Assembly (NCBI GenBank): GCA_947482115.1 | Contig: CANKII010000005.1 | Location: 1 to 64,000, forward strand | Direction of reading: 5' to 3' | Origin: Fibrobacterota bacterium | Lineage (GTDB): Bacteria > Fibrobacterota > Fibrobacteria > UBA11236 | Length of the DNA stretch: 64,000 nt | Shown: positions 1-64,000 of the stretch, in pieces | How positions within the stretch are numbered: position 1 is the stretch's first letter | Layout: every line of letters starts with the position of its first letter | The notes under the pieces: generated by a model | Told to the model about the DNA's origin: nothing | The model's input: only the letters and a program-made list of their open reading frames with translations | Databases searched by the model: none | Program-made: the position numbers and the translations under genes

Positions 1-233
1 GAGATAAGGGGGTCGGGTCAACGGTTTTCTGGATATTTAGATTGATTAGTGTGATTAATATTAAAAACAAATTCAAAATTAATGCTTTATCTAATCGAAA
101 ACAACAGTATTTACTATTTATTTGATATGTAGTACATTTTTGTTTCTAGGGTTGACGCAAAGCTGAGGGAGCGATTTCAGAGGAATTTTGATGGGGCCTT
201 TCAAGTCGCCCGAGGCTACCTTTGGGTACATAA

Positions 234-1241
234 ATGAAAGACATGGGCATGCGTGCATTATGGATTAGCTCTTCCCTCGCTCTGATTTTGGGTGCCGGTT
301 TTGCTTGGGGACAAACGGCGGATTCGACCAATGGATGGGGATATCGGTACTCCGCTTTGCTTCAGGATTTGAATCTCTGGAAACAAAGCCCTTATGTGCA
401 TGTGGACAGCATTGGCGCTTCACGACAAAAACGCGCCTTGTGGATGATCACCTTGACGAATGGCACCGAAACCGGCAAACAGCGCATCTTCATTCACGCC
501 CGCACCCATCCCGCTGAAGTGCAGGCCTTTTACGTCACGCGTGAAATGATCCGTTTTCTGCTGGATACCAATGCGGTTGCAACGCAAATCCGCAAAGAGT
601 TTGTCTTCCATATCATCCCGATGTACAACCCTGACGGTGTGGAACTGGGATACGGCCGGTTAAATGGCAATCGAGTGGATATCGAAAGCAACTGGGACAA
701 GACGGTGCTGGAACCCGAGGTGATCGCCCTTAAGGCGAAGTTCACCGAACTCATGGGAAAATCCAACCCCATCCGTGTTGCGCTCAACATGCACGCCGAT
801 CAGGTCAATTGCACCCGTTTCTTTTTTTACCACGATCCCGTTGCCACGTCGCAAAACTACGGTGTGCTGGAACGCAATTTCATCGGTGGAGTGCAGACCT
901 ATTTCCCCACCGGAATCCGGCCCTGGAATTACCTGGTGTCCTGGTCCGATGGATTCAAAACGCAGTATCCCGAAAGTTTCTGGTGGATGAATTACCACGA
1001 ATCGGTGATGGCTCTGACCTATGAAGACACCAATTGCCCTGATGCGGGAAAGTTCGACAGCACCGGCAGAGCGATTACTCTTGGCGCGGTGGATTATGTT
1101 CGCACCCATGCCACCGTTCAGGTGGTTATGCACAACCGCAATCCGGCCATTCTGAATGTTGAAAGAACGGGAAACTTTCCCGTTCTCCTGTTCCGCAATG
1201 GCAACCGGATCGAATACATCGATTTAAGAGGCCGTCGCTGA
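234..1241 (+). CDS. secreted M14-family zinc carboxypeptidase
   Basis: Predicted exported metallopeptidase of 335 residues. A signal peptide covers about residues 1-26 (hydrophobic core ending GFAWGQ). Zinc-ligand motif HPAE lies at about 92-95 within HARTHPAE, the NGNRVD segment at about 144-149 fits the M14 Asn-Arg substrate pocket, NMHAD at about 185-189 supplies the third zinc ligand, and the Glu of LTYED at about 264 is the likely catalytic base. It would trim C-terminal residues from peptides, or cell-wall peptides, outside the inner membrane. The start lacks a good ribosome binding site, and in-frame ATGs at codons 4 and 6 are alternatives. The first 233 bases of the window are AT-rich and hold no long gene. 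Family assignment is firm; substrate is unknown. Confidence 0.85.
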   Translation: MKDMGMRALWISSSLALILGAGFAWGQTADSTNGWGYRYSALLQDLNLWKQSPYVHVDSIGASRQKRALWMITLTNGTETGKQRIFIHARTHPAEVQAFYVTREMIRFLLDTNAVATQIRKEFVFHIIPMYNPDGVELGYGRLNGNRVDIESNWDKTVLEPEVIALKAKFTELMGKSNPIRVALNMHADQVNCTRFFFYHDPVATSQNYGVLERNFIGGVQTYFPTGIRPWNYLVSWSDGFKTQYPESFWWMNYHESVMALTYEDTNCPDAGKFDSTGRAITLGAVDYVRTHATVQVVMHNRNPAILNVERTGNFPVLLFRNGNRIEYIDLRGRR

Positions 1242-1302
1242 CCTCAATTCGCGGGACAGAATTATATGTTGAAGAGAAACGAACCTCTTTAAGGAAGATT
1301 CG

Positions 1303-2112
1303 ATGAGCCTAAATAAAAAATTACTGCGCGCATTATTTGCTTTATCTACAGTCCTGTTGACTTTTACTTTTTCGCATGCTCAAGTCGCGGACACGATTCG
1401 CGTAAATTGCGGGGGCCCCGATTACACCGACCCTTCAGGCCGGCGTTGGTCTGCAGATTATGGTTCCTCTGGAGGCAGCAGCTATTCCGCTTCGGATCCC
1501 ATTACGGGTACGAATATGCCCGATCTTTTCCAAACGGAACTTTGGGGGGACACTCAAAGCGCACCGTTCTTCTATTCCTTTGCCTTGCCGCAAAAAAGTT
1601 ACACCGTCAAATTGCTTTTTGCTGAAATTTATAACCCATGGTGCCAAACCGGTTCCCGTGCTTTTAACGTGGACATCAACGGAACCCCGGTCCTTCAGAA
1701 CTTCGACATTTTCGCCACAGCGGGTGCGTGTGATGCCGCCCTGGTTCAACAGTTTACGGCCACTCCGCTGAATGGAAATATCCAGATTAATTTCACCAAT
1801 GCTGGAGACTTGCATCCAAAGATTTCGGCCATTGAAATCACCCCGGCAACAAACACCTCGATTTCAAAGAAGTTGAACGGGGAGCAGTCAAAGATCTCAA
1901 TATCCAATTCGAATGGCGGACTTTCCGTTCAAACCCAAATAGAAGGCCCTTACACTCTGGAACTGCGCAATCTCCAGGGTAAGCGCATCGGTCAAAAACA
2001 TGGATTTGGATTCGGGTTGCAATCGTTCACGAATCTGAATCCGGGCCTGTATTTGCTGACCTCCCGCACGAGCCATCAAACCGTCACGCGCACAATAAGC
2101 GTGGTTCGATAA
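1303..2112 (+). CDS. secreted malectin-domain protein with C-terminal sorting-like domain
   Basis: Exported protein of 269 residues. The signal peptide ends near residue 26 (FSHAQ). A malectin-type carbohydrate-binding domain spans about 32-178 (starts IRVNCGGPDYTD, includes YTVKLLFAEIY and ends HPKISAIEI). A linker is followed by an 80-residue beta-rich tail ending in LNPGLYLLTSRTS...ISVVR, the layout of type-IX-secretion-like sorting tails in Bacteroidota and Fibrobacterota. It probably binds glucans or other polysaccharides at the cell surface; no catalytic domain is visible. AAGGA lies 7 bases before the ATG, supporting this start. It is 61 bases after the M14 peptidase and may be cotranscribed with it. 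Secretion route is inference from the tail. Confidence 0.8.
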   Translation: MSLNKKLLRALFALSTVLLTFTFSHAQVADTIRVNCGGPDYTDPSGRRWSADYGSSGGSSYSASDPITGTNMPDLFQTELWGDTQSAPFFYSFALPQKSYTVKLLFAEIYNPWCQTGSRAFNVDINGTPVLQNFDIFATAGACDAALVQQFTATPLNGNIQINFTNAGDLHPKISAIEITPATNTSISKKLNGEQSKISISNSNGGLSVQTQIEGPYTLELRNLQGKRIGQKHGFGFGLQSFTNLNPGLYLLTSRTSHQTVTRTISVVR

Positions 2113-2121
2113 AACCTAATG

Positions 2122-2138
2122 GAAGGTTCGCAACTTTC
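2122..2138 (+). terminator. weak hairpin between convergent genes
   Basis: GAAGGTT and AACTTTC pair around a 3-base loop with one G-T pair, followed by CATTTTC. It follows the malectin gene and overlaps the stop codon of the convergent eamA gene. The stem is short, so this is only a possible terminator. Confidence 0.3.
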
Positions 2139-3030
2139 ATTTTCTCATCAGCAACATCCCTCCCGCCAGCGTGAGACCGAATCCACCCCATTGCATCAGA
2201 CCGGATCGTTCGCCGAGGAATATCGCAGCCAACGGCAACACCGCCACCGGTCCCATCATGCTGGCAATGGACAACCGCGCAGCACCCATGGCATTGAGTC
2301 CCACCCCGAACAGGTAAACCGGCGCGATGGTACAGAGCACTGCCATACCGAGACTCCAGAAATAAACCCCTGAAGGCTGGTGAAACATCTCCGCACCGGC
2401 AACCATCCCCGCCTGAACTCCAAAGATCAAACCGGCCAGCACCATGCCCAGCGCCGTCAAGCGATGTGTTCCAATGCGCGGAGCGATATCCTCTGCTCCA
2501 AAGAGGAATAACGCGTACATCGCGGCGGAAGAAAACACCAGCAATGCGCCGTGCAACGTCCGCACCGGATTTACGACATGAATCTCGCCAAGAAAGCACA
2601 GAGCCAACCCGAGATAGGAAAGCAGCAACGCCGGGATCATGGATCGCCGCAGGGATTTCCTTCCCATCGCGATCGACAGCAACAACAACATTGTGGGATG
2701 CACGTAGAGAATCACGCGCTCGAGGCCCACGGAGATGTATTGCAATCCGCGAAAGTCCATGAGACTCGCCAGCACATACCCCAGCGCAGAAACGATACCG
2801 GCCCCAATCCAGTCTTTGCGATTCATGCCGGATAGTCCCAATCCTTCCGGACTTTTTAAGGCGATCCAACTAAACACTGGCAGGGCGAATCCAAACCGGA
2901 TGCCCAGTAAAATCTCCGGCGTCGCGCCGAGGGCGTAAGCCTTCTTGGCAAATATGCCCTTGATGGAAAACAACACCGCGGACAAAACCGCCGCCGCATA
3001 TCCCAACAAATACTTTCTCTTGCTCGTCAT
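2137..3030 (-). CDS. EamA/DMT-family inner-membrane transporter
   Basis: 297-residue integral membrane protein with about ten hydrophobic segments in two similar halves, as in the drug/metabolite transporter EamA family (YLLGYAAAVLSAVLFSIKGIFAKKAYALG at the start; GAARLSIASMMGPVAVLPLAAIFLGE in the second half, the hallmark EamA end of a bundle). It likely exports or imports a small metabolite; the substrate cannot be told. I start it at the ATG of MTSKRK because GGAG sits 6 bases upstream; the track start is seven codons earlier without such a site. Convergent with the malectin gene. An intrinsic terminator lies just upstream of its ribosome binding site, which suggests transcriptional attenuation or an upstream unit ending there. 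Confidence 0.8.
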   Translation of the reverse strand: MTSKRKYLLGYAAAVLSAVLFSIKGIFAKKAYALGATPEILLGIRFGFALPVFSWIALKSPEGLGLSGMNRKDWIGAGIVSALGYVLASLMDFRGLQYISVGLERVILYVHPTMLLLLSIAMGRKSLRRSMIPALLLSYLGLALCFLGEIHVVNPVRTLHGALLVFSSAAMYALFLFGAEDIAPRIGTHRLTALGMVLAGLIFGVQAGMVAGAEMFHQPSGVYFWSLGMAVLCTIAPVYLFGVGLNAMGAARLSIASMMGPVAVLPLAAIFLGERSGLMQWGGFGLTLAGGMLLMRK

Positions 3031-3050
3031 GATTTTCTCCGGACAAAACA

Positions 3051-3084
3051 AAAAGGCCCGCCCCCAAAAGGGAGCGGGCCTTTT
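3051..3084 (-). terminator. strong rho-independent terminator upstream of eamA
   Basis: AAAAGGCCCGCCCCC pairs with GGGAGCGGGCCTTTT across a 4-base loop (one mismatch). Read on the minus strand it is followed by a T-rich run (TTTTTGTTTTG). It lies directly upstream of the eamA ribosome binding site, so it either ends a short minus-strand transcript or acts as an attenuator for eamA. Confidence 0.65.
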
Positions 3085-3225
3085 CGCCGTGATGATTTAA
3101 GCCTTTAAGCTAAACCGCTCCCCTCGTTGCAATGGCATGCGCCACAATAACCCATTGGGTATTGCGGGCAAGCAGTTTGCGAAGAATCATGGCGGTGTTG
3201 GCGTGAAGCATGAAGAGAATATGCT

Positions 3226-3254
3226 TTGACTTCGCCAAATTTGTCAAATACATC
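3226..3254 (+). promoter_or_regulatory. sigma70-like promoter for nadA
   Basis: TTGACT, a 17-base spacer and TACATC lie about 42 bases before the nadA ATG. The -35 is 5/6, the -10 is weaker. Identified by eye only. Confidence 0.35.
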
Positions 3255-3295
3255 GAAAGACGAGCCGCCGTTACAAAGCTATTTTGCTGTTCCCC

Positions 3296-4333
3296 ATGAC
3301 CGCCGAAGAACTGTTCGACAAACTCAAGGAAGTCCGCATCTCCGGCGGAGCATGCGCCTATACGCTGGAAAAATGCGAAGCGATGATGCCGCTCATCAAC
3401 GCCATCAACGCCCTGAAAAAGGAACGGAACGCCGTCATTTTGGCGCATTCCTATGTGACCCCGGAGATTCTCTACGGCGTCGCGGATTTTACCGGAGACT
3501 CTTACGGATTGGCGAAGGATGCGACCAAAACCAAAGCACAAACCATCGTGTTTGCCTCGGTGCGCTTCATGGGAGAGACCGCAAAGATTTTGAATCCGGA
3601 AAAACAAGTGTTGATTCCCGGCACGGATACGGGTTGCACTTTGGCCGATGCGGTAACCGGACCACAAGTCAAAAATCTGCGCCGCGAATTTCCGGATCAC
3701 ACTTTCGTCTGTTACATCAACACCACCGCCGATGTGAAGGCGGAATGCGACGTATGCGTCACATCCTCCAACGTGTACGACATCGTCGAAGCCATTCCCA
3801 ACGACAAGATTTTCTTTCTGCCCGACAAGTTGATGGGAAAAAATCTACGGGAGGAAATGGAACGGCGCGGAGTGGATAAGCAAATCGAAATCTTCGATGG
3901 TGTCTGCTATGTGCATGAGCAATACGATCCCGAAATGATTCAGTTCCTGCGTTTGAAGTTTCCCGGCGTGAAGGTGTTGAGCCATCCGGAATGCAGCCCC
4001 GGTATTCTCCACGCCTCCGATTACGCGGGCAGCACCAGCCAGATGATGGATTATGTCGCCAAGTCGAAAGATTCCCAATTCGCGGTATTGACGGAATGTG
4101 GATTATCCTCGCGGTTGCAAGTGGAATTTCCAGAAAAGAAAATTGTGGGTTCCTGCACGATGTGCCGCTACATGAAATCCAACTCTCTCGAAGGCATCCT
4201 CCGCGTTCTGCTCAAACCACGCCCCGAAGATTATGTGAACCTCTCCGACGAAGTGATGCAGCGCGCAAGACATTGCATCGACGCCATGTTCACCTATACT
4301 GAAAACAAGACCGCGATTCCCGTCCGGGATTAA
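3296..4333 (+). CDS. nadA: quinolinate synthase A
   Basis: 345 residues. Condenses iminoaspartate with dihydroxyacetone phosphate to quinolinate in de novo NAD synthesis, using an oxygen-sensitive [4Fe-4S] cluster. The three expected cluster cysteines are visible: DTGCTLAD (about C114), LTECGLSS and the first Cys of CTMCRYMK. Also typical are ILAHSYVTPE near the N terminus, the NTTADVKAECDVCVTSSN region and SHPECSPGI. I use the ATG at 3296 rather than the upstream TTG of the track; neither has a clear Shine-Dalgarno sequence. No nadB is in the window; nadC lies 57 kb away. Full length for the family. Confidence 0.95.
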   Translation: MTAEELFDKLKEVRISGGACAYTLEKCEAMMPLINAINALKKERNAVILAHSYVTPEILYGVADFTGDSYGLAKDATKTKAQTIVFASVRFMGETAKILNPEKQVLIPGTDTGCTLADAVTGPQVKNLRREFPDHTFVCYINTTADVKAECDVCVTSSNVYDIVEAIPNDKIFFLPDKLMGKNLREEMERRGVDKQIEIFDGVCYVHEQYDPEMIQFLRLKFPGVKVLSHPECSPGILHASDYAGSTSQMMDYVAKSKDSQFAVLTECGLSSRLQVEFPEKKIVGSCTMCRYMKSNSLEGILRVLLKPRPEDYVNLSDEVMQRARHCIDAMFTYTENKTAIPVRD

Positions 4334-4351
4334 TCGCGAATCCACCGTTTC

Positions 4352-5137
4352 ATGGCATTTCCTGCATCCGCCATTCCGGCGCAGAACGCATTTTGTGTTC
4401 ATTGTTTCGGCCCTGAAAATGCCGGGGCGTTTTCCGTGGCTGCGGATATTGCGACCGCCTTACTGACTCCCTCCAAAGTTCCCGTGCACCGGAATCTTCC
4501 GAAAGAAGACACCCGGAAATCCACTTTGACCTTGATCGACGGCAACACGCTGGTTGTTGAGGAAAAATCCTCACGGAGCATTCTGGTTGCCATGAGTTCC
4601 GAGTCCAATCCTTCCGGTCAAAATTCCGACTGGATTCAAACTCCGGATTTGTGGATTGTGAAAACCGGAGAGCAAAAAGATCCGGAAGCATTGGCGGAAG
4701 AGTGGATGAAATTCGGCGCAGGAGCGGTTCTGATTTTTCATACTTCCGGAAAAACAGCATGGTTATCAAGGAACAGTGCTTTTGGCCACTCGCGCGGGGC
4801 TTCGGCTCCGCTCAGCCACCGCGAACTCAAAATGGGAAATGAAAGTATTGCGTTCGGATATTTCGTCGGTGGAGCTCTTCACGCTTTGATGGAAGAACTG
4901 TTGGAGGACAATCTTTTTTCCAAAACCATGGTGGGCGTGGACCGCGAATGTCTGGAAATGTGCCCGTTGCATCTTCACGATACTGCAGAGTCGGGACTCG
5001 CCACAACGGATTTAGTTTTCGAAAACAATCTTGAAGAGACTTTGCATAAAAAGGGAGATGCTTTGGGAAAACTGCGCCAGCGATTACACGAATGGCGCGG
5101 CCCCGAATCTCAACCTTGGGGAATTGGAAGCAGATGA
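4352..5137 (+). CDS. hypothetical protein, possibly degenerate ThiD/PfkB-like
   Basis: 261-residue soluble protein I cannot place firmly. The layout recalls hydroxymethylpyrimidine kinase (ThiD): an N-terminal FGPENAGAFSVAADIATAL resembling the GSDxSGGAGIQADLKT segment, LWIVKTG in place of the usual KIGML, KFGAGAVLIFHTSGK resembling LGAKAVLVKGGH, and MGNESIAFGYFVGGALHALMEE where ThiD has its GTGC anion hole followed by an A-rich helix. The GTGC motif itself is missing, so kinase activity is doubtful. A palindromic repeat element is read through in frame as HSRGASAPLSHRE. Sits 18 bases after nadA and overlaps the next gene by 4 bases (ATGA), so it is in the nadA-to-respiratory run. Function unknown. 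Confidence 0.55.
   Translation: MAFPASAIPAQNAFCVHCFGPENAGAFSVAADIATALLTPSKVPVHRNLPKEDTRKSTLTLIDGNTLVVEEKSSRSILVAMSSESNPSGQNSDWIQTPDLWIVKTGEQKDPEALAEEWMKFGAGAVLIFHTSGKTAWLSRNSAFGHSRGASAPLSHRELKMGNESIAFGYFVGGALHALMEELLEDNLFSKTMVGVDRECLEMCPLHLHDTAESGLATTDLVFENNLEETLHKKGDALGKLRQRLHEWRGPESQPWGIGSR
4793..4823. repeat. palindromic repeat element inside CDS (loop TTCGGCTCCGCTCA)
   Basis: CGCGGGGC pairs with GCC-A-CCGCG (one bulged A) around the 14-base loop TTCGGCTCCGCTCA, two substitutions from the loop TTCGACTACGCTCA of the copies upstream of ctaA and in coaX. It lies in frame inside the ThiD-like gene. Confidence 0.5.
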
Positions 5138-5679
5138 AAACGAAGAATCAGAAATCAAACTGGAAATGGCAGGGAATCGCCATTGGACTCGTGTCTGCGT
5201 TGGCCCTCGGTTTTCTCTTGTATCTGCTTTACGGACGCAGTGCAAATGCCGCAAGCTCCGATCGTTTTTCTTTTCTCCCTGCTATGAACGCGGCCTGCAA
5301 CGCCATCACCACATTCTTCATTTTGCGCGGCCTCATTCAGATTCACAAGGGGTATGAGGAGGAACACCGGCACAGCATGTTGGGCGCATTCGCTTCATCC
5401 ACCTTGTTTCTCATCGGCTACATCACCTATCACTTTGTGCATGGCGATTCGCACTTTCAAGGTTTGGGATGGACCCGATCCGCCTACTTCTCCATCCTTA
5501 TTTCTCACATCACACTTTCCTTCGTAGCCCTCCCCCTCGTGCTGACCACATTTTATCTGGCATTGTCCGGACGATATGAAGCGCACAAGAAATTCGCCCG
5601 TTTCACCTACCCCATCTGGCTTTACGTTTCGGTTACGGGAGTGGTGATTTTCTTCTTTTTGAAGATTTATTCCCACTAG
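5134..5679 (+). CDS. ctaM: DUF420 membrane protein, CtaM-like oxidase assembly factor
   Basis: 181 residues with about five membrane segments and the DUF420 pattern: FLPAMNAACNAITTFFILRGLIQIHKG, HRHSMLGAFASSTLFLIGYITYHFVHG, then a conserved HITLSFVALPLVLTTFYLAL and RFTYPIWLYVSVTGVVIFF. DUF420 proteins (YozB/CtaM) are needed for maturation of heme-copper oxidases in Firmicutes, and the position directly before ctaA and ctaB supports that role here. The real start is the ATG that overlaps the upstream stop (ATGA); the track extends 14 codons further upstream. The stop codon is the first base of a palindromic repeat. Confidence 0.8.
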   Translation: MKTKNQKSNWKWQGIAIGLVSALALGFLLYLLYGRSANAASSDRFSFLPAMNAACNAITTFFILRGLIQIHKGYEEEHRHSMLGAFASSTLFLIGYITYHFVHGDSHFQGLGWTRSAYFSILISHITLSFVALPLVLTTFYLALSGRYEAHKKFARFTYPIWLYVSVTGVVIFFFLKIYSH

Positions 5680-5714
5680 TTCCGCCCCCTTCGACTACGC
5701 TCAGGGGGCGGAAC
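5679..5714. repeat. palindromic repeat, loop TTCGACTACGCTCA
   Basis: Perfect 11-base arms GTTCCGCCCCC and GGGGGCGGAAC flank the 14-base loop TTCGACTACGCTCA. It begins on the last base of the ctaM stop codon. First of an inverted pair with the next element. Confidence 0.8.
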
Positions 5715-5718
5715 GCAA

Positions 5719-5775
5719 GTCCTTCCGCTGGCTGAGCGTAGTCGAAGCCAGCGGAGGCGAAACGACCGGAAGGAC
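5719..5775. repeat. second palindromic repeat, loop in opposite orientation
   Basis: TCCGCTGGC and GCCAGCGGA (perfect, 9 bases) flank TGAGCGTAGTCGAA, the reverse complement of the loop in the preceding element. An outer pair GTCCTTCCG / CGGAAGGAC encloses it. It lies just before ctaA and could form a stable hairpin in the ctaM-ctaA transcript. Confidence 0.75.
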
Positions 5776-5784
5776 GGGAGTCTA

Positions 5785-6732
5785 TTGCTAAACTTTATGC
5801 CCCTCATGTCCACATCAGCCTCACAAACAACCGGTGAAAAGATCCCGCATATCCTTGCGACTCTTCTTTGTTTCCTGACTCTCTGCCTGCTGTTCGTCGG
5901 CGCCATGGTCACCAGCACCAGCTCCGGACTTTCCGTGCCGGATTGGCCGACGACATTCGGCCAAAACATGTTCGCCTATCCCTTGAGCGCCATGCGTGGC
6001 GGTGTGGTTTACGAACACAGCCACCGCCTGTTTGCCTCCACCGTCGGTATGCTGACCATACTGTTGGCCATATCCGTTTGGATTTGGGAACCGCGCCGCT
6101 GGATTCGCAAACTGTCTTTGACGGCGTTAGTGTTGGTGTGTTTGCAAGGTTTACTCGGTGGATTGACCGTGAAATTCAAATTGCCCGTCGCCGTTTCCAG
6201 CATGCATGCCGGACTGGCCGAATTGTTTTTCTGCGCCATGCTATGGCTGTCGGCCGCAACCTCCCCCATCTGGAAAAAAACTCCGGCATGGCGAACCAAT
6301 CCCGTTTCACGCGTAGCTTTTTTATTAATGGCTCTGCTTTTCATTCAAATCATCATCGGTGCCATTATGCGGCACAGCTACGCGGGCCTTGCGATTCCGA
6401 CTTTTCCCAAGGCTTTCGATTACTGGATTCCCCCGTTTTGGAATTCCGGCATCGCTCTGAACTTTGCCCACACCCGCATCGGCCCATTACTCATTATTCC
6501 CGGATGCCTGCTGTTCGTGACTTCCCTATTGCGTCAAACTGGAAGCCGCAAATCCGGGTGGCTGCTTTTCGCAATTCTAGTCCTGCAGGTCAATCTCGGA
6601 ATTTTGACGGTTTTGAGCGGAAAAGCTCCGTGGATTGCCAGCCTGCATTTGGCCATGGGCGCGCTTTTGTTCGGAACCCTTTTTAGTATTGGACTTTGGA
6701 GTGGTAAACGCTCCTTTGGAATACGCACATGA
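5785..6732 (+). CDS. ctaA: heme A synthase (COX15/CtaA family)
   Basis: 315-residue membrane protein with eight hydrophobic segments that oxidises heme O to heme A for the downstream aa3-type oxidase. Family features: GAMVTSTSSGLSVPDWPTTFG after the first helix, the paired heme-ligand histidines in YEHSHRL and SSMHAGLAE, and the second half counterparts NFAHTRIGP and ASLHLAMG. The TTG at 5785 has GGGAG four bases upstream; the ATGs at 5797 and 5806 are alternatives without a well spaced site, so the exact start is unsure. It overlaps ctaB by 4 bases (ATGA). Confidence 0.9.
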   Translation: MLNFMPLMSTSASQTTGEKIPHILATLLCFLTLCLLFVGAMVTSTSSGLSVPDWPTTFGQNMFAYPLSAMRGGVVYEHSHRLFASTVGMLTILLAISVWIWEPRRWIRKLSLTALVLVCLQGLLGGLTVKFKLPVAVSSMHAGLAELFFCAMLWLSAATSPIWKKTPAWRTNPVSRVAFLLMALLFIQIIIGAIMRHSYAGLAIPTFPKAFDYWIPPFWNSGIALNFAHTRIGPLLIIPGCLLFVTSLLRQTGSRKSGWLLFAILVLQVNLGILTVLSGKAPWIASLHLAMGALLFGTLFSIGLWSGKRSFGIRT

Positions 6733-7616
6733 AAAGCGCCAACAAATCCGGAAACCGATTTTCCGCTCTGATCGAGCTTTTCAAACTCCGCATGACATCC
6801 CACATCCTAATTACCACAGTAATAGGCTTTTACATCGCCTCCACGGCCGAATTCGACTGGATTAAACTCGGCTGGACTTTGCTCGGTACAGGCCTTCTCG
6901 CCGTCTCCGCTTTTTGTTTTAATCAGGCCATCGAAAAAAAATTCGACTCGGCTATGGAACGCACCCAAGGCCGCCCTTTGCCGACGGAAAGAATTCAAGT
7001 ACCCACCGCTTACGTCGCAGGTTTCATTACTTGCGTGTTAGGAGCCGTGTTTCTCTGGCAGAAAACCAATCTTCTCACTGCGGGAATTGGTGTGTTGACG
7101 GTGGCTTTGTACACCGGGGTATACACGCCGATGAAACGCCTGACCACGCTGAACACTTTGGTGGGAGCGATTCCGGGAGCATTGCCACCGCTCATGGGAT
7201 GGACCGCAACACAAAATCATGTCGGCATGGGCGGCATCTTACTGTTCTCACTTTTGTTGTTTTGGCAATTACCGCACTTTCTGGCATTGGCCTGGATGTA
7301 CAAGGATGATTACCGGCGCGGGGGGTTCAAGATGCTGAGCTTGGTGGATGAATCGGGGAAAACCTGTTTTCGACACATAATCCTTGAAACCCTGCTACTT
7401 ATACTGGTATCTATTTTCCCATACGGCTACGGTTTGGCCGGTGAAGCCTATCTGATTACGGCCCTGATAGCGGGATTTGTAATGCTTTGGCTGGGTTTGC
7501 GCTTGCAGCGCAGCGGAACCCGGGTGGATGCACGGAAGCTTTTCCTGTTCTCGCTCATTTACCTGCCACTGGTACTCATTGTCATGGCCGTGGACAAACG
7601 CGTCTTTTTCATGTGA
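6729..7616 (+). CDS. ctaB: protoheme IX farnesyltransferase (heme O synthase)
   Basis: 295 residues, UbiA-superfamily prenyltransferase that farnesylates heme B to heme O, the substrate of CtaA. The prenyl-diphosphate motif reads NQAIEKKFDSAMERTQGRPLP, with Glu in place of the first Asp of the usual NxxxDxxxD; the second, YKDDYRRGGFKML, is standard. About nine membrane segments. Start codon overlaps the ctaA stop. An AT-rich perfect hairpin (TTGAAAATTT / AAATTTTCAA) and a possible promoter follow it, so heme A synthesis and complex III may be separate transcription units. Confidence 0.92.
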   Translation: MKSANKSGNRFSALIELFKLRMTSHILITTVIGFYIASTAEFDWIKLGWTLLGTGLLAVSAFCFNQAIEKKFDSAMERTQGRPLPTERIQVPTAYVAGFITCVLGAVFLWQKTNLLTAGIGVLTVALYTGVYTPMKRLTTLNTLVGAIPGALPPLMGWTATQNHVGMGGILLFSLLLFWQLPHFLALAWMYKDDYRRGGFKMLSLVDESGKTCFRHIILETLLLILVSIFPYGYGLAGEAYLITALIAGFVMLWLGLRLQRSGTRVDARKLFLFSLIYLPLVLIVMAVDKRVFFM

Positions 7617-7669
7617 CGAACGCAAAGCCAGTCCGTTGAAAATTTCTGACAAAAAAATTTTCAATCCGA

Positions 7670-7698
7670 TTGAAGCTGCGAAAAGGTGAGTTTATCTT
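7670..7698 (+). promoter_or_regulatory. possible promoter of the act-cox cluster
   Basis: TTGAAG, 17 bases, TATCTT ends 13 bases before the actA ATG. actA has no visible Shine-Dalgarno sequence, so a transcript from here would have a very short or no leader. Preceded by a 10-base-stem AT-rich inverted repeat at 7636-7664 that could be an operator. Confidence 0.35.
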
Positions 7699-7711
7699 TA
7701 CCCGGCATTAA

Positions 7712-8364
7712 ATGAAAACTCCATTCGTATTTCCCAAGTGGACAAACAAGGTTCCCGCAATTTTTGCGGTTTCCTTCACTCTCTTCGCCTGCTTCGCGAT
7801 TTTCGCCATCTGGTATTGGGCATCCCCGAAAAATACCACGGTGGGCTACCAACCTATCCAACCGGTGGCTTACAGCCACAAGCTTCACGCCGGACAGTTG
7901 GGAATCGATTGCCGCTACTGCCACTTTAACGTGGAACGCGGCCGTCATGCCGGAGTTCCCCCCACCGATGTTTGCATGAATTGCCACAACCTGATCACGC
8001 GCGGCCCGACCACCGGCACCGCTGAAATCTCCAAGATCCGTGAAGCTCATGAAAGCGGAGTGCCCATCAAATGGGTGCGAATTCACAAGCTGGCCGAGTT
8101 CGCTTATTTCGATCACAGCGCCCACGTCAACAAGGGTGTGAGTTGCATGGTCTGCCACGGCCGCGTTGACCAAATGGACGAAGTTCGCGCCGTGGCGCCG
8201 CTCAGCATGGGCTGGTGTCTGGAATGCCATCGCAATCCCGCCCCGAATCTTCGCGACCGCAAGCTGATCACCAATCTGGCATGGAAGGCCGATGGAGATC
8301 CCGCCGAACTCGGAAAGCAGTTCATTGAAAAGTACCACGTTCATCCCAGGACGGATTGCTCCAC

Positions 8365-8377
<13 letters not shown>
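7712..8377 (+). CDS. actA: alternative complex III subunit ActA, pentaheme cytochrome c
   Basis: 221 residues with one N-terminal membrane anchor (about 13-37) and five CxxCH heme sites: CRYCH, CMNCH, CMVCH, CLECH and CSTCH. This is the exact heme count of ActA in Rhodothermus-type alternative complex III, the quinol:electron-acceptor oxidoreductase that replaces bc1. Segment YSHKLHAGQLGIDCRYCHFNVERGRHAGVPPTDVCMNCH is family-typical. The protein would sit on the periplasmic face and pass electrons from ActB to ActE. First gene of actABCDEF; overlaps actB by 13 bases. Confidence 0.95.
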
Positions 8378-11466
<3,089 letters not shown>

Positions 11467-11473
11467 GTCAAGG

Positions 11474-12856
11474 ATGACCATGATTCTGCATCGCGACGAC
11501 GATCCCGCAAAGAGACCCATTCTCGTTGAGACGGGTGACTTTCATAAGGTCACCAATATCATTGCCGGGCCGACGGAAGCCAGGTTCAATCTGACGTGGG
11601 CCATCCTGCTCATGCTCACCGGCTCCTTGTTGTGTCTGATGGTCGCCCTCTTCGGGTACTTGTTCTGGGAAGGCATCGGTCTCTGGGGTGTGAACAGCTC
11701 CGTATCTTGGGGCTGGGCCATCGTGAATTTCGTGTGGTGGATCGGTATCGGTCACGCCGGTACGCTCATCTCCGCCATTCTTTTCCTCTTCCGTCAGAAA
11801 TGGCGAACTGCCATTAATCGCTTCTCCGAAGCCATGACCATTTTCGCGGTGATGTGCGCCGGTGTGTTTCCTGCGTTCCACGTTGGTCGCGTCTGGGTCG
11901 TTTATTACATCTTCCCGCTTCCCAATCAAATGCAGGCTTGGCCCAATACGCGCAGCCCGCTTTTCTGGGACGTATTCGCCGTCAGCACCTATTTCACGGT
12001 TTCGGTTTTGTTCTGGTATATGGGACTCATTCCCGACTTGGCCACACTTCGCGATCGCGCCACTACCAAAGTAAAGCAGGCCATACTTGGGATCTTTGCC
12101 GTAGGCTGGCGCGGCTCCGCACGTCACTGGCAGAATTACGAGCGCGCTTATTTGATCCTCGCAGCCATCGCGACACCGCTTGTGCTTTCCGTACACAGTA
12201 TCGTGTCTTTTGACTTCGCAGCCTCCAAGGTTCCGGGCTGGCATACAACCATCTTCCCGCCCTATTTCGTCGCGGGTGCCGTGTTCTCCGGTTTCGCACT
12301 CGTGTCCACGTTGCTGATCGTTGCCCGCGAAGTCTTCGGTCTCAAAGAAGTGGTGCGCATGCATCACCTCGAAAACATGAACAAGTTCATGCTGCTGACG
12401 GGAAGCATCGTGGGTTATGCCTATGCCATGGAATTGTTCATCGCCTGGTATAGCGGAAGCGTCTACGAACGCTTCGCATTTTACCATCGTGCTTTGGGAA
12501 CCTACTGGTGGGCTTACGCCTCCATGGTTTCCTGCAACGTGCTGGTTCCGCAGCTTTTCTGGTTCCGCAGCATTCGCCGCAACATTCCCATCATGTTCAT
12601 CATGACGATTTTCATCAACATTGGAATGTGGTTCGAACGCTTCGTCATCGTGATTACCTTGCACGCATCCTTCCTGCCTTCGTCTTGGGGATATTTCCGG
12701 CCGACTTGGGTGGACATTTTCACCTTCGTGGGAACTTTCGGTTTGTTCGGAACGTTCTTCCTGTTGTTCCTGAAGTTCCTGCCACAATTGGCGATTTCCG
12801 AAGTCAAGGGTGTCATGCCGGAATCCAGTCCCCATCACGGCCATGCGAACCATTAA
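11474..12856 (+). CDS. actC: alternative complex III subunit ActC, NrfD-like quinol-binding membrane protein
   Basis: 460 residues with about ten transmembrane helices of the NrfD/PsrC type. Typical ActC stretches are GINSS-like [41 protein letters not shown], then [36 protein letters not shown] and [21 protein letters not shown]. It forms one of two quinol-binding membrane halves with ActF. The ATG follows the actB stop by 7 bases with CAAGG in front; a second ATG two codons later is possible. Confidence 0.94.
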
Positions 12857-12880
12857 GCCGATCGAGGAGCATTGAATCTC

Positions 12881-13444
12881 ATGTCGAATCCAACAAGCCA
12901 TGCACCGAGCGCCCCCAAGCTCTTCGGAATTCTGGCCGAGTTCGGAAGTCCGGCCGATGTGCACAGCGCGGCCAAGAAAATCCGCGACGCCGGATACAAG
13001 AAGTGGGACGTTCATTCCCCCTTCCCCATTCATGGCATTGAAACGGCAATGGGGCTGGGAGATTCCAAGCTGGGTTGGATCGCATTCTTCTGCGCCTGCG
13101 CGGGAGCCTTCGGCGGTTTCAGCATGCAATTCTGGATTCACAAATACGCCTATCCTTTGCTCATCGGCGGCAAGCCGATGATTGCCTATCCCGCTTATGT
13201 GCCTGTGACTTTTGAACCGGGAATTTTGTTCACCGCCTTGGGTTGCATTCTGGGAATGTTGATCCTGAACGGTCTTCCGAGACTTTATCACCCCACGTTC
13301 AAAAGCGAGAACTTCAAAAAGTTTTCCGACAACGGATTCTTCGTCACCATTGAAACGAAGGATCCCCTGTTTAAAAACGTGGAAGCCACCCGTTCGTTCC
13401 TCCAGTCCATCGGGGCCAGGAACATCGAAGTTCTGGAGGATTGA
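12881..13444 (+). CDS. actD: alternative complex III subunit ActD (DUF3341)
   Basis: 187 residues: an N-terminal soluble ferredoxin-like alpha/beta domain (LFGILAEFGSPADVHSAAKKIRDAGYKKWDVHSPFPIHGIE), two central membrane helices (about 67-87 and 105-128) and a C-terminal cytoplasmic tail ending ARNIEVLED. Matches DUF3341/ActD, the small two-helix subunit of alternative complex III. I prefer the ATG at 12881 with GAGGAG 12 bases upstream over the TTG three codons earlier. The end overlaps the Shine-Dalgarno region of actE. Confidence 0.92.
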   Translation: MSNPTSHAPSAPKLFGILAEFGSPADVHSAAKKIRDAGYKKWDVHSPFPIHGIETAMGLGDSKLGWIAFFCACAGAFGGFSMQFWIHKYAYPLLIGGKPMIAYPAYVPVTFEPGILFTALGCILGMLILNGLPRLYHPTFKSENFKKFSDNGFFVTIETKDPLFKNVEATRSFLQSIGARNIEVLED

Positions 13445-13446
13445 CC

Positions 13447-14055
13447 TTGAAGCTCACCATCCGGGCTCTTGTCCCCGCCGCTTTGATCGGTACCGCGCTG
13501 TTGCTCGGCTGCCGCGGACAGGTTTCCCGTGAACCGCCCATGTGGATCAAACATGGCATGGAATTCCAGCCCAAGTATCTCGCCTTTCAGGAAAACGGTT
13601 TCTTCGCCGATGGTCGCAACATGCGCACACCGCCCGCAGGTACCGTGGCACAGGGCCTTCTCAAGGAAGATGACGGCTTCTGGCGCGGCGGCGACTCCGC
13701 CCATCCGATCGCGAAAAATCCGGTTCCCATCACCGACTCGCTTTTGCATCGCGGTCAGGAACGTTTTGATATTTATTGCGCCCCCTGCCATGGTCGGACT
13801 GGTGTGGGGAACGGCATGGTGGTGCAGCGCGGTTTCATGCCGCCTCCAAGTTATTTTGACCCTCGTCTCATGACCATGCCCGACGGCCAGATTTTCCAGA
13901 CCATCTCCAACGGAGTGCGCAACATGCCCTCCTACGGCAAACAAATTCCCGAAGCCGATCGCTGGGCCATTGTGGCCTACGTTCGAGCCTTGCAACGCAG
14001 CCAGAGCGCAACGATGGCCGACGTCCCCGACAGCGCAAAAGCCAACCTGAGGTAG
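13447..14055 (+). CDS. actE: alternative complex III subunit ActE, monoheme cytochrome c lipoprotein
   Basis: 202 residues. The TTG at 13447 is chosen because GGAGG lies 7 bases upstream, while the TTG two codons earlier is too close to it. Lipoprotein signal ends LLLGCRGQ (Cys about 22). Single heme site CAPCH at about 109-113 with GRTGVGNG following, and a possible axial Met in NMPSYGKQIP. ActE carries electrons from the complex towards the oxidase. Family and position in actABCDEF agree. Confidence 0.93.
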   Translation: MKLTIRALVPAALIGTALLLGCRGQVSREPPMWIKHGMEFQPKYLAFQENGFFADGRNMRTPPAGTVAQGLLKEDDGFWRGGDSAHPIAKNPVPITDSLLHRGQERFDIYCAPCHGRTGVGNGMVVQRGFMPPPSYFDPRLMTMPDGQIFQTISNGVRNMPSYGKQIPEADRWAIVAYVRALQRSQSATMADVPDSAKANLR

Positions 14056-14056
14056 C

Positions 14057-15259
14057 ATGGAAATGGTTGAAGCACAGGACATCCTTCGCCTGAACGAGAA
14101 GCTCCAAAAGGGCCGGATCTATTTGTTGGGCGCCGGAATTTTGGGCGCGGTTTTGTGCGCCGTCACCTACTTTCAAAGCAGCCGCAATTTCTTCGCATCC
14201 TACCTGACTGCGTATTGTTTCTTTGCCGCACTCAGTCTCGGCTCCCTGTTTTTCGTCATGGTGCAACATCTCGCGCGTTCCGCTTGGAGCGTTACCGTGC
14301 GCCGCATCGCGGAAACCATGGCCTTCAACAGCGTCATTCTCGCCGTGCTGTTCATTCCCCTCCTGTTCGGTACGCATGATATTTTCACCTGGACGCATGC
14401 CGATATTCGCGCCACGGATCATCTCGTTCAAATCAAATCCGCTTATCTGAATCTTCCCTTCCTGTACATCCGGGCCGCGCTTTACTTCGTCGTGTGGATT
14501 GGACTCTCTTCGTTCTTCCTGATGACTTCACGCAAACAGGATCAAACGCGCGAGGAGTCCCTCACCACCAAAATGGGCCGGGCTGCGGCAGGCGGAATGA
14601 TTCTTTACGCCCTTTCACAAACCTTCTTCGCCTTTGACTGGATGATGTCACTCGACTCCCACTGGTTCTCCACCATGTTCGGGGTTTATTTCTTCGCCGG
14701 ATCCATCGTGGCCACCTACGCTTCGCTCATCATCATTTCCACGGTTCTCAAGGCCACGGGGCATGTAAGCAAATCCGTCAATGTCGAACACTATCACGAC
14801 ATGGGCAAACTGTTGTTCGGCCACAATGTTTTCTGGACCTATATCGCCTTCAGCCAGTTCTTCCTGATCTGGTACGCCAACATTCCCGAAGAAGTGACCT
14901 TCTTCGAGGCCCGCTCCATCGGTTCGTGGAAAATCATCAGCCTGCTTCTCCCGTGGTGTCACTTCGCCATTCCATTCCTCTATCTCATGTCGCATAATGT
15001 AAAGCGCAACCGCCCCGCGCTGACCCTTGGTGCCACATGGCTCCTGACCATGTGCCTCATCGACATTTACTGGATCATCCAGCCGAATTTTTATCCGGCC
15101 GGCGCCCATTTCGGATTGGCCGACATCGCCGCGTTCGTTGCCATCGGCGGTTTCTGCGGATTCTTCTTCCTTCGCAATCTCGGACAGGCGAGCCTGGTTG
15201 CCACCGGCGATCCGCGTCTGGAGCAATGCCTTTCCTATGACAATGGAATTCCGGAATGA
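14057..15259 (+). CDS. actF: alternative complex III subunit ActF, NrfD-like membrane protein
   Basis: 400 residues, about ten membrane helices, ActC paralogue. Typical features: an N-terminal helix GAGILGAVLCAVTYFQ, TFFAFDWMMSLDSHWFSTMFGVYFFAG in the middle and YHDMGKLLFGHNVFWTYIAFSQFFLIWYANIPEE, which is diagnostic of ActF. Forms the second membrane half of the complex. One base separates it from actE and its 3' end overlaps the next small gene by 4 bases. Confidence 0.94.
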   Translation: MEMVEAQDILRLNEKLQKGRIYLLGAGILGAVLCAVTYFQSSRNFFASYLTAYCFFAALSLGSLFFVMVQHLARSAWSVTVRRIAETMAFNSVILAVLFIPLLFGTHDIFTWTHADIRATDHLVQIKSAYLNLPFLYIRAALYFVVWIGLSSFFLMTSRKQDQTREESLTTKMGRAAAGGMILYALSQTFFAFDWMMSLDSHWFSTMFGVYFFAGSIVATYASLIIISTVLKATGHVSKSVNVEHYHDMGKLLFGHNVFWTYIAFSQFFLIWYANIPEEVTFFEARSIGSWKIISLLLPWCHFAIPFLYLMSHNVKRNRPALTLGATWLLTMCLIDIYWIIQPNFYPAGAHFGLADIAAFVAIGGFCGFFFLRNLGQASLVATGDPRLEQCLSYDNGIPE

Positions 15260-15462
15260 GCGCGTACGTTTCCCATGGCGCAAGTGCAGGTCACGAAAAG
15301 GATCTCGGTTTTGGCCGGGTGTTCTGGATCCTTCCCCTCAGCGTGGTTCTTTTGCTGGCCTATGTGGCCATTTGCTGGTTCGGCGCGAAATCCTCGCTGA
15401 AAAACGAAATGTCGCGTAAAGAAATTCAAACGGTTGACGGCAACAACGGGACTTCACCATGA
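15256..15462 (+). CDS. small single-span membrane protein in ACIII-oxidase cluster (paralogue 1)
   Basis: 68 residues: short His/Gly-rich head (SHGASAGHEKD), one membrane helix (WILPLSVVLLLAYVAICWFG) and a basic KSSLKNEMSRKE tail. Strikingly similar to the next gene in helix and juxtamembrane region, so the two arose by tandem duplication. Start overlaps the actF stop (ATGA) and the end overlaps the next start. Likely an accessory subunit or assembly factor of complex III or the oxidase; the family has no name I can give. Confidence 0.75.
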   Translation: MSAYVSHGASAGHEKDLGFGRVFWILPLSVVLLLAYVAICWFGAKSSLKNEMSRKEIQTVDGNNGTSP

Positions 15463-15794
15463 GCGGACATTCTTCCCACGGCCCCGGCCACGAAACCACC
15501 GACGTCACTTTCAATCAGGGAATCTGGCTCATTCCATTGAGCATGATTCTTTTGCTCACCTATGTACTGGTGTGTTTGTTTGGAGCCACCTCTTCCCTTT
15601 CGCGTGAAATGGCTCGCAAACAAACCATGGGTGCGGAGGTTGGCCACGCGCAGCTCACGGGACTCCGTGAACACGAGGATTCCACCATGCACGAATACGG
15701 CTGGATGGACAAGGACAAGGGCACGGTTAAAATTCCCATTGAACACGCCATGGAAATGATGGCCAAAGAAGCGGCCCAGACAAAAGCTCCCTAA
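15459..15794 (+). CDS. small single-span membrane protein with YGW-IPIEHAM motif (paralogue 2)
   Basis: 111 residues. Head HSSHGPGHETTD, helix LIPLSMILLLTYVLVCLFG and SSLSREMARK match paralogue 1; it adds a C-terminal periplasmic or cytoplasmic segment EYGWMDKDKGTVKIPIEHAMEMMAKE. The pattern YGW-D-x-G-x-x-IPI-x-x-AM is one I know from small uncharacterised proteins next to sco genes in other phyla with caa3 oxidases. Located between actF and sco, it is probably an oxidase assembly or supercomplex component. Function is inference. Confidence 0.75.
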   Translation: MSGHSSHGPGHETTDVTFNQGIWLIPLSMILLLTYVLVCLFGATSSLSREMARKQTMGAEVGHAQLTGLREHEDSTMHEYGWMDKDKGTVKIPIEHAMEMMAKEAAQTKAP

Positions 15795-15801
15795 TTTTAT
15801 T

Positions 15802-16614
15802 GTGCGCATTCTCCTCTTTGTTCTAGTCCTGGTCGGAATTTCAAAAACATCGTTGTGGGCAGCCCCTTTGCCTTTGGCCCTGGCGGACGCAGGAATTGAA
15901 GAACGCCTTGGCGCTGTTGTCGATCGCACGCTCACTTTCAAAGATGAAACCGGAAAAGATGTCGCTTTAAACGATTATTTGTCGCGTGGAAAACCCATCC
16001 TGCTGAACTTCGCTTATTTCCATTGCCCGATGCTGTGCGGTTTGGTGCAGGATGGCATGGTCAAGGGACTCAAGTCCATGGATTGGGTTCCGGGAAAGAA
16101 CTATGAGGTTCTCACCGTCAGCATGGATACGCGTGAAGGCCCTCAAGAAGCGAAACCGGTCAAGGATCATTTGCTTTCAGTATTGGGAAAACCCGGCGCC
16201 GAGGCGGGATGGCATGTTTTGACCGGAGATCGCAAGGCAGTGGAATCCCTCGCTTCCACCGTCGGATTCAAATTCAACTATTTGCCCGACAGAAATGAGT
16301 TTGCCCACGGGGCCGGATTGATTTTTTTAAGCCCGGAAGGCAAAGTTTCACGCTATCTTTACGGCGTCGAATTTTCCCGGAAAGATTTGCGACTTGCCCT
16401 GCTCGACGCTTCGGAGGGCCGGTCGCTTTCACTCGGGGACAAACTGACAATGTTTTGCTACAAGTACGATGCCAATTCCAAAGGTTACGTGCTTTTCGCG
16501 CAGAACTTCATGAAAGCGGGCGGGGTACTTATCATGGCCCTGCTGGGATTTCTCCTGATCACGATGTGGCGTGGGGAGATGAGGCGTAAACGAATGTCCT
16601 TGGCCGGAAAATAA
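15802..16614 (+). CDS. sco: SCO1/SenC-family copper chaperone
   Basis: 270 residues, GTG start. Signal peptide about 1-20, thioredoxin-like domain with the copper motif CPMLC (in FAYFHCPMLCGLVQDGM) and the conserved third ligand His in NEFAHGAGLIFL. Unusually it has a C-terminal membrane helix (GGVLIMALLGFLLITMWRGEMRRKR), so it would be anchored at the C terminus, as seen in several ACIII-linked Sco proteins. Delivers copper to the CuA site of CoxB, which starts 8 bases downstream. Confidence 0.92.
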   Translation: MRILLFVLVLVGISKTSLWAAPLPLALADAGIEERLGAVVDRTLTFKDETGKDVALNDYLSRGKPILLNFAYFHCPMLCGLVQDGMVKGLKSMDWVPGKNYEVLTVSMDTREGPQEAKPVKDHLLSVLGKPGAEAGWHVLTGDRKAVESLASTVGFKFNYLPDRNEFAHGAGLIFLSPEGKVSRYLYGVEFSRKDLRLALLDASEGRSLSLGDKLTMFCYKYDANSKGYVLFAQNFMKAGGVLIMALLGFLLITMWRGEMRRKRMSLAGK

Positions 16615-16621
16615 GGGATTT

Positions 16622-17566
16622 ATGGACACTACAAAATCAGTATGGCTCCCGGAACAAGCCTCCACCTTCGCCAACAGCGTGGACTGGGCTTTCAACCTTT
16701 ATCTGTGGATCTCGGTGGCGTTCTTCGCGATCATCGTCGTCCTGATCGCGTATTTCGTGGTCAAGTACGCCCGCAAGCGTCCCGATCAGCTGGCCACGGC
16801 GCAAATCGTTCACAATACCTTCCTCGAAACCACATGGACGGCCATTCCACTGATCATCGTCATGGCGCTGTTCGTCGTCGGCATGAAGGGCTACTGGAAC
16901 ATGCGCGTGGCGCCCTCCAATGCCATGCAAGTGGATGTCACCGGACGCAAGTGGGCCTGGAGCTTCGATTATCCGAAGGAAGGCGTCAGCACCGATACCC
17001 TGGTGGTGCCCGTGCACCAACCCGTGCGCTTGCGCATGACCAGCACGGATGTCATTCACTCTTTCTTCATTCCGGCTTTCCGAACCAAGGCGGACGTGAT
17101 TCCCGGACGGTATCACAGTCTCTGGTTTGAAGCCACCAAGACCGGCGTCTTCCAGGTATTCTGCACCCAATATTGCGGCACCAACCACTCCTACATGTGG
17201 ACGGCGGTGAAGGTCGTCACTCCGGATGAATTCCAGGCATGGGTTGCTGCTGCTGCGGATCCTTCGAAAGGAAAAACCCCTGCGGAATTCGGAGAGATTC
17301 TTTATTCCCAGAAAGGTTGTGTTGCCTGTCATACCGTGGACGGCAGCACGGGCATTGGCCCGACCTGGAAGGGCATCTGGGGCATCTCGGTTCCCCTTGA
17401 AGATGGGCGCAGCGTCACGGTTGACGAAGCCTATGTGAAAAAATCCATGAATGAACCCGCCACCGACGTGGTGAAGGGCTTCCAACCGATTATGCCACCC
17501 TTCCAAGGCGTTCTTTCCGACAAGGAAGAAGACGCATTGGTCGCCTACATTCAGTCCTTGAAGTAA
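16622..17566 (+). CDS. coxB: cytochrome c oxidase subunit II with fused cytochrome c domain
   Basis: 314 residues. Two membrane helices (about 24-50 and 67-88), a cupredoxin domain with CuA ligands in [12 protein letters not shown] plus an upstream His in [11 protein letters not shown], and a C-terminal cytochrome c domain with CVACH and a likely axial Met in QPIMPPF. The fused heme domain marks a caa3-type oxidase that accepts electrons directly from ActE or a small cytochrome. No lipobox is visible. Order coxB-coxA-coxC-coxD is standard. Confidence 0.96.
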
Positions 17567-17597
17567 AGTTCGAACTTCTGGAAAAGCGGGAAAAAAC

Positions 17598-19202
17598 ATG
17601 ACTGCCCATGTACACGACAACATCAATTATCTGAAGACCTCGAAGGGTCTGAAGTCCTGGCTCACGACCGTGGATCACAAGCGCATCGGTCTGATGTATC
17701 TGGCTTCCATTCTGGTCTTCTTCATCACCGGTGGTTTGTACGCCCTGCTGTTCCGTCTGGAACTGTGGACGCCGAACAAGGATTTCCTTTCGGTGGATCA
17801 GTACAACAACTTCTTCACCATGCACGGCGTCATCATGGTGTTTCTTGTGGTCGTTCCCGGAATTCCCGGTGCGCTTGGGAACTTCGTGTTGCCACTGCAA
17901 ATCGGGGCCAAGGATCTCGCCTTTCCGAAATTGAATCTCACCAGCCTTTACCTGTACTGGTTGGGCGCGATTCTCGCCGTCATTTCCCTGCTGGCCGGTC
18001 ATGCGGATTCCGGATGGACGTTTTACGCGCCCTATTCCCTTTCCAAGAACCCCGCTGTCATGTGGATGCTTACCGCCGCCTTCCTGCTCGGTTTCTCCTC
18101 CATTCTCACCGGTCTGAATTTCATCGTCACCATTCATAAAATGCGCGCCCCCGGCATGACGTGGTTCCGCATGCCTTTGTTCATCTGGGCCTTGTACGCC
18201 ACCGCGATCATGCAGGTTTTCGCGACACCTGTTTTGGGAATCACTTTGATTCTGATGCTTGTCGAAAACTTCTTCCACATCGGAATCTTCGACCCGGCCC
18301 TGGGCGGCGACCCGATTCTGATGCAGCACTTTTTCTGGTTCTATTCCCATCCGGCGGTGTATATCATCGTGGTTCCGGCTTTCGGCATCGCCTCGGAACT
18401 GATAGCGACCTTCTCCAAGAAGGAAATTTTCGGTTACAAGTTCATCGCCTTCTCTTCGGTGGCCATCACCGTGATTGGATTCCTGGTCTGGGGTCATCAC
18501 ATGTTCGTGGCCGGTCAATCCGAAGTGGCCGACACCATCTTCTCCTTCCTGACCTTCTTCACGGCCATTCCCTCGGCCATCAAGGTTTTCAACTGGACCA
18601 CGACCCTCTACAAGGGTTCCATCGAGTTGCGCACCCCGATGCTGTATGGATTGCAGGTGCTGTTCAACTTCACCATCGGCGGTCTCACGGGAATCATTCT
18701 CGCCATCCTTTCGGTGGACATTCATCTGCATGACACCTATTTCGTGGTCTCCCACTTCCATTATGTGGCCATGGGTACGACCATGATCGCCTTCATAGGC
18801 GGCATCCATTACTGGTGGCCCAAGATGACGGGACGCATGTATAACGAAGTCGTTGGCAAGTTCGCCAGCCTTCTGGTGTTCGTCGGCTTCAACACCGTGT
18901 TCTTCCCGCAGCTCATCATGGGTTCGCAGGGCAGCCCGCGTCGCTACTACCACTACCTGCCGGACTTCCAGATTTTCCACCAGATTTCCACCATCGGCAT
19001 CATTATTCTGGCCGTTGGCCTGTTCACGGCATTGATTAATCTGCTGATGTCCTTGCGTCGTGCACCCGATGCCCCGCAAAATCCCTGGGGTGCCCGCACT
19101 CTGGAATGGGAATTTGCGGAAACACCGCCGGTGCTGTTTAACTTCAAAGAAACGCCCGTGGTCACTCATGGCCCGTATGAATTCGCCAAGGAAGGTGCGT
19201 AA
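17598..19202 (+). CDS. coxA: cytochrome c oxidase subunit I, A2-type heme-copper oxidase
   Basis: 534 residues, 12 or more membrane helices. Heme and CuB ligands are present: the TM2 His in [23 protein letters not shown] and the HFHYV pair. The usual HPEVY glutamate of the D-channel is replaced: YSHPAVY is the YSHPxV signature of A2-subfamily oxidases such as Rhodothermus caa3. This makes it a proton-pumping terminal oxidase reducing O2 with cytochrome c electrons. GCGGGAAAAAAC before the ATG gives only a weak ribosome site. Overlaps coxC by one base. Confidence 0.97.
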
Positions 19203-19849
19203 TGGCCTCCACCACTTTACAAGAACACGAAGTCGCCCATCATTTCGACGACCTCGAGCAGGAATTTGAATCACAGAAATTCGGAATGTGGCTTTTCATG
19301 GCTTCCGAAATCATGATGTTCGGAGCCCTGCTCGTCGGCGGACTCTTCCTCCTCTATCTGCATCCGGATGCCTTCGCGGAATCCCGTCCTCATCTGGACT
19401 GGCGTTTGGGCGCGCTCAACACCTTCTTCCTGCTCACCGGCGGATTTACCATGGCGCGAGCTGCGGGATTCGCCCAACAGCGGGAACAGGGCAAGGTTCG
19501 CACAAACTTGATTCTGAGCCTGTTGCTGGCCTGCGGATTCCTCGTGGTCAAGACCATCGAGTACAAGGCCAAGTTCCATCACGGACTGCTTCCGGGCCAT
19601 GCATTTCACGGCGAAGGGTTCACCAGTCTGCATGCGCATATCTTCTTCGGGTATTACTTCGTTGCCACCGGTTTGCATGCCCTGCACGTTCTGATCGGCA
19701 TGGGGTTGATGATTTGGTGCCTCAAAGTCTCCAAGCGGGTCCAGTTTACACGGGACTATTACACTCCGGTGGAATTCGCGGGAATGTACTGGGCTCTGGT
19801 GGACCTTGTATGGGTTTTTCTCTTTCCTTTGCTTTACTTGGTGGGGTGA
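19202..19849 (+). CDS. coxC: cytochrome c oxidase subunit III
   Basis: 215 residues, five to six membrane helices of the shorter bacterial subunit III form. FGMWLFMASEIMMFGALLVGGLF, the LTGGFTMARAAGFAQQ stretch, SLHAHIFFGYYFVATGLHALHVLIGMG and GMYWALVDLVWVFLFPLLYL are classic subunit III sequences. The start ATG shares one base with the coxA stop. Confidence 0.95.
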   Translation: MASTTLQEHEVAHHFDDLEQEFESQKFGMWLFMASEIMMFGALLVGGLFLLYLHPDAFAESRPHLDWRLGALNTFFLLTGGFTMARAAGFAQQREQGKVRTNLILSLLLACGFLVVKTIEYKAKFHHGLLPGHAFHGEGFTSLHAHIFFGYYFVATGLHALHVLIGMGLMIWCLKVSKRVQFTRDYYTPVEFAGMYWALVDLVWVFLFPLLYLVG

Positions 19850-19852
19850 TAT

Positions 19853-20272
19853 ATGGAACACGGACACGATTACCAACCCGGCCACACTTATAACTTCCAG
19901 ATTCTGGGAAGGGTTTATGCGGGACTGCTCGTCCTTGCGGCACTCATGATCGGCTTTTTCCTGATGCCCATCGAGCGCCTGCCCATTGACTGGCTGGATT
20001 TGCATCTCATCAAACGCCTGTTGATTCTGGCCGATGCAATCACCATGGTCGGCATCATCGCCGGATTTCTCATGGGCCTGAAGTACGAGAAGACCAAGCT
20101 GAACGCGGTGATCTTCCTGTCGAACTTTGCCTTTCTGACGATCTTCCTGCTCTTCGTGATGGCGGATATCGGCATGCGTGGTGCGATGGACCCCAGCTTC
20201 ACCAAGCAGCTCAACTGGAAGTCTCCGGTCACCGAGGAAAACAACAAGATGCAGGAAGCCCCCGCACCTTAA
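19853..20272 (+). CDS. coxD: cytochrome c oxidase subunit IV-like protein
   Basis: 139 residues. Three membrane helices in the order expected for prokaryotic subunit IV (COX4_pro): GRVYAGLLVLAALMIGFFL, HLIKRLLILADAITMVGIIAGFLMG and LSNFAFLTIFLLFVMADIG. Ends with a polar EENNKMQEAPAP tail. Three bases after coxC and last gene of the oxidase operon; a terminator follows about 65 bases downstream. Confidence 0.88.
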   Translation: MEHGHDYQPGHTYNFQILGRVYAGLLVLAALMIGFFLMPIERLPIDWLDLHLIKRLLILADAITMVGIIAGFLMGLKYEKTKLNAVIFLSNFAFLTIFLLFVMADIGMRGAMDPSFTKQLNWKSPVTEENNKMQEAPAP

Positions 20273-20280
20273 TGGTTCGA

Positions 20281-20300
20281 CGGATTCGACGGGCTCACCG
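20281..20300. repeat. short palindromic repeat, loop TTCGACGGGCTCA
   Basis: CGG-A-TTCGACGGGCTCA-CCG after coxD. The loop is one base from the TTCGACAGGCTCA loop near purK. The stem is only 3 bases, so membership of the family is tentative. Confidence 0.35.
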
Positions 20301-20318
20301 CAGGCAAACTCACCAACC

Positions 20319-20987
20319 ATGACTGCCGTTTCTAAAACGCCGGGGGGATTCTCCCGGCGTTCTTTTTTCCTCTTCATTCTGATGGCCCCGGCGGGCCTTG
20401 CCATCATCCTCGCCATCATTCTGGTCACGCAATACAGACAGTTCAAAGCCTCGGTCTCCCCTGCCGCAGAGGTTCAGGAATTTGTCTGGGATGCATCGTC
20501 GCAATCCCGTGTGGATACGGTTCTCACGGATTTGCATTCCTTCTCTTCCAATCCCATCAAACAATTTGATTCGCTTTGGATTGATTCGAGAGACTTGAAT
20601 CTTTTGATGGCCCATAGCCCTGTCATCGCATCACAGGGAATCCGGTTTCATGCCGACATGCATGACAGCCTCATCGTCATCCGCAGCACACAAGCAGTTC
20701 AGTCGATGCAGGGGAAGTTTGCGGGGATCTTCAAGAAGATTGCCAGCTCGGGTTATCTCAATGCACGGCTGGAAGGCGAACCGGAATTGAAGGATGGTCG
20801 GTTGGATTTCTCACCGGATAGCGGATTTTTGAACGGGCAAAAAGTGGTGTCAGTAGCGTTGCAGAAACGGGGAGGAATGTCTCCGGGAGATTTTACTGCG
20901 GACACGGCGGCTTATGGAGAATTTGTAAGGGCTTTAGGTGAAGTGAAAGTGATGGATGGAAGAATTTTGTTGGTGCGCCACCATTAG
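20319..20987 (+). CDS. hypothetical N-terminally anchored protein
   Basis: 222 residues from the ATG at 20319; the longer track ORF starts inside coxD. A basic head (SRRSFF) is followed by one membrane helix (LFILMAPAGLAIILAIILVT) and a soluble domain of about 180 residues with FDSLWIDSRDLNLLMAH and SLIVIRSTQAVQSMQGK. I recognise no family. The strong terminator at 20336-20368 lies inside codons 6-16, so either a small fraction of oxidase transcripts reads into it or the true start is the ATG at 20382. Downstream is a convergent AT-rich gene. Confidence 0.6.
   Translation: MTAVSKTPGGFSRRSFFLFILMAPAGLAIILAIILVTQYRQFKASVSPAAEVQEFVWDASSQSRVDTVLTDLHSFSSNPIKQFDSLWIDSRDLNLLMAHSPVIASQGIRFHADMHDSLIVIRSTQAVQSMQGKFAGIFKKIASSGYLNARLEGEPELKDGRLDFSPDSGFLNGQKVVSVALQKRGGMSPGDFTADTAAYGEFVRALGEVKVMDGRILLVRHH
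20336..20368 (+). terminator. rho-independent terminator of the cox operon, overlapping next gene start
   Basis: AACGCCGGG and CCCGGCGTT form a perfect 9-base stem with an 8-base loop, followed by CTTTTTT. Placed 64 bases after coxD but inside the first codons of the next ORF. Confidence 0.7.
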
Positions 20988-20996
20988 ACCTGTGCT

Positions 20997-22520
20997 TTAT
21001 TCCTGACCCTCGGGAAAAGATTTTCTCAATTCTTTAAACATCGAGTCATGCACTTTTCGCAAGTAGGGCAATTCTATCGGATTAAGTGTCTGGTCGGGAA
21101 ATTGCGTCAGTAACCCTATGCCGGCATCTTGAGGGGTGAGATTTTTGTTGTAAAATAATGATAGAGTTTCCCCTATCCCCTTATTATGCTCACTCACATA
21201 TTTAACCATATAGTCGAACTCATATAGAGAACAAAGGAACACTTTCCCGGGGTTAAAATCCAGCGATACATCTTCTCCATATTTTTCCAAGAATACCCTT
21301 TTTACAAATTCATCCCAATTTGAAAGTGGCGAACCAAATAAAACCTGTTTGAATGTGAGAATGATGAAGTAATGCTTCTCTATCTCAAACGCAGCACCTT
21401 CTTTTCTTTTTATAGCTGAGGCTATGTTGTGGATTTGAGTATACGCTTTGATAATAAATGGACCAAGAATGCTTTTCAAATTTTCATATGATGGATCTAG
21501 AATGCTTGAGGGGTGAAACTCCATAGACTTGCATTCAATGCCAACTTTGATTTCCCCTTCCTTTACCAAATAATCAATTGTTGAAGATGTAGAATACTGG
21601 CTCCTTTGTTGCTCTTCGGAGAGGAAATCCCTATTCAAAAATTTAAGGGGGGTCTCAACATACTTTTCAAAACCCATACCAAAAGCCTGTCCAAAATTAG
21701 AGCCGTCAGTTTTTTTGAACAAGTCGTATAGCGAATAATTCATGTGCAATAACGTTGTAATCTGATCGTATGGCACGTAGCGTTCGCCCGCCTTCAGGAA
21801 AGGCTTTTCAACTAAAGGGGTTATAGCGTAATACTCCCTCTCGGGAGAGTTAACGTAAGCATGGTGAACCGTCATGAAATCAACAAGCTGGTCGAAATCC
21901 AACGAAATATGATTGATAAAATTTTGAATCTTATCTGGAGGAAACACTCCAAAAAGTGGCTCAAACTTTCTTAAAGAAAAAGTCTGGCGTTTTGGATGCA
22001 TGGCAATAAGCCCGCAAATAAGCAGGTTCAGTGAAAAATATTCTTCCAAATTCAATCCATAAATACTCATAAGCTTACCTGACATATCGTAATCAATGCC
22101 AATATCCATGAGAATTATTTTCTGGGCACAAAGGCCGTGGGTACCAAGAGGAATTTGGTAGGGCGTTTGCTTAAAGATTAAACAGCGAAAAAATTTCCAC
22201 AAATTTATTTGGTCAGTAATCGGAAAAAAAGCAGTTGGAATGGAAACTTCATTAAGCTTATTGTAAATCTTCCTGAACGTGTTTTTGTCAAAGGGCTTTA
22301 ACCCTGTAGAAGGCTCGCTTCCATAAACGACAGACCATTTCAATATGGTTAGCAAATGCCAAGGAATGGGTAACCTCTCTTGATGACCTTCAAGGACGGA
22401 TTTATCCCAGCTACGGTTCCAAACTTCTTGCATATAGATGTATGCGCCGTCCTTCCGACATTCTCTCAACTGATTGCGGATGTATTTAAAGCATTCATAA
22501 AAATCAGGGCTGTTGGGCAT
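20997..22520 (-). CDS. PD-(D/E)XK nuclease-like protein in AT-rich island, candidate defence gene
   Basis: 507 residues, no family I can name. It is visibly more AT-rich than its neighbours and isolated, with only 9 bases to the preceding convergent gene, which suggests horizontal transfer. The middle has GFEKYVETPLKFL, then STIDYLVKEGEIKVGIECKSMEF: an Asp followed about ten residues later by IECK fits the D-x(n)-ExK active site of PD-(D/E)XK nucleases, with the preceding Glu in an FEKYVE helix as expected. The rest is mixed alpha/beta without membrane spans. AGGAG lies 11 bases before the ATG, and TTGAAT-16-TAGGAT is a possible promoter. Might be a restriction-like or abortive-infection effector; activity is inference. 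Confidence 0.6.
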   Translation of the reverse strand: MPNSPDFYECFKYIRNQLRECRKDGAYIYMQEVWNRSWDKSVLEGHQERLPIPWHLLTILKWSVVYGSEPSTGLKPFDKNTFRKIYNKLNEVSIPTAFFPITDQINLWKFFRCLIFKQTPYQIPLGTHGLCAQKIILMDIGIDYDMSGKLMSIYGLNLEEYFSLNLLICGLIAMHPKRQTFSLRKFEPLFGVFPPDKIQNFINHISLDFDQLVDFMTVHHAYVNSPEREYYAITPLVEKPFLKAGERYVPYDQITTLLHMNYSLYDLFKKTDGSNFGQAFGMGFEKYVETPLKFLNRDFLSEEQQRSQYSTSSTIDYLVKEGEIKVGIECKSMEFHPSSILDPSYENLKSILGPFIIKAYTQIHNIASAIKRKEGAAFEIEKHYFIILTFKQVLFGSPLSNWDEFVKRVFLEKYGEDVSLDFNPGKVFLCSLYEFDYMVKYVSEHNKGIGETLSLFYNKNLTPQDAGIGLLTQFPDQTLNPIELPYLRKVHDSMFKELRKSFPEGQE

Positions 22521-22625
22521 ATGGGTTATGGCTCCTATCCTAGATTTAAGACATAGCCATTCAACATCTGGTTTGCATCAACTGCTATTCATAATTCGCC
22601 CAAATTCAGCTACTTTTCCCTTCCC

Positions 22626-23306
22626 ATGCCCGCCATCAAATCCCTCATCTTCGATCTCGACGGAACCCTGATCGATAGCCGGTTGGATCTGGCTCATTCC
22701 GTCAATGCCGTGTTGAACATGTTGGATCGCGAAAGCCTCCCTGTCGAAACGGTCATTTCCTTCGTCGGGGATGGAGCCGAGGATTTGCTGCGTCGATCTC
22801 TGCAGGCCGCAGGGCATTCTCTTCAGGAAGCAAACGAACTTCTCCCCCAAACCCTCAAACGGTTTCTCGAATATTATCTCGATCATTGCCTCGATTACAC
22901 CCAGCCTTATCCCGATGCGATTTCCATGCTGGAAAAATTTTCCGGGTATAAGCAGGCCATTCTCACCAACAAGCCCATGGCCCACACGGTTAAAATCCTC
23001 GAGGGACTGGGAATCAAAGACCGTTTTGAGGTCATTGTGCCCGGTGACGGCCCACTCGGGAAGAAACCCGACCCGACGGGATTGGGGTATATTTTGTCCA
23101 CTTTAAAGGCGGCTCCGGATGAAGCGGTGCTCATCGGGGACAGCCTGCAGGATTTGAAAACGGCGAAAGCAGCGGGATGTCCGTTCATCGCTTTCTTGAG
23201 CGGACTCGGAGATCGAAAGACTTTGGAAGCCGCCGGGATCGATTTTGCGATTCAGGAATGGAATGAATTCCCGGGTGTATTTGCGAAAATGGAATCGAAA
23301 ACGTGA
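22626..23306 (+). CDS. gph: HAD-family phosphoglycolate phosphatase
   Basis: 226 residues. HAD motifs in order: DLDGTL near the N terminus (FDLDGTLIDS), ILTNK (motif II), KKPDPTGLGYIL (motif III lysine) and IGDSLQDLKTAKAAG (motif IV). A helical cap lies between motifs I and II. Best fit is phosphoglycolate phosphatase, salvaging 2-phosphoglycolate; other small phosphomonoesters are possible. Ends in a 4-base overlap (GTGA) with miaB. Confidence 0.85.
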   Translation: MPAIKSLIFDLDGTLIDSRLDLAHSVNAVLNMLDRESLPVETVISFVGDGAEDLLRRSLQAAGHSLQEANELLPQTLKRFLEYYLDHCLDYTQPYPDAISMLEKFSGYKQAILTNKPMAHTVKILEGLGIKDRFEVIVPGDGPLGKKPDPTGLGYILSTLKAAPDEAVLIGDSLQDLKTAKAAGCPFIAFLSGLGDRKTLEAAGIDFAIQEWNEFPGVFAKMESKT

Positions 23307-24664
23307 GTTCTAAAACCAACATCATCGATCCGAAAACGGGAAAATACTTTCTGGCCACTTTCGGCTGCCAGATGAACGAGTATGACTCGAATATGATCGG
23401 TTCCATGCTGGAAAACCGCGGCATGTCCATGACCGAGAACGCGGATCAGGCCGACGTGCTCATCGTAAACACCTGTAGCATTCGCGGCGGCGCCGAGGAT
23501 CGCGCTTATGCCCGCATCGCCAGCATGAAGCATTACAAGAAAATGCGGCCGGAGGTGCGCATTGCGGTGATCGGTTGCATGGCGCAAAACCATGGTGAAA
23601 AAATCCCCACTGCATTGGAGCATGTGGATTACGTCGTGGGACCGGACAATTACCGGGATCTGGAATCGCTGATCTTCTCAGAATCCACCCCTCGACAGGG
23701 CTCGGGGACCGAAGTCCGAAAAGTTTGGACGGAGCAAAACGACTTCGAGAATTACGAAGGCCTGATGGCCCGGCTCGATGGCTCCGTGTCGGCACATATC
23801 ACGATCATGCGCGGCTGCAACAAGCAATGTGCCTATTGCATTGTGCCCAACGTGCGCGGCGTGGAACGCAGCCGGGACTTGGAAAGTATTGTTGCTGAAG
23901 TGCGTCATGCGGTCAGCGAAGGGATTCATGAAGTTTGCCTGCTCGGTCAAACCGTGAATTCCTACCGCACCGAAGCCGGAAACTTCGCCGCGCTTCTGCG
24001 TAAACTGGAAACCGTGGACGGCTTGCGCCGCATCCGTTTCATGTCGCCGCATCCGCGTCACTTCGACACCGAACTGATTACGGCCATGGCGGAATGCAGC
24101 AAGGTTTGCAATCAAGTCCATCTGCCTTTACAATCCGGTTCCAACTCCATGCTGAAAAAAATGCGCCGCCAATACACTCGCGAACGGTATATCGAAATCG
24201 TGTCCGAACTGCGCGCCGCCATTCCCAATCTGGCCATCACCACCGACATCATCTCCGGATTCGTCGGTGAAACCGAACAGGATTTCGAAGACACGCTTTC
24301 TCTGATGCGCGAAGTGCGCTTCGATTATTCCTTCATGTTCTCCTATTCCCCGCGCGAAGGCACACCGGCGTTCTCCGAACCGGAAACGCTTTCTCCGCAG
24401 GGAAAGCAGGCTCGGCATGAACGCGTAATGGAATTGCAGATGCAGCACACCGAGGAGCGTCTGGACGCCATGCTCGGCCGCAGGGAGGAAATCCTGATCG
24501 AGGATCGCTCCAGTCGCGACGCCAATGAATGGATGGGTAAAACCCGCTGCTTCAAAAAAGTCATTGTCCCCCATGCCCCGGGAATTGCCAAAGGCTCCTT
24601 TGTCGAAACGCGGATCACCGAACGCCGGGGCCTTGTGCTGCGGGGCGAATACCTGAACGCCTGA
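23303..24664 (+). CDS. miaB: tRNA-2-methylthio-N6-dimethylallyladenosine synthase
   Basis: 453 residues, GTG start overlapping the gph stop. N-terminal UPF0004 domain with cluster cysteines in FGCQMNEYDS, NTCSIRGGAED and IGCMAQ, radical SAM motif CNKQCAYC at about 172, and a C-terminal TRAM domain. NTCSIR..AE and the downstream HLPLQSGSNSMLKKMRRQYTRE are MiaB-specific. It methylthiolates A37 of tRNAs reading UNN codons, such as the tRNA-Leu(CAA) and other tRNAs of this genome. A palindromic element is read through as TPRQGSGTE between the two N-terminal halves. Confidence 0.95.
   Translation: MSSKTNIIDPKTGKYFLATFGCQMNEYDSNMIGSMLENRGMSMTENADQADVLIVNTCSIRGGAEDRAYARIASMKHYKKMRPEVRIAVIGCMAQNHGEKIPTALEHVDYVVGPDNYRDLESLIFSESTPRQGSGTEVRKVWTEQNDFENYEGLMARLDGSVSAHITIMRGCNKQCAYCIVPNVRGVERSRDLESIVAEVRHAVSEGIHEVCLLGQTVNSYRTEAGNFAALLRKLETVDGLRRIRFMSPHPRHFDTELITAMAECSKVCNQVHLPLQSGSNSMLKKMRRQYTRERYIEIVSELRAAIPNLAITTDIISGFVGETEQDFEDTLSLMREVRFDYSFMFSYSPREGTPAFSEPETLSPQGKQARHERVMELQMQHTEERLDAMLGRREEILIEDRSSRDANEWMGKTRCFKKVIVPHAPGIAKGSFVETRITERRGLVLRGEYLNA
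23688..23707. repeat. palindromic repeat inside miaB
   Basis: CCCCTCGACAGGGCTCGGGG resembles the CCC-TTCGACAGGCTCA-GGG core found after purK, with a CCCC/GGGG stem. It falls in a variable loop between UPF0004 and radical SAM domains. Confidence 0.4.
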
Positions 24665-25717
24665 ATGAACTTCGTGGCCCTTGCGATACTGGCTCTGGGC
24701 GTTCATCATGCCAAACCCGTTAATCCGGATTCGCTGCGCCGCGAAGTCGCTTATTTGTCGGGACAAGGCGATCTGGACAGCGCACTTGCGGTTGTGGAAA
24801 AAGCGTCTCCTTCCCTGCCGCCCACCACCGCCAATCTGCTGCGAGGCAAACTCGAATTGCGCGGCGAAGCTTCGCGCAAGGCCTTTGAAGTCGCCGCAAA
24901 AGACTCCTCCGCCAATTCTCCACGCGGCGAAGCGCTGTTTCGACTCGGACAGTTTTATTACGCGGGAGGACATTATCACCTCGCCATTCCGCAATTCCGG
25001 GAATACCTGAGCCATTTTCCCAAGGGAAGCGCGGCCAATGCGGCGATGTATTGGATGGCGCACGCCTGCTTGCAACTGGCGCAACAACAACCCGCCAGAA
25101 AATCCTATCTCGACACAGGCTTGCGTTATCTGGAACGACTCGAAAGCAAAAGCAGACCAAAGGGATATTATTTGCCGCTGGCCCTGAATGCCAAAGCACG
25201 GTTATTGATCGCACGCGGAAATCCGGGTGACACCACGCTGGCATTGACGGCGCTGGAAGAATCCCGGAGGCGTGCGCCTGTCGAGGAAATTCCCGGAACC
25301 CTTTTGCTTTCCGCCAGAGCGTCACAACTTTCCAGTGCGGACACGGCGCACAAATTTGAGGACTCGGTGTTGTGGGATTACCCCTCGTCACTTGAAGCTT
25401 CGCTGCTGACCACTCCGGCTCCATTACCGAAGCATATCTCTGCGGCAAAACCCGTTCGCGATTCCACAGCAACCCATCCTTCCACTCGCTATACCTTGCA
25501 ATTGGGGAGCTTTTCCGTGTCGCAAAACGCGGAGGAAATGCGTAAAAGTCTGGCGGCCAAGGGAATTCGTGTCTGGGTGGAGCAAACCACAGGGGAAAAC
25601 CGAATGTTCCGTGTTCTCGCGGGAATTTATCCGGACTCTGCGGCCGCTCGAAATGAGGGACTTCGCCTCTTTAAACCGCTTTCCTACCCCTTCCAAGTCC
25701 TCTCCCTGCGACCCTGA
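24665..25717 (+). CDS. exported TPR/SPOR-domain protein
   Basis: 350 residues. A short hydrophobic start (FVALAILALGVHHAKP) looks like a signal peptide. Residues about 30-230 form TPR-like helices (ALFRLGQFYYAGGHYHLAIPQFREYLSHFPKGSAA is a clear unit). The C terminus, about 275-348, is a SPOR domain (YTLQLGSFSVSQNAEEMRKSLAAKGIRVWVEQ...MFRVLAGIYPDSAAARNEGLRL), which binds denuded septal peptidoglycan. A role at the division site is therefore likely. It follows miaB with no gap. Confidence 0.75.
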   Translation: MNFVALAILALGVHHAKPVNPDSLRREVAYLSGQGDLDSALAVVEKASPSLPPTTANLLRGKLELRGEASRKAFEVAAKDSSANSPRGEALFRLGQFYYAGGHYHLAIPQFREYLSHFPKGSAANAAMYWMAHACLQLAQQQPARKSYLDTGLRYLERLESKSRPKGYYLPLALNAKARLLIARGNPGDTTLALTALEESRRRAPVEEIPGTLLLSARASQLSSADTAHKFEDSVLWDYPSSLEASLLTTPAPLPKHISAAKPVRDSTATHPSTRYTLQLGSFSVSQNAEEMRKSLAAKGIRVWVEQTTGENRMFRVLAGIYPDSAAARNEGLRLFKPLSYPFQVLSLRP

Positions 25718-25748
25718 TTGGTTATATTTGACTCCCGCTTTTTTTAGC

Positions 25749-25835
25749 GCCGGGGTGGTGAAACTGGTAGACGCGTCGGACTCAAAATCCGATAGGGGCA
25801 ACTCTGTGGGGGTTCAAGTCCCCCCCCCGGCACCA
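25749..25835 (+). tRNA. tRNA-Leu(CAA)
   Basis: GCCGGGG / CCCCGGC acceptor stem, D-arm with GTGAAACTGGTAGAC, anticodon stem TCGGA/TCCGA with loop CTCAAAA (anticodon CAA), a class II variable arm and T-arm GGGGG-TTCAAGT-CCCCC. CCA is encoded after discriminator A. 87 bases, as expected for a long-variable-arm leucine tRNA. Confidence 0.95.
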
Positions 25836-25871
25836 CATTAAAATCGCGGAAAATTCGGGAAAGGGCAAACA

Positions 25872-26495
25872 ATGAACGGCTTCTGCAAGGCTTTGGGGCT
25901 CGGACTCGTTCTGGTTTGTTTCGCTTTCAAGCCCGTCCGCGCCGAGGACTGGGGTTCCACAACCGCCGAGGAACTCGGAATCACGCAGGCCGAATTCACC
26001 AAGGTGAAGTCCACGGGCATGCCCAAATCCAAACTTTTGAAACTACTGGAAATCGGCGTCCGTCCGAATCAATACTTCGGCGAACCGTGGAAAAAATTGG
26101 GCGTTACCGAAGCCTATTGGCTGAGTCAGCGAAAACTGGGAATGGAGGACGACGACGTCAATACCTCCTTCCGCAAACAACAATCTGGCGATCTGACACC
26201 TTTCATCGCTTTTGTGCTGCCTGGCTATTATCACTATCAAACCAAGCGATATTACACAGGCGCTTTGCTTTCCACCATGGCAGTGGGCGGTGTGGCCTTG
26301 TTGGCCGTGGATCATGGCAAGAATGTCCCGATTGCCGTTCCCATCGCCTTGCTCGCAACCTCCATGATTTGGAGCGCGGCCGATGCGTTTATTCACACCC
26401 GGTTTTCCGACAATCAGGAAGCCAAACGCTTCAGCCTGAATTTGGCACCGACTCCGCATCAAGGCGGGGAAATTCAGCTCGCCCTGCGTTTTTGA
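25872..26495 (+). CDS. hypothetical exported protein
   Basis: 207 residues. Signal peptide ends near residue 24 (KPVRAED). A domain rich in short motifs (LGITQAEFTKVKSTGMPKSKLLKLLEIGV and KLGVTEAYWLSQRKLGMEDDDV look like two related helical repeats) is followed by two hydrophobic segments, GALLSTMAVGGVALLAVDHG and VPIALLATSMIWSAADAFIH, and a short strand-rich end. The segment with the two helices recalls DUF5683-like membrane proteins, but this is weak. No ribosome site stronger than GAAAGGG. Confidence 0.55.
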   Translation: MNGFCKALGLGLVLVCFAFKPVRAEDWGSTTAEELGITQAEFTKVKSTGMPKSKLLKLLEIGVRPNQYFGEPWKKLGVTEAYWLSQRKLGMEDDDVNTSFRKQQSGDLTPFIAFVLPGYYHYQTKRYYTGALLSTMAVGGVALLAVDHGKNVPIAVPIALLATSMIWSAADAFIHTRFSDNQEAKRFSLNLAPTPHQGGEIQLALRF

Positions 26496-26513
26496 AGTTA
26501 TATAGGTACCACC

Positions 26514-26876
26514 ATGCTCCGACAGATGTTGAAATCCAAGATTCACCGCGCCACCATCACGGATGCCAATCTGAACTATGAAGGTTCGGTGACCTTGGAT
26601 CCGGTTCTCATGCGTCTGGTGGATGTCCGTGAAAATGAAAAAGTCCAGATTGTGAATCTGAACAACGGCGCGCGTTTCGAAACCTATTGCATTACCGGCA
26701 AACCCGGTTCCGGTGAGGTTTGCATCAATGGCGCGGCTTCGCGGCTGGTTCAAATCGGGGATTTGGCCATCATCATGGCCTTTACATGGCTCTCCGATGC
26801 GGAACTGGAAGGCTTTCAGCCCAAGGTCATCAAGGTGGATGTAAAAAACCACCCGCTGGAATCTGGCCCGGGTTGA
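26514..26876 (+). CDS. panD: aspartate 1-decarboxylase proenzyme
   Basis: 120 residues, full length. Makes beta-alanine for pantothenate. The self-cleavage site is in NYEGSVT: cleavage between Gly and Ser would create the pyruvoyl group. Further signature: LRQMLKSKIHRATITDANL at the N terminus and INGAASRLVQIGDLAIIMAF. Its product feeds the CoA pathway that includes coaX, encoded 36 kb away. Confidence 0.95.
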   Translation: MLRQMLKSKIHRATITDANLNYEGSVTLDPVLMRLVDVRENEKVQIVNLNNGARFETYCITGKPGSGEVCINGAASRLVQIGDLAIIMAFTWLSDAELEGFQPKVIKVDVKNHPLESGPG

Positions 26877-26886
26877 TGAGTCGTAT

Positions 26887-26892
26887 TATAAT
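26887..26892 (+). promoter_or_regulatory. consensus -10 box just before an ATG
   Basis: TATAAT ends 11 bases before the ATG at 26904, leaving a leader of about five bases or none. No good -35 is seen. Suggests a near-leaderless transcript for the next gene. Confidence 0.35.
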
Positions 26893-26903
26893 ATAGGGTG
26901 TAG

Positions 26904-27404
26904 ATGAGACCCGGATTCATAAAGCACTGCCTGTTCCTGGGAATCGCCGCACTCACCCCCGGCGTTTTCGCTTCCAGTATTTTGACGGAAAAAGAAGACT
27001 TCAATTCCAAAAGTCTTTATGGAAATTCCTCGCCCAGCTTTTCTCTCCGAAATTCCCACCGCTTTTCCATGCAGCAGAGCTATTCGCTTTCCTTCATGTC
27101 CAGCGGAGCGGGCTCCGCATCTTCGGGACTTTATCTGAACACCTTAAGTTACCGGCTGGCCAATCCATTGACGCTCTCCGCGGATTTGGGTTTTTACACG
27201 CCGATTTCTTCCACGCTTCCCGGCATGCGGCAAAACAGTTTGATGTCACAAGGCGCGGGTTCCTCTTTGGTTCTTCCGCGAGTGGGACTGGAATACCGTC
27301 CCACTGAAAATTTCTCGATGAATGTCGAACTCTTCAACGGTCCGGATGCCTGGAAAGCCTACGGTTCTTCGTTTTCCCAACCTTTCTGGAACCGGTTTCC
27401 TTAA
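26904..27404 (+). CDS. hypothetical exported protein, possibly outer-membrane-associated
   Basis: 166 residues. Signal peptide ends near residue 23 (TPGVFASS). The remainder is rich in Ser/Leu/Phe with alternating hydrophobic stretches (FSMQQSYSLSFMSS, LSADLGFYTPI, GLEYRPTENFSMNVELF), suggesting beta-strands like those of small outer-membrane proteins. No catalytic or named motif. The next gene starts on the base after its stop. Confidence 0.55.
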   Translation: MRPGFIKHCLFLGIAALTPGVFASSILTEKEDFNSKSLYGNSSPSFSLRNSHRFSMQQSYSLSFMSSGAGSASSGLYLNTLSYRLANPLTLSADLGFYTPISSTLPGMRQNSLMSQGAGSSLVLPRVGLEYRPTENFSMNVELFNGPDAWKAYGSSFSQPFWNRFP

Positions 27405-27818
27405 TTGAGCCAGCTTCGATTTCTTTCCGTCGCATTCGCCCTGTTGTTCACGCTCTCCTGTCGCAAACAGGAAGCCGCACCTCCACCCTCTTTTGTTCCC
27501 AACACCGGACAAATTCAAATCCTGAACGGATGCGGGAAATCCGGAGTGGCTGAATCCTTCCGCGATTTTTTGACGGGGCTCGGTTTCGACGTGATTGAAT
27601 TCGGAAATGCCCGCAACTGGAATTACGAGCATACCTTGGTCATCGCACGTGCGCCGTCGGATTGCATTGCGCGCGACATGGCCCGGGTTCTGGGAACCCC
27701 GCGAGTCCTTCACCTCCAGCATCCCGAATCGCTGGTGGAAGCCACTGTGGTAATTGGTAAAGATTATGAGGAGTTAATGAGAACATGGCAGCAACCAAAA
27801 AAATCAGCAAAACCGTAA
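27405..27818 (+). CDS. LytR_C-domain lipoprotein
   Basis: 137 residues, TTG start directly after the previous stop. Lipoprotein signal ends LLFTLSC (Cys about 19). A LytR_C-type domain spans about 33-122: IQILNGCGKSGVAESFRDFLTGLGFDVIEFGNARNWNYEHTLVIAR is the characteristic start. Such domains are found alone or on LytR-CpsA-Psr wall-polymer ligases; no ligase domain is present here. It overlaps rsfS by 34 bases. Confidence 0.7.
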   Translation: MSQLRFLSVAFALLFTLSCRKQEAAPPPSFVPNTGQIQILNGCGKSGVAESFRDFLTGLGFDVIEFGNARNWNYEHTLVIARAPSDCIARDMARVLGTPRVLHLQHPESLVEATVVIGKDYEELMRTWQQPKKSAKP

Positions 27819-28303
27819 AAGCGCCCAAGGTTGAAAAACCTGCAAAAGCTGAAAAGGTCTCGAAAGTTTCAAAAACCTCCAAAGCTTCCAAGGCGGTGAA
27901 AACTTCAAGCATCGAAGACGCCGTGCGCATGGCCGCGACTGTGCTGTTCTCCAAGAAGGCCGAGGATGTGGTCCTGCTCGATCTGCGCGGTCTCAGCACG
28001 CTGACCGACTATTATCTCATTTGCACCTGTCAGAATGAAGCGCAAATGCGCGCAACGTTGAATTCCGTTCAACGCGCTTTGAGCCGCGAAGGCACCAAGG
28101 CGTTGCGCTCCGAATACCGGGCCGGCGTGCGCTGGGCTGTGCTCGACTACAGCGACCTCATCGTCCACATCTTCGAGAAGCAGGCGCGGGTCTATTACTC
28201 TCTGGAACGGCTTTGGGGCGATGCGAAAGCCACCCACCTCAAGGCGGAAGACTACGCCTCTCCGGATGAAGTGAATTTAGAGGACGAGGATGACGACCTT
28301 TAA
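27785..28303 (+). CDS. rsfS: ribosomal silencing factor with Lys-rich N-terminal tail
   Basis: 172 residues. Residues 1-42 are a Lys/Ala/Ser/Val low-complexity tail with repeated SK units (SKVSKTSKASK). The conserved RsfS/Iojap domain begins at about 43 with SIEDAVRMAATVLFSKKAEDVVLLDLRGLSTLTDYYLICTC and includes the ALDYSDLIVHIF-type segment WAVLDYSDLIVHIF and the YYSLERLWGDA end. RsfS blocks 30S joining by binding L14. The tail is not part of the standard family. Adjacent to argS with 14-base overlap. Confidence 0.92.
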   Translation: MAATKKISKTVKAPKVEKPAKAEKVSKVSKTSKASKAVKTSSIEDAVRMAATVLFSKKAEDVVLLDLRGLSTLTDYYLICTCQNEAQMRATLNSVQRALSREGTKALRSEYRAGVRWAVLDYSDLIVHIFEKQARVYYSLERLWGDAKATHLKAEDYASPDEVNLEDEDDDL

Positions 28304-30020
28304 GCGCAATATCGCCTCGGTGGTGGCACCCGCCACGGGTTTGACCGAGGAGGCGGTGGAAAGCGTCATCACTTTGCCGCAGCATGAAGGACAGGGCGAT
28401 TTTTCCTTTCCCTGTTTTCCCCTAGCCAAAACCCTGCGTCAGGCTCCGGCCGCCATCGCCATCGATTTGGCCAAACGCCTGCAACCGCCTCCCGGCTTTG
28501 TGAAGATCGAAGCCTTGAACGGTTATCTGAATTTCTTCGTGGATAAATCCGATTTTGCGAGCCAGGTGATTTCTGAAATCATCCAAAACGGACCGGCTTA
28601 TGGAAATAATGCGCAGGGAACCGGGAAAATAATTGCCATCGATTTCTCTTCACCCAATATGGGTAAGGAGCTTGCTTTCCATCACTTGCGTGGAACCATG
28701 ATAGGCAACAGCCTCAGCCGCATCTATCATAAAAACGGCTACAAGGTTGAGCGGATCAACCATCTCGGAGACTGGGGCACGTCCTACGGAAAACTGATCG
28801 TCATGTTTCTGCGCGCGGGACTCGGCGAAGCCGATCTGCCGACTTTGACCTTGGAACGACTCAACGCCCTGTATCGCGATTTTGATGCGGCGTCCAAACA
28901 AAATCCAGGGCTGGAAGACGAAGCCCGTCAGGCATTCGCCAAACTGGAATCCAATGACGCCTTTTATCGCATCCTCTGGGCCTCCTTTCGCGAAGTGACA
29001 TTGCATGAGCTTCGACGGCTTTACGCCATCCTCAACGTGGAATTCGACGCCTATGTCGGTGAAGCCTTCTTTGCCGATCGACTCGAAAGCGTACTCGAAC
29101 TTCTGAAATCCAAAAATCTGCTGAGGGAAAGCCAGGGTGCGGAAGTTGTGGATCTCGAAGCCTTCGGCATGCCTCCCGCCTTAATCCGTAAAACCGACGG
29201 CTCCACCTTGTACATCACGCGCGATTTGGCCGCAGCCTTATACCGTCGGGAACACTACGGCTTTGAACATTGCTTTTATGTAGTGGACAACGGTCAAAGC
29301 CTGCACTTTCAGCAATTGTTCAAGGTTCTGGAATTACTCGGCATGGATTGGCATGGACGCTGCGAACACATTCCCTTCGGTTTGGTTCTGATCAAAAGCG
29401 AAGACGGCGGCTGGGAAAAGGGCAAGACGCGCACCGGACAATCCAGTTTGCTCAAGGATGTGCTGGAAGCGGCACGTGACAAGATTCTAGGCATCATGGC
29501 CGAAAAAAATCCCGATCTTGCGGGAAGCCATGAGATTGCCACACGCATTGCCGTCGGTGCTTTGGTTTTCAGTGAATTGAAGAATCGTCGTTTAAACGAC
29601 ATTCGCTTTGAATGGGATCAGGCGTTGAGCTTTGAAGGGGATTCCGGTCCTTATGTGCAGAACGCACATGTTCGTCTGTGCAGCATCCTTCGGAAAACCG
29701 GTCTGGACAGAAAGGCCTGGACTGTTGCCGACTTGAATGGAATACGCTGGGAAATTTTCACGGATTCCTCATCCCTCGCACTGGTGGATCTGTTGGCACA
29801 GTATCCGGACAAGGTTGTAACCGCCTCCCTGTCACGCGATCCCTGCCCTCTCGCGCAATACGCCCTGTCGGTAGCCGATGCCGTGCATCGATTCATCCAT
29901 GATTGCCGGGTATTGGGCGTTCCCGAGGAACGCGAACGGCTTTTGCTGGTGCATGCAGCGAAGTCGGTGCTAGGTTCGGCATTGGAATTGATTGGCGTCC
30001 CCGCCATCGAATCCATGTAG
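28290..30020 (+). CDS. argS: arginyl-tRNA synthetase
   Basis: 576 residues. ArgS N-terminal domain, then the catalytic core with DFSSPNMGKELAFHHLRGTMIGNSL: the class I HIGH region reads AFHH, so the first His and the Gly are changed relative to the usual HVGH. NHLGDWGTSYGKLI, the DAYVGE...LRESQGAEVVDLE linker and the DALR anticodon-binding domain near the C terminus (GDSGPYVQNAHVRLCSILRK) are standard. ArgS commonly lacks a KMSKS, and here GKTRTGQSSLL sits in that place. Overlap with rsfS suggests coupled translation. Confidence 0.93.
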   Translation: MTTFKRNIASVVAPATGLTEEAVESVITLPQHEGQGDFSFPCFPLAKTLRQAPAAIAIDLAKRLQPPPGFVKIEALNGYLNFFVDKSDFASQVISEIIQNGPAYGNNAQGTGKIIAIDFSSPNMGKELAFHHLRGTMIGNSLSRIYHKNGYKVERINHLGDWGTSYGKLIVMFLRAGLGEADLPTLTLERLNALYRDFDAASKQNPGLEDEARQAFAKLESNDAFYRILWASFREVTLHELRRLYAILNVEFDAYVGEAFFADRLESVLELLKSKNLLRESQGAEVVDLEAFGMPPALIRKTDGSTLYITRDLAAALYRREHYGFEHCFYVVDNGQSLHFQQLFKVLELLGMDWHGRCEHIPFGLVLIKSEDGGWEKGKTRTGQSSLLKDVLEAARDKILGIMAEKNPDLAGSHEIATRIAVGALVFSELKNRRLNDIRFEWDQALSFEGDSGPYVQNAHVRLCSILRKTGLDRKAWTVADLNGIRWEIFTDSSSLALVDLLAQYPDKVVTASLSRDPCPLAQYALSVADAVHRFIHDCRVLGVPEERERLLLVHAAKSVLGSALELIGVPAIESM

Positions 30021-30116
30021 GCCTGCGGGGGGCGGATTTAAATTCCTCCCCTACGGGAAATAATTCCGATCCTTATTCAAATCAACAACTTACACGAAAA
30101 AATCCCAAAAACAGAA

Positions 30117-30144
30117 AAGGAGCCCCGGACGTCCGAGGCTCCTT
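30117..30144 (-). terminator. rho-independent terminator of the small Ala/Lys gene
   Basis: AAGGAGCC/GGCTCCTT plus CGGAC/GTCCG form a near-perfect 28-base palindrome (one C/A mismatch). Minus-strand reading gives TTTTCTGTTTTT directly after it, so it ends the leftward transcript. It lies 40 bases after the Ala/Lys stop codon. Confidence 0.75.
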
Positions 30145-30184
30145 AAGCATTTGATTCCAACAAAGTTGGAAAAGAGGAGAAGAA

Positions 30185-30250
30185 CTACTTCTTCTTCTTC
30201 TTCGCTGCTTTCTTAGCAACTTTCTTTGCGGCTTTTTTCTTGGCGGCCAT
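30185..30250 (-). CDS. 21-residue Ala/Lys-rich histone-H1-like peptide
   Basis: Absent from the ORF track because it is short. The translation is M-AAKKKAAKKVAKKAA followed by five Lys, with no aromatic or acidic residue. It is a convincing gene: GGAGGTGATC, fully complementary to the 3' end of 16S rRNA, stands just before the ATG, the reading frame stops at TAG, and a strong terminator follows. Such Ala/Lys peptides resemble the tails of bacterial H1-like DNA-binding proteins, so it may coat nucleic acids. Other readings are a ribosome-associated or leader peptide. Function unknown. Confidence 0.7.
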   Translation of the reverse strand: MAAKKKAAKKVAKKAAKKKKK

Positions 30251-30280
30251 GTGATCACCTCCCTCCGGATGGATTTGGTT

Positions 30281-30439
30281 TTAACGAATTGTATGGATGA
30301 AAAAAGATTGAAAGCCGATCTTCGCCGTATGTGCAACAGGGAAACGATCGCCTGATAAGCCTGTGTTTATTGGGGTTCCCGCGATTCGCACTTCGTGGTT
30401 GAAGTCGTTGATGCGGAAAATGTTTTGCTGTTCGGTCAA
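30281..30439 (-). CDS. candidate 52-residue protein upstream of the Ala/Lys peptide
   Basis: TTG-initiated ORF too short for the track. AAGGA lies 8 bases before the start, and a promoter with near-consensus boxes ends about 35 bases upstream, leaving a short leader. The translation (TEQQNIFRINDFNHEVRIAG... ending FFIHTIR) has balanced composition with no long runs. The 30 bases between its stop and the ATG of the Ala/Lys gene hold that gene's ribosome site. No homologue is known to me. It may instead be a structured 5' leader. Confidence 0.35.
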   Translation of the reverse strand: MTEQQNIFRINDFNHEVRIAGTPINTGLSGDRFPVAHTAKIGFQSFFIHTIR

Positions 30440-30473
30440 TGAATTTTTCCTTCACGCCTGTTTCAATGGATAA

Positions 30474-30502
30474 ATGATAAGGTAGTTGACACGATAAGTC
30501 AA
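30474..30502 (-). promoter_or_regulatory. near-consensus sigma70 promoter, leftward
   Basis: Minus strand: TTGACT, 17-base spacer, TATCAT (5/6 each). Located 44 bases after the glnD stop codon, it gives the small gene pair its own transcript. Confidence 0.6.
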
Positions 30503-30546
30503 ACGATTATTGAAAAAATATTTTGGCCGGGGTTTGGGACGAAGAA

Positions 30547-33222
30547 CTAATCGGAAGCGAGTTCGCGTCCGATCGCGGCGATGATCTCTTCACAACGCGC
30601 ATCATCGGTAATCTTTTTTCCATCTTCGCTGGTGATGTAAAAAGCATCCGTTGCCTTGTCCGCTTCGGTTGTCAGCACGGCGCCATGCACATTCAATCCC
30701 AGTTCGCTCAAGACCAATGCTACCTGAAAAAGAATTCCGATGCGATCCCGGCACACGACATCCATCACGGTAAAAACATCGGATATGTCATTGGATGCCA
30801 ACACTTTAGGTTCGATGGGGGCATCCCCCGTAATGTCATGAACGGCACGATCGCGGCGGCGCAGCTCGCGCAATTCCCCGCGATCCAGCAAAAAGTGTTT
30901 GCGCAGTTCAGCGAGAATGCGCGTGCGAAGCACTTCGGGGGAAGAGACATTGCCCTCGGGCAATGCAACCCAGAAGCGATCGACGACGCGTCCGCCGCCC
31001 AGGGTGTAAATCTTCGCGCTCAAAATCGAAAGTCCCAAATGCGCCAGCGTTCCCGCAATGCGGCACAACAGGGCCTTTTCATCGCGCGCTGCGACCGTAA
31101 TTTCCCAATGCGTCGGCTTTGCCGACACATGAACTCCGAAATCGCCCTTTGCCGTGGCCTGCAACAATCCGGCATGCAGTGCCATGTCCTCGGGGGAATG
31201 CACCGCCATGTAATTCCCGGTAAGCGCCTGTAAATGCGTGCGCGCCTCTTCCTGAGGCAGCACTCGCACAAGAGCGGCCATCACCGCATCTTCTTCCGGT
31301 CCTCTCCGTTGCGCCTGCGCGGACTCGTAGGGAGCCAGCAACATTTTCAACGCGGCTTCGTACAAATGGTGCAGCAAGCTGGCCTTCCACGGAGACCACG
31401 CCGAGGGATGCACGGAGGAGACATCGCAATAGGTCAGCACATAGAGCTTGTGGAGAAATGCAGGGCCTTCCACTTTGGCGATGAAATCGTGGATGGTCTT
31501 GGGATCATCCAGATCCCTTCTCTGAATGACATCATTCATCAAGAGATGATGCAGGACGAGATTCGAGGCCGTGAGACAACGCGCAGCGGAAAAACCCATC
31601 CCTTCGAGGAATTTGAATATCATGGCGGCGCCGCTCACGGAATGTCCGGGACCCACGCCTTTTCCGATGTCGTGGTAAAAGCACACCAACACCAGCAATT
31701 CCCGATCGGTGACCTGCTCAAAAGCGCCACGAAGGGATTCCAGCTCCTTCTCGGAACTTTTAGCAAGATAGGCAAGCTGACGCACCACGGTGATGGTATG
31801 CTCGTCGGTCGTGTAGATATGGTAGGTGTCGTGATGGCTGTGGCAGTAGATGTAGTTGAAATCCGGAATCAACAATCCAAGGAGCCCCACATCGTTCATG
31901 CAGCGCAGCATCCGCCCCACGCGCTCGGGACGCTGGCAAAATTCAAGGAAACGGTGCAGAGGCCCGGTAAGATCGAGTTCCTCCTGCGTCGAGAACAGGG
32001 AAATGGCCTGCTTTAATCTCAGAATAGCGTGATGGGCATATCCCAGACCGTTTTGGTTGGCCAGTTCAAAGTAATCGAGGATGAGATCCAGATTTCCGCG
32101 AAAGGGATTCCCCACTCGCGCAATCAAATCCATGGCCCGATGCTCGGATTTGAAATGGGGATGTTTTTTCAGCGGATCGGATTTCCACTTGGAACCCGGA
32201 GCGGGTATCCAACGCGAAATCACGGCTTCCACCACCCGGTTCACCGTTTTGGTGTGATGGTAGAACGCCTTGAGGAACACCTGAACGGCCTTGAAGGCGC
32301 CATCGTCCACAAATCCCAGCTCTGCTGCCACTTCGGGCTGCAAATGGAAGTTGAGACGGTCATCCTTCTTTTGTGTCATGAAATGGATGCAGCAACGCAC
32401 CTGCAGGAGAAAATCATAGGCGACGCGGATGTCTTCCTGCTCCTGCGGGGTAATGAGGCCCTCGCGCACCAAATCCTCGAAGTTGTCGCAATCATGCTTG
32501 ACCTTGGCGATCCACATCATGGAATGCACATCGCGGAGGCAACCCATCCCCTCCTTGATGTCCGGTTCCAGCAATTGAACCAGTGCGCCCATCCGGGCGA
32601 TGCGATCCCGCCGCTCCCGCAGCTTGGACTCGACCAGGGTCGAAATGCGCCAAGGAAGGAGACGGCGGCTCATCATATGCGCAAAGCGACTGTAAAGTTC
32701 GTGATTGCCCGCCACAAACCTTTCATTGAGAAAGGATGTCCATGTGTCCGGGTCTTTGGCCGAAGCTTCCTTGCATTGGGCGAGGGAACGGACGGAAGAG
32801 CCCACCGTGAATCCGAAGTCCCACAAATTGCGAACGATGGATTCAGCTTGTGAAATTTCATAACCATCCGGTTTCGCAGAGGTTAGAATAAGCAGGTCAA
32901 TATCGCTTTGAGGACAGAGCTCCATGCGCCCATAACCTCCGACGGCAACAACCGCCACGAGACTCGCATCATCAGGCATTCCCATTTCCACCTGATCCCA
33001 GAAAACACGCAACAGGGTGTCGACCATCTCGCTGATGAAGCGCACGGTGTCGTTACCCGAGGCTCCGCCCTGATTCAAACGGCGAATCTTGTCGCGCTGG
33101 CGATCCAACACGGCCTTGACCTCGCGATTGCGCTGCACGGGATCGGGAACGCCGAAGCTGTCGCGCAGGGCTTCCACGAAGTCGCTGCGCTTTTCGAGAT
33201 GGGTCAGATAGCGTTGTACCAT
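30547..33222 (-). CDS. glnD: bifunctional uridylyltransferase/uridylyl-removing enzyme (PII sensor)
   Basis: 891 residues. Uridylylates PII when glutamine is low and removes UMP when it is high. Nucleotidyltransferase motif GGYGRMELCPQSDIDLLIL at about 94-112, a central helical domain, an HD hydrolase domain (HSHHDTYHIYTTDEHT and FYHDIGKGVGPGHS) and two C-terminal ACT domains (WEITVAARDEKALLCRIAGTLAHLGLSI; FTVMDVVCRDRIGILFQVALVLSELGLNV). The likely target is GlnK, encoded at 53.7 kb. GGA is 6 bases before the ATG. The gene is 8 bases after the permease gene and probably cotranscribed with it. Confidence 0.95.
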   Translation of the reverse strand: MVQRYLTHLEKRSDFVEALRDSFGVPDPVQRNREVKAVLDRQRDKIRRLNQGGASGNDTVRFISEMVDTLLRVFWDQVEMGMPDDASLVAVVAVGGYGRMELCPQSDIDLLILTSAKPDGYEISQAESIVRNLWDFGFTVGSSVRSLAQCKEASAKDPDTWTSFLNERFVAGNHELYSRFAHMMSRRLLPWRISTLVESKLRERRDRIARMGALVQLLEPDIKEGMGCLRDVHSMMWIAKVKHDCDNFEDLVREGLITPQEQEDIRVAYDFLLQVRCCIHFMTQKKDDRLNFHLQPEVAAELGFVDDGAFKAVQVFLKAFYHHTKTVNRVVEAVISRWIPAPGSKWKSDPLKKHPHFKSEHRAMDLIARVGNPFRGNLDLILDYFELANQNGLGYAHHAILRLKQAISLFSTQEELDLTGPLHRFLEFCQRPERVGRMLRCMNDVGLLGLLIPDFNYIYCHSHHDTYHIYTTDEHTITVVRQLAYLAKSSEKELESLRGAFEQVTDRELLVLVCFYHDIGKGVGPGHSVSGAAMIFKFLEGMGFSAARCLTASNLVLHHLLMNDVIQRRDLDDPKTIHDFIAKVEGPAFLHKLYVLTYCDVSSVHPSAWSPWKASLLHHLYEAALKMLLAPYESAQAQRRGPEEDAVMAALVRVLPQEEARTHLQALTGNYMAVHSPEDMALHAGLLQATAKGDFGVHVSAKPTHWEITVAARDEKALLCRIAGTLAHLGLSILSAKIYTLGGGRVVDRFWVALPEGNVSSPEVLRTRILAELRKHFLLDRGELRELRRRDRAVHDITGDAPIEPKVLASNDISDVFTVMDVVCRDRIGILFQVALVLSELGLNVHGAVLTTEADKATDAFYITSEDGKKITDDARCEEIIAAIGRELASD

Positions 33223-33230
33223 GCGGATTC

Positions 33231-34019
33231 CTATCCGAGCAGAAAGTTAGATAGCAGAAACCCGCTGACCAGAATGGCGACATTGGAGGCCACCACCGCA
33301 GCCATGGTGGCGCGCCCGACGCCCACGGCTCCCTGCGAACTGTGATAGCCGAAAAAACATCCGAACAGGGAAATCCAGGTACCGAATACGAGTGACTTCA
33401 GCAAACCCACAAACAGATCCTTGTCGGTGTAAAACAGGCGCACTCCCGAAAAGAAGGCTTCGTGGGATAATCCTTTGAAGATCACCACCACCGCAAGAGC
33501 ACCGAGAATGGCGATGAAGGAGGAAAATATGGTCAGAAAGGGGAGCATGATCATTCCAGCCGCGAGTCTGGGTGCCAGCAGGAAACGGTAAGGATTCAGG
33601 TTGAGGCATTTCATGGCGTCGAGTTGTTCCGTGACGGCCATGGTGCCAAGCTCGGCAGCCATCGCCGCTCCGACGCGACCTGAGACCACCAGCGCCGTGA
33701 GCACTGGCCCCACTTCCAGCATTACGGATTTGCCAACGGCCGTACCCACATAACGCAACGGCACATAGTCCTCAAAATTATAGACGGCCTGCCATGCCGC
33801 CACGGCACCCGTGAATACGGAAGTCAATCCGACCAGAGGAAGCGAAGTGATGCCGATGACATACATCTGCTCCACCGCAAGACGCGAATTGCGGAACACG
33901 GAAGGCAGGTTCCGGAACATTTCCAGCGTAAACTTCAAAAACAAAAAAATGGATTCAATGCAGGCGATTATTTTGCGCCCAAAAACAAGGACTTGAGCGT
34001 CGATTGTTTTAATGGGCAA
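33231..34019 (-). CDS. MlaE-family ABC transporter permease
   Basis: 262 residues from a TTG that overlaps the end of the preceding gene; other starts are possible, as the track ORF runs far into the upstream gene. Five to six hydrophobic segments with the MlaE pattern: SLPLVGLTSVFTGAVAAWQAVYNF, the conserved EVGPVLTALVVSGRVGAAMAAELGTMAVTEQLDAMKCL and ALNP-like LNLNPYRFLLAPRLAAGMIMLPFLTIF. These permeases move phospholipids between membranes with an ATPase and an MCE protein; neither partner is next to it here. Confidence 0.85.
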   Translation of the reverse strand: MPIKTIDAQVLVFGRKIIACIESIFLFLKFTLEMFRNLPSVFRNSRLAVEQMYVIGITSLPLVGLTSVFTGAVAAWQAVYNFEDYVPLRYVGTAVGKSVMLEVGPVLTALVVSGRVGAAMAAELGTMAVTEQLDAMKCLNLNPYRFLLAPRLAAGMIMLPFLTIFSSFIAILGALAVVVIFKGLSHEAFFSGVRLFYTDKDLFVGLLKSLVFGTWISLFGCFFGYHSSQGAVGVGRATMAAVVASNVAILVSGFLLSNFLLG

Positions 34020-37000
34020 GGAGGGCCTCGTAATAGGATTCGATGCGGCGTTTCTGTTCCGCTGGCAAGGACAGGCTGCGCGCCCATTCCCGCCGACGCT
34101 GCAATTCGCGGAACACATCTTCACGCACCACGGTTCCGTTGGAATCGGGTTTCAATGCGCCGCCACGATAGGCTTCCGCCTGACGCTGGCGATCGCGGCC
34201 ACGCTCTTCCATGGCATTGGCCGCTTCCAATAAACGGGTTTGGAATCGCTCCTGTTTCTTCCGCAGTTCTTCGGGATCGATTCTCCCCTGCCGCAATCCT
34301 TTTTCTAGTTCCCTCGCTTCTTGCGCAAGACGTCGCAACTTTCGCGCGGCACCTCCGGCATCATTGGCCGACTCCGCCATCTTTTCCAAAGCTTCACTGA
34401 CTCCCTGTTGTGAGTTCGCCACACCTCCGGGAGAATTTCCTTCACCATTTTGAGATCCAGGTTGTGATCCGGACTGTGAACCCGATTGGGCTCCTCCCGG
34501 TTGAGAACCGGATTGCCCCCCTTGTGGTGAACCGCCGGGCATGTTCCCGGAACTTCCTCCCGGCATTCCATTGGAACCGGAAGAACTGCCACCGCCCGGC
34601 AATGGCATCGAACCATTGGGGGAACCTTGACCCGGTTTGCCTCCGGAACTTCGGCTGTCCAGCATTTGACGCAAGAGTTGATAGGTGGCCTGATTGACGG
34701 CCATTTGTTTTCCGGAAACGCCTTTCAATCTGCCGGACATTCCATCCAGTCCTTCATCGTCACCTTCACCTTGTCCCTTGCCCTTCCCTTTGCCGCCGCT
34801 TTTCTTCCCGGATCCGTTTCCGGAATTCCCGCTCATGGAGCCTTCACCGTCATTGCCATCCTGATCATTGGATTGTTGCAGCCACTTGAGCAATTCCCGC
34901 GCAGCCTTGCGCGTGTGCAAAAGCAAACTATCTGCGGCGGGAGCGGAATTCGCGGTGAGCACGGCATCGGCCTGATAGCCCAGTTCAGCAGCTTCGTGGC
35001 GTAAGACTTCGTTCTCATACGGTTTCTCGGCCGCCAATTTTTCCAGACGGTTTCGCAACCACCGCGCAAGCTGCGCCGCGCGCTGGTTCAGGGCCGCATC
35101 TTCCTCATCCCAACCTTCGCGGACACGGTTGTTTTTGTCGCGAATAAGATCGAGCCAGCGGCCATACTCCAGAGTTTCATCCAGCAAGGCGGAGATTTCG
35201 GCAGGATCGGGACCGCCGTTCATCTGCCCCATCATGCCGTCCATGTTGTCCGCCATTTTTCTCAACTCTTCGGCGGCGGACTTCGCACTCTTGCGGGCTT
35301 TCTGGGAATTTTTCTTTCCGCCTTTATCCGCATCATTCCCGTCCTGCGACTTGTCGGAAGAATTCTTGCCCAGTTCCTTTTCCGTCTCCTGCATTTTGTC
35401 CTGCGCTTCCTGCGCATGCGGTTGATTTTTCAATTCCTGAAAAGCTTTTTGCTCCTTCGCCAACCGGTTCAACTCTTTGGTGTCATTTTCCAGTTGCTGA
35501 CTTAATTCCTCCTGCTTCGCCGCCAGTTCTTCGTCAGACTTGGAGGCATCGGGTTTGCCGTCGTCGTTCTCACCAATTTTTTCGGCAAGCTTTTCCTGCT
35601 TGTCCTGCAAATCGCGCACATCCTTGGTCAGCGTCTCCAGTGCATGCATGTCCCGGAGCATCTCCAGCATTTTAATGGCCCGATCCAGACCTTGACGCAT
35701 GTCCTTCTGGCGATCGAGCAGGTTCTTGAGGTTGTTTTGCAAATCCTCCATGCCTACCTGTTCGTTTTGGGAATCCTTTTTCAGCCGGTCCAAGGTGCTG
35801 TCCGGCAAAGCCTCTTTCAACAACTCCTGAATGCGCTCCATTTTTTGGAGCAACTCGGGAGAGATGACGCCGTTCTCCATTCCCTTCTCCAGCGTTTTCT
35901 GAATTTGAGAAAGCGCCTGCTTCACGTCCTCGCGCGCCCGTTCCTGCGCCTGAGCCGTTTGCTGCAAATCCTGACGCTTGGCATCCTGCACCTGTTGTTG
36001 ATCCTTGATCCAGGATTGCAAATCCTTTTGCTCTTTCATGTTGTGCTGTAACTCGTCCCCAAGAGCCTTGCGTTCCTGCGCCAGCGGCTCCTGCTGTTTG
36101 GCGTCCTTGGGAGGCGGCATGGATTTCAGATCGGCAAGCTTCTGATCCAACATTTGCTGGTTCTTCATCAGAGTATCCAGCCATTTCTTCTGTTCCGGCA
36201 ACGGCTTCTGCCACGCATCGGTCGGAGGAAGATGCTTTTCCATCTCCTTTGTTTCTTTGCGAAGCGATTCCAGTTGTTTTCCGAGGGGCGAATCGTGATC
36301 GACCTTGGCGGCTTCCGCATCGAGATGGCGTTCCAATCTCTGCAAATGATCCTGCGGAGCCGAATTCAATATGCGGCGGATTTCCCACGCTCCCAACGGT
36401 GGTGGCGCATCCGGTTGACTTTCATTGGCCGCCTGTTGAGGTTGACGCGGGACCCGATCCTGACGCTCCGCTGCGCTTTTCAAACTGGTAATCGCGCCGC
36501 GCTCCGTGGCATCCACCTTCGCCAACACTTCTTCAAGGGAAGGCATGCGCAAATGAATCGTTTCCGATCGCGCGGTCTTGGGACCCGACACCACATCGTT
36601 ATCGGTGGCTTCCAGATATATCTCCACGGTATTGCCGGGTTGCAAGGGAAGATCCTTGAGTTCCCACAAACCGCCACCCATTCCCGTGCCGGGCTGCAAC
36701 CACGACGAAATATCCTTCACTCCCTTGGAAGAAGCGCCTTCAATTCCTCCGGTCACGGAGTAATGCAAGGTGACACGCGATACGCCATAATCGTCCTGCG
36801 CGCGATACACGATTGGAACCTGCAGATTCCTTCCCAGTTCGCCATCGGTGGAAGGCGACAAGAAGGCGATCTCGGGTGGCGCGTCCACGCCGGGCTCCAA
36901 ACGATAAGGACCCGCATTGCCCGAAAGATGATCTTCCCGGGTGACCAAGTGCAGACGAAGTTCCACGGGTTTACGCACCGAACTTCGCAAAGTGAATGTC

Positions 37001-38052
37001 GTGCCCTCCCCCAAATCCAAAGTGTCCGGAACTGCATCGGAGAATCTGAAAATCGCCTGCAGCTTTCTAAGGGACTGCGAAGCCGTGATATGCCACAAAA
37101 CATGGCTGCCGGGAAGCAAGGTCAACGTGACCGGCATTTCGGGAATCGAATCGGAAGGCAGCCGGGTGTAAACCGGAGGCTGCACGACGGCGGCAAAGGA
37201 ATGCAAATAAGGAGGCGACACAGCCTGAATGGAATATTCGGAAGTCTCCACGCTTAAGGCGGAGAAACGCAAATCAAAATCGCCTTGCACGGGTCCGAAA
37301 CGAAAACGGGCCACATCCCCTGTTCGCTCAAGACGATACCGCTGTTCTTGTCCGTGAAAAAGAACATGGGCATACACGGGTTCCGATTCGGGAAGGTGAT
37401 CCACATTTACAGAAAGGTTCAGGGTATCTCCCAACGCTGCGCGCCCGGGAATATCGACGGGATCCAGTTGGGGAACCGGAATTTGATTCCATGCGGAAAG
37501 CGGAAGTACCATGCGATAAACCATGTCGCCTGAATGCCCGGAAAAGATCGGCACGATTAAGGCAAAAGACAGACAGGCGCCAAGCCATCCCATCCGTGAC
37601 GAATCGACCCAAGGCGCTTTCGGAATACGAAGCTTGTTTTCCCATGGCGCGTAATTTCGGTTCAGTGCCGCAATGGTTTCCGTCCCGTGGTTTTCCAGTG
37701 AAAGCAAAGTGCGGAATACGTCGGGAGAACCGGAATTGAATCGATCGAGTTGTTTCGCCAGATTTTCCAACCGGAACTGCGCCTTGTACCAAGCATGGAA
37801 TCCCGGAATGAGAGGCCAGAGATAGACGACATAGGTCGCCAGCATGGCTTGCAACCAAATGGCCTGATAAGGATGGCGCGAGGACATCCAACCGAGGATG
37901 GGAAGCAGGATAAGCTGAACGCACAGGGCTTCAACAAAACCCCGGACAACGGCGGTCTGGATCAGATGCTGGCGATATCCCAGAAGCCGGGCCTTCAACC
38001 GCGTCAGCTTGGGCCATCGCCACGTATCCACGGAGTTCTGTGCTTTACTCAC
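34009..38052 (-). CDS. giant membrane-anchored coiled-coil protein (DUF4175-like)
   Basis: 1347 residues from the GTG at 38052, which overlaps the upstream stop (GTGA); the track ATG is 9 codons earlier. Three or four membrane helices in the first 200 residues, beta-rich Ig-like segments at about 200-500, then a very long Gln/Lys/Glu-rich coiled coil (about 530-1010) with repeats such as KDAKQQEPLAQERKALGDEL. Residues about 1125-1220 are Gly/Ser/Gln/Asn-rich (GGQSGSQPGGAQSGSQSGSQ), and a helical end follows. The layout matches DUF4175 proteins that accompany DUF4159, MoxR and VWA genes. Function unknown; probably a large periplasmic scaffold. Confidence 0.75.
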   Translation of the reverse strand: MSKAQNSVDTWRWPKLTRLKARLLGYRQHLIQTAVVRGFVEALCVQLILLPILGWMSSRHPYQAIWLQAMLATYVVYLWPLIPGFHAWYKAQFRLENLAKQLDRFNSGSPDVFRTLLSLENHGTETIAALNRNYAPWENKLRIPKAPWVDSSRMGWLGACLSFALIVPIFSGHSGDMVYRMVLPLSAWNQIPVPQLDPVDIPGRAALGDTLNLSVNVDHLPESEPVYAHVLFHGQEQRYRLERTGDVARFRFGPVQGDFDLRFSALSVETSEYSIQAVSPPYLHSFAAVVQPPVYTRLPSDSIPEMPVTLTLLPGSHVLWHITASQSLRKLQAIFRFSDAVPDTLDLGEGTTFTLRSSVRKPVELRLHLVTREDHLSGNAGPYRLEPGVDAPPEIAFLSPSTDGELGRNLQVPIVYRAQDDYGVSRVTLHYSVTGGIEGASSKGVKDISSWLQPGTGMGGGLWELKDLPLQPGNTVEIYLEATDNDVVSGPKTARSETIHLRMPSLEEVLAKVDATERGAITSLKSAAERQDRVPRQPQQAANESQPDAPPPLGAWEIRRILNSAPQDHLQRLERHLDAEAAKVDHDSPLGKQLESLRKETKEMEKHLPPTDAWQKPLPEQKKWLDTLMKNQQMLDQKLADLKSMPPPKDAKQQEPLAQERKALGDELQHNMKEQKDLQSWIKDQQQVQDAKRQDLQQTAQAQERAREDVKQALSQIQKTLEKGMENGVISPELLQKMERIQELLKEALPDSTLDRLKKDSQNEQVGMEDLQNNLKNLLDRQKDMRQGLDRAIKMLEMLRDMHALETLTKDVRDLQDKQEKLAEKIGENDDGKPDASKSDEELAAKQEELSQQLENDTKELNRLAKEQKAFQELKNQPHAQEAQDKMQETEKELGKNSSDKSQDGNDADKGGKKNSQKARKSAKSAAEELRKMADNMDGMMGQMNGGPDPAEISALLDETLEYGRWLDLIRDKNNRVREGWDEEDAALNQRAAQLARWLRNRLEKLAAEKPYENEVLRHEAAELGYQADAVLTANSAPAADSLLLHTRKAARELLKWLQQSNDQDGNDGEGSMSGNSGNGSGKKSGGKGKGKGQGEGDDEGLDGMSGRLKGVSGKQMAVNQATYQLLRQMLDSRSSGGKPGQGSPNGSMPLPGGGSSSGSNGMPGGSSGNMPGGSPQGGQSGSQPGGAQSGSQSGSQPGSQNGEGNSPGGVANSQQGVSEALEKMAESANDAGGAARKLRRLAQEARELEKGLRQGRIDPEELRKKQERFQTRLLEAANAMEERGRDRQRQAEAYRGGALKPDSNGTVVREDVFRELQRRREWARSLSLPAEQKRRIESYYEALLAH

Positions 38053-38714
38053 CGTGCCCGCGCTCCCTGCAGAAACCATGCGAACACATTCACACCCATG
38101 CGCAAAGCCTGTTCATGCAACTCGGCGGGATCGTCTGGATAAGTCCCGACATCCTCCCAGCCATTTCCCAAATCGCATTCGTAGGTGAATAACACGGCGA
38201 TGCGCCCGTCCATTTCAATGCCATTCGCCGTGGCAGTCTTGCCATCGTGTTGATGGATTTTGGGAAGTCCGTGGGCAAAGTGATAATGGCTTTGAAAGAT
38301 GGGATGTCTTTCGGACAACGGATTGAGAGGCCGCTGGGGATACAGCGTTTTCATTTCCTCGCGAAACGATTCCGCGAGTCCATAATTGTCGTCCGCAAAA
38401 AGAAGCCCACCGCGACGGAGAAATTCCTTCAAAGCCTGACGTTCTTCCGGAGAAAATTCCATGCGGCCGTGACCGGTCATGAAAAGAACGGGTGTTTCGT
38501 AAAGGTTGGGAGCGAGCAACTCGACTGTGCGTTCTTCGGGACACACGTTGAGGCCCAAATCCGCCTTTAATCGCTTGGCGAGATTGGGCAACATGCTGGG
38601 TCCGGCGTACCAATCTCCCCCACCGCCGTATTTCAGCCGCGCGAGGGGAAAACATCCCCCTTTGGCGAGACCCAAAGTGAAGGTCAGGGTGAGGATGAAA
38701 GACAGGAACCGCAT
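38049..38714 (-). CDS. DUF4159-domain exported protein
   Basis: 221 residues. Signal peptide (MRFLSFILTLTFTLGLAKG), then a single DUF4159 domain: RLKYGGGGDWYAGPSMLPNLAKRL, PVLFMTGHGRMEFSPEERQALKEFLRRGGLLFADDNYG and the DGRIAVLFTYECDLGNGWED end. The fold resembles glutamine amidotransferase-like GATase1 without the catalytic Cys being obvious. It often sits beside DUF4175-like and VWA/MoxR genes, here directly upstream of the giant protein with a 4-base overlap. Confidence 0.8.
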   Translation of the reverse strand: MRFLSFILTLTFTLGLAKGGCFPLARLKYGGGGDWYAGPSMLPNLAKRLKADLGLNVCPEERTVELLAPNLYETPVLFMTGHGRMEFSPEERQALKEFLRRGGLLFADDNYGLAESFREEMKTLYPQRPLNPLSERHPIFQSHYHFAHGLPKIHQHDGKTATANGIEMDGRIAVLFTYECDLGNGWEDVGTYPDDPAELHEQALRMGVNVFAWFLQGARAR

Positions 38715-38760
38715 GGATGTATAAAGTAGCAGTTTGGGGGCAGGTCACCCCATCCATTTG

Positions 38761-38799
38761 CCCCTTCCCCTCTTGAGGGGAAGGGGTTTCACGTGGGTC
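38761..38799. repeat. GC palindrome plus TTTCACGTGGGTC (repeat family B)
   Basis: A 26-base perfect palindrome built on CCCCTCTTGAGGGG with flanking TTCC/GGAA, followed by TTTCACGTGGGTC. The same combination recurs twice, in opposite orientations, between acyP and purK. It lies between the DUF4159 gene and the toxin-antitoxin pair and may serve as a terminator. Confidence 0.75.
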
Positions 38800-38831
38800 A
38801 AAGACACAGAAGAAATCAACTGAAACAAGCC

Positions 38832-38860
38832 TTGACAATACGTACGCTATCACGTACGTT
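38832..38860 (+). promoter_or_regulatory. promoter and operator of the toxin-antitoxin pair
   Basis: Consensus TTGACA, 17 bases, TACGTT. Two copies of the palindrome CGTACG lie 12 bases apart in the spacer and -10 region, the expected place for antitoxin autorepression. Confidence 0.55.
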
Positions 38861-38877
38861 ATGCATGGAGTAAAAAT

Positions 38878-39120
38878 ATGACTACACTCACAGCAAGCGT
38901 CGCAAGAGCATCCTTGTACAAACTCCTTGATGAGACTGCCGAGTCTCATCAACCTGTGCAAATCATGGGCAAGCGCAACAACGGCGTTCTGATTTCGCAT
39001 GATGACTGGCGTGCCATTCAGGAAACCCTTTATCTGGTTTCCATTCCGGGCATGCGTGAGTCCATTCAAAAAGGACTCAAGACTCCGGTGACCAAGTTGT
39101 CCAAAAAACTGAACTGGTGA
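38878..39120 (+). CDS. yefM: YefM/Phd-family antitoxin
   Basis: 80 residues. Phd/YefM fold: TASVARASLYKLLDETAESHQPVQIMGKRNNGVLISHDDWRAIQETLYL is the family core, DNA-binding at the N terminus and toxin-binding at the C terminus. GGAG lies 7 bases before the ATG. It would neutralise YoeB and repress its own promoter through the CGTACG repeats. The toxin gene overlaps its stop by 4 bases. Confidence 0.88.
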   Translation: MTTLTASVARASLYKLLDETAESHQPVQIMGKRNNGVLISHDDWRAIQETLYLVSIPGMRESIQKGLKTPVTKLSKKLNW

Positions 39121-39380
39121 ACTGGCGGATTGTCTTTACCAAGCAGGCCCAAAAAGACGCCAAGAAACTGGTATCTTCAGGCCTGAAACCCAAAGCGGAA
39201 ATTCTTTTAAAAATTCTGGAAAACGATCCCTTCCAAAACCCTCCGCCGTTTGAAAAACTGGTGGGCGATTTAGCAGGAGCCTGTTCCCGTCGCATTAACG
39301 TTCAGCACCGGTTGGTTTATCAGGTTCTGCCTGACATTCGCACGGTCAAGGTCATTCGACTCTGGACGCATTATGAATGA
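39117..39380 (+). CDS. yoeB: YoeB-family toxin, ribosome-dependent mRNA endonuclease
   Basis: 87 residues, GTG start within GTGA overlap. Typical YoeB sequence: WRIVFTKQAQKDAKKL at the start, FEKLVGDLAGACSRRINVQHRLVYQV in the middle (Arg and His of the active site) and the invariant end RLWTHYE with its catalytic His/Tyr. It cleaves mRNA on the ribosome when freed from YefM. Complete, so likely functional. Confidence 0.9.
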   Translation: MNWRIVFTKQAQKDAKKLVSSGLKPKAEILLKILENDPFQNPPPFEKLVGDLAGACSRRINVQHRLVYQVLPDIRTVKVIRLWTHYE

Positions 39381-39416
39381 TCACGGGGTTGTGTTTTTAG
39401 ACTAGGACAACCACAA

Positions 39417-39794
39417 TCACTGGGTCACAATCCATTTAGCAGAAGTACATAAGCTGTCGCGTCCAAATTGGAGCCACAATTCTGGGCCTCCACCCTGGTC
39501 TCCATTCGGAAGTTTGTAGAAGAGGTAATGCCAACCACAGGGCTTTTCCATTGTTGAATGACATGCTTCTGGATGACCGAGAGCAGAGTCGATTTTTTGT
39601 TGTGATAAACCAATTAGCGGATCAGACTCATATGTCGATGCCTCGAACGGTTTATCTGATGGCGCACTTTTCACAAGGTCAAGTGATGCACGTAAATGTT
39701 TGAGTGTATCGTCAGCACTTAGTTTAGAGATATTTGGCTTTGTGCTGCATCCAAAAATGCCAATAAACAATATTGTAAAGACTACCTGCTTCAT
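39417..39794 (-). CDS. hypothetical lipoprotein
   Basis: 125 residues. Lipobox IFGCS (Cys 16) after a clear signal. The mature part has LRASLDLVKSAPSD, GLSQQKIDSALGHPEACHSTMEKPCGWHYLFYKLPNG and a C-terminal ELWLQFGRDSLCTSAKWIV. The pattern of a conserved G-HP-C...GWHY-F-KLP...L-F resembles SmpA/OmlA-like small lipoproteins, but I cannot assign it. AGGGATGAG precedes the ATG. AT-richer than neighbours, next to a toxin-antitoxin pair. Confidence 0.55.
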   Translation of the reverse strand: MKQVVFTILFIGIFGCSTKPNISKLSADDTLKHLRASLDLVKSAPSDKPFEASTYESDPLIGLSQQKIDSALGHPEACHSTMEKPCGWHYLFYKLPNGDQGGGPELWLQFGRDSLCTSAKWIVTQ

Positions 39795-39803
39795 TGCTCA
39801 TCC

Positions 39804-42038
39804 CTACTCATACAGTGCCTGATAGGTCCAATAATTGGACAACACCCGTTTCACATAATCCCTCGTTTCCGAAAACCCGATATCCTCCACCATCTCATCC
39901 ACAGGCCGGTTGATCAACTGGGGCATCCAGCCGTTCAAAGCCTCCGGCCCCGCGTTGTAATGCGCCAGCGTGAAATAAAGATTGCCATGATACTTCCGCT
40001 CGATGTCGCGGACATACGCCGTACCCAACCGGACATTCGTGTCCGGAACGAACAAGGCATCTGGCGTGAAGCCGGAAACGCCATCGTGTTTCGCCTGCGA
40101 CGCGCCAGTAGCAGGCATCATCTGCATCAATCCCCGTGCCCCTGCACGCGAAACGATCTGTGCGTCAAATCCACTCTCCTGTTTCATCAATGCAAAAACG
40201 AAACCCGGCGGAACACCGTCCTGCACAGCCCATTTCCGCACCAAGTTTTCATACGCCGGAGGATAGAACAAGCGCAGCACGGAACGCGGAGCTTCGGCCC
40301 ATTGCTCCACCGGCAGCAGATTTCCAAGCAAGGTTCCAAAGCGATACGCCTCCGTCCACAATCCCGCATCCTGACATTGCCGCGCAATCACATACAGACC
40401 CCAGGGATTCGCAAGAAAACTCGCCGGCTGGCTGCGCAAGGTCAACAGTGCGAGGTCTTCCATCTTCCATTCAAACAACCGCGATACCGGCAGATAAACG
40501 CTTTGCCCGGAAAGATCGAGCGTGTCCCGATATCCCGGCGTGTGACTCGCCAGCCAGGATTTGATATCCTCGGCACGGGAGGGTGAAAAACGATTTTTCC
40601 ATTCCAGACTGTCCGGCCAGACATTGCGCGCCTTCAAATTCAAACGCGCCAGATGCCCGTAGAAGCTGAACGGGAATCGTCCGCTCAACTCCGTCCAGGT
40701 TCCATTCGCCGCAACGGAATCCCCTTGGGCCTCCAAAGATTTCCCCTCCCAATAAAGCCCCGCATGCAGCACACGCGAGGAGGAATTCAGACGACGAAGA
40801 TTCCGGAAAGCCTGCAAGGCTGCCGCAAAATCCCCGCGTTTGAAATAAGCGAGACCGATGCGAAAGGCCGCCTTCTCCGCCTGAGCAGCTTCGGGAAAAC
40901 CCGCTACCAAACGGGAATAGGTTTCAATGGATTCTTCCAAACGTCCCGCCGCTTCCGCATCAAAAGCCTGCATCCAGTACACATCCATGGACTTGGGGCT
41001 TTTGGGAAATTGATCCGTCAACTTGGCATAGGTTGACTTGGCCTGCGATTCGTTCGACAACTTTCGATAGGCGCGCGCCGTTTGCAGAAAAATGTCCGGC
41101 AAGGGGCCATAGCTGTCCGCATATTTCTGATAGGATTGAATGGCATCGGCATAGGAGCCCTTGCGGTACAGCAAATCTGCGGAGTTCAATTCCAATGCCT
41201 GTTGCTGGGGTTTGCCGGGAGCGAGAGGAAGAAGCGTTTGCGTGCGTTCCAAAGCCTTCTGGGTATATCCCAGCTTCTGCTCAAAATCCAGCAACAGTTT
41301 TTGTTCCTCCCACGAACCTTGACCCGGGGGAAATTGCACAACCAGATTTTGATACACCGAATCCAACCGGGAATTCGCGGGAGCGATGCGCAACAATTGC
41401 CGAACCACATTCATCCGTTCCGAGGCGGATAAATTTGCGGAATCCAAAGACAGCAACTGATAATAGAAGCCCGTTTGAGTTCCGGATTCTAACGGAGCCT
41501 TCAGCCCTAAAAGACAGAACGCCTTGCGTTGCACTTGTGATGCCGTTTTAAAATCGAAAGCCTTCAGTCTCAAACTGTAAAGATGGCGCTGCCACACTGG
41601 ACCGCGCGCCCATCGCAAGGTTGCCTCCAGCGCGCTGTCGGCTTCCTGTTTGGAATTTGCAGCCAGACTGGCCTGCGCGAAAAAAATCGTCCGGTAAACC
41701 TGCGCCAGCTTTTCCGAAGGCTGCACCTTGCCCAGTTGCTTGGCGGCTTCTGCAAACTTTCCCGCCCGATACGACAGCAAGGCCTTTCCCCACCCGGATT
41801 GGAAATCGCGAATCTCTTTCGCGGAAGGTTCATGAAGCGGAAATGGAAAAAACGAATTGTTGGAACCAACACTCGTGTCGACAGTCGTGGAATCGATTGC
41901 AGAAATTTCCGATGCGACGGTCTGTATGGAATCGCCACTCGCGGCGGCAACCGGAATGGCCACGAGGGTCATCCCAACAGGAGCTATCTTGAATAGAAGG
42001 CGAAAAAGAGCGAAAAACAGGTGAGGTGACGGATGCAT
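39804..42038 (-). CDS. slt: soluble lytic murein transglycosylase with TPR-like helical arm
   Basis: 744 residues. Signal peptide about 1-33. Residues about 80-560 are TPR/alpha-solenoid helices (FRIGLAYFKRGDFAAALQAFRNLRRL), as in Slt70. The catalytic SLT domain is at about 610-735: the catalytic Glu lies in ALMKQESGFDAQIVSRAGARGLMQMMPATG, and NVRLGTAYVRDIERKYHGNLYFTLAHYNAGPEALNGWM follows. It cuts peptidoglycan strands, giving anhydromuropeptides. Its start codon shares the CATG palindrome with the divergent cdsA start, so promoters must lie inside the two coding regions or one start is further in. Confidence 0.92.
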   Translation of the reverse strand: MHPSPHLFFALFRLLFKIAPVGMTLVAIPVAAASGDSIQTVASEISAIDSTTVDTSVGSNNSFFPFPLHEPSAKEIRDFQSGWGKALLSYRAGKFAEAAKQLGKVQPSEKLAQVYRTIFFAQASLAANSKQEADSALEATLRWARGPVWQRHLYSLRLKAFDFKTASQVQRKAFCLLGLKAPLESGTQTGFYYQLLSLDSANLSASERMNVVRQLLRIAPANSRLDSVYQNLVVQFPPGQGSWEEQKLLLDFEQKLGYTQKALERTQTLLPLAPGKPQQQALELNSADLLYRKGSYADAIQSYQKYADSYGPLPDIFLQTARAYRKLSNESQAKSTYAKLTDQFPKSPKSMDVYWMQAFDAEAAGRLEESIETYSRLVAGFPEAAQAEKAAFRIGLAYFKRGDFAAALQAFRNLRRLNSSSRVLHAGLYWEGKSLEAQGDSVAANGTWTELSGRFPFSFYGHLARLNLKARNVWPDSLEWKNRFSPSRAEDIKSWLASHTPGYRDTLDLSGQSVYLPVSRLFEWKMEDLALLTLRSQPASFLANPWGLYVIARQCQDAGLWTEAYRFGTLLGNLLPVEQWAEAPRSVLRLFYPPAYENLVRKWAVQDGVPPGFVFALMKQESGFDAQIVSRAGARGLMQMMPATGASQAKHDGVSGFTPDALFVPDTNVRLGTAYVRDIERKYHGNLYFTLAHYNAGPEALNGWMPQLINRPVDEMVEDIGFSETRDYVKRVLSNYWTYQALYE

Positions 42039-42846
42039 GGAGTTAAAATCTAGTGTCGTTTACCATTTTTCGATCAGAGACGTCCAAGTCTTCGTGATGA
42101 ACATATCCCTGTGCATTCTCGCCTTCCTGAGCTTTCTGGCTTTCAAGGAATATCTGTCACTCATTCCGACCCGGCGCACGGATCATCGCGTCCTGTTCTG
42201 GGCCTATCTCACCATCCCCATCCAGTACTACCTGATTGCCAAAGGATGGTACGGTGCCTTCATCGTGTTCATTCCCGTGTATGCCTTTCTCTTTCTGACT
42301 TTGCGCATGGTGTTGATCGGTGAGACCGAGGGGTTTTTGCGCTCCATCGGCCTGCTGCAATGGGGATTGATGACCACAGTGTTTTCCATCGGCCATGTGG
42401 CTTATTTACTGGTGCTGCCCAAAGCCGGAAATCCCCACGGCGGCGGTTTCGCCCTGTTGCTGTATCTCGTGTTCCTCACCCAGATCAACGATGTGTCCCA
42501 ATACTGGTGGGGAAAGGCATTGGGTCGGCGGCAAATCATTCCCAAGGTCAATCGCAACAAAACATGGGAAGGATTGCTGGGAGGCGTTTGCACCACCACT
42601 TTACTGGCTGTGATTCTGGCTCCGTTCCTGACTCCTTTAGGTCGATGGGCTGCGGTGGGAGCCGGACTGATTATCGGACTCGGAGGTTTTACCGGGGACA
42701 TCACGCTCTCGGCGGTAAAGCGGGATCTCGGCATCAAAAACACCAGCGCCATGTTGCCCGGTCGCGGTGGCATTCTCGATCGCATCGACAGCCTCACCTA
42801 TGCCGCACCGTTGTTTTTTCACTACCTCCACTACCTGTATTATTGA
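42037..42846 (+). CDS. cdsA: phosphatidate cytidylyltransferase-like membrane protein
   Basis: 269 residues, about eight membrane helices. CdsA signature near the C terminus: SAVKRDLGIKNTSAMLPGRGGILDRIDSL, matching S-x(2)-KR-x(2)-K-x(3)-LPGHGG-x(2)-DR-x-DS with Arg in place of the usual His. It converts phosphatidate and CTP to CDP-diacylglycerol. GAGGTGAC upstream supports the ATG in the CATG overlap. Followed by plsC and gpsA, so this is a phospholipid operon. Its length is close to the standard enzyme. Confidence 0.85.
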   Translation: MELKSSVVYHFSIRDVQVFVMNISLCILAFLSFLAFKEYLSLIPTRRTDHRVLFWAYLTIPIQYYLIAKGWYGAFIVFIPVYAFLFLTLRMVLIGETEGFLRSIGLLQWGLMTTVFSIGHVAYLLVLPKAGNPHGGGFALLLYLVFLTQINDVSQYWWGKALGRRQIIPKVNRNKTWEGLLGGVCTTTLLAVILAPFLTPLGRWAAVGAGLIIGLGGFTGDITLSAVKRDLGIKNTSAMLPGRGGILDRIDSLTYAAPLFFHYLHYLYY

Positions 42847-42855
42847 GACCGCACC

Positions 42856-43488
42856 GTGAAGACTACGCTTCGCTTTCTGTTCTTTCTCCTGCTGGTAAGG
42901 CCGATTACTTTGGTAATCCTCGGGCTGAACATTCGGCACAAGGAACGATTGCCCACACAGGGGCCGGCCATCCTCGTCGCCAATCACAACAGCCATCTGG
43001 ACACTTTGGTGCTCTTTTCCATTCTTCCCTTGCGATTGCTGCCCAAGATTCGGCCCGTGGCTGCCATGGATTATTTCTTCCGCAATTCCATTCTGGCGTG
43101 GTTCTCCCTGCACATCATCGGCATCATTCCCATACGGAGGAAGAAGACAGGAGCCGAAGGCGAAGAAGATCCGCTCAAACTTTGCCACGAGGCTTTGGAT
43201 CGGGGTGAAATCCTGTTGTACTTTCCGGAAGGTACGCGAGGCGAACCCGAACAGATGAACCGGGTCCGTTCGGGAATTGCGCGATTGTGCGAATCGCGGC
43301 CGGAGCTCCCGGTTTTCCCTATATTCATGCATGGTTTGGGGAAGGCTCTTCCGAAAGGCGAGATCCTGCTGGTTCCCTTCTTCTGCGACGTGTTCGTGGG
43401 GGAACCGGTGCATTGGAACGGGGAAGTCGAATCCTTCCGGGCGTTGGTGGAAGACCGGATGATTGCTTTGTCCAAAGAGGAAAAATGA
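42856..43488 (+). CDS. plsC: 1-acyl-sn-glycerol-3-phosphate acyltransferase
   Basis: 210 residues, GTG start. N-terminal hydrophobic helix, then acyltransferase motif NHNSHLD (NHxxxxD) at about 38-44, an IIPIRRKK segment, and the glycerol-phosphate-binding FPEGTRGEPE. It acylates lysophosphatidate, the step before CdsA. Ends with a 4-base ATGA overlap with gpsA. Confidence 0.88.
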   Translation: MKTTLRFLFFLLLVRPITLVILGLNIRHKERLPTQGPAILVANHNSHLDTLVLFSILPLRLLPKIRPVAAMDYFFRNSILAWFSLHIIGIIPIRRKKTGAEGEEDPLKLCHEALDRGEILLYFPEGTRGEPEQMNRVRSGIARLCESRPELPVFPIFMHGLGKALPKGEILLVPFFCDVFVGEPVHWNGEVESFRALVEDRMIALSKEEK

Positions 43489-44513
43489 AACGCATTGGCA
43501 TCATCGGTGGCGGAAGTTTCGGCAGTGCGCTGGCGGACATCATTGGCAGCAAGGGGCTTCCGGTATCGCTTTGGTTCCGCTCTTCCAAAGCAGCCGCGGA
43601 ATTCAACTCCACGCGGGAAAACAAAAAATATTTGCCCGGCATTCTACTGAGCGCCAACATCACCGGCACAGCCAGCCTCGAAGAAGCCTCCCGTAATTGT
43701 TCGCTGGTTCTGGTGTGCGTTCCCAGCCAGCACTTCCGATCCATCGCTAGACAACTGGGCCAATGGATGGACGAAGATCAAATGATCGTCAGCACCACCA
43801 AGGGCATTGAATCGCAAACTTTTAAACTCATGACGGAAATCCTCCGTGAAGAAACCCGCTGTCTTCGCATCGGAGCATTGAGTGGACCCAATCTCGCCAA
43901 GGAAATCGCCGCCAAGATGCCCGGCGCCACCGTTATCGCCAGTCGCGATGAAGATGTCATTGCAACCGTGCAGGAAGCCCTCTCCTGTTCCTACTTCCGT
44001 GTTTACAGCAACCGCGATGTTCAAGGCGTGGAACTCGGCGGGGTGCTCAAAAACATTTACGCCATTGCCACGGGACTGGCCGCGGCCCTGAAAATGGGTG
44101 ACAACACCCGTGGCATGCTCTTGACGCGCGGACTCGCCGAGATGAGCCGCTTCGCCGAAAAATTTGGCGCCAATCCCCTCACCTTTCTTGGCCTCGCCGG
44201 AGTGGGCGATCTCGTGGCCACGAGCGGCTCGCCCTTAAGCCGCAATTTCCGGGTGGGATTTTTAATTGGACAGGGAAAATCGCTGGAAGCCGCTGTGCGT
44301 GAAGTCGGTGACGTGGCGGAAGGTGTACACACCATTGACGTGGTCTTTCACAAGGCGAGTGAATTGGGGATTCGCATGCAAATTCTCGAAGGTCTGCACG
44401 CTCTGTTGTTTGAAGGCAAAGCCCTTCCTGGTGTATTGAACGACCTGATGAACGCTCCGCAAATGGAAGATGTGGAATTCAGCCATCGTTTCGGAGAATC
44501 CTCACAGGGATGA
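43485..44513 (+). CDS. gpsA: glycerol-3-phosphate dehydrogenase [NAD(P)+]
   Basis: 342 residues starting at MKRIGIIGGGSFG; the track runs 66 codons further upstream, out of frame with the real plsC product. Rossmann GGGSFGSALAD, then LVCVPSQHF, the SGPNLAKEIA segment with the catalytic Lys, GGVLKNIYAIATGLAAALKMGDNTRG and AGVGDLVATSGSPLSRN. It makes sn-glycerol-3-phosphate for phospholipids. Start overlaps the plsC stop. Confidence 0.95.
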   Translation: MKRIGIIGGGSFGSALADIIGSKGLPVSLWFRSSKAAAEFNSTRENKKYLPGILLSANITGTASLEEASRNCSLVLVCVPSQHFRSIARQLGQWMDEDQMIVSTTKGIESQTFKLMTEILREETRCLRIGALSGPNLAKEIAAKMPGATVIASRDEDVIATVQEALSCSYFRVYSNRDVQGVELGGVLKNIYAIATGLAAALKMGDNTRGMLLTRGLAEMSRFAEKFGANPLTFLGLAGVGDLVATSGSPLSRNFRVGFLIGQGKSLEAAVREVGDVAEGVHTIDVVFHKASELGIRMQILEGLHALLFEGKALPGVLNDLMNAPQMEDVEFSHRFGESSQG

Positions 44514-44514
44514 A

Positions 44515-44811
44515 ATGGCCTGCGAAATAAAACCCTGGCGATTTATCCGCCTCGCCATTCACATACACGGAAAAGTACAGGGTGTTTTCTATCGCCGCGA
44601 TGCCGGGCGTGAAGCCCAACATTTGGGACTAAACGGTTTTGTTCGCAATGAGCCGGATGGTTCGGTTTATGCCGAGGCAGAGGGACCCGAAAATCAACTC
44701 GGAAGTTTTATCCGTTGGTGTCGCAAGGGGCCGCCCCATGCTCAAGTCGAATCGGTGGAATCACATGAAATTCCGGTGAGAGGTGATGAAGGGTTTGAAG
44801 CGAGGTATTAA
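44515..44811 (+). CDS. acyP: acylphosphatase
   Basis: 98 residues from the ATG at 44515, with AGGGATGAA upstream; longer track starts run into gpsA. Core motif HGKVQGVFYRRDAGREAQHLGLNGFVRNEPDGSVYAEAEG contains the catalytic Arg (GVFYR) and Asn (GFVRN). It hydrolyses acyl phosphates. Ends convergent with purK across a dense cluster of inverted repeats. Confidence 0.92.
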   Translation: MACEIKPWRFIRLAIHIHGKVQGVFYRRDAGREAQHLGLNGFVRNEPDGSVYAEAEGPENQLGSFIRWCRKGPPHAQVESVESHEIPVRGDEGFEARY

Positions 44812-44812
44812 C

Positions 44813-44955
44813 ACCCTATCCCCCAACCCCTTCCCCTCTTGAGGGGAAGGGGAGTAACAGGAATAAGTTCTTGTTCTAGACCCACGTGAAACTTCCTCCC
44901 CTCAAGAGGGGAGGAAGCAAAAAGGCGATGCCCTGAGCCTGTCGAAGGGTGGGGT
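44813..44955. repeat. nested inverted repeats between acyP and purK
   Basis: Outer AACACCC/GGGTGTT arms enclose: the 26-base CCCCTCTTGAGGGG palindrome at 44827-44852; GACCCACGTGAAA (44879-44891) joined to a second palindrome CTTCCTCCCC...GGGGAGGAAG (44892-44917), an inverted copy of the family-B repeat at 38761; and CCCTGAGCCTGTCGAAGGG at 44931-44949, a family-A element (loop TTCGACAGGCTCA on the other strand). Together they probably form the bidirectional terminator of the convergent genes. Confidence 0.75.
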
Positions 44956-44956
44956 G

Positions 44957-46093
44957 TTACTTCCACCGCAATAATTTCTGCAATTCCCTCGCCCGTTTCT
45001 CCGCTTCATCCGGTGTGTTGGCCAATACGGTGAAGTGGCCCATCTTGCGGCCTTTGGGCGCATGGGTTTTTCCGTAGAGATGCAATGAAACATCCGGGTC
45101 ACGCAATAGTTCCTCAACTCCATCGAGTTGGTCTCCTTCGCCCGTACCGACAAGATTGATCATGGCCGCACAGCGGAGCAATTCTGTAGAACCCAAAGGC
45201 AAACCGCACACTGCGCGAACCTGTTGCTCAAATTGGGAACACAGACAGGCGTCAATGGTGGAGTGACCGGAGTTGTGAGGCCGCGGCGCGATCTCATTCA
45301 ACATGAGTGAACCATCCGCAACCTCAAAAAGCTCCACACAAAAGGTTCCGACAATGGACAACCCCTCCGCCACCTTGCGGGCAATTTCCTTCGCGGCCTG
45401 CGCCGTGGATTCGGAAACCCGCGCCGGGAGTATGGCAAGATCCAGAATGTTCCGCACATGCATGTTTTCTGAAGGCAGATACGAAGCAAAGGCTCCGTCG
45501 CTGCCACGACAGGCAACCACGCTGATTTCTTTCACGAAAGGAACCAGCCGTTCCAGAATCAATTCCCTGCCGGAAAATTCCGCAAAGGCTTTGCGTCCTT
45601 CTTCAACATTCTCGACTCGAATTTGTCCCTTGCCGTCATATCCACCGCGCGAGGTTTTGAGAAAGGAGGGAAAGCCCACCTGCGCCATGGCCGCTTCCAA
45701 CTCTTGCGCAGAACGGATCGGGGCAAAAGGCGTAACCGGGATTCCACAATCGCGGACGAATACTTTTTCCAGAATGCGATCCTGCGTAATGCGCAAAGCC
45801 TTGCTGGAAGGATGCACCGGTGTTTTCTGAGCTTCAAGAAATTCCACCGCAATGGCATCCACATTCTCAAACTCATACGTCAAGGCTGCGCTGACGGAAG
45901 CCAGTTCTTTCAGACCGCTTTGATCCGCATAAGGTTTTTGAATCACAATATCCGCGACCTGACCGCAAGGAGAATCGGCGGAAGGCTCCAACACGGCGAC
46001 ACGATATCCCATGCGTTTGGCGGCAAGGGCGAACATGCGCCCCAATTGTCCCCCGCCGAGAATGCCAATCGTAGCGCCGGGAAGGACGGCCAT
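44957..46093 (-). CDS. purK: N5-carboxyaminoimidazole ribonucleotide synthase
   Basis: 378 residues. ATP-grasp enzyme converting AIR, ATP and bicarbonate to N5-CAIR in purine synthesis. Visible: IGILGGGQLGRMFALAAKRMGY, LTYEFENVD, FLKTSRGGYDGKGQ, and the metal site LNEIAPRPHNSGHSTIDAC. Start ATG shares an A with the purE stop (TGATG). Its stop is in the inverted-repeat cluster. Confidence 0.95.
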   Translation of the reverse strand: MAVLPGATIGILGGGQLGRMFALAAKRMGYRVAVLEPSADSPCGQVADIVIQKPYADQSGLKELASVSAALTYEFENVDAIAVEFLEAQKTPVHPSSKALRITQDRILEKVFVRDCGIPVTPFAPIRSAQELEAAMAQVGFPSFLKTSRGGYDGKGQIRVENVEEGRKAFAEFSGRELILERLVPFVKEISVVACRGSDGAFASYLPSENMHVRNILDLAILPARVSESTAQAAKEIARKVAEGLSIVGTFCVELFEVADGSLMLNEIAPRPHNSGHSTIDACLCSQFEQQVRAVCGLPLGSTELLRCAAMINLVGTGEGDQLDGVEELLRDPDVSLHLYGKTHAPKGRKMGHFTVLANTPDEAEKRARELQKLLRWK

Positions 46094-46665
46094 CAATTTT
46101 CTTCCAGGCGATGGGAACGTACTTCACGCTCCTGCTTCGCCATGGTGTTCACAATGGCCTTGCGGTACTTGGGAAATTTCACACCCAGAATGCGCACCGC
46201 CAGCAACGCTGCATTGCGGGCATTGCCGATGGCCACCGTGGCCACGGGAATTCCGGCGGGCATTTGCACGATGGACAGCAAAGAGTCCAATCCCTTCAAT
46301 TGTTTGGAAGCCACCGGCACACCGATGACCGGCAGGGATGTCATTGAAGCTGTCATACCCGGCAAATGCGCCGCACCGCCAGCTCCCGCAATCAATACTT
46401 CCAAACCGCGAGCGGCAGCGGACTGCGCATAATCCACCATCAATTTGGGAGTGCGATGCGCCGAGACAATCTTGGCCTCGCACGGCACTCCCATTTCACG
46501 CAACGTGGAAACCGCATCGCGTAAAGTTTCCCAATCCGATTTGCTTCCCATGATGACGCCGACCAGGGGTTTCTCTTTTGGGGTTTTCGCCGGGGATTTG
46601 ATCGTCTTTGCCAATGGGCCATCCTTGGTTTTTTTCAAAAGATATTTCCTGCGGACCCGATTCAC
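46093..46665 (-). CDS. purE: N5-CAIR mutase with basic N-terminal extension
   Basis: 190 residues, probable GTG start. The PurE domain begins at about 34 ([15 protein letters not shown]), with [13 protein letters not shown] and [25 protein letters not shown], a class I mutase. The first 32 residues are an extension rich in Lys ([22 protein letters not shown]) not present in typical PurE; a later start cannot be excluded because there is no clear ribosome site. Pairs with PurK. Confidence 0.92.
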
Positions 46666-46730
46666 ACGACGCCTAATTTTCTTTTTTTAACTTATGGATT
46701 ATAAAGGGGTTGTAGAAACAGGAGTTTGAG

Positions 46731-47282
46731 ATGCCGCGGCTTTTCATCGCCATTGATTTTCCCCATTCCGTCTCCACCCGTCTGCAGGACATTGCCTATG
46801 GTTTACCGGGCGCCGCTTGGGTGCATCAATACCATCTGACACTGCGATTTCTGGGTGAAACGGAGAACCACATTCTCGAAGATATCCAGCATGCGCTCAC
46901 GGAAGTGCGCGTAAATTCCTTTCATCTCGATCTCAAAAGCGTAGGTCACTTTCCTCCGCGCGGCACACCCGAAGTTCTTTGGGTGGGTGTCGCCCACAAT
47001 GATTCTCTGATGCGATTAAACCGGCGTCTCGACAGCGCACTCGCTAAAGCCGGCGTTCCTGCCGAAGGACGGAAATTTCATCCGCATGTCACTCTTGCGC
47101 GTCTGAAAAATGGAGCGATTCGACATGTCGGAGATTTCGAAGTCCATCACTCCCTGTTCAAAATCCCCGAAGTACCGGTGGAACAGTTCCACCTTTACTC
47201 GAGCCGGTTGACACCCGAAGGCGCGGTGCATACGGTAGAGGAGACGTATCCTCTTGAAGGATTGCTTGAGGGAGATTACTAG
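46731..47282 (+). CDS. thpR: RNA 2',3'-cyclic phosphodiesterase
   Basis: 183 residues. LigT/2H phosphoesterase with both catalytic motifs: HLTLRFLG (about 35) and HVTLARLK (about 122), each HxT. RLFIAIDFPHS is the standard start. It opens 2',3'-cyclic phosphates on RNA ends. CAGGAG lies 7 bases before the ATG. Divergent from purE, with the intergenic TATAAA at about 46700 as a possible -10. Confidence 0.92.
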   Translation: MPRLFIAIDFPHSVSTRLQDIAYGLPGAAWVHQYHLTLRFLGETENHILEDIQHALTEVRVNSFHLDLKSVGHFPPRGTPEVLWVGVAHNDSLMRLNRRLDSALAKAGVPAEGRKFHPHVTLARLKNGAIRHVGDFEVHHSLFKIPEVPVEQFHLYSSRLTPEGAVHTVEETYPLEGLLEGDY

Positions 47283-47302
47283 GACAAATTCCGAAATCCG
47301 GT

Positions 47303-47593
47303 TTATTCGTCTTCCTTGAACTTTTTGAATTTGCGGAAGTAATGAATTCCTCTGCCGCTGACATAACAGAACAAGCCGGCGATGAGCAAATATTTTCCGA
47401 GGGTGTTTGCGTCAATGCTGAAATCATCATAGGTCAGGGGCTTGTTCTTGTACAGGAAAAAGCACAGCCCCGACAACAGGATGATGATGAAACCCATGAC
47501 GAGCAGATACCAGGCCACCTCGTCCACCCAGCGTCCCGATCGGCGTGGCTTTTCGTCTGTTTCCGTTTCAGTGCCGTCTTGTTCTTCAATCAT
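47303..47593 (-). CDS. small two-span membrane protein
   Basis: 96 residues. Acidic/basic head (EEQDGTETETDEKPRRSGRW), helix VAWYLLVMGFIIILLSGLCFFLY, a polar loop, helix LGKYLLIAGLFCYVSGRGIHYF and a charged RKFKKFKEDE end. No recognised family. It lies between thpR (convergent) and the TPR gene. Confidence 0.6.
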   Translation of the reverse strand: MIEEQDGTETETDEKPRRSGRWVDEVAWYLLVMGFIIILLSGLCFFLYKNKPLTYDDFSIDANTLGKYLLIAGLFCYVSGRGIHYFRKFKKFKEDE

Positions 47594-47637
47594 GGAATGA
47601 AATATACTCCGGTCACGGGGAATGTTTTAACGCCTTC

Positions 47638-48840
47638 TCAGCGCATATAGGTGGGAACCTTGTTCCGATCCCCGCCGCGCTCCACATACTTTCCAAAATA
47701 AACGCGCGCCTCGGCCGGACGGCTCAGTTCAAGCAATGCATTGGCCAAATCCAGATAGGGCTCCACCGCATCCGGACAATACAGCAGAACGTTGCCTGCG
47801 AAATACACGACCTCGAGGTTGCTGTGATGCGCCCTGGCATAGCGCATGGCAAAAATGTTTGCATCACAATCCAAAGAATCCCGGGACAGCAGGGATTGAA
47901 TATGGGTTCTCAAACTCGTGGAATCGTCCATCACCAGTTCATTCCAAAGGGCTTTCAACACCACGGGACGATCCGGATGTGTACCATACAGGTTGGTGTA
48001 GAGGTAATGCGCCTGTTTTTCATAGTTGCGAATGCCCAGCTGCCATGCCAAAAGCTCCTGAAGCGCCGGCGGAGTTTCATCCTCCTCCCCACCCTTCATC
48101 AACTCCCACAATTGATCCGCCTTGTAGCGGTTTCCGGTAATCGCATAATGTTTGAACAACTCGGCCATCGCAACGGTGTGAAACTCCGGCCACTTCGAAT
48201 CCAGCGCCTGTTTGAAATAATCCGTCGCTTCATCGGTTTTGTCCCCGGCATCCAACTCGAGGGCATGGATGAAATTCCGAACGGGCGGCGGCGTCTGCCC
48301 GTCCAGATAGGAACGGGCTTCCTTGAAATTTCCCTGCAGGGAAAGGTTCAAAGAGGCAAGCGCTTGTACCTCGGGCAAACCAGACCGGGAAGCCGCTTTT
48401 CGAATGATTCCGGGATCGAGCTTCCCACCGATGTAAAAATTGGCCAGAAGCAGACGATGGGCGCTCGCCGAATCCAAATCTCCTGCAAAAGGAGCGAGAA
48501 GATCCCGGCACACCTGAAATTGTCCGGTGCGAAAAGCCAGCGCACCCGCACGACCGCTTTCCGGCAGAAAAGTTTTTCCAATCGAGGCATGGTATCGAAG
48601 CACCACCAAAGCCGCAGCGGCGTGTCGCGAATTTTCCAGACGGCCTTCAATGTATTCCAGCTGCATTGGATTCAAAAGTGCGAGGTGCGGGATGAGATAA
48701 GGAAGAGCCGACTCGGTCTTTCCCCTTGCCAGCCAGTTCAGGCCAACGCGAAGCGCGGAATCGGGAGAAGTGGCCGCAAAGGAGGATGCCGCACCCAGAC
48801 AGAAAACAAGAAGCGCGGAAAACCGCCTCTTAACCGCCAT
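47638..48840 (-). CDS. exported TPR-repeat protein
   Basis: 400 residues starting at MAVKRRF, whose ATG overlaps the gmhA-like stop by 11 bases; the track start is 12 codons further upstream. Signal peptide ends near AASSFAA. The rest is TPR-like helical hairpins (WLARGKTESALPYLIPHLALL; LALLSRAGE-type segments; LDLANALLELSRPAEARVYFGKYVERGG). Acts probably in the periplasm as a protein scaffold. No catalytic domain. Confidence 0.7.
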   Translation of the reverse strand: MAVKRRFSALLVFCLGAASSFAATSPDSALRVGLNWLARGKTESALPYLIPHLALLNPMQLEYIEGRLENSRHAAAALVVLRYHASIGKTFLPESGRAGALAFRTGQFQVCRDLLAPFAGDLDSASAHRLLLANFYIGGKLDPGIIRKAASRSGLPEVQALASLNLSLQGNFKEARSYLDGQTPPPVRNFIHALELDAGDKTDEATDYFKQALDSKWPEFHTVAMAELFKHYAITGNRYKADQLWELMKGGEEDETPPALQELLAWQLGIRNYEKQAHYLYTNLYGTHPDRPVVLKALWNELVMDDSTSLRTHIQSLLSRDSLDCDANIFAMRYARAHHSNLEVVYFAGNVLLYCPDAVEPYLDLANALLELSRPAEARVYFGKYVERGGDRNKVPTYMR

Positions 48841-49429
48841 AATTTTCAGGAAACATTCTGCGTTCAATGCTTTCAATAAGGATGTGCAGCACGGTCATAT
48901 GCACTTCCTGAACGCGCTCGGTGTTCGGGGATCGCACCCAAATTTCACCGTCCCCCGTTCCGTGCAGCTTTCCACCCTCTTTGCCGAGGAAGAGAAACAC
49001 TTTCATGGATCGTTTGCGCGCGGCTTCAACCGCCTTGATGACATTGGCGGAATTTCCGCTGGTGGAAATGGCGATTAAAACATCGTCCGGTTTCCCGTAA
49101 GCCTCCACGCCCCTCGCAAACACATGATCAAAACCATAGTCGTTGGAGACACAGGTGATGTGACCCGTTTCCAAAAGGGGAATGACGGGAAGGGCAGCCC
49201 GATCGCCGCGAAAACGGCCCGTACATTCTTCCGCAAAATGGAGGGCATCACAGGCGGAGCCTCCATTGCCGCAAATCAACCCTTTGCCACCCTTACGGAA
49301 ACATTCCACCAAACCGTCGGCCATGTCCTGAATATGGGTCGCATTTGCGGAATCCGCCATGAAGGAATCGAGGGCCTGTCGGGCTTCGGCCAGGGATTTT
49401 ACAACGGCTTCCTTCAAATCCAATGACAT
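48830..49429 (-). CDS. gmhA: SIS-domain phosphoheptose isomerase-like protein
   Basis: 199 residues. GmhA-type SIS domain: ICGNGGSACDALHFAEECTGRFRGDRAALPVIPL, NDYGFDHVFARGVEAYGKPDDVLIAISTSGNSANVIKAVEAARKR and the end EVHMTVLHILIESIER. This matches sedoheptulose-7-phosphate isomerase, first step of ADP-heptose and LPS core synthesis; the DiaA subgroup is a less likely alternative. No other heptose genes are in the window. Confidence 0.85.
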   Translation of the reverse strand: MSLDLKEAVVKSLAEARQALDSFMADSANATHIQDMADGLVECFRKGGKGLICGNGGSACDALHFAEECTGRFRGDRAALPVIPLLETGHITCVSNDYGFDHVFARGVEAYGKPDDVLIAISTSGNSANVIKAVEAARKRSMKVFLFLGKEGGKLHGTGDGEIWVRSPNTERVQEVHMTVLHILIESIERRMFPENYGG

Positions 49430-49505
49430 GGAACATTCCTCCTGATGGAAGGAAGATAAAAACCCGTCACCCCCAAAATGAGTGATTTAAAGCGATTGAG
49501 AAGAA

Positions 49506-49582
49506 TGGTCGGGATGGCGGGATTCGAACCCACGACCCCTTGCTCCCGAAGCAAGTGCTCTACCAGACTGAGCCACATCCCG
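49506..49582 (-). tRNA. tRNA-Pro(CGG)
   Basis: Minus strand CGGGATG/CATCCCG acceptor stem, D-arm GCTCAGTCTGGTAGAGC, anticodon stem CTTGC/GCAAG with loop TTCGGGA (anticodon CGG), T-arm with TTCGAAT, discriminator A and encoded CCA. 77 bases. Confidence 0.95.
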
Positions 49583-49595
49583 ACTGACACAAAAA

Positions 49596-49623
49596 AAGGG
49601 AGGCTAAATATAGCTCCTCCCTT
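49596..49623 (-). terminator. distal terminator after amtB
   Basis: AAGGGAGG and CCTCCCTT pair around 12 bases; the minus-strand side continues into TTTTTTT. Second of two tandem terminators between amtB and tRNA-Pro. Confidence 0.6.
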
Positions 49624-49647
49624 CACCAAAAAACCGGAAAAAAGAAG

Positions 49648-49669
49648 GGGGTGACCCTGCGGCCACCCC
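49648..49669 (-). terminator. proximal terminator after amtB
   Basis: GGGGTG/CACCCC stem with 10-base loop, followed on the minus strand by CTTCTTTTTTCC. It begins 28 bases after the amtB stop. Confidence 0.65.
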
Positions 49670-49696
49670 ACCTCAATTCCCGATTATTACAAACGA

Positions 49697-51181
49697 TTAG
49701 GCTTCTTCGTAGTGATAGCCCGCTTCGCCATGATCCGCGTAGTCCAATCCCTGCAACTCTTCGTCATGCGAGGGGCGCAGGCCCAAAATGGCCTTCACGA
49801 CGTAGGCGATCACAATGGTACCCACGATGGCCAAGGTCATGGTGACACCAATGGCCTTGAGCTGCTCAACCCACAAAGTCTTACCGACAATTCCGGAAAG
49901 ATTGATGTTCAGATTGGCATTGACGGAAGGAGTGGCCAAAACGCCCGTGATGAAAGCACCCAAAGTACCGCCGACACCATGCACACCGAAGGTGTCCAGC
50001 GCATCGTCATACTTGAGCCAGGCTTTCAGAACATTGCAGGCGAGGAAGGGAACCACACCGGCCAAGACACCGATAATCACGGCACCGGTCGCATCCACAA
50101 AACCGGTTGCAGGAGTGATGACAACCAACCCGGCGACGGCACCGGAACAGAAACCGAGTACGGTGGGTTTGCCGCGAATGATCCATTCGAGCAAAGGCCA
50201 GACAGTGGCGGCAACGGCAGTAGCCAGAGTTGTCGTCATGAACGCATTTGCAGCGACACCATCAGCAGCGACAGCGGAACCGGCGTTAAATCCATACCAA
50301 CCGACCCACAGCATTCCCGTACCCACCATGGTAAGCACTAGGCTGTGCGGAGCGAAATTCTTTTGTCCAAACCCGGCGCGCTTGCCGAGAATGAGGCAGA
50401 GAACAAGTGCCGACCAACCGGAGGACATATGCACCACGGTGCCGCCGGCAAAATCGATGGCCTTGATTTTGGCGCCGGCATTCCAGACACCGTTCATCAA
50501 ACCGTCCACACCCCACACCATGTGAGCAAGCGGGAAATAAACAATCAGCATCCAGAGCAGAATGAACAGCATGATGGCGCTGTATTTCATGCGCTCGGCA
50601 ATCGCCCCAATAATCAAAGCCGGGGTGATTATGGCAAACATCAACTGGTACATGGAGAACACGTTTTCGGATACCCAATAGGCATAATTGGTATTGGGGG
50701 CGGAAGTCACTCCATGCAAAAAGGCTTTTGACATGCCTCCCATGATGGAGGAGCCCGGTTCAAATGCGAAGCTGTAACCGAAGGCCCACCAAAGGATGGT
50801 CACCAAACCGGCGCAGCCAAAGCATTGGGCGAGTACGGAAAGCACGTTCTTGGTTCGAACGAGACCACCGTAAAACAGGGCGAGACCGGGAAGGGTCATG
50901 AACAACACCAACGCTGCCGAGGTCATCATCCATGCATTATGACCGGGACCGGGAACGCCGACAAGCTTGGTCGCACCCGTATTATTGATATAAGCTTCAA
51001 GATCTGCAACTCGGCCCATCAACGCAGAGTCCACGACAGGTGCGGCTGCCATGGCAGGAGCCGCAGCCTCAACCACTGCTGTCGTATCCGCGTGGGAATG
51101 AACGCCCAATAGTCCCAAAGTCAATGCCATTATTGAAATGGGTTGAATCCAAAATCGCTTCGAATTAGAAATGAAGCTCAT
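49697..51181 (-). CDS. amtB: ammonium transporter with cleavable signal peptide
   Basis: 494 residues. Signal peptide about 1-31, short Ala-rich linker, then the 11-helix Amt fold. Pore histidine pair: GGTVVHMSSG and TFGVHGVGGTLG; other Amt marks are LALFYGGLVRTKN, FAIITPALIIGAIAERMKY and the C-terminal GLRPSHDEELQGLDYADHGEAGY used for GlnK binding. It imports ammonium under nitrogen limitation. A sigma-54 promoter lies 92 bases upstream and glnK is 2.5 kb away on the other side of pseudogenes. GGAGC precedes the ATG. Confidence 0.96.
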   Translation of the reverse strand: MSFISNSKRFWIQPISIMALTLGLLGVHSHADTTAVVEAAAPAMAAAPVVDSALMGRVADLEAYINNTGATKLVGVPGPGHNAWMMTSAALVLFMTLPGLALFYGGLVRTKNVLSVLAQCFGCAGLVTILWWAFGYSFAFEPGSSIMGGMSKAFLHGVTSAPNTNYAYWVSENVFSMYQLMFAIITPALIIGAIAERMKYSAIMLFILLWMLIVYFPLAHMVWGVDGLMNGVWNAGAKIKAIDFAGGTVVHMSSGWSALVLCLILGKRAGFGQKNFAPHSLVLTMVGTGMLWVGWYGFNAGSAVAADGVAANAFMTTTLATAVAATVWPLLEWIIRGKPTVLGFCSGAVAGLVVITPATGFVDATGAVIIGVLAGVVPFLACNVLKAWLKYDDALDTFGVHGVGGTLGAFITGVLATPSVNANLNINLSGIVGKTLWVEQLKAIGVTMTLAIVGTIVIAYVVKAILGLRPSHDEELQGLDYADHGEAGYHYEEA

Positions 51182-51272
51182 GCGATGCCGCTCCTTTTAA
51201 AAGTGTTTTGACTGCTTCCCACGATGACAAAAATGATACTGCCATCGGATGCTGATGCACATCGTAAAGGAT

Positions 51273-51288
51273 AGCATTCCACGTGCCA
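51273..51288 (-). promoter_or_regulatory. sigma-54 promoter of amtB
   Basis: Minus strand TGGCACGTGGAATGCT matches TGGCACG-N4-TTGC(A/T) with one substitution (A for the first T of TTGC). The GG at -24 and GC at -12 are intact. It implies NtrC-type enhancer activation of amtB when nitrogen is scarce. Confidence 0.75.
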
Positions 51289-51421
51289 AGCGAAAATGAA
51301 TCGAATTCTTTGCAAAAAAACTTTAAACGCCATGTTTAAGCCATTAAAGTCAACAAAAGGAAATAAGTGTCATTTAATGCCATAATTGAGAATAATTGTC
51401 CGGCTTAAAAATCAGAGATTT

Positions 51422-51640
51422 TTAAAAGGCCAGGTATTTGCGAGCCTGATTTTCGTCCTTCCAGCACCCGAGCAATGTCTTCCACAATGGAAGGCTGAAT
51501 CCCCTCGGTGTCGGTTCGTCCAAAAGCAAAACCTTGGGCTTTCCCAGCAATGCCCGGGCAATAGCCAGCTGCTGTTGTTGAATACCACTGAGATTACCGG
51601 AATGAGACCCGGTCGCTTTATTTGCACAGCTTGCTTCGCT
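51422..51640 (-). pseudogene. urtE: remnant of urea ABC transporter ATPase UrtE
   Basis: Only about 70 codons of the ATPase survive. One frame reads [20 protein letters not shown] then KVLLLDEPT, which is the signature-to-Walker-B region of UrtE with LSGG changed to LSGI. Two bases later another frame continues [18 protein letters not shown], the UrtE-specific sequence after DEPT. Walker A and the N-terminal half are missing. The mixture of conserved segments, a frameshift and missing ends show decay rather than a short gene. It lies head-to-head with remnants of the urease operon. Confidence 0.75.
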
Positions 51641-51771
51641 ATCAAATGGCCGCCGTACTGCGACTCGGATTATTAGGCCCGCGATCCACACAAACAATGC
51701 AATCAAAAATATTGGCCTCGGTGAAACTCCCGCAAGAACGCATTACAAGTGCGCAACCGGAAAAACCCGAA

Positions 51772-51849
51772 GCATGGCGCAGCTCTCCTTTTGTGGACGT
51801 GGGCCAGGGCGGGCACGGGTTTCTTTACAGCCGGTTGTTTCAGAATTAA
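51772..51849 (+). pseudogene. ureF: remnant of urease accessory protein UreF C terminus
   Basis: The last 25 codons before a stop read EAWRSSPFVDVGQGGHGFLYSRLFQN. The pattern P-x-x-D...H-x-x-YSRLF is how UreF proteins end. It stops 10 bases before a ureG-like start, the normal ureF-ureG spacing. The rest of the gene is gone. Alone this match is short; context makes it convincing. Confidence 0.55.
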
Positions 51850-51859
51850 GATCAGGAGA

Positions 51860-52156
51860 ATGAACATGAACTCCGAACCCCATCAACACGAAGACGGAAC
51901 ATGGCATGTCCACGCCAGTGCAGGGCATACCCATACGCACGAACATTGGGATTCACCCGGTGAATATCGTCTGCGGGAATTGATGCGCGGCGTTGCGGGA
52001 TCGTGTCAGTCGGCCGTGGTTACAAACGACATCTTCACGCGCGAGGACGGCGAATTCCTGACGCGACACAAGGCATTGCGCATGCGTGGAAGCGAGCGGC
52101 CCCTCATTCCCATCCCAAAGCATTCTGACACACACTTTACCCTTCAAGGAGTTTCC
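51860..52156 (+). pseudogene. ureG: internally deleted urease accessory GTPase UreG
   Basis: AGGAGA precedes an ATG. The His-rich UreG head is present (HVHASAGHTHTHEHWDSPGE), then the sequence jumps to CQSAVVTNDIFTREDGEFLTRHKALR, the UreG segment after the P-loop. The P-loop (GPVGSGKTAL) and everything after HKAL are missing, so no GTPase could form. The frame runs on into the next remnant without a stop. Confidence 0.8.
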
Positions 52157-52390
52157 ATGAAAACATCATATCGGGCATCTTTCGGATTTTTTTTCGGAAT
52201 TGCCGCTTTAAACCTTGCCGCACACCCAGGTCATTCCGGTGGGAAACCCTGGTACGGCTACCTACCTCCTTCCGTTCTTTCCTCAACAGTGGGTGGCTTA
52301 GTAGAGAATTCAACCCCAAATTCTCCAATTTCCATTCAAAAATCCTTATCTTCCAAAATTTCAATAATTTCAGAAAAAAGAGACAAATAA
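52157..52390 (+). pseudogene. truncated HupE/UreJ-like nickel transporter
   Basis: AAGGAG stands 6 bases before the ATG. Signal peptide MKTSYRASFGFFFGIAALNLA is followed by AHPGHSGG, the mature N terminus typical of HupE/UreJ nickel permeases. After that the sequence diverges into a short Ser-rich tail with a stop; the membrane helices are absent. In frame with the preceding ureG remnant. Confidence 0.5.
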
Positions 52391-52539
52391 ACCTTTTTAA
52401 GATGACAATAACACAACAAAAATGACAATTGTCTCTATCTGTTAATATGTGGCCTAAGGTAGAGGGATCAAATTCAATGGCGAATCCATTTCCTGGCTCA
52501 AATTCTCTCAATTTCGGTTCTCGTTCCTCTTTTCAGCGA

Positions 52540-52555
52540 TGGCATGAGGATTGAT
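52540..52555 (+). promoter_or_regulatory. sigma-54-like promoter of porin-glnK
   Basis: TGGCATGAGGATTGAT matches TGGCACG-N4-TTGC(A/T) at the -24 GG and TTG but has A for the C of -12. It lies 61 bases before the porin ATG. Weaker than the amtB site. The preceding 150 bases hold no gene. Confidence 0.45.
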
Positions 52556-52615
52556 TCTTAATCCCCGCATAATCAACCTGCCTAATTCCCGGTAGGGTTT
52601 TTTCAAGGAGCAAGG

Positions 52616-53545
52616 ATGAAGAATTTGAAGAAATCATCGTTGACATTGATGGCGCTGGGTCTTTGCGCCACATCATCCTTTGCGGATTTAAAACTCGACA
52701 GCAACCTGACTATTAATGGCTTCCTTGACATGTCGACCGTGTACACAAAGCCCAATGTGGGCAAGGCCACAACAACCGCCTCGTTTGATCAATTCGAGGT
52801 TGATTTCATGTACAAATATGGGGACCATATCTCTGCAAGAGCCGACATTAACAGCACTGGTGATTCTCTGGGAACGGTGAAAGCCGAACAAGCTTACGCC
52901 ACTTATACCATGGGCAGCACCAGTGTTTCCGTGGGTAAATTCCGGAGTGCAACCGGTTGGGAGTCCGCAGAACCCACGGGCACATATCAGTTCTCCTACA
53001 ACAATTCCGTGATGGCGTACGGCGGTTATATCACCGGTATCAATGCGGCGTATAGCGCCGGAATGTTCGGCATTTACGGTGCTTTGGTCACCAGTGAATG
53101 GTACGGCGATAACGACATCTCCAGTCCGGGCGCTGAAATTCAGGTCTCCCTGATGCCGGTCACAGGGGTGACTGCCAAGGTTGCCTACCTGTATGAAAAG
53201 GTCGACGCAGGGAACTTCAATCAACAGGTAATCAATGCATGGGTGTCCTACGTCATGGGGCCGATGACACTGGCCGTGGAATACAACATGCTCAAGGATT
53301 TCGGAGCCAAGGGGGCGGATGCCAATGGGGGCCTTGCAACGGCCATCTACAAGTTCACCGACAAGGTGGCCGGAACCGTGCGCTACAGCACAATCAAGTG
53401 GAAGGGCGCTGCCAAGGCCAATTCCGAAGTCACCGTCAGCCCCTGCTACTCCATCGCCAGCAATTGGTGGGTTCTGGCAGAGGCCAGAAGGGATATCGAC
53501 GCGAAAATCACGACTGGCGCGCTTGAAACAACTTTTACCTTCTAA
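52616..53545 (+). CDS. outer-membrane beta-barrel porin
   Basis: 309 residues. Signal peptide ends CATSSFAD. The mature protein is alternating strand segments with aromatic girdles (FEVDFMYKYGDHISARADIN, AYATYTMGSTSVSVGKFRS, WVLAEARRDIDAKITTG) and ends ALETTFTF with a C-terminal Phe, as required for Bam insertion. It belongs to the uncharacterised beta-barrel porins often placed beside nitrogen genes. Its position between a urease remnant and glnK, and a sigma-54-like site, suggest nitrogen-regulated uptake of small solutes such as urea or amides. Substrate is inferred. Confidence 0.75.
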   Translation: MKNLKKSSLTLMALGLCATSSFADLKLDSNLTINGFLDMSTVYTKPNVGKATTTASFDQFEVDFMYKYGDHISARADINSTGDSLGTVKAEQAYATYTMGSTSVSVGKFRSATGWESAEPTGTYQFSYNNSVMAYGGYITGINAAYSAGMFGIYGALVTSEWYGDNDISSPGAEIQVSLMPVTGVTAKVAYLYEKVDAGNFNQQVINAWVSYVMGPMTLAVEYNMLKDFGAKGADANGGLATAIYKFTDKVAGTVRYSTIKWKGAAKANSEVTVSPCYSIASNWWVLAEARRDIDAKITTGALETTFTF

Positions 53546-53572
53546 TTCGTGAGGATTCTTCCCGGTTTTTGA

Positions 53573-53998
<426 letters not shown>

Positions 53999-54015
53999 TT
54001 AAATAATCGCCTTCC

Positions 54016-54068
54016 AGCCCGCCTTATTCTGTGCGTCAAGCATGGGATTCAGGCGGGCTATTTTATTT
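54016..54068 (+). terminator. terminator after glnK
   Basis: AGCCCGCCT and AGGCGGGCT form a 9-base stem with a 26-base loop, followed by ATTTTATTT. It ends the porin-glnK unit. Confidence 0.65.
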
Positions 54069-54138
54069 ACAGGCCTCACAGGCCATTTCCAAACATTTTA
54101 CTTTTCCACCTCCTCAATGAAACACTGAGAAAGAGCGG

Positions 54139-55269
54139 GTGGATTTGAACAACGCATTCATTCAAAAAGCAGCCGAGGCCCTGGAAAAATCCGGGTTCCG
54201 CATTTCCCAAACACAGTTCACCATCGGCTTCGACGGTTTCGTGGATGAAATCCTCCATGCCGTGGACACCCGTTCGAGTAAAAAGGATTGGACACGCGTC
54301 CCCACCTTAATCGAATTTGCCGCACGCATCTCCTCTGCAGCCGGAAAGTCCGCCAACATTGAAATGGTTCCCCAACAAATCAAAGCCGGTGGAAACGGCC
54401 CGCTGATGTCCATGGCCGTAACGGGTATGGGCGGAAAGGTCAATTGCATCGGCCTGCTGGGCTATCCCAATGTGCATCCGGTGTTTCAATCGCTGGGCGA
54501 AAAGGCAACGCTTTATTCTGTGGGTAATCCCGGCCATACGGATGCGCTGGAGTTTCAGGACGGCAAGCTCATGCTGGGCAAGCTGAACACCATCTCCAAC
54601 ATGTGCTGGGAAAAACTGCAGGAAGTCATTGGAGCGGCTCGTTTTCGCGGATTGATTCTGGATGCAAATCTCGTGGCCTGCACCAACTGGACCATGCTCA
54701 CCGAAATGGAAAGCATCCTCGATCATTTGATCGAAATGGTTCCGGCAGGAGCTGCTGTTCGTTTCTTTTTCGATCTCGCCGATCCGGAAAAAAGATCCCA
54801 CGAGGATTTGAAACACGTGCTCGGCCAAATCAGCAAACTCAATGCACGGGCAAACTGCGTATTGGGACTCAACCTCCGTGAAGCCGAACAGGTTAGCGAA
54901 GTCCTTGGCTTGAAGGATGTGCCGGTGGAAACAGTTGCAAGTGTGGAAGCCGCCTCGGCCCGCATCGCAAAGGCAATGGGCTTACACGGTGTCGTGGTGC
55001 ATGCCATCAAATGCGCCGGTGCTTTCATCAACGGTGAAACCGCGGGAATAGAGGGCCCCTATTGCGCCAATCCCAAACTCTCTACCGGAGCCGGAGATCA
55101 TTTCAACGGCGGATTCGTCAGCGGTTGGATGGGCGGATTGTCGGTACACGATTCTCTGTATAGCGGTGTGGGAACTTCAGGCTGGTATGTGCGCAATGCC
55201 CGCAGCCCGGGCCATGCAGACGTCGTCGGATTCCTGAAAAATTGGGCTGTAGGGAAATTGGACGATTAA
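54139..55269 (+). CDS. PfkB-family sugar kinase
   Basis: 376 residues, GTG start. PfkB features: the N-terminal FTIGFDGFVDEI, a GG-N region IKAGGNGPLMSMAVTGMGGKVNCIGLLG, and the catalytic GAGD motif in KLSTGAGDHFNGGFVSGWMGG. It phosphorylates a sugar or nucleoside; the substrate cannot be told. It is longer than ribokinase at the N terminus. Convergent with gltX across a large inverted repeat. Confidence 0.8.
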   Translation: MDLNNAFIQKAAEALEKSGFRISQTQFTIGFDGFVDEILHAVDTRSSKKDWTRVPTLIEFAARISSAAGKSANIEMVPQQIKAGGNGPLMSMAVTGMGGKVNCIGLLGYPNVHPVFQSLGEKATLYSVGNPGHTDALEFQDGKLMLGKLNTISNMCWEKLQEVIGAARFRGLILDANLVACTNWTMLTEMESILDHLIEMVPAGAAVRFFFDLADPEKRSHEDLKHVLGQISKLNARANCVLGLNLREAEQVSEVLGLKDVPVETVASVEAASARIAKAMGLHGVVVHAIKCAGAFINGETAGIEGPYCANPKLSTGAGDHFNGGFVSGWMGGLSVHDSLYSGVGTSGWYVRNARSPGHADVVGFLKNWAVGKLDD

Positions 55270-55277
55270 TCGCTCAT

Positions 55278-55376
55278 CTCGATACGCCCGCCTCCGGCGG
55301 ACTACTCGATGAGCGGTTCTTTGTTAAGGACGTAGAAGTGATGGCCGAGTAGCCCGCCGGAGGAGGGCGTATCGAG
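55278..55376. repeat. large imperfect inverted repeat between pfkB and gltX
   Basis: Left arm CTCGATACGCCCGCCTCCGG continuing to ACTACTCG (55278-55308) and right arm CGAGTAGCCCGCCGGAGGAG continuing to GTATCGAG (55346-55376) are nearly complementary over 31 bases, with a 37-base loop. Lying between convergent genes, it could be a bidirectional terminator or a third repeat family; the CTCGATACGCCC motif is common in environmental genomes from memory. Confidence 0.7.
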
Positions 55377-55384
55377 GTCAAGCC

Positions 55385-56854
55385 CTACGATGGAAAACCA
55401 ATACGAATCGCTGCGGATGCAGCACCTAAACGACGCAGAACAGTTTCCCGGCCCAACGCAGCCATCAATTCAAAAAGGCCGGGTCCAAACGGCAATCCTG
55501 ACAACGCCAAACGGGTAGGATGAATCAAATCCCCACCCTTCTTCCCCATTTTCTCCGCAGCATCGCGATAGCAAGCTTCCAAGGTGGGCGCTTCGAAGTT
55601 TGGCAACAATTCCAATTCTGCAATAAGCGTATCCAATAAAATCTCTGCGCCCGGCACAAAATATTTCTTGCGGGATTTTTCGTCGTAGGTTTCAGGTTCT
55701 TTGAAGAAATACAACCCGAATTCCACAAAGTCCGGCAAACGCTTAGAACGGTCTTTTAGCAAGGCAATGGCTTGCACGATATAGGACTCTGAAAATTCGG
55801 CCAAAGGCGCACCGGCTTTTTCCCACAACGGTTTCAACAATGGCAGAAAATATTCTGCGGGACGTTGGAGAAAATACTGGCCGTTTAACCATTCCAATTT
55901 TCGTTCGTCAAACACAGCGCTTTTGGGATGGACTCGATCGAGTGTGAATTTCTCGATGAGAACGTCCTTCTCCATGTACTCCAAATCCTCGCCCGGACTC
56001 CAGCCCAATAGCGAGAGGAAATTCACCATCACTTCAGGCAAATAACCCAGGTCGCGATAATCCCCCACCGAAGCCGCGCCCTTGCGCTTGCTGAGCTTGC
56101 CACCGCCTTCCGCCAGAATGACGGGGAGATGACAGAACGTGGGAGGCTCCCAGCCCAAGGCCTGATAAAGCAACACATGACGCGGCGTGCTGGGAATCCA
56201 TTCATCGCCGCGCAACACATGACTGATCTCCATAAGATGATCATCCACCACATTGGCGAGATGGTAGGTTGGGAATCCGTCCGTTTTCAACAGTACCAAA
56301 TCATCGAGAATACGATTCTGATATTCGATTTGACCGCGAATCAGATCGGTGAATATTGTGTTTCCGTGAAAAGGGACCTTGAAGCGAATGACATGTTTTT
56401 CACCCGCCTGTATGCGCTGCGCAGCCACAGCCACAGGCAGATTGCGACAAAGACGATCATAACTCGATGGAAGGTTGTTGAGCTTTTGCTGTTCGCGCAA
56501 AGCATCCAAACGCTCGGAGGTACAGAAGCAGGGATAGGCGTGGCCGGTTTCAACCAGTTGTTTGGCGTATTTCTGATAATGCGGCAAACGCTGGGACTGG
56601 AAATAGGATTCATGCGGGCCGCCGACTTCGGGACCTTCATCCCAGGAAAGTCCCAGCCATTTCAAATCCGCGATGAGTTCCTTCAGTGCATTTTCATCAT
56701 AACGGGTTTGATCCGTGTCTTCAATGCGCAACAGAAAATCACCGCCGGTATGCCGGGCAAAGAGCCAGTTGAAAATGGCGGTGCGCGCGCCGCCCACATG
56801 GAGATATCCCGTGGGACTGGGGGCGAAACGGACTCGGACGCGTTTTTCAGTCAT
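55385..56854 (-). CDS. gltX: glutamyl-tRNA synthetase
   Basis: 489 residues. Class I catalytic start VRFAPSPTGYLHVGGARTAIFNW (HIGH-type LHVG), GDEWIPSTPRHVLLYQALGW, and KMSKS-type GGGKLSKRKGAASVGDY. C-terminal anticodon-binding helical domain. Charges tRNA-Glu and, if no GlnRS exists, tRNA-Gln. Full length. Confidence 0.95.
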   Translation of the reverse strand: MTEKRVRVRFAPSPTGYLHVGGARTAIFNWLFARHTGGDFLLRIEDTDQTRYDENALKELIADLKWLGLSWDEGPEVGGPHESYFQSQRLPHYQKYAKQLVETGHAYPCFCTSERLDALREQQKLNNLPSSYDRLCRNLPVAVAAQRIQAGEKHVIRFKVPFHGNTIFTDLIRGQIEYQNRILDDLVLLKTDGFPTYHLANVVDDHLMEISHVLRGDEWIPSTPRHVLLYQALGWEPPTFCHLPVILAEGGGKLSKRKGAASVGDYRDLGYLPEVMVNFLSLLGWSPGEDLEYMEKDVLIEKFTLDRVHPKSAVFDERKLEWLNGQYFLQRPAEYFLPLLKPLWEKAGAPLAEFSESYIVQAIALLKDRSKRLPDFVEFGLYFFKEPETYDEKSRKKYFVPGAEILLDTLIAELELLPNFEAPTLEACYRDAAEKMGKKGGDLIHPTRLALSGLPFGPGLFELMAALGRETVLRRLGAASAAIRIGFPS

Positions 56855-56915
56855 GGAAGATTTTCGGGAATTGAAAATGAAAAGACTTAATCGGATTCAC
56901 ATTCCTCAAAGTGCA

Positions 56916-57010
56916 TGGCGGAGAGGAAGGGATTCGAACCCTTGGTAGAAGAATTCACTCCTACATCGGTTTAGCAAACCGGCGCCTTCGACCAGCTCGG
57001 CCACCTCTCC
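56916..57010 (-). tRNA. tRNA-Ser(GCT)
   Basis: Minus strand GGAGAGG/CCTCTCC acceptor, D-arm GGCCGAGCTGGTCGAAGGC, anticodon loop TTGCTAA (anticodon GCT), long variable arm and T-arm with TTCGAAT, discriminator G and encoded CCA. 95 bases, class II as expected for serine. Confidence 0.94.
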
Positions 57011-57119
57011 GAAACCATGGACTTTCGGAATCCCCCGGACACAAAACTGTCCAAGAGGCGGAAAGTATAGCTATTCTCGTCGTTTTGGTTCAGAATCTGG
57101 GGGTGGGATTCCTAATTTG

Positions 57120-60100
57120 ATGGGCCTACCCATGAATAAAAGCCCCCGATTTCTGCCCTTGTTGGCTATTGCATTCCTCGCAGGAATCGTTCTGGCCTCC
57201 GGATCGTTTGTGGCCGTGAAAATTGCAGGGAGCCGACCGGACCCTGTTTTCACACGCGAAGGAATCCTCAAAATATTGGGACGGGAATCGGTGGTTTATT
57301 TCGCGGATGGAAAAACTCCGGTGGGCACTTTTTTTGCAGACGCCCATCGCGATTACGTTCCCTTCGATTCCATTCCCAAAACCATCGTCGATGCGCTGGT
57401 CTCCGCCGAGGATCGCAATTATTGGACTCATGGCGGCGTGGATTACCGGGGTTTTGCCTCGGCGATGTGGGATAACTTAAAGTCCATGAGTTTGAAACGC
57501 GGGGGCAGCACGCTCACCCAGCAAACGGCCAAAAATTTGTTCGGAAGACGCGGGAGAACGGTTCGCGGCAAAATCGACGAGCTGATCAACGCCTATAAAT
57601 TGGAAAAACATTTTTCCAAGCAGGAGATTCTGGAATTTTATTTGAACCAGTTCTTCGTCACCGGCAACGGACACGGAGTACGCATTGCCGCGCGATATTT
57701 CTTCGACAAGGACCTTAAGAACTTGGACCTCGCAGAATGCGCTTTCATCGCCGGTTCGGTGAAAGGCCCCAACCAATACAATCCGTTTCTGCAGGATACG
57801 AAAACGAAAAGGGATGCGGTGCTTCAACGGGCAAACTACCGTGTGGCCTACGTCCTGAAACAAATGCGGCGGCAGGAAAAAATTTCAGAAACGGATTATC
57901 AAAAGGCGCTGGCGGAGAAACTTCCCTTCCGGCGCGGCCTGTTCCGATACAGCCTCTCCACCAATATGGTGACCGTGAAACATTTGTTGGACAATCCGGA
58001 AATGCAGAAGGTTCTGACGGAACACGGAGTCGAGGATTACACCACGGCAGGTCTGCAGGTTTTCACCACGCTGGATCCGGAAGTGCAACGGGCCACGGAA
58101 TATGCGGTCTATTCCAATCTCTGGCGGCTCGATCTTCTGTTGCGCGGATACCACTCCCCCGCCGACACGGATGCAGAATTATTGTCTCATTTCATTCCGG
58201 GAGAATTCCATACCGGACGCGTCATCGCATTGGAACTTCGACAGGGTATTCCCGTCAATCTTCGCGTCAGTTTTGGCGCGCTCGAAGGTACGGTTCCACA
58301 AGCGGCATTGGAAGCTTTCTTCAAACAATGGAACCGCCGTCAATCCGGCAGCGATGCGGTTCCCTCCAAACATGCCATGGCCACATTCGCGGCCCAGTAT
58401 TTGAAAAAAGGCCAATCCGTATTTTGCGCCATTCCCTATCGCACTCCGCAGGAACTTGCAGTCCGTAATAATCTGGGCTCCGAATTGGAACTGACGCAAA
58501 AGCCGTCGATTCAAGGTGCGGCACAGGTGATTCAGGCGGGACGGGTTTTGGCCAACGTGGGCGGCTTTGGAAACACAGGATATGATCGGGTGAATCAGGC
58601 CCGGCGGCAGTTCGGATCCGCGTTCAAACCGCTGGTGTATGCCGCAGCATTGGAACTGGGTTGGAAACCCCTGGATGCGCTTCACAACTTCCGCCAGATT
58701 TTTCACATAGGCAATGTGTTCTACAATCCCAAACCGGATCACCCGCCGGAAGACACGGTCAGCATGGCATGGGCCGGACGCCGCTCCGAAAATATCGGCA
58801 GTGTTTATCTCCTCTTTCATCTTTTTGACAAGACCGACTTTTCCCATTTCTGGGAAGCGTGCCGCTCCATGCGTCTCGCACCGGACAACTTTCCCTCGCA
58901 GGCGGATTTTGAAACCTATGTGCGCGACACGCTGGGATTGATTCTGGATGACGAACATCTCCGGGAATTGCGCTACCGCAAAGCGGTTGAAGACCTCTCC
59001 ATCGATTTGATCTTTGAAGGCCTTGTTCAAGAAGCCGAACACTTGCGCGATTTGCCCTACGGCGCGGGCTTTCATGCCGAACGCGCAAAACACCAAAACT
59101 CGCATGACCCCGAGGATCAACTTGCATCGCGTCTTTTGCAGAACTCGTATCTGGATTTGCTGGAAAGATCTTCAACGTCATCCGACTCACTCATGATGGG
59201 CGGAGTCTCACGCGAAACGCTGTTGAAGATCGATGCCACTTTGAAAAACCGCATTGGAGCAGATACGGGTTCCCGATACAGTACCGAGAACCTCTATGCC
59301 TCCACGGATTTCCGGGCGCTGGCGGCATTGCATTACATGGTAGCCTTTAGCCACAAGATCGGAATCACCTCCAAGCTCGATCCCGTCGCCTCCTTTCCCC
59401 TCGGCGTCAATGCCATTTCGCTCGGCGAAGCGGTGAACTCCTATCAGGCCTTCCAGGACGGCGGCGCATACCACACGCATCTGGGTCAATCCCAGCTTTA
59501 CATCGAAAAGATCTCCATGCCCGATGGGCAGGTCATTTTTACGGACACGGCCATGCGTGATTCTGTCCTTTCCAACCGGACGCGATATTCGCTGGAAGCT
59601 ATTTTGGGAGCCGTAGTTCGCGGCGGCACAGGACAAAGAATAGGACGGGAGTTGCGCATGCCCTCAGGGAGGGATTCAGTGGGTATTGTGGTTCCGGCTT
59701 TTGGAAAGACGGGAACCACCAACGATTATCGCAATGCCGCGTTTTTCGGATATGTCGCCGCGCCGCGTGAAGAAGGAAAAGGATTCGATCCCGCCACGGG
59801 CTATGTGATCGGTGTTTATTCCGGTTTCGATGACAATGTAGGCATGACCCGTCCGGGATTTCGCGGGACGGGAGCCAGTGCGGCAGTGCCGGCATGGTTG
59901 AACATTGCCCAAACCCTGGTCAAACTCAAAAACTTTTCGATGCCAGACTCTATGATCTCCGAAACGGGTGAGGCCCCCTTGTTTGAGCGGGAGAAATACA
60001 AGCGATATGCGGTTTCACGCCGAACCGGTCTTCCAATTGTCGCGGGAGATTCCGCTGCTCCCGCATATGCGGACGATTTGGCGGATGAATTGGATGCAAG

Positions 60101-60152
60101 TGGCGCAGCAGGAACAACCGGCGCCACATCGTTATGGATTCGGGAGGAATGA
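57120..60152 (+). CDS. class A penicillin-binding protein (transglycosylase/transpeptidase)
   Basis: 1010 residues. Short N-terminal anchor (about 9-35). GT51 transglycosylase: VSAEDRNYWTHGGVDYRGF (catalytic Glu), RGGSTLTQQTAKNLF, KLEKHFSKQEILEFYLNQFF and GPNQYNPF. Transpeptidase: SxxK in FGSAFKPLVY, SxN as SEN in GRRSENIGSVY, and KTG in GKTGTTNDYRNAAFFGY. It is larger than typical PBP1a, with an insert of about 150 residues between SEN and KTG. It polymerises and crosslinks peptidoglycan. The ATG at 57120 or 57132 is the likely start. Ends in TGATG overlap with the next gene. Confidence 0.92.
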   Translation: MGLPMNKSPRFLPLLAIAFLAGIVLASGSFVAVKIAGSRPDPVFTREGILKILGRESVVYFADGKTPVGTFFADAHRDYVPFDSIPKTIVDALVSAEDRNYWTHGGVDYRGFASAMWDNLKSMSLKRGGSTLTQQTAKNLFGRRGRTVRGKIDELINAYKLEKHFSKQEILEFYLNQFFVTGNGHGVRIAARYFFDKDLKNLDLAECAFIAGSVKGPNQYNPFLQDTKTKRDAVLQRANYRVAYVLKQMRRQEKISETDYQKALAEKLPFRRGLFRYSLSTNMVTVKHLLDNPEMQKVLTEHGVEDYTTAGLQVFTTLDPEVQRATEYAVYSNLWRLDLLLRGYHSPADTDAELLSHFIPGEFHTGRVIALELRQGIPVNLRVSFGALEGTVPQAALEAFFKQWNRRQSGSDAVPSKHAMATFAAQYLKKGQSVFCAIPYRTPQELAVRNNLGSELELTQKPSIQGAAQVIQAGRVLANVGGFGNTGYDRVNQARRQFGSAFKPLVYAAALELGWKPLDALHNFRQIFHIGNVFYNPKPDHPPEDTVSMAWAGRRSENIGSVYLLFHLFDKTDFSHFWEACRSMRLAPDNFPSQADFETYVRDTLGLILDDEHLRELRYRKAVEDLSIDLIFEGLVQEAEHLRDLPYGAGFHAERAKHQNSHDPEDQLASRLLQNSYLDLLERSSTSSDSLMMGGVSRETLLKIDATLKNRIGADTGSRYSTENLYASTDFRALAALHYMVAFSHKIGITSKLDPVASFPLGVNAISLGEAVNSYQAFQDGGAYHTHLGQSQLYIEKISMPDGQVIFTDTAMRDSVLSNRTRYSLEAILGAVVRGGTGQRIGRELRMPSGRDSVGIVVPAFGKTGTTNDYRNAAFFGYVAAPREEGKGFDPATGYVIGVYSGFDDNVGMTRPGFRGTGASAAVPAWLNIAQTLVKLKNFSMPDSMISETGEAPLFEREKYKRYAVSRRTGLPIVAGDSAAPAYADDLADELDASGAAGTTGATSLWIREE

Positions 60153-61315
60153 TGGGTTTTTGGAAAAGTCCCGCATCGGCAGCAATCTTGTTCGCCGCTT
60201 TGTTGACGGGGCTCATGGGATGTGCAGGCACCGCACCCGCTGGAGATGGTAAAGGTGCGGGCGGAGGATCTGCCAATCTGGAATCCATCCGGCCCGAACT
60301 GCATGCCTCGGAGGATTCGCTCATTCTGGATTTGCTGATCGGCTATCAATCGCTTTTGGCTAACACCCAGAATACGGAGACCATGCGCCGGGCACGCGAT
60401 GCGCGCAATCAACTGGAATACATGCTTCGCTACGGAGGCGTTGTAAGTCACGGTCGTGAGGGGCGTGTTTTCACCTTGCCCAATGGCACAAAGCTGACTT
60501 TGCAGGAAATGGCCGAGCAAATGTCCAAGGCACTGCTGTTTGTAGAGGACACGAATTGGAACCCGGAGACGGATCGCGCCCATGAAATCTTGAAACACAA
60601 ACCCGAGCTTGCCGAACTCGCTGAAGATGCCAACTGGGTAATCACGCTTTCAAATGCATTGGATGGCACTTTGCCCGCCAATGTGAAAAAACAATTGCGG
60701 AGCATCCATGAAAACTATTCCAAAGGCGGCTCCCACCAGGATATCGCAAGACAAGTCAACACCCTGATTCCCAAAGTGAATGACGAACACTTGAAAAAGG
60801 AATTGAAGAAACTGGCCAACCGCAGCTGGGATCGCGACAAGCGAGCGGGAAAGATGGACTCCACCTCCGTAAGGGCGGATAATCATCCGCCCCAACAAAT
60901 GGATACAACGAAATCCACACCGCCCCAAAAAGCTACCCCAATCAAATCAGCCGCATCCCTTCCAGCTCAACAAGATTCGCTGAAGGAAACATCGGATCGA
61001 ATTGACTCGCTATCCTCCAAGGGAAACTATCTCGAAGCCTTGCGCGTGCTGGAAACTGTCGAAGATCAGGCCGGGGCTAACTGGGTGCTGGAACGGCGGC
61101 AGAGCCTCGGTAATCGATACTGTGAAGACCGCCGCAATGTGGCCGCAGCATCCTTCATCACCGCCAGAAAATCGAATGTGGATTCCACCCGTGTCCGGTA
61201 TTTGCGGCAAAGCCTTTCACAACTGGACAGTTGTTTGTTCCAATTTCCGGACGCAAAAATTGCGGACAAGGTTCGCCGCAATCGCGCTTTGGTTGAGAAA
61301 GAGTTACGTCACTAA
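60152..61315 (+). CDS. hypothetical lipoprotein with coiled-coil and linker
   Basis: 387 residues from the ATG at 60152, which has GGGAGG 4 bases upstream; the track start is 6 codons earlier. Lipobox LLTGLMGC (Cys about 24). A helical region (about 50-225, including TKLTLQEMAEQMSKALLFVEDTNW), a Pro/Thr/Lys-rich linker (HPPQQMDTTKSTPPQKATPIKS), and a C-terminal helical domain with TPR-like spacing (KGNYLEALRVLETVEDQAG). Encoded directly after the PBP, so perhaps a PBP activator analogous to LpoA in role; that is inference. Confidence 0.6.
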   Translation: MGFWKSPASAAILFAALLTGLMGCAGTAPAGDGKGAGGGSANLESIRPELHASEDSLILDLLIGYQSLLANTQNTETMRRARDARNQLEYMLRYGGVVSHGREGRVFTLPNGTKLTLQEMAEQMSKALLFVEDTNWNPETDRAHEILKHKPELAELAEDANWVITLSNALDGTLPANVKKQLRSIHENYSKGGSHQDIARQVNTLIPKVNDEHLKKELKKLANRSWDRDKRAGKMDSTSVRADNHPPQQMDTTKSTPPQKATPIKSAASLPAQQDSLKETSDRIDSLSSKGNYLEALRVLETVEDQAGANWVLERRQSLGNRYCEDRRNVAAASFITARKSNVDSTRVRYLRQSLSQLDSCLFQFPDAKIADKVRRNRALVEKELRH

Positions 61316-61316
61316 A

Positions 61317-62231
61317 ATGCCTCCACGCAAGAAATCCTCCCCCAAGTCCGGGGTTGCGGCACGGGTGCCGCTGCCTTTGTTCCCCATGAAGGCGTTTCAA
61401 GCGCTACTGCCGCTCGCTTTTGCAGAAGACGAGGGTACCGGAGACGTCACTTCGGAAGCCACTCTCGATTCGAATCATCGCAGTCACGCCGTTCTGCTTT
61501 GCAAAGAGAACGGCATTCTCGCAGGTGTTCCCGCAGTCGAGGCCATCTTTCGTTATCGCGGTCTTGCTCCACGTCTGGAATGGTTCGTTCAGGAAGGCGA
61601 TGCAATTCATTCAGGAGACATTCTCGCCCGCATGGAAGGCGAAACCAAAGGGCTGCTTGTTTGTGAGCGCATTCTCCTGAATTTTCTCCAGCGTTTTTGC
61701 GGCATCGCTTCAACCACCCGGAAATATGTGAACGCTTTGTCCGGTTCCAAAACAAAAATTCTCGACACCCGCAAAACCCTTCCCGGTTATCGCGCATTGG
61801 ATAAATACGCCGTGGCCGTGGGTGGCGGAAGCAACCATCGCCACGGGCTTTTCGATCAGATCTTGATCAAGGACAATCACGCCGAAGCCTGCGGTTCGGT
61901 GCAAAAAGCAGTGGGAAAAGCCGCCTCGCAATTCGGCCGCTCCTATGTCATTGAAGCCGAGGTCAAAACTCTGGAACAACTGGAAACGTTACTTGAGGCT
62001 CCAGTGGACGTGATCCTACTCGACAACATGAATGACACGACTTTGCGAAAAGCGATAAAACGGGTTAAAGCCGTGGCACCCCGGATACGACTCGAGGCCA
62101 GTGGAAATATGGATATTACCCGCGTGAAAAAATTGCGCAACTTCGGTCTGGATTTTATTTCCGTGGGCGGCCTGACACACAGCGTCAAGGCTTTGGATCT
62201 TTCCCTCAAGATCGGAAATTTCCCGCGATGA
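61317..62231 (+). CDS. nadC: nicotinate-nucleotide pyrophosphorylase (quinolinate phosphoribosyltransferase)
   Basis: 304 residues from the ATG after the previous stop; a later Met 24 codons in is the alternative. The first 20 residues are basic (PPRKKSSPKSG). NadC core: LAFAEDEGTGDVTSEAT, CERILLNFLQRFCGIASTTRKYV, DTRKTLPGYRALDKYAVAVGGGSNHRHGLFDQILIKDNH and LDNMNDTTLRKAI. It makes nicotinate mononucleotide from quinolinate made by NadA. The 4-base overlap with coaX joins NAD and CoA synthesis. Confidence 0.95.
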   Translation: MPPRKKSSPKSGVAARVPLPLFPMKAFQALLPLAFAEDEGTGDVTSEATLDSNHRSHAVLLCKENGILAGVPAVEAIFRYRGLAPRLEWFVQEGDAIHSGDILARMEGETKGLLVCERILLNFLQRFCGIASTTRKYVNALSGSKTKILDTRKTLPGYRALDKYAVAVGGGSNHRHGLFDQILIKDNHAEACGSVQKAVGKAASQFGRSYVIEAEVKTLEQLETLLEAPVDVILLDNMNDTTLRKAIKRVKAVAPRIRLEASGNMDITRVKKLRNFGLDFISVGGLTHSVKALDLSLKIGNFPR

Positions 62232-63070
62232 AAAAAGGGAATGACTTTCGCCTTGTCGTGGATATCGGTAACACGCATACCGTGATTGGATTGTTCCAGG
62301 GTGCGAAAATTCAACGCAACTGGCGGCTGGCAACGCGCAAAGACACGACGGTGGATGAAATCGCGTTCTGGTTACAGGGATTGAACCTTGTAGGGGCGAC
62401 CCACCCTTCGACTACGCTCAGGGACCATGGGTCGCCCCTACAAGGTTCGGCATTGGCATCCGTGGTGCCAACGCAGGATAACGCCTGGTTGTCCGCCATG
62501 GAAAATGTGTTCGGGATAAAACCCCGCATCCTCAATTACAAGGATTGCCTGGGCCTTAAACTCGATTATGAAATCCCCAGTCAAATCGGTGCGGATCGAC
62601 TGGCCAATGTATTGGGAGCCGAGGCTTTGGGAATTAAAGAAGGTGTCATCATCGATTTTGGAACCGCCACCACTTTCGACGTGTTTGCGAACCACACCTA
62701 TTACGGCGGTGTCATTTGCCCGGGCATTCAAACCGGTTTGCGGACTCTAGTACAAAGCACCGCCAAACTCGCCGAGCCGGAATTGCGGTGGCCGAAGCAG
62801 TCCGTGGGGCGAACCACGGATGAAGCTTTACGCATCGGCATTTTGCACGGCTCGCTGGGCATGATTGAAAGCCTGTTGAAGAATATTCTTGCCGAATCTT
62901 ATTTCGGAAAAAAGAAGCCCGTGGTGATTGCCACGGGAGGGTTGGCGGTTTGGATGCGCGATCACACCAAGGCCATTCAGCGCTTCGAACCGGATTTGAC
63001 ATTGGCGGGCATCAATCATTTGCTGTCCGGAAAAACCCCGGTGGGTTCCACACGAAGGAGTGCAAAGTGA
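62228..63070 (+). CDS. coaX: type III pantothenate kinase containing an in-frame repeat insertion
   Basis: 280 residues, about 22 longer than usual. Motifs: [13 protein letters not shown] (phosphate loop), [38 protein letters not shown] and [11 protein letters not shown]. Phosphorylates pantothenate, the first CoA step; PanD supplies beta-alanine upstream. The stretch coding [22 protein letters not shown] is a 66-base palindromic repeat, exactly 22 codons, inserted before the SVVP strand. Function is probably retained since all motifs are intact. Confidence 0.92.
62383..62448. repeat. 66-base palindromic repeat in frame inside coaX
   Basis: GAACCTTGTAGGGGCGACCC and its exact reverse complement (62429-62448) flank a 26-base centre containing CCC-TTCGACTACGCTCA-GGG. 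The 14-base loop is identical to that in the elements before ctaA, while the arms are unrelated. Length is divisible by three and there is no stop, so coaX reads through. Confidence 0.85.
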
Positions 63071-63999
63071 AAATTCTGGTCACTGGCGGAGCGGGATTTT
63101 TAGGCTCTCATTTGTGCGAGCGGCTCCTCACCGAGGGTCACGATGTCGTTTGCCTCGACAATTTTTTCACAGGCACTAAAAACAATGTGCGGCATTTGCG
63201 CGAACACGCCTCCTTTGAACTGCTCCGTCACGATGTGACCATGCCGTTGTTCATCGAGGTCGATCGCATTTACAATCTGGCCTGTCCGGCATCCCCCGTG
63301 CATTACCAGTACAATCCGGTCAAGACCATCAAGACCAGTGTCATGGGCGCCATCAACATGCTCGGCCTCGCCAAACGCACGAAAGCCCGCATTCTTCAGG
63401 CCTCCACCAGCGAAGTGTACGGCGATCCGCAGGTGCATCCACAGCGCGAAGATTATTGGGGAAACGTGAATCCCATTGGAATCCGCTCCTGCTACGACGA
63501 GGGCAAACGTGTGGCGGAAACCCTGTTCTTCGACTATCATCGCCAGAATCAGGTGGACATTCGCGTCATGCGCATTTTCAATACCTACGGACCGCGCATG
63601 CATCCCGATGACGGCCGCGTGGTTTCCAACTTCATCGTGCAGGCATTACGCGGTCAGGACATCACAATCTACGGCGATGGTTCGCAAACGCGCTCCTTCT
63701 GCTTCGCATCGGATTTGATCGACGGCATGGTGAAGTTGATGAATCATCCTTCCTGCGTGGGCCCAGTGAATGTTGGAAATCCGGTGGAGTTCACCATCAA
63801 ACAATTAGCGGAGCAAGTGATTGCCCTGACCGGAAGCAAAAGCAAGTTAGTTACCAAACCGCTTCCCAGCGATGATCCGAAACAACGCCAGCCGGATATT
63901 TCACTGGCACGGAAAGAATTGGGATGGGAACCGAAGGTTCCATTGAAAGATGGCTTGGTTCAGACCATTGCGTATTTTGAAAAATTATTGGCGGTGTAA
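63067..63999 (+). CDS. UDP-glucuronate decarboxylase (UDP-xylose synthase)
   Basis: 310 residues from the GTG overlapping the coaX stop (GTGA); the track start is 39 codons too early. SDR/NAD-epimerase: NAD loop [72 protein letters not shown] (catalytic YxxxK as YDEGK) and [22 protein letters not shown]. This pattern is diagnostic of UXS, converting UDP-glucuronate to UDP-xylose for surface polysaccharides. It ends at the last codon of the window; downstream context is not visible. Confidence 0.92.
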
Positions 64000-64000
64000 C

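Follow-up and report, generated by a model that had tools for sequence, protein, structure and literature searches.

The window analysed here, a stretch of 64,000 nt from a Fibrobacterota genome, carries on its minus strand a very short open reading frame (hereafter, the micro-ORF) that lies between glnD and a convergent argS and has transcription and translation signals of its own. The features of the locus, in order of position, are as follows.

28290..30020, plus strand: argS (arginyl-tRNA synthetase; Pfam tRNA-synt_1d and DALR_1), convergent downstream neighbour
30107..30144, minus strand: intrinsic terminator, a 12-bp GC-rich stem (30144-30117) and a T-rich tail
30155..30171, minus strand: first 3' hairpin, TTCCAAC-TTT-GTTGGAA; relatives have hairpins of different sequence here
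30185..30250, minus strand: micro-ORF, ATG start, 21 codons, TAG stop; product MAAKKKAAKKVAKKAAKKKKK, 21 aa
30251..30466, minus strand: 5' leader of ~215 nt, its start placed from the promoter
30253..30262, minus strand: extended Shine-Dalgarno sequence (SD) GGAGGTGATC, 10 nt, ending 2 nt upstream of the ATG
30360..30373, minus strand: leader motif CCAATRANNAYNGG, here CCAATAAACACAGG, seen in 10 of 10 leaders
30474..30502, minus strand: sigma-70-like promoter TTGACT-17-TATCAT, with the -35 element inside a TTGAC-N7-GTCAA dyad
30547..33222, minus strand: glnD (PII uridylyltransferase; Pfam GlnD_UR_UTase, HD and ACT), upstream neighbour

The predicted peptide contains 12 Lys and no acidic residue among its 21 residues. 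Usual annotation cut-offs exceed 21 codons. We conclude that the segment from 30250 to 30185 on the minus strand is almost certainly a genuine, overlooked gene for an Ala/Lys microprotein. An earlier note on this DNA had proposed such a gene from inspection of the letters, and the proposal was borne out by the translation, by a kept reading frame and by substitutions with codon periodicity. Searches of the micro-ORF and family peptides against Pfam, NCBIfam and, with a 42-aa homologue as query, PDB chains returned no helpful sequence match, and we did not find freestanding lysine/alanine microproteins described in the open-access literature.

Each of the ten genomes of the family (Fibrobacteres lineage) has a single match to the pattern of the locus, and GGAGGTGAT, the reading frame, the promoter and the terminator are retained in all ten. 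Conservation of frame and ribosome site in relatives, which the earlier note had set as the test that could refute the gene, was thus found throughout the family. The first family pattern (GGAGGTGAT, a gap, ATGGC and then two Lys codons) had no match in 51 further relatives, and a reversed-pattern control also had none; a looser pattern run on 126 genomes of the class recovered the same ten and none of the other 116, so that the sister families lack the gene and it is not a universal need. Gene order is kept as well, with glnD upstream in 10 of 10 genomes and argS convergent wherever the contig extends far enough. No similar plasmid DNA was found, and a plasmid origin was set aside.

Substitutions within the family are those expected of a protein-coding sequence. 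Six genomes of a sister genus (g2) vary at 0, 5 and 10 of 29 columns for codon positions 1, 2 and 3, and the in-frame substitution score was +2.81, compared with 0.34 ± 0.80 in column shuffles, none of 500 of which scored as high. The same test gave no coding signal in the shifted frames of the micro-ORF. All length changes among family members are whole codons; the peptides measure 19, 21, 27, 28 or 42 aa, consist of Ala and Lys with some Thr, Val, Ser or Pro, and reach their different sizes through the number of AAKK/ATKK repeats. With frame, start and SD kept and third-position substitutions favoured, the micro-ORF has the signature of a protein-coding microgene.

The ribosome binding site is exceptional within the window. 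The GGAGG core lies 7 nt from the ATG, and all 10 nt of GGAGGTGATC can pair with the 3' end of 16S rRNA as usually found in bacteria, a well-established sequence that the host's own 16S tail is assumed to share. The calculated duplex energy is -24.1 kcal/mol, compared with a best value of -14.1 and a median of -8.6 for 52 other, non-overlapping ORFs of the window of at least 100 aa, each of which was permitted its best start. No other window ORF examined has an SD that matches as much of the 16S tail, in agreement with the earlier claim that it has the best ribosome binding site there. The 10-mer occurs twice in the 2.72-Mb assembly, with an ATG nearby only at the micro-ORF copy. Strong translation is very probable on these grounds, and the suggestion that the gene is highly expressed is upheld as far as signals go, namely the SD and the sigma-70-like promoter.

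The transcription signals are those of a single-gene unit. The promoter starts ~45 nt past the end of glnD and is legible as TTGACT-N6-GTCAA-N5-TTATCATTT upstream of the micro-ORF in all ten family genomes. The promoter element with its dyad occurs only once in its own genome, and the dyad was accordingly rejected as the operator of a regulon. Downstream, a 171-nt stretch folds better than 200 of 200 shuffles (z -4.3), and 10 of 10 family genomes have two 3' hairpins of differing sequence, with T's after the second. The strong terminator of its own that had been attributed to the gene is a 12-bp stem with a T-rich tail, and a terminator lies in the same place in every family member.

The 5' leader is conserved in a different manner. 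The motif CCAATRANNAYNGG is the only leader element common to all ten family leaders; nine have the exact pattern and one (G007) the variant TCAATAATCATCGG, which begins TC. In g2 the leader folds into a three-helix RNA, a closing helix with two hairpins, one of which has been rewritten in sequence between genomes with its pairing retained. Across 26 pairs, 84.6% of cells are paired, compared with at most 42% when partners are slid, and the covariation score exceeds that of 500 of 500 shuffles; the evidence for a covarying g2 fold, drawn from six related sequences, is good but short of conclusive. A search with a covariance model of this leader (R1) gave one match per g2 genome, only at the micro-ORF locus, and no match in the class's 120 other genomes, where stricter filters can lose weak matches. 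A wider riboswitch family was rejected, since R1 matches are confined to the g2 micro-ORF locus. R1 also went undetected in the window's own genus, so we do not claim the leader structure for the window. The g2 leader RNA (L013-L018) is single-copy in each genome and carries the loop AAUAAYCAC.

The leader also contains an open frame at 30281-30439 (minus strand; 52 aa, TTG start) that ends 30 nt ahead of the micro-ORF start, and similar open frames occur in relatives' leaders (e.g., '..SRPITTGPKRYP..' in g2). We rejected it as a second conserved protein, as no frame gave a coding signal (shuffle fractions 0.47, 0.87 and 0.09) and the frame differs in two relatives (G001 and G003). Because, in addition, the conserved nucleotides coincide with paired RNA, we treat the region as an RNA element; it may nevertheless include a translated uORF.

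We scanned GTDB-wide genome contigs for GGAGG-N4-10-ATG followed by codons for MA(A/S/T)KKKxxKK and obtained at least 118 stretches, against a chance expectation that we roughly estimate as far below one. At least 67 complete ORFs of 13-39 aa (look-alikes, defined as complete ORFs of no more than 45 aa), at least 56 of them distinct, come from Bacteria and DPANN archaea. Among the matches listed, these 67 contain 760 Lys and 350 Ala in ~1,325 residues, and no Asp, Glu, Phe, Tyr or Trp. Record titles name Acidobacteria, Eisenbacteria, Oligoflexia/Bdellovibrionales, Nitrospinales, Nitrospirae, Spirochaetes, Dormiibacterota, Eremiobacteria, Parcubacteria-type phyla and Verrucomicrobiota (Limisphaerales) among bacteria, and Woese-, Pace- and Diapherotrites archaea; since many of these records are MAGs, individual assignments may be wrong. 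Among the carriers is Anaeromyxobacter, which can be cultured and has a 28-aa look-alike (L062). Among the matches listed, the full GGAGGTGAT stands ahead of 11 of the 67 look-alikes but of none of the 48 longer ORFs that share their N-terminus (Fisher p 0.002, kinship ignored; two of the 11 are from the window's own family).

In each of five lineages inspected, the start, SD and frame of the look-alike are kept from one species to another, and several show synonymous changes and keep a 3' hairpin; the peptides measure 13 aa in Acidobacteria, 22 in Eisenbacteria, 23-27 in Oligoflexia, 20 in Nitrospinales and 13 in Woesearchaeota. The acidobacterial loci (L045, L073, L096, L112, L131, L142 and L151) encode MATKKKAAKKKKH, of 13 aa, behind a conserved upstream block CCTTGGGAGA, and their terminators keep the loop GAAGCACC in nearly all cases on a variable stem. 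Woese- and Pacearchaeota records (L053, L069 and L048) encode 13-aa peptides, MAAKKKAAKKKKQ or MAAKKKAAKKKRR, with a bacterial-type SD. Flanking genes, read by eye, vary by lineage; a shared neighbour across phyla was thus rejected, and guilt by association does not carry over from one phylum to another. For sequences this simple, common descent and repeated origin would look alike. We found no link between the look-alikes and the attack-phase sRNAs of Bdellovibrio (PMC3627812).

The closest parallels in composition are the H1-like tails of larger bacterial proteins, such as the C-terminal domains of AlgP and PhaF, and Chlamydia Hc2, which share the low-complexity Lys/Ala repeats with Thr, Val, Pro or Ser. 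In vitro, DNA is bound by the KPAA-repeat tails of AlgP (PMC9239181), and the size of Hc2 changes via lysine-rich pentamers (PMC2848022), so that in both, as in the micro-ORF family (19-42 aa), length follows repeat number. Unlike Hc2 (165-237 aa) and AlgP (352 aa), the tail alone, of 13-42 aa, is here the whole product: what is known as a part of larger proteins forms a gene of its own, among the smallest conserved protein genes. The likeness to histone H1 tails that the earlier note had drawn stands for composition and does not extend to a family match in Pfam, NCBIfam or PDB; HC2 (PF07382; cut-off 40 bits) had no match to window or family peptides, and its best score, 12.3 bits, went to a 96-aa look-alike from another phylum. 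The identical MAAKKKAAKK start and SD also turned up, in the same scan, in proteins with a putative SWIB domain (e.g., Fibrobacteres G156/L188); unlike these, the window gene stops after the tail.

We propose, as the best explanation and one with the balance of probability modestly in its favour, that the gene is abundantly translated into a freestanding polycation, a minimal helix resembling an H1 tail, whose partner is nucleic acid or some other polyanion. A sigma-70-like promoter right after glnD would drive a short monocistronic mRNA ended by the two 3' hairpins, and the extreme SD would capture 30S subunits and thereby give the 21-residue peptide in quantity, an amount we infer from the signals. 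The product would correspond to the Ala/Lys tail of a histone H1-like protein, made without the rest of that protein, and would become a single helix once its charge is neutralised. AlphaFold2 models the 42-aa homologue as one helix (residues 2-41, pLDDT 86); such calls come readily for Ala/Lys sequences, for which a single long helix is expected. Binding would be non-specific and most likely directed at nucleic acid, either structured RNA or the DNA of the nucleoid; rRNA and polyphosphate are also candidates, and the bound peptide may serve as a small condensing or shielding counter-ion, a role suggested by its composition. In g2, synthesis may be adjustable through the folded leader RNA. That the peptide functions by binding nucleic acid or a polyanion is rather likely from composition, which by itself does not separate DNA, RNA, the ribosome and polyphosphate as partners. 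A free peptide of 21 residues could also be too short for tight binding, or be quickly degraded. The nucleoid, RNA-binding and ribosome-associated functions offered in the earlier note are candidate roles; the long leader with its conserved motif, the synteny across the family and the occurrence in other phyla go beyond that note.

The main rival is a ribosome-associated microprotein, that is, a tiny basic ribosomal component or ribosome-binding factor resembling eukaryotic/archaeal eL41 or bacterial bTHX, whose one basic helix would be lodged in rRNA. The peptide has a suitable size, charge and helix propensity for this role, the strongest SD of the window is what a protein needed in ribosome-like amounts should have, and the look-alikes extend to DPANN archaea. 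We nonetheless judge it unlikely. The gene adjoins glnD and argS, outside any ribosomal operon; the 42-aa homologue matched no PDB chain by sequence; sister families lack the gene, and their ribosomes must work regardless; and a length that ranges from 19 to 42 aa by repeat number is unlike a fixed ribosomal part. The ribosomal protein eL41, of 25 aa, is likewise a very short, highly basic single helix, but it is Arg-rich and fixed in length, unlike the Ala/Lys repeats of this family.

The remaining alternatives place the function in the transcript. If the ~350-nt RNA were itself the working molecule, an sRNA or structured regulator with an incidental or dual-function ORF, it would account for the long conserved leader, the compensatory changes in the three-helix fold of g2 and the loop motif of all ten leaders; it is improbable in view of the clear coding signature in the micro-ORF and none in the leader frames, the failure of the leader model in the window's own genus, and look-alikes that, at the loci inspected, share ORF and SD without this leader. 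A regulatory leader peptide, in which translation of the Lys/Ala-codon run attenuates a downstream gene, would suit a short ORF with a Lys-codon run followed by two hairpins and a terminator, but there is no co-directional gene downstream to attenuate (argS is convergent in every family locus that reaches it), and the unit starts from a dedicated promoter and closes with a strong terminator; we give this reading very little credence. Membership of the sX6 transcript family (Rfam RF02225) is just as implausible: the cmscan match that raised it scores 27.9 bits, under the gathering score of 40, its alignment consists of the AAGAAG run and the terminator with ~200 model positions skipped, and none of the ten family genomes matched in a whole-genome search. 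Other weak Rfam matches were also below threshold. What sX6 does share with the micro-ORF is a short transcript with a small ORF and a terminator; it was first filed as an sRNA, and its Xanthomonas protein was later verified by mass spectrometry (PMC5559785). The comparison is a warning that highly expressed 'sRNAs' may include mRNAs that encode peptides of this kind.

Returning to the freestanding polycation, we tentatively suggest, at somewhat less than even probability, that freestanding Ala/Lys microproteins of 13-40 aa form a widespread and unrecognised class in prokaryotes. Each such gene would in effect be an H1 tail that stands alone, with a promoter and a terminator of its own and a very strong ribosome site, and the carriers would be Fibrobacteres, Acidobacteria, Eisenbacteria, Bdellovibrionota/Oligoflexia, Nitrospinota, candidate phyla and DPANN archaea. 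The products would be made in large amounts and act as genetically encoded, polyamine-like counter-ions of nucleic acids. Should the class be real, it has gone unnoticed because annotation drops such short ORFs and low-complexity filters hide them, and it would offer a convenient way to ask whether a nucleoid or a ribosome can be organised by a simple polycation that lacks a DNA-binding fold.

Similar sequences occur elsewhere in the lineage and beyond. The window's genome has a second freestanding ORF, of Ala/Lys/Pro composition and 37 aa (MAKKKAAKKTAKKAAPVKAAPVKKAPAKKAAKKAAKK; L171, G000:C4, ~240367), with a weaker SD (AGGAG) and a stem-loop downstream, and a congener (G001) has a freestanding 47-aa Ala/Lys ORF (L170, G001:C14, ~30958) with SD AGGAG and a strong terminator. 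Putative SWIB-domain proteins with Ala/Lys tails of the same N-terminus were seen in several phyla (L044, L054, L097, L035, L117 and L043). Within the window, the ribosome silencing factor RsfS (27785-28303, plus strand) has a Lys/Ala-rich N-terminal tail of ~49 aa; RsfS of g2, at 139 aa, starts MAKTKTVVEAQ or MAKSKTVVEAQ without such a tail.
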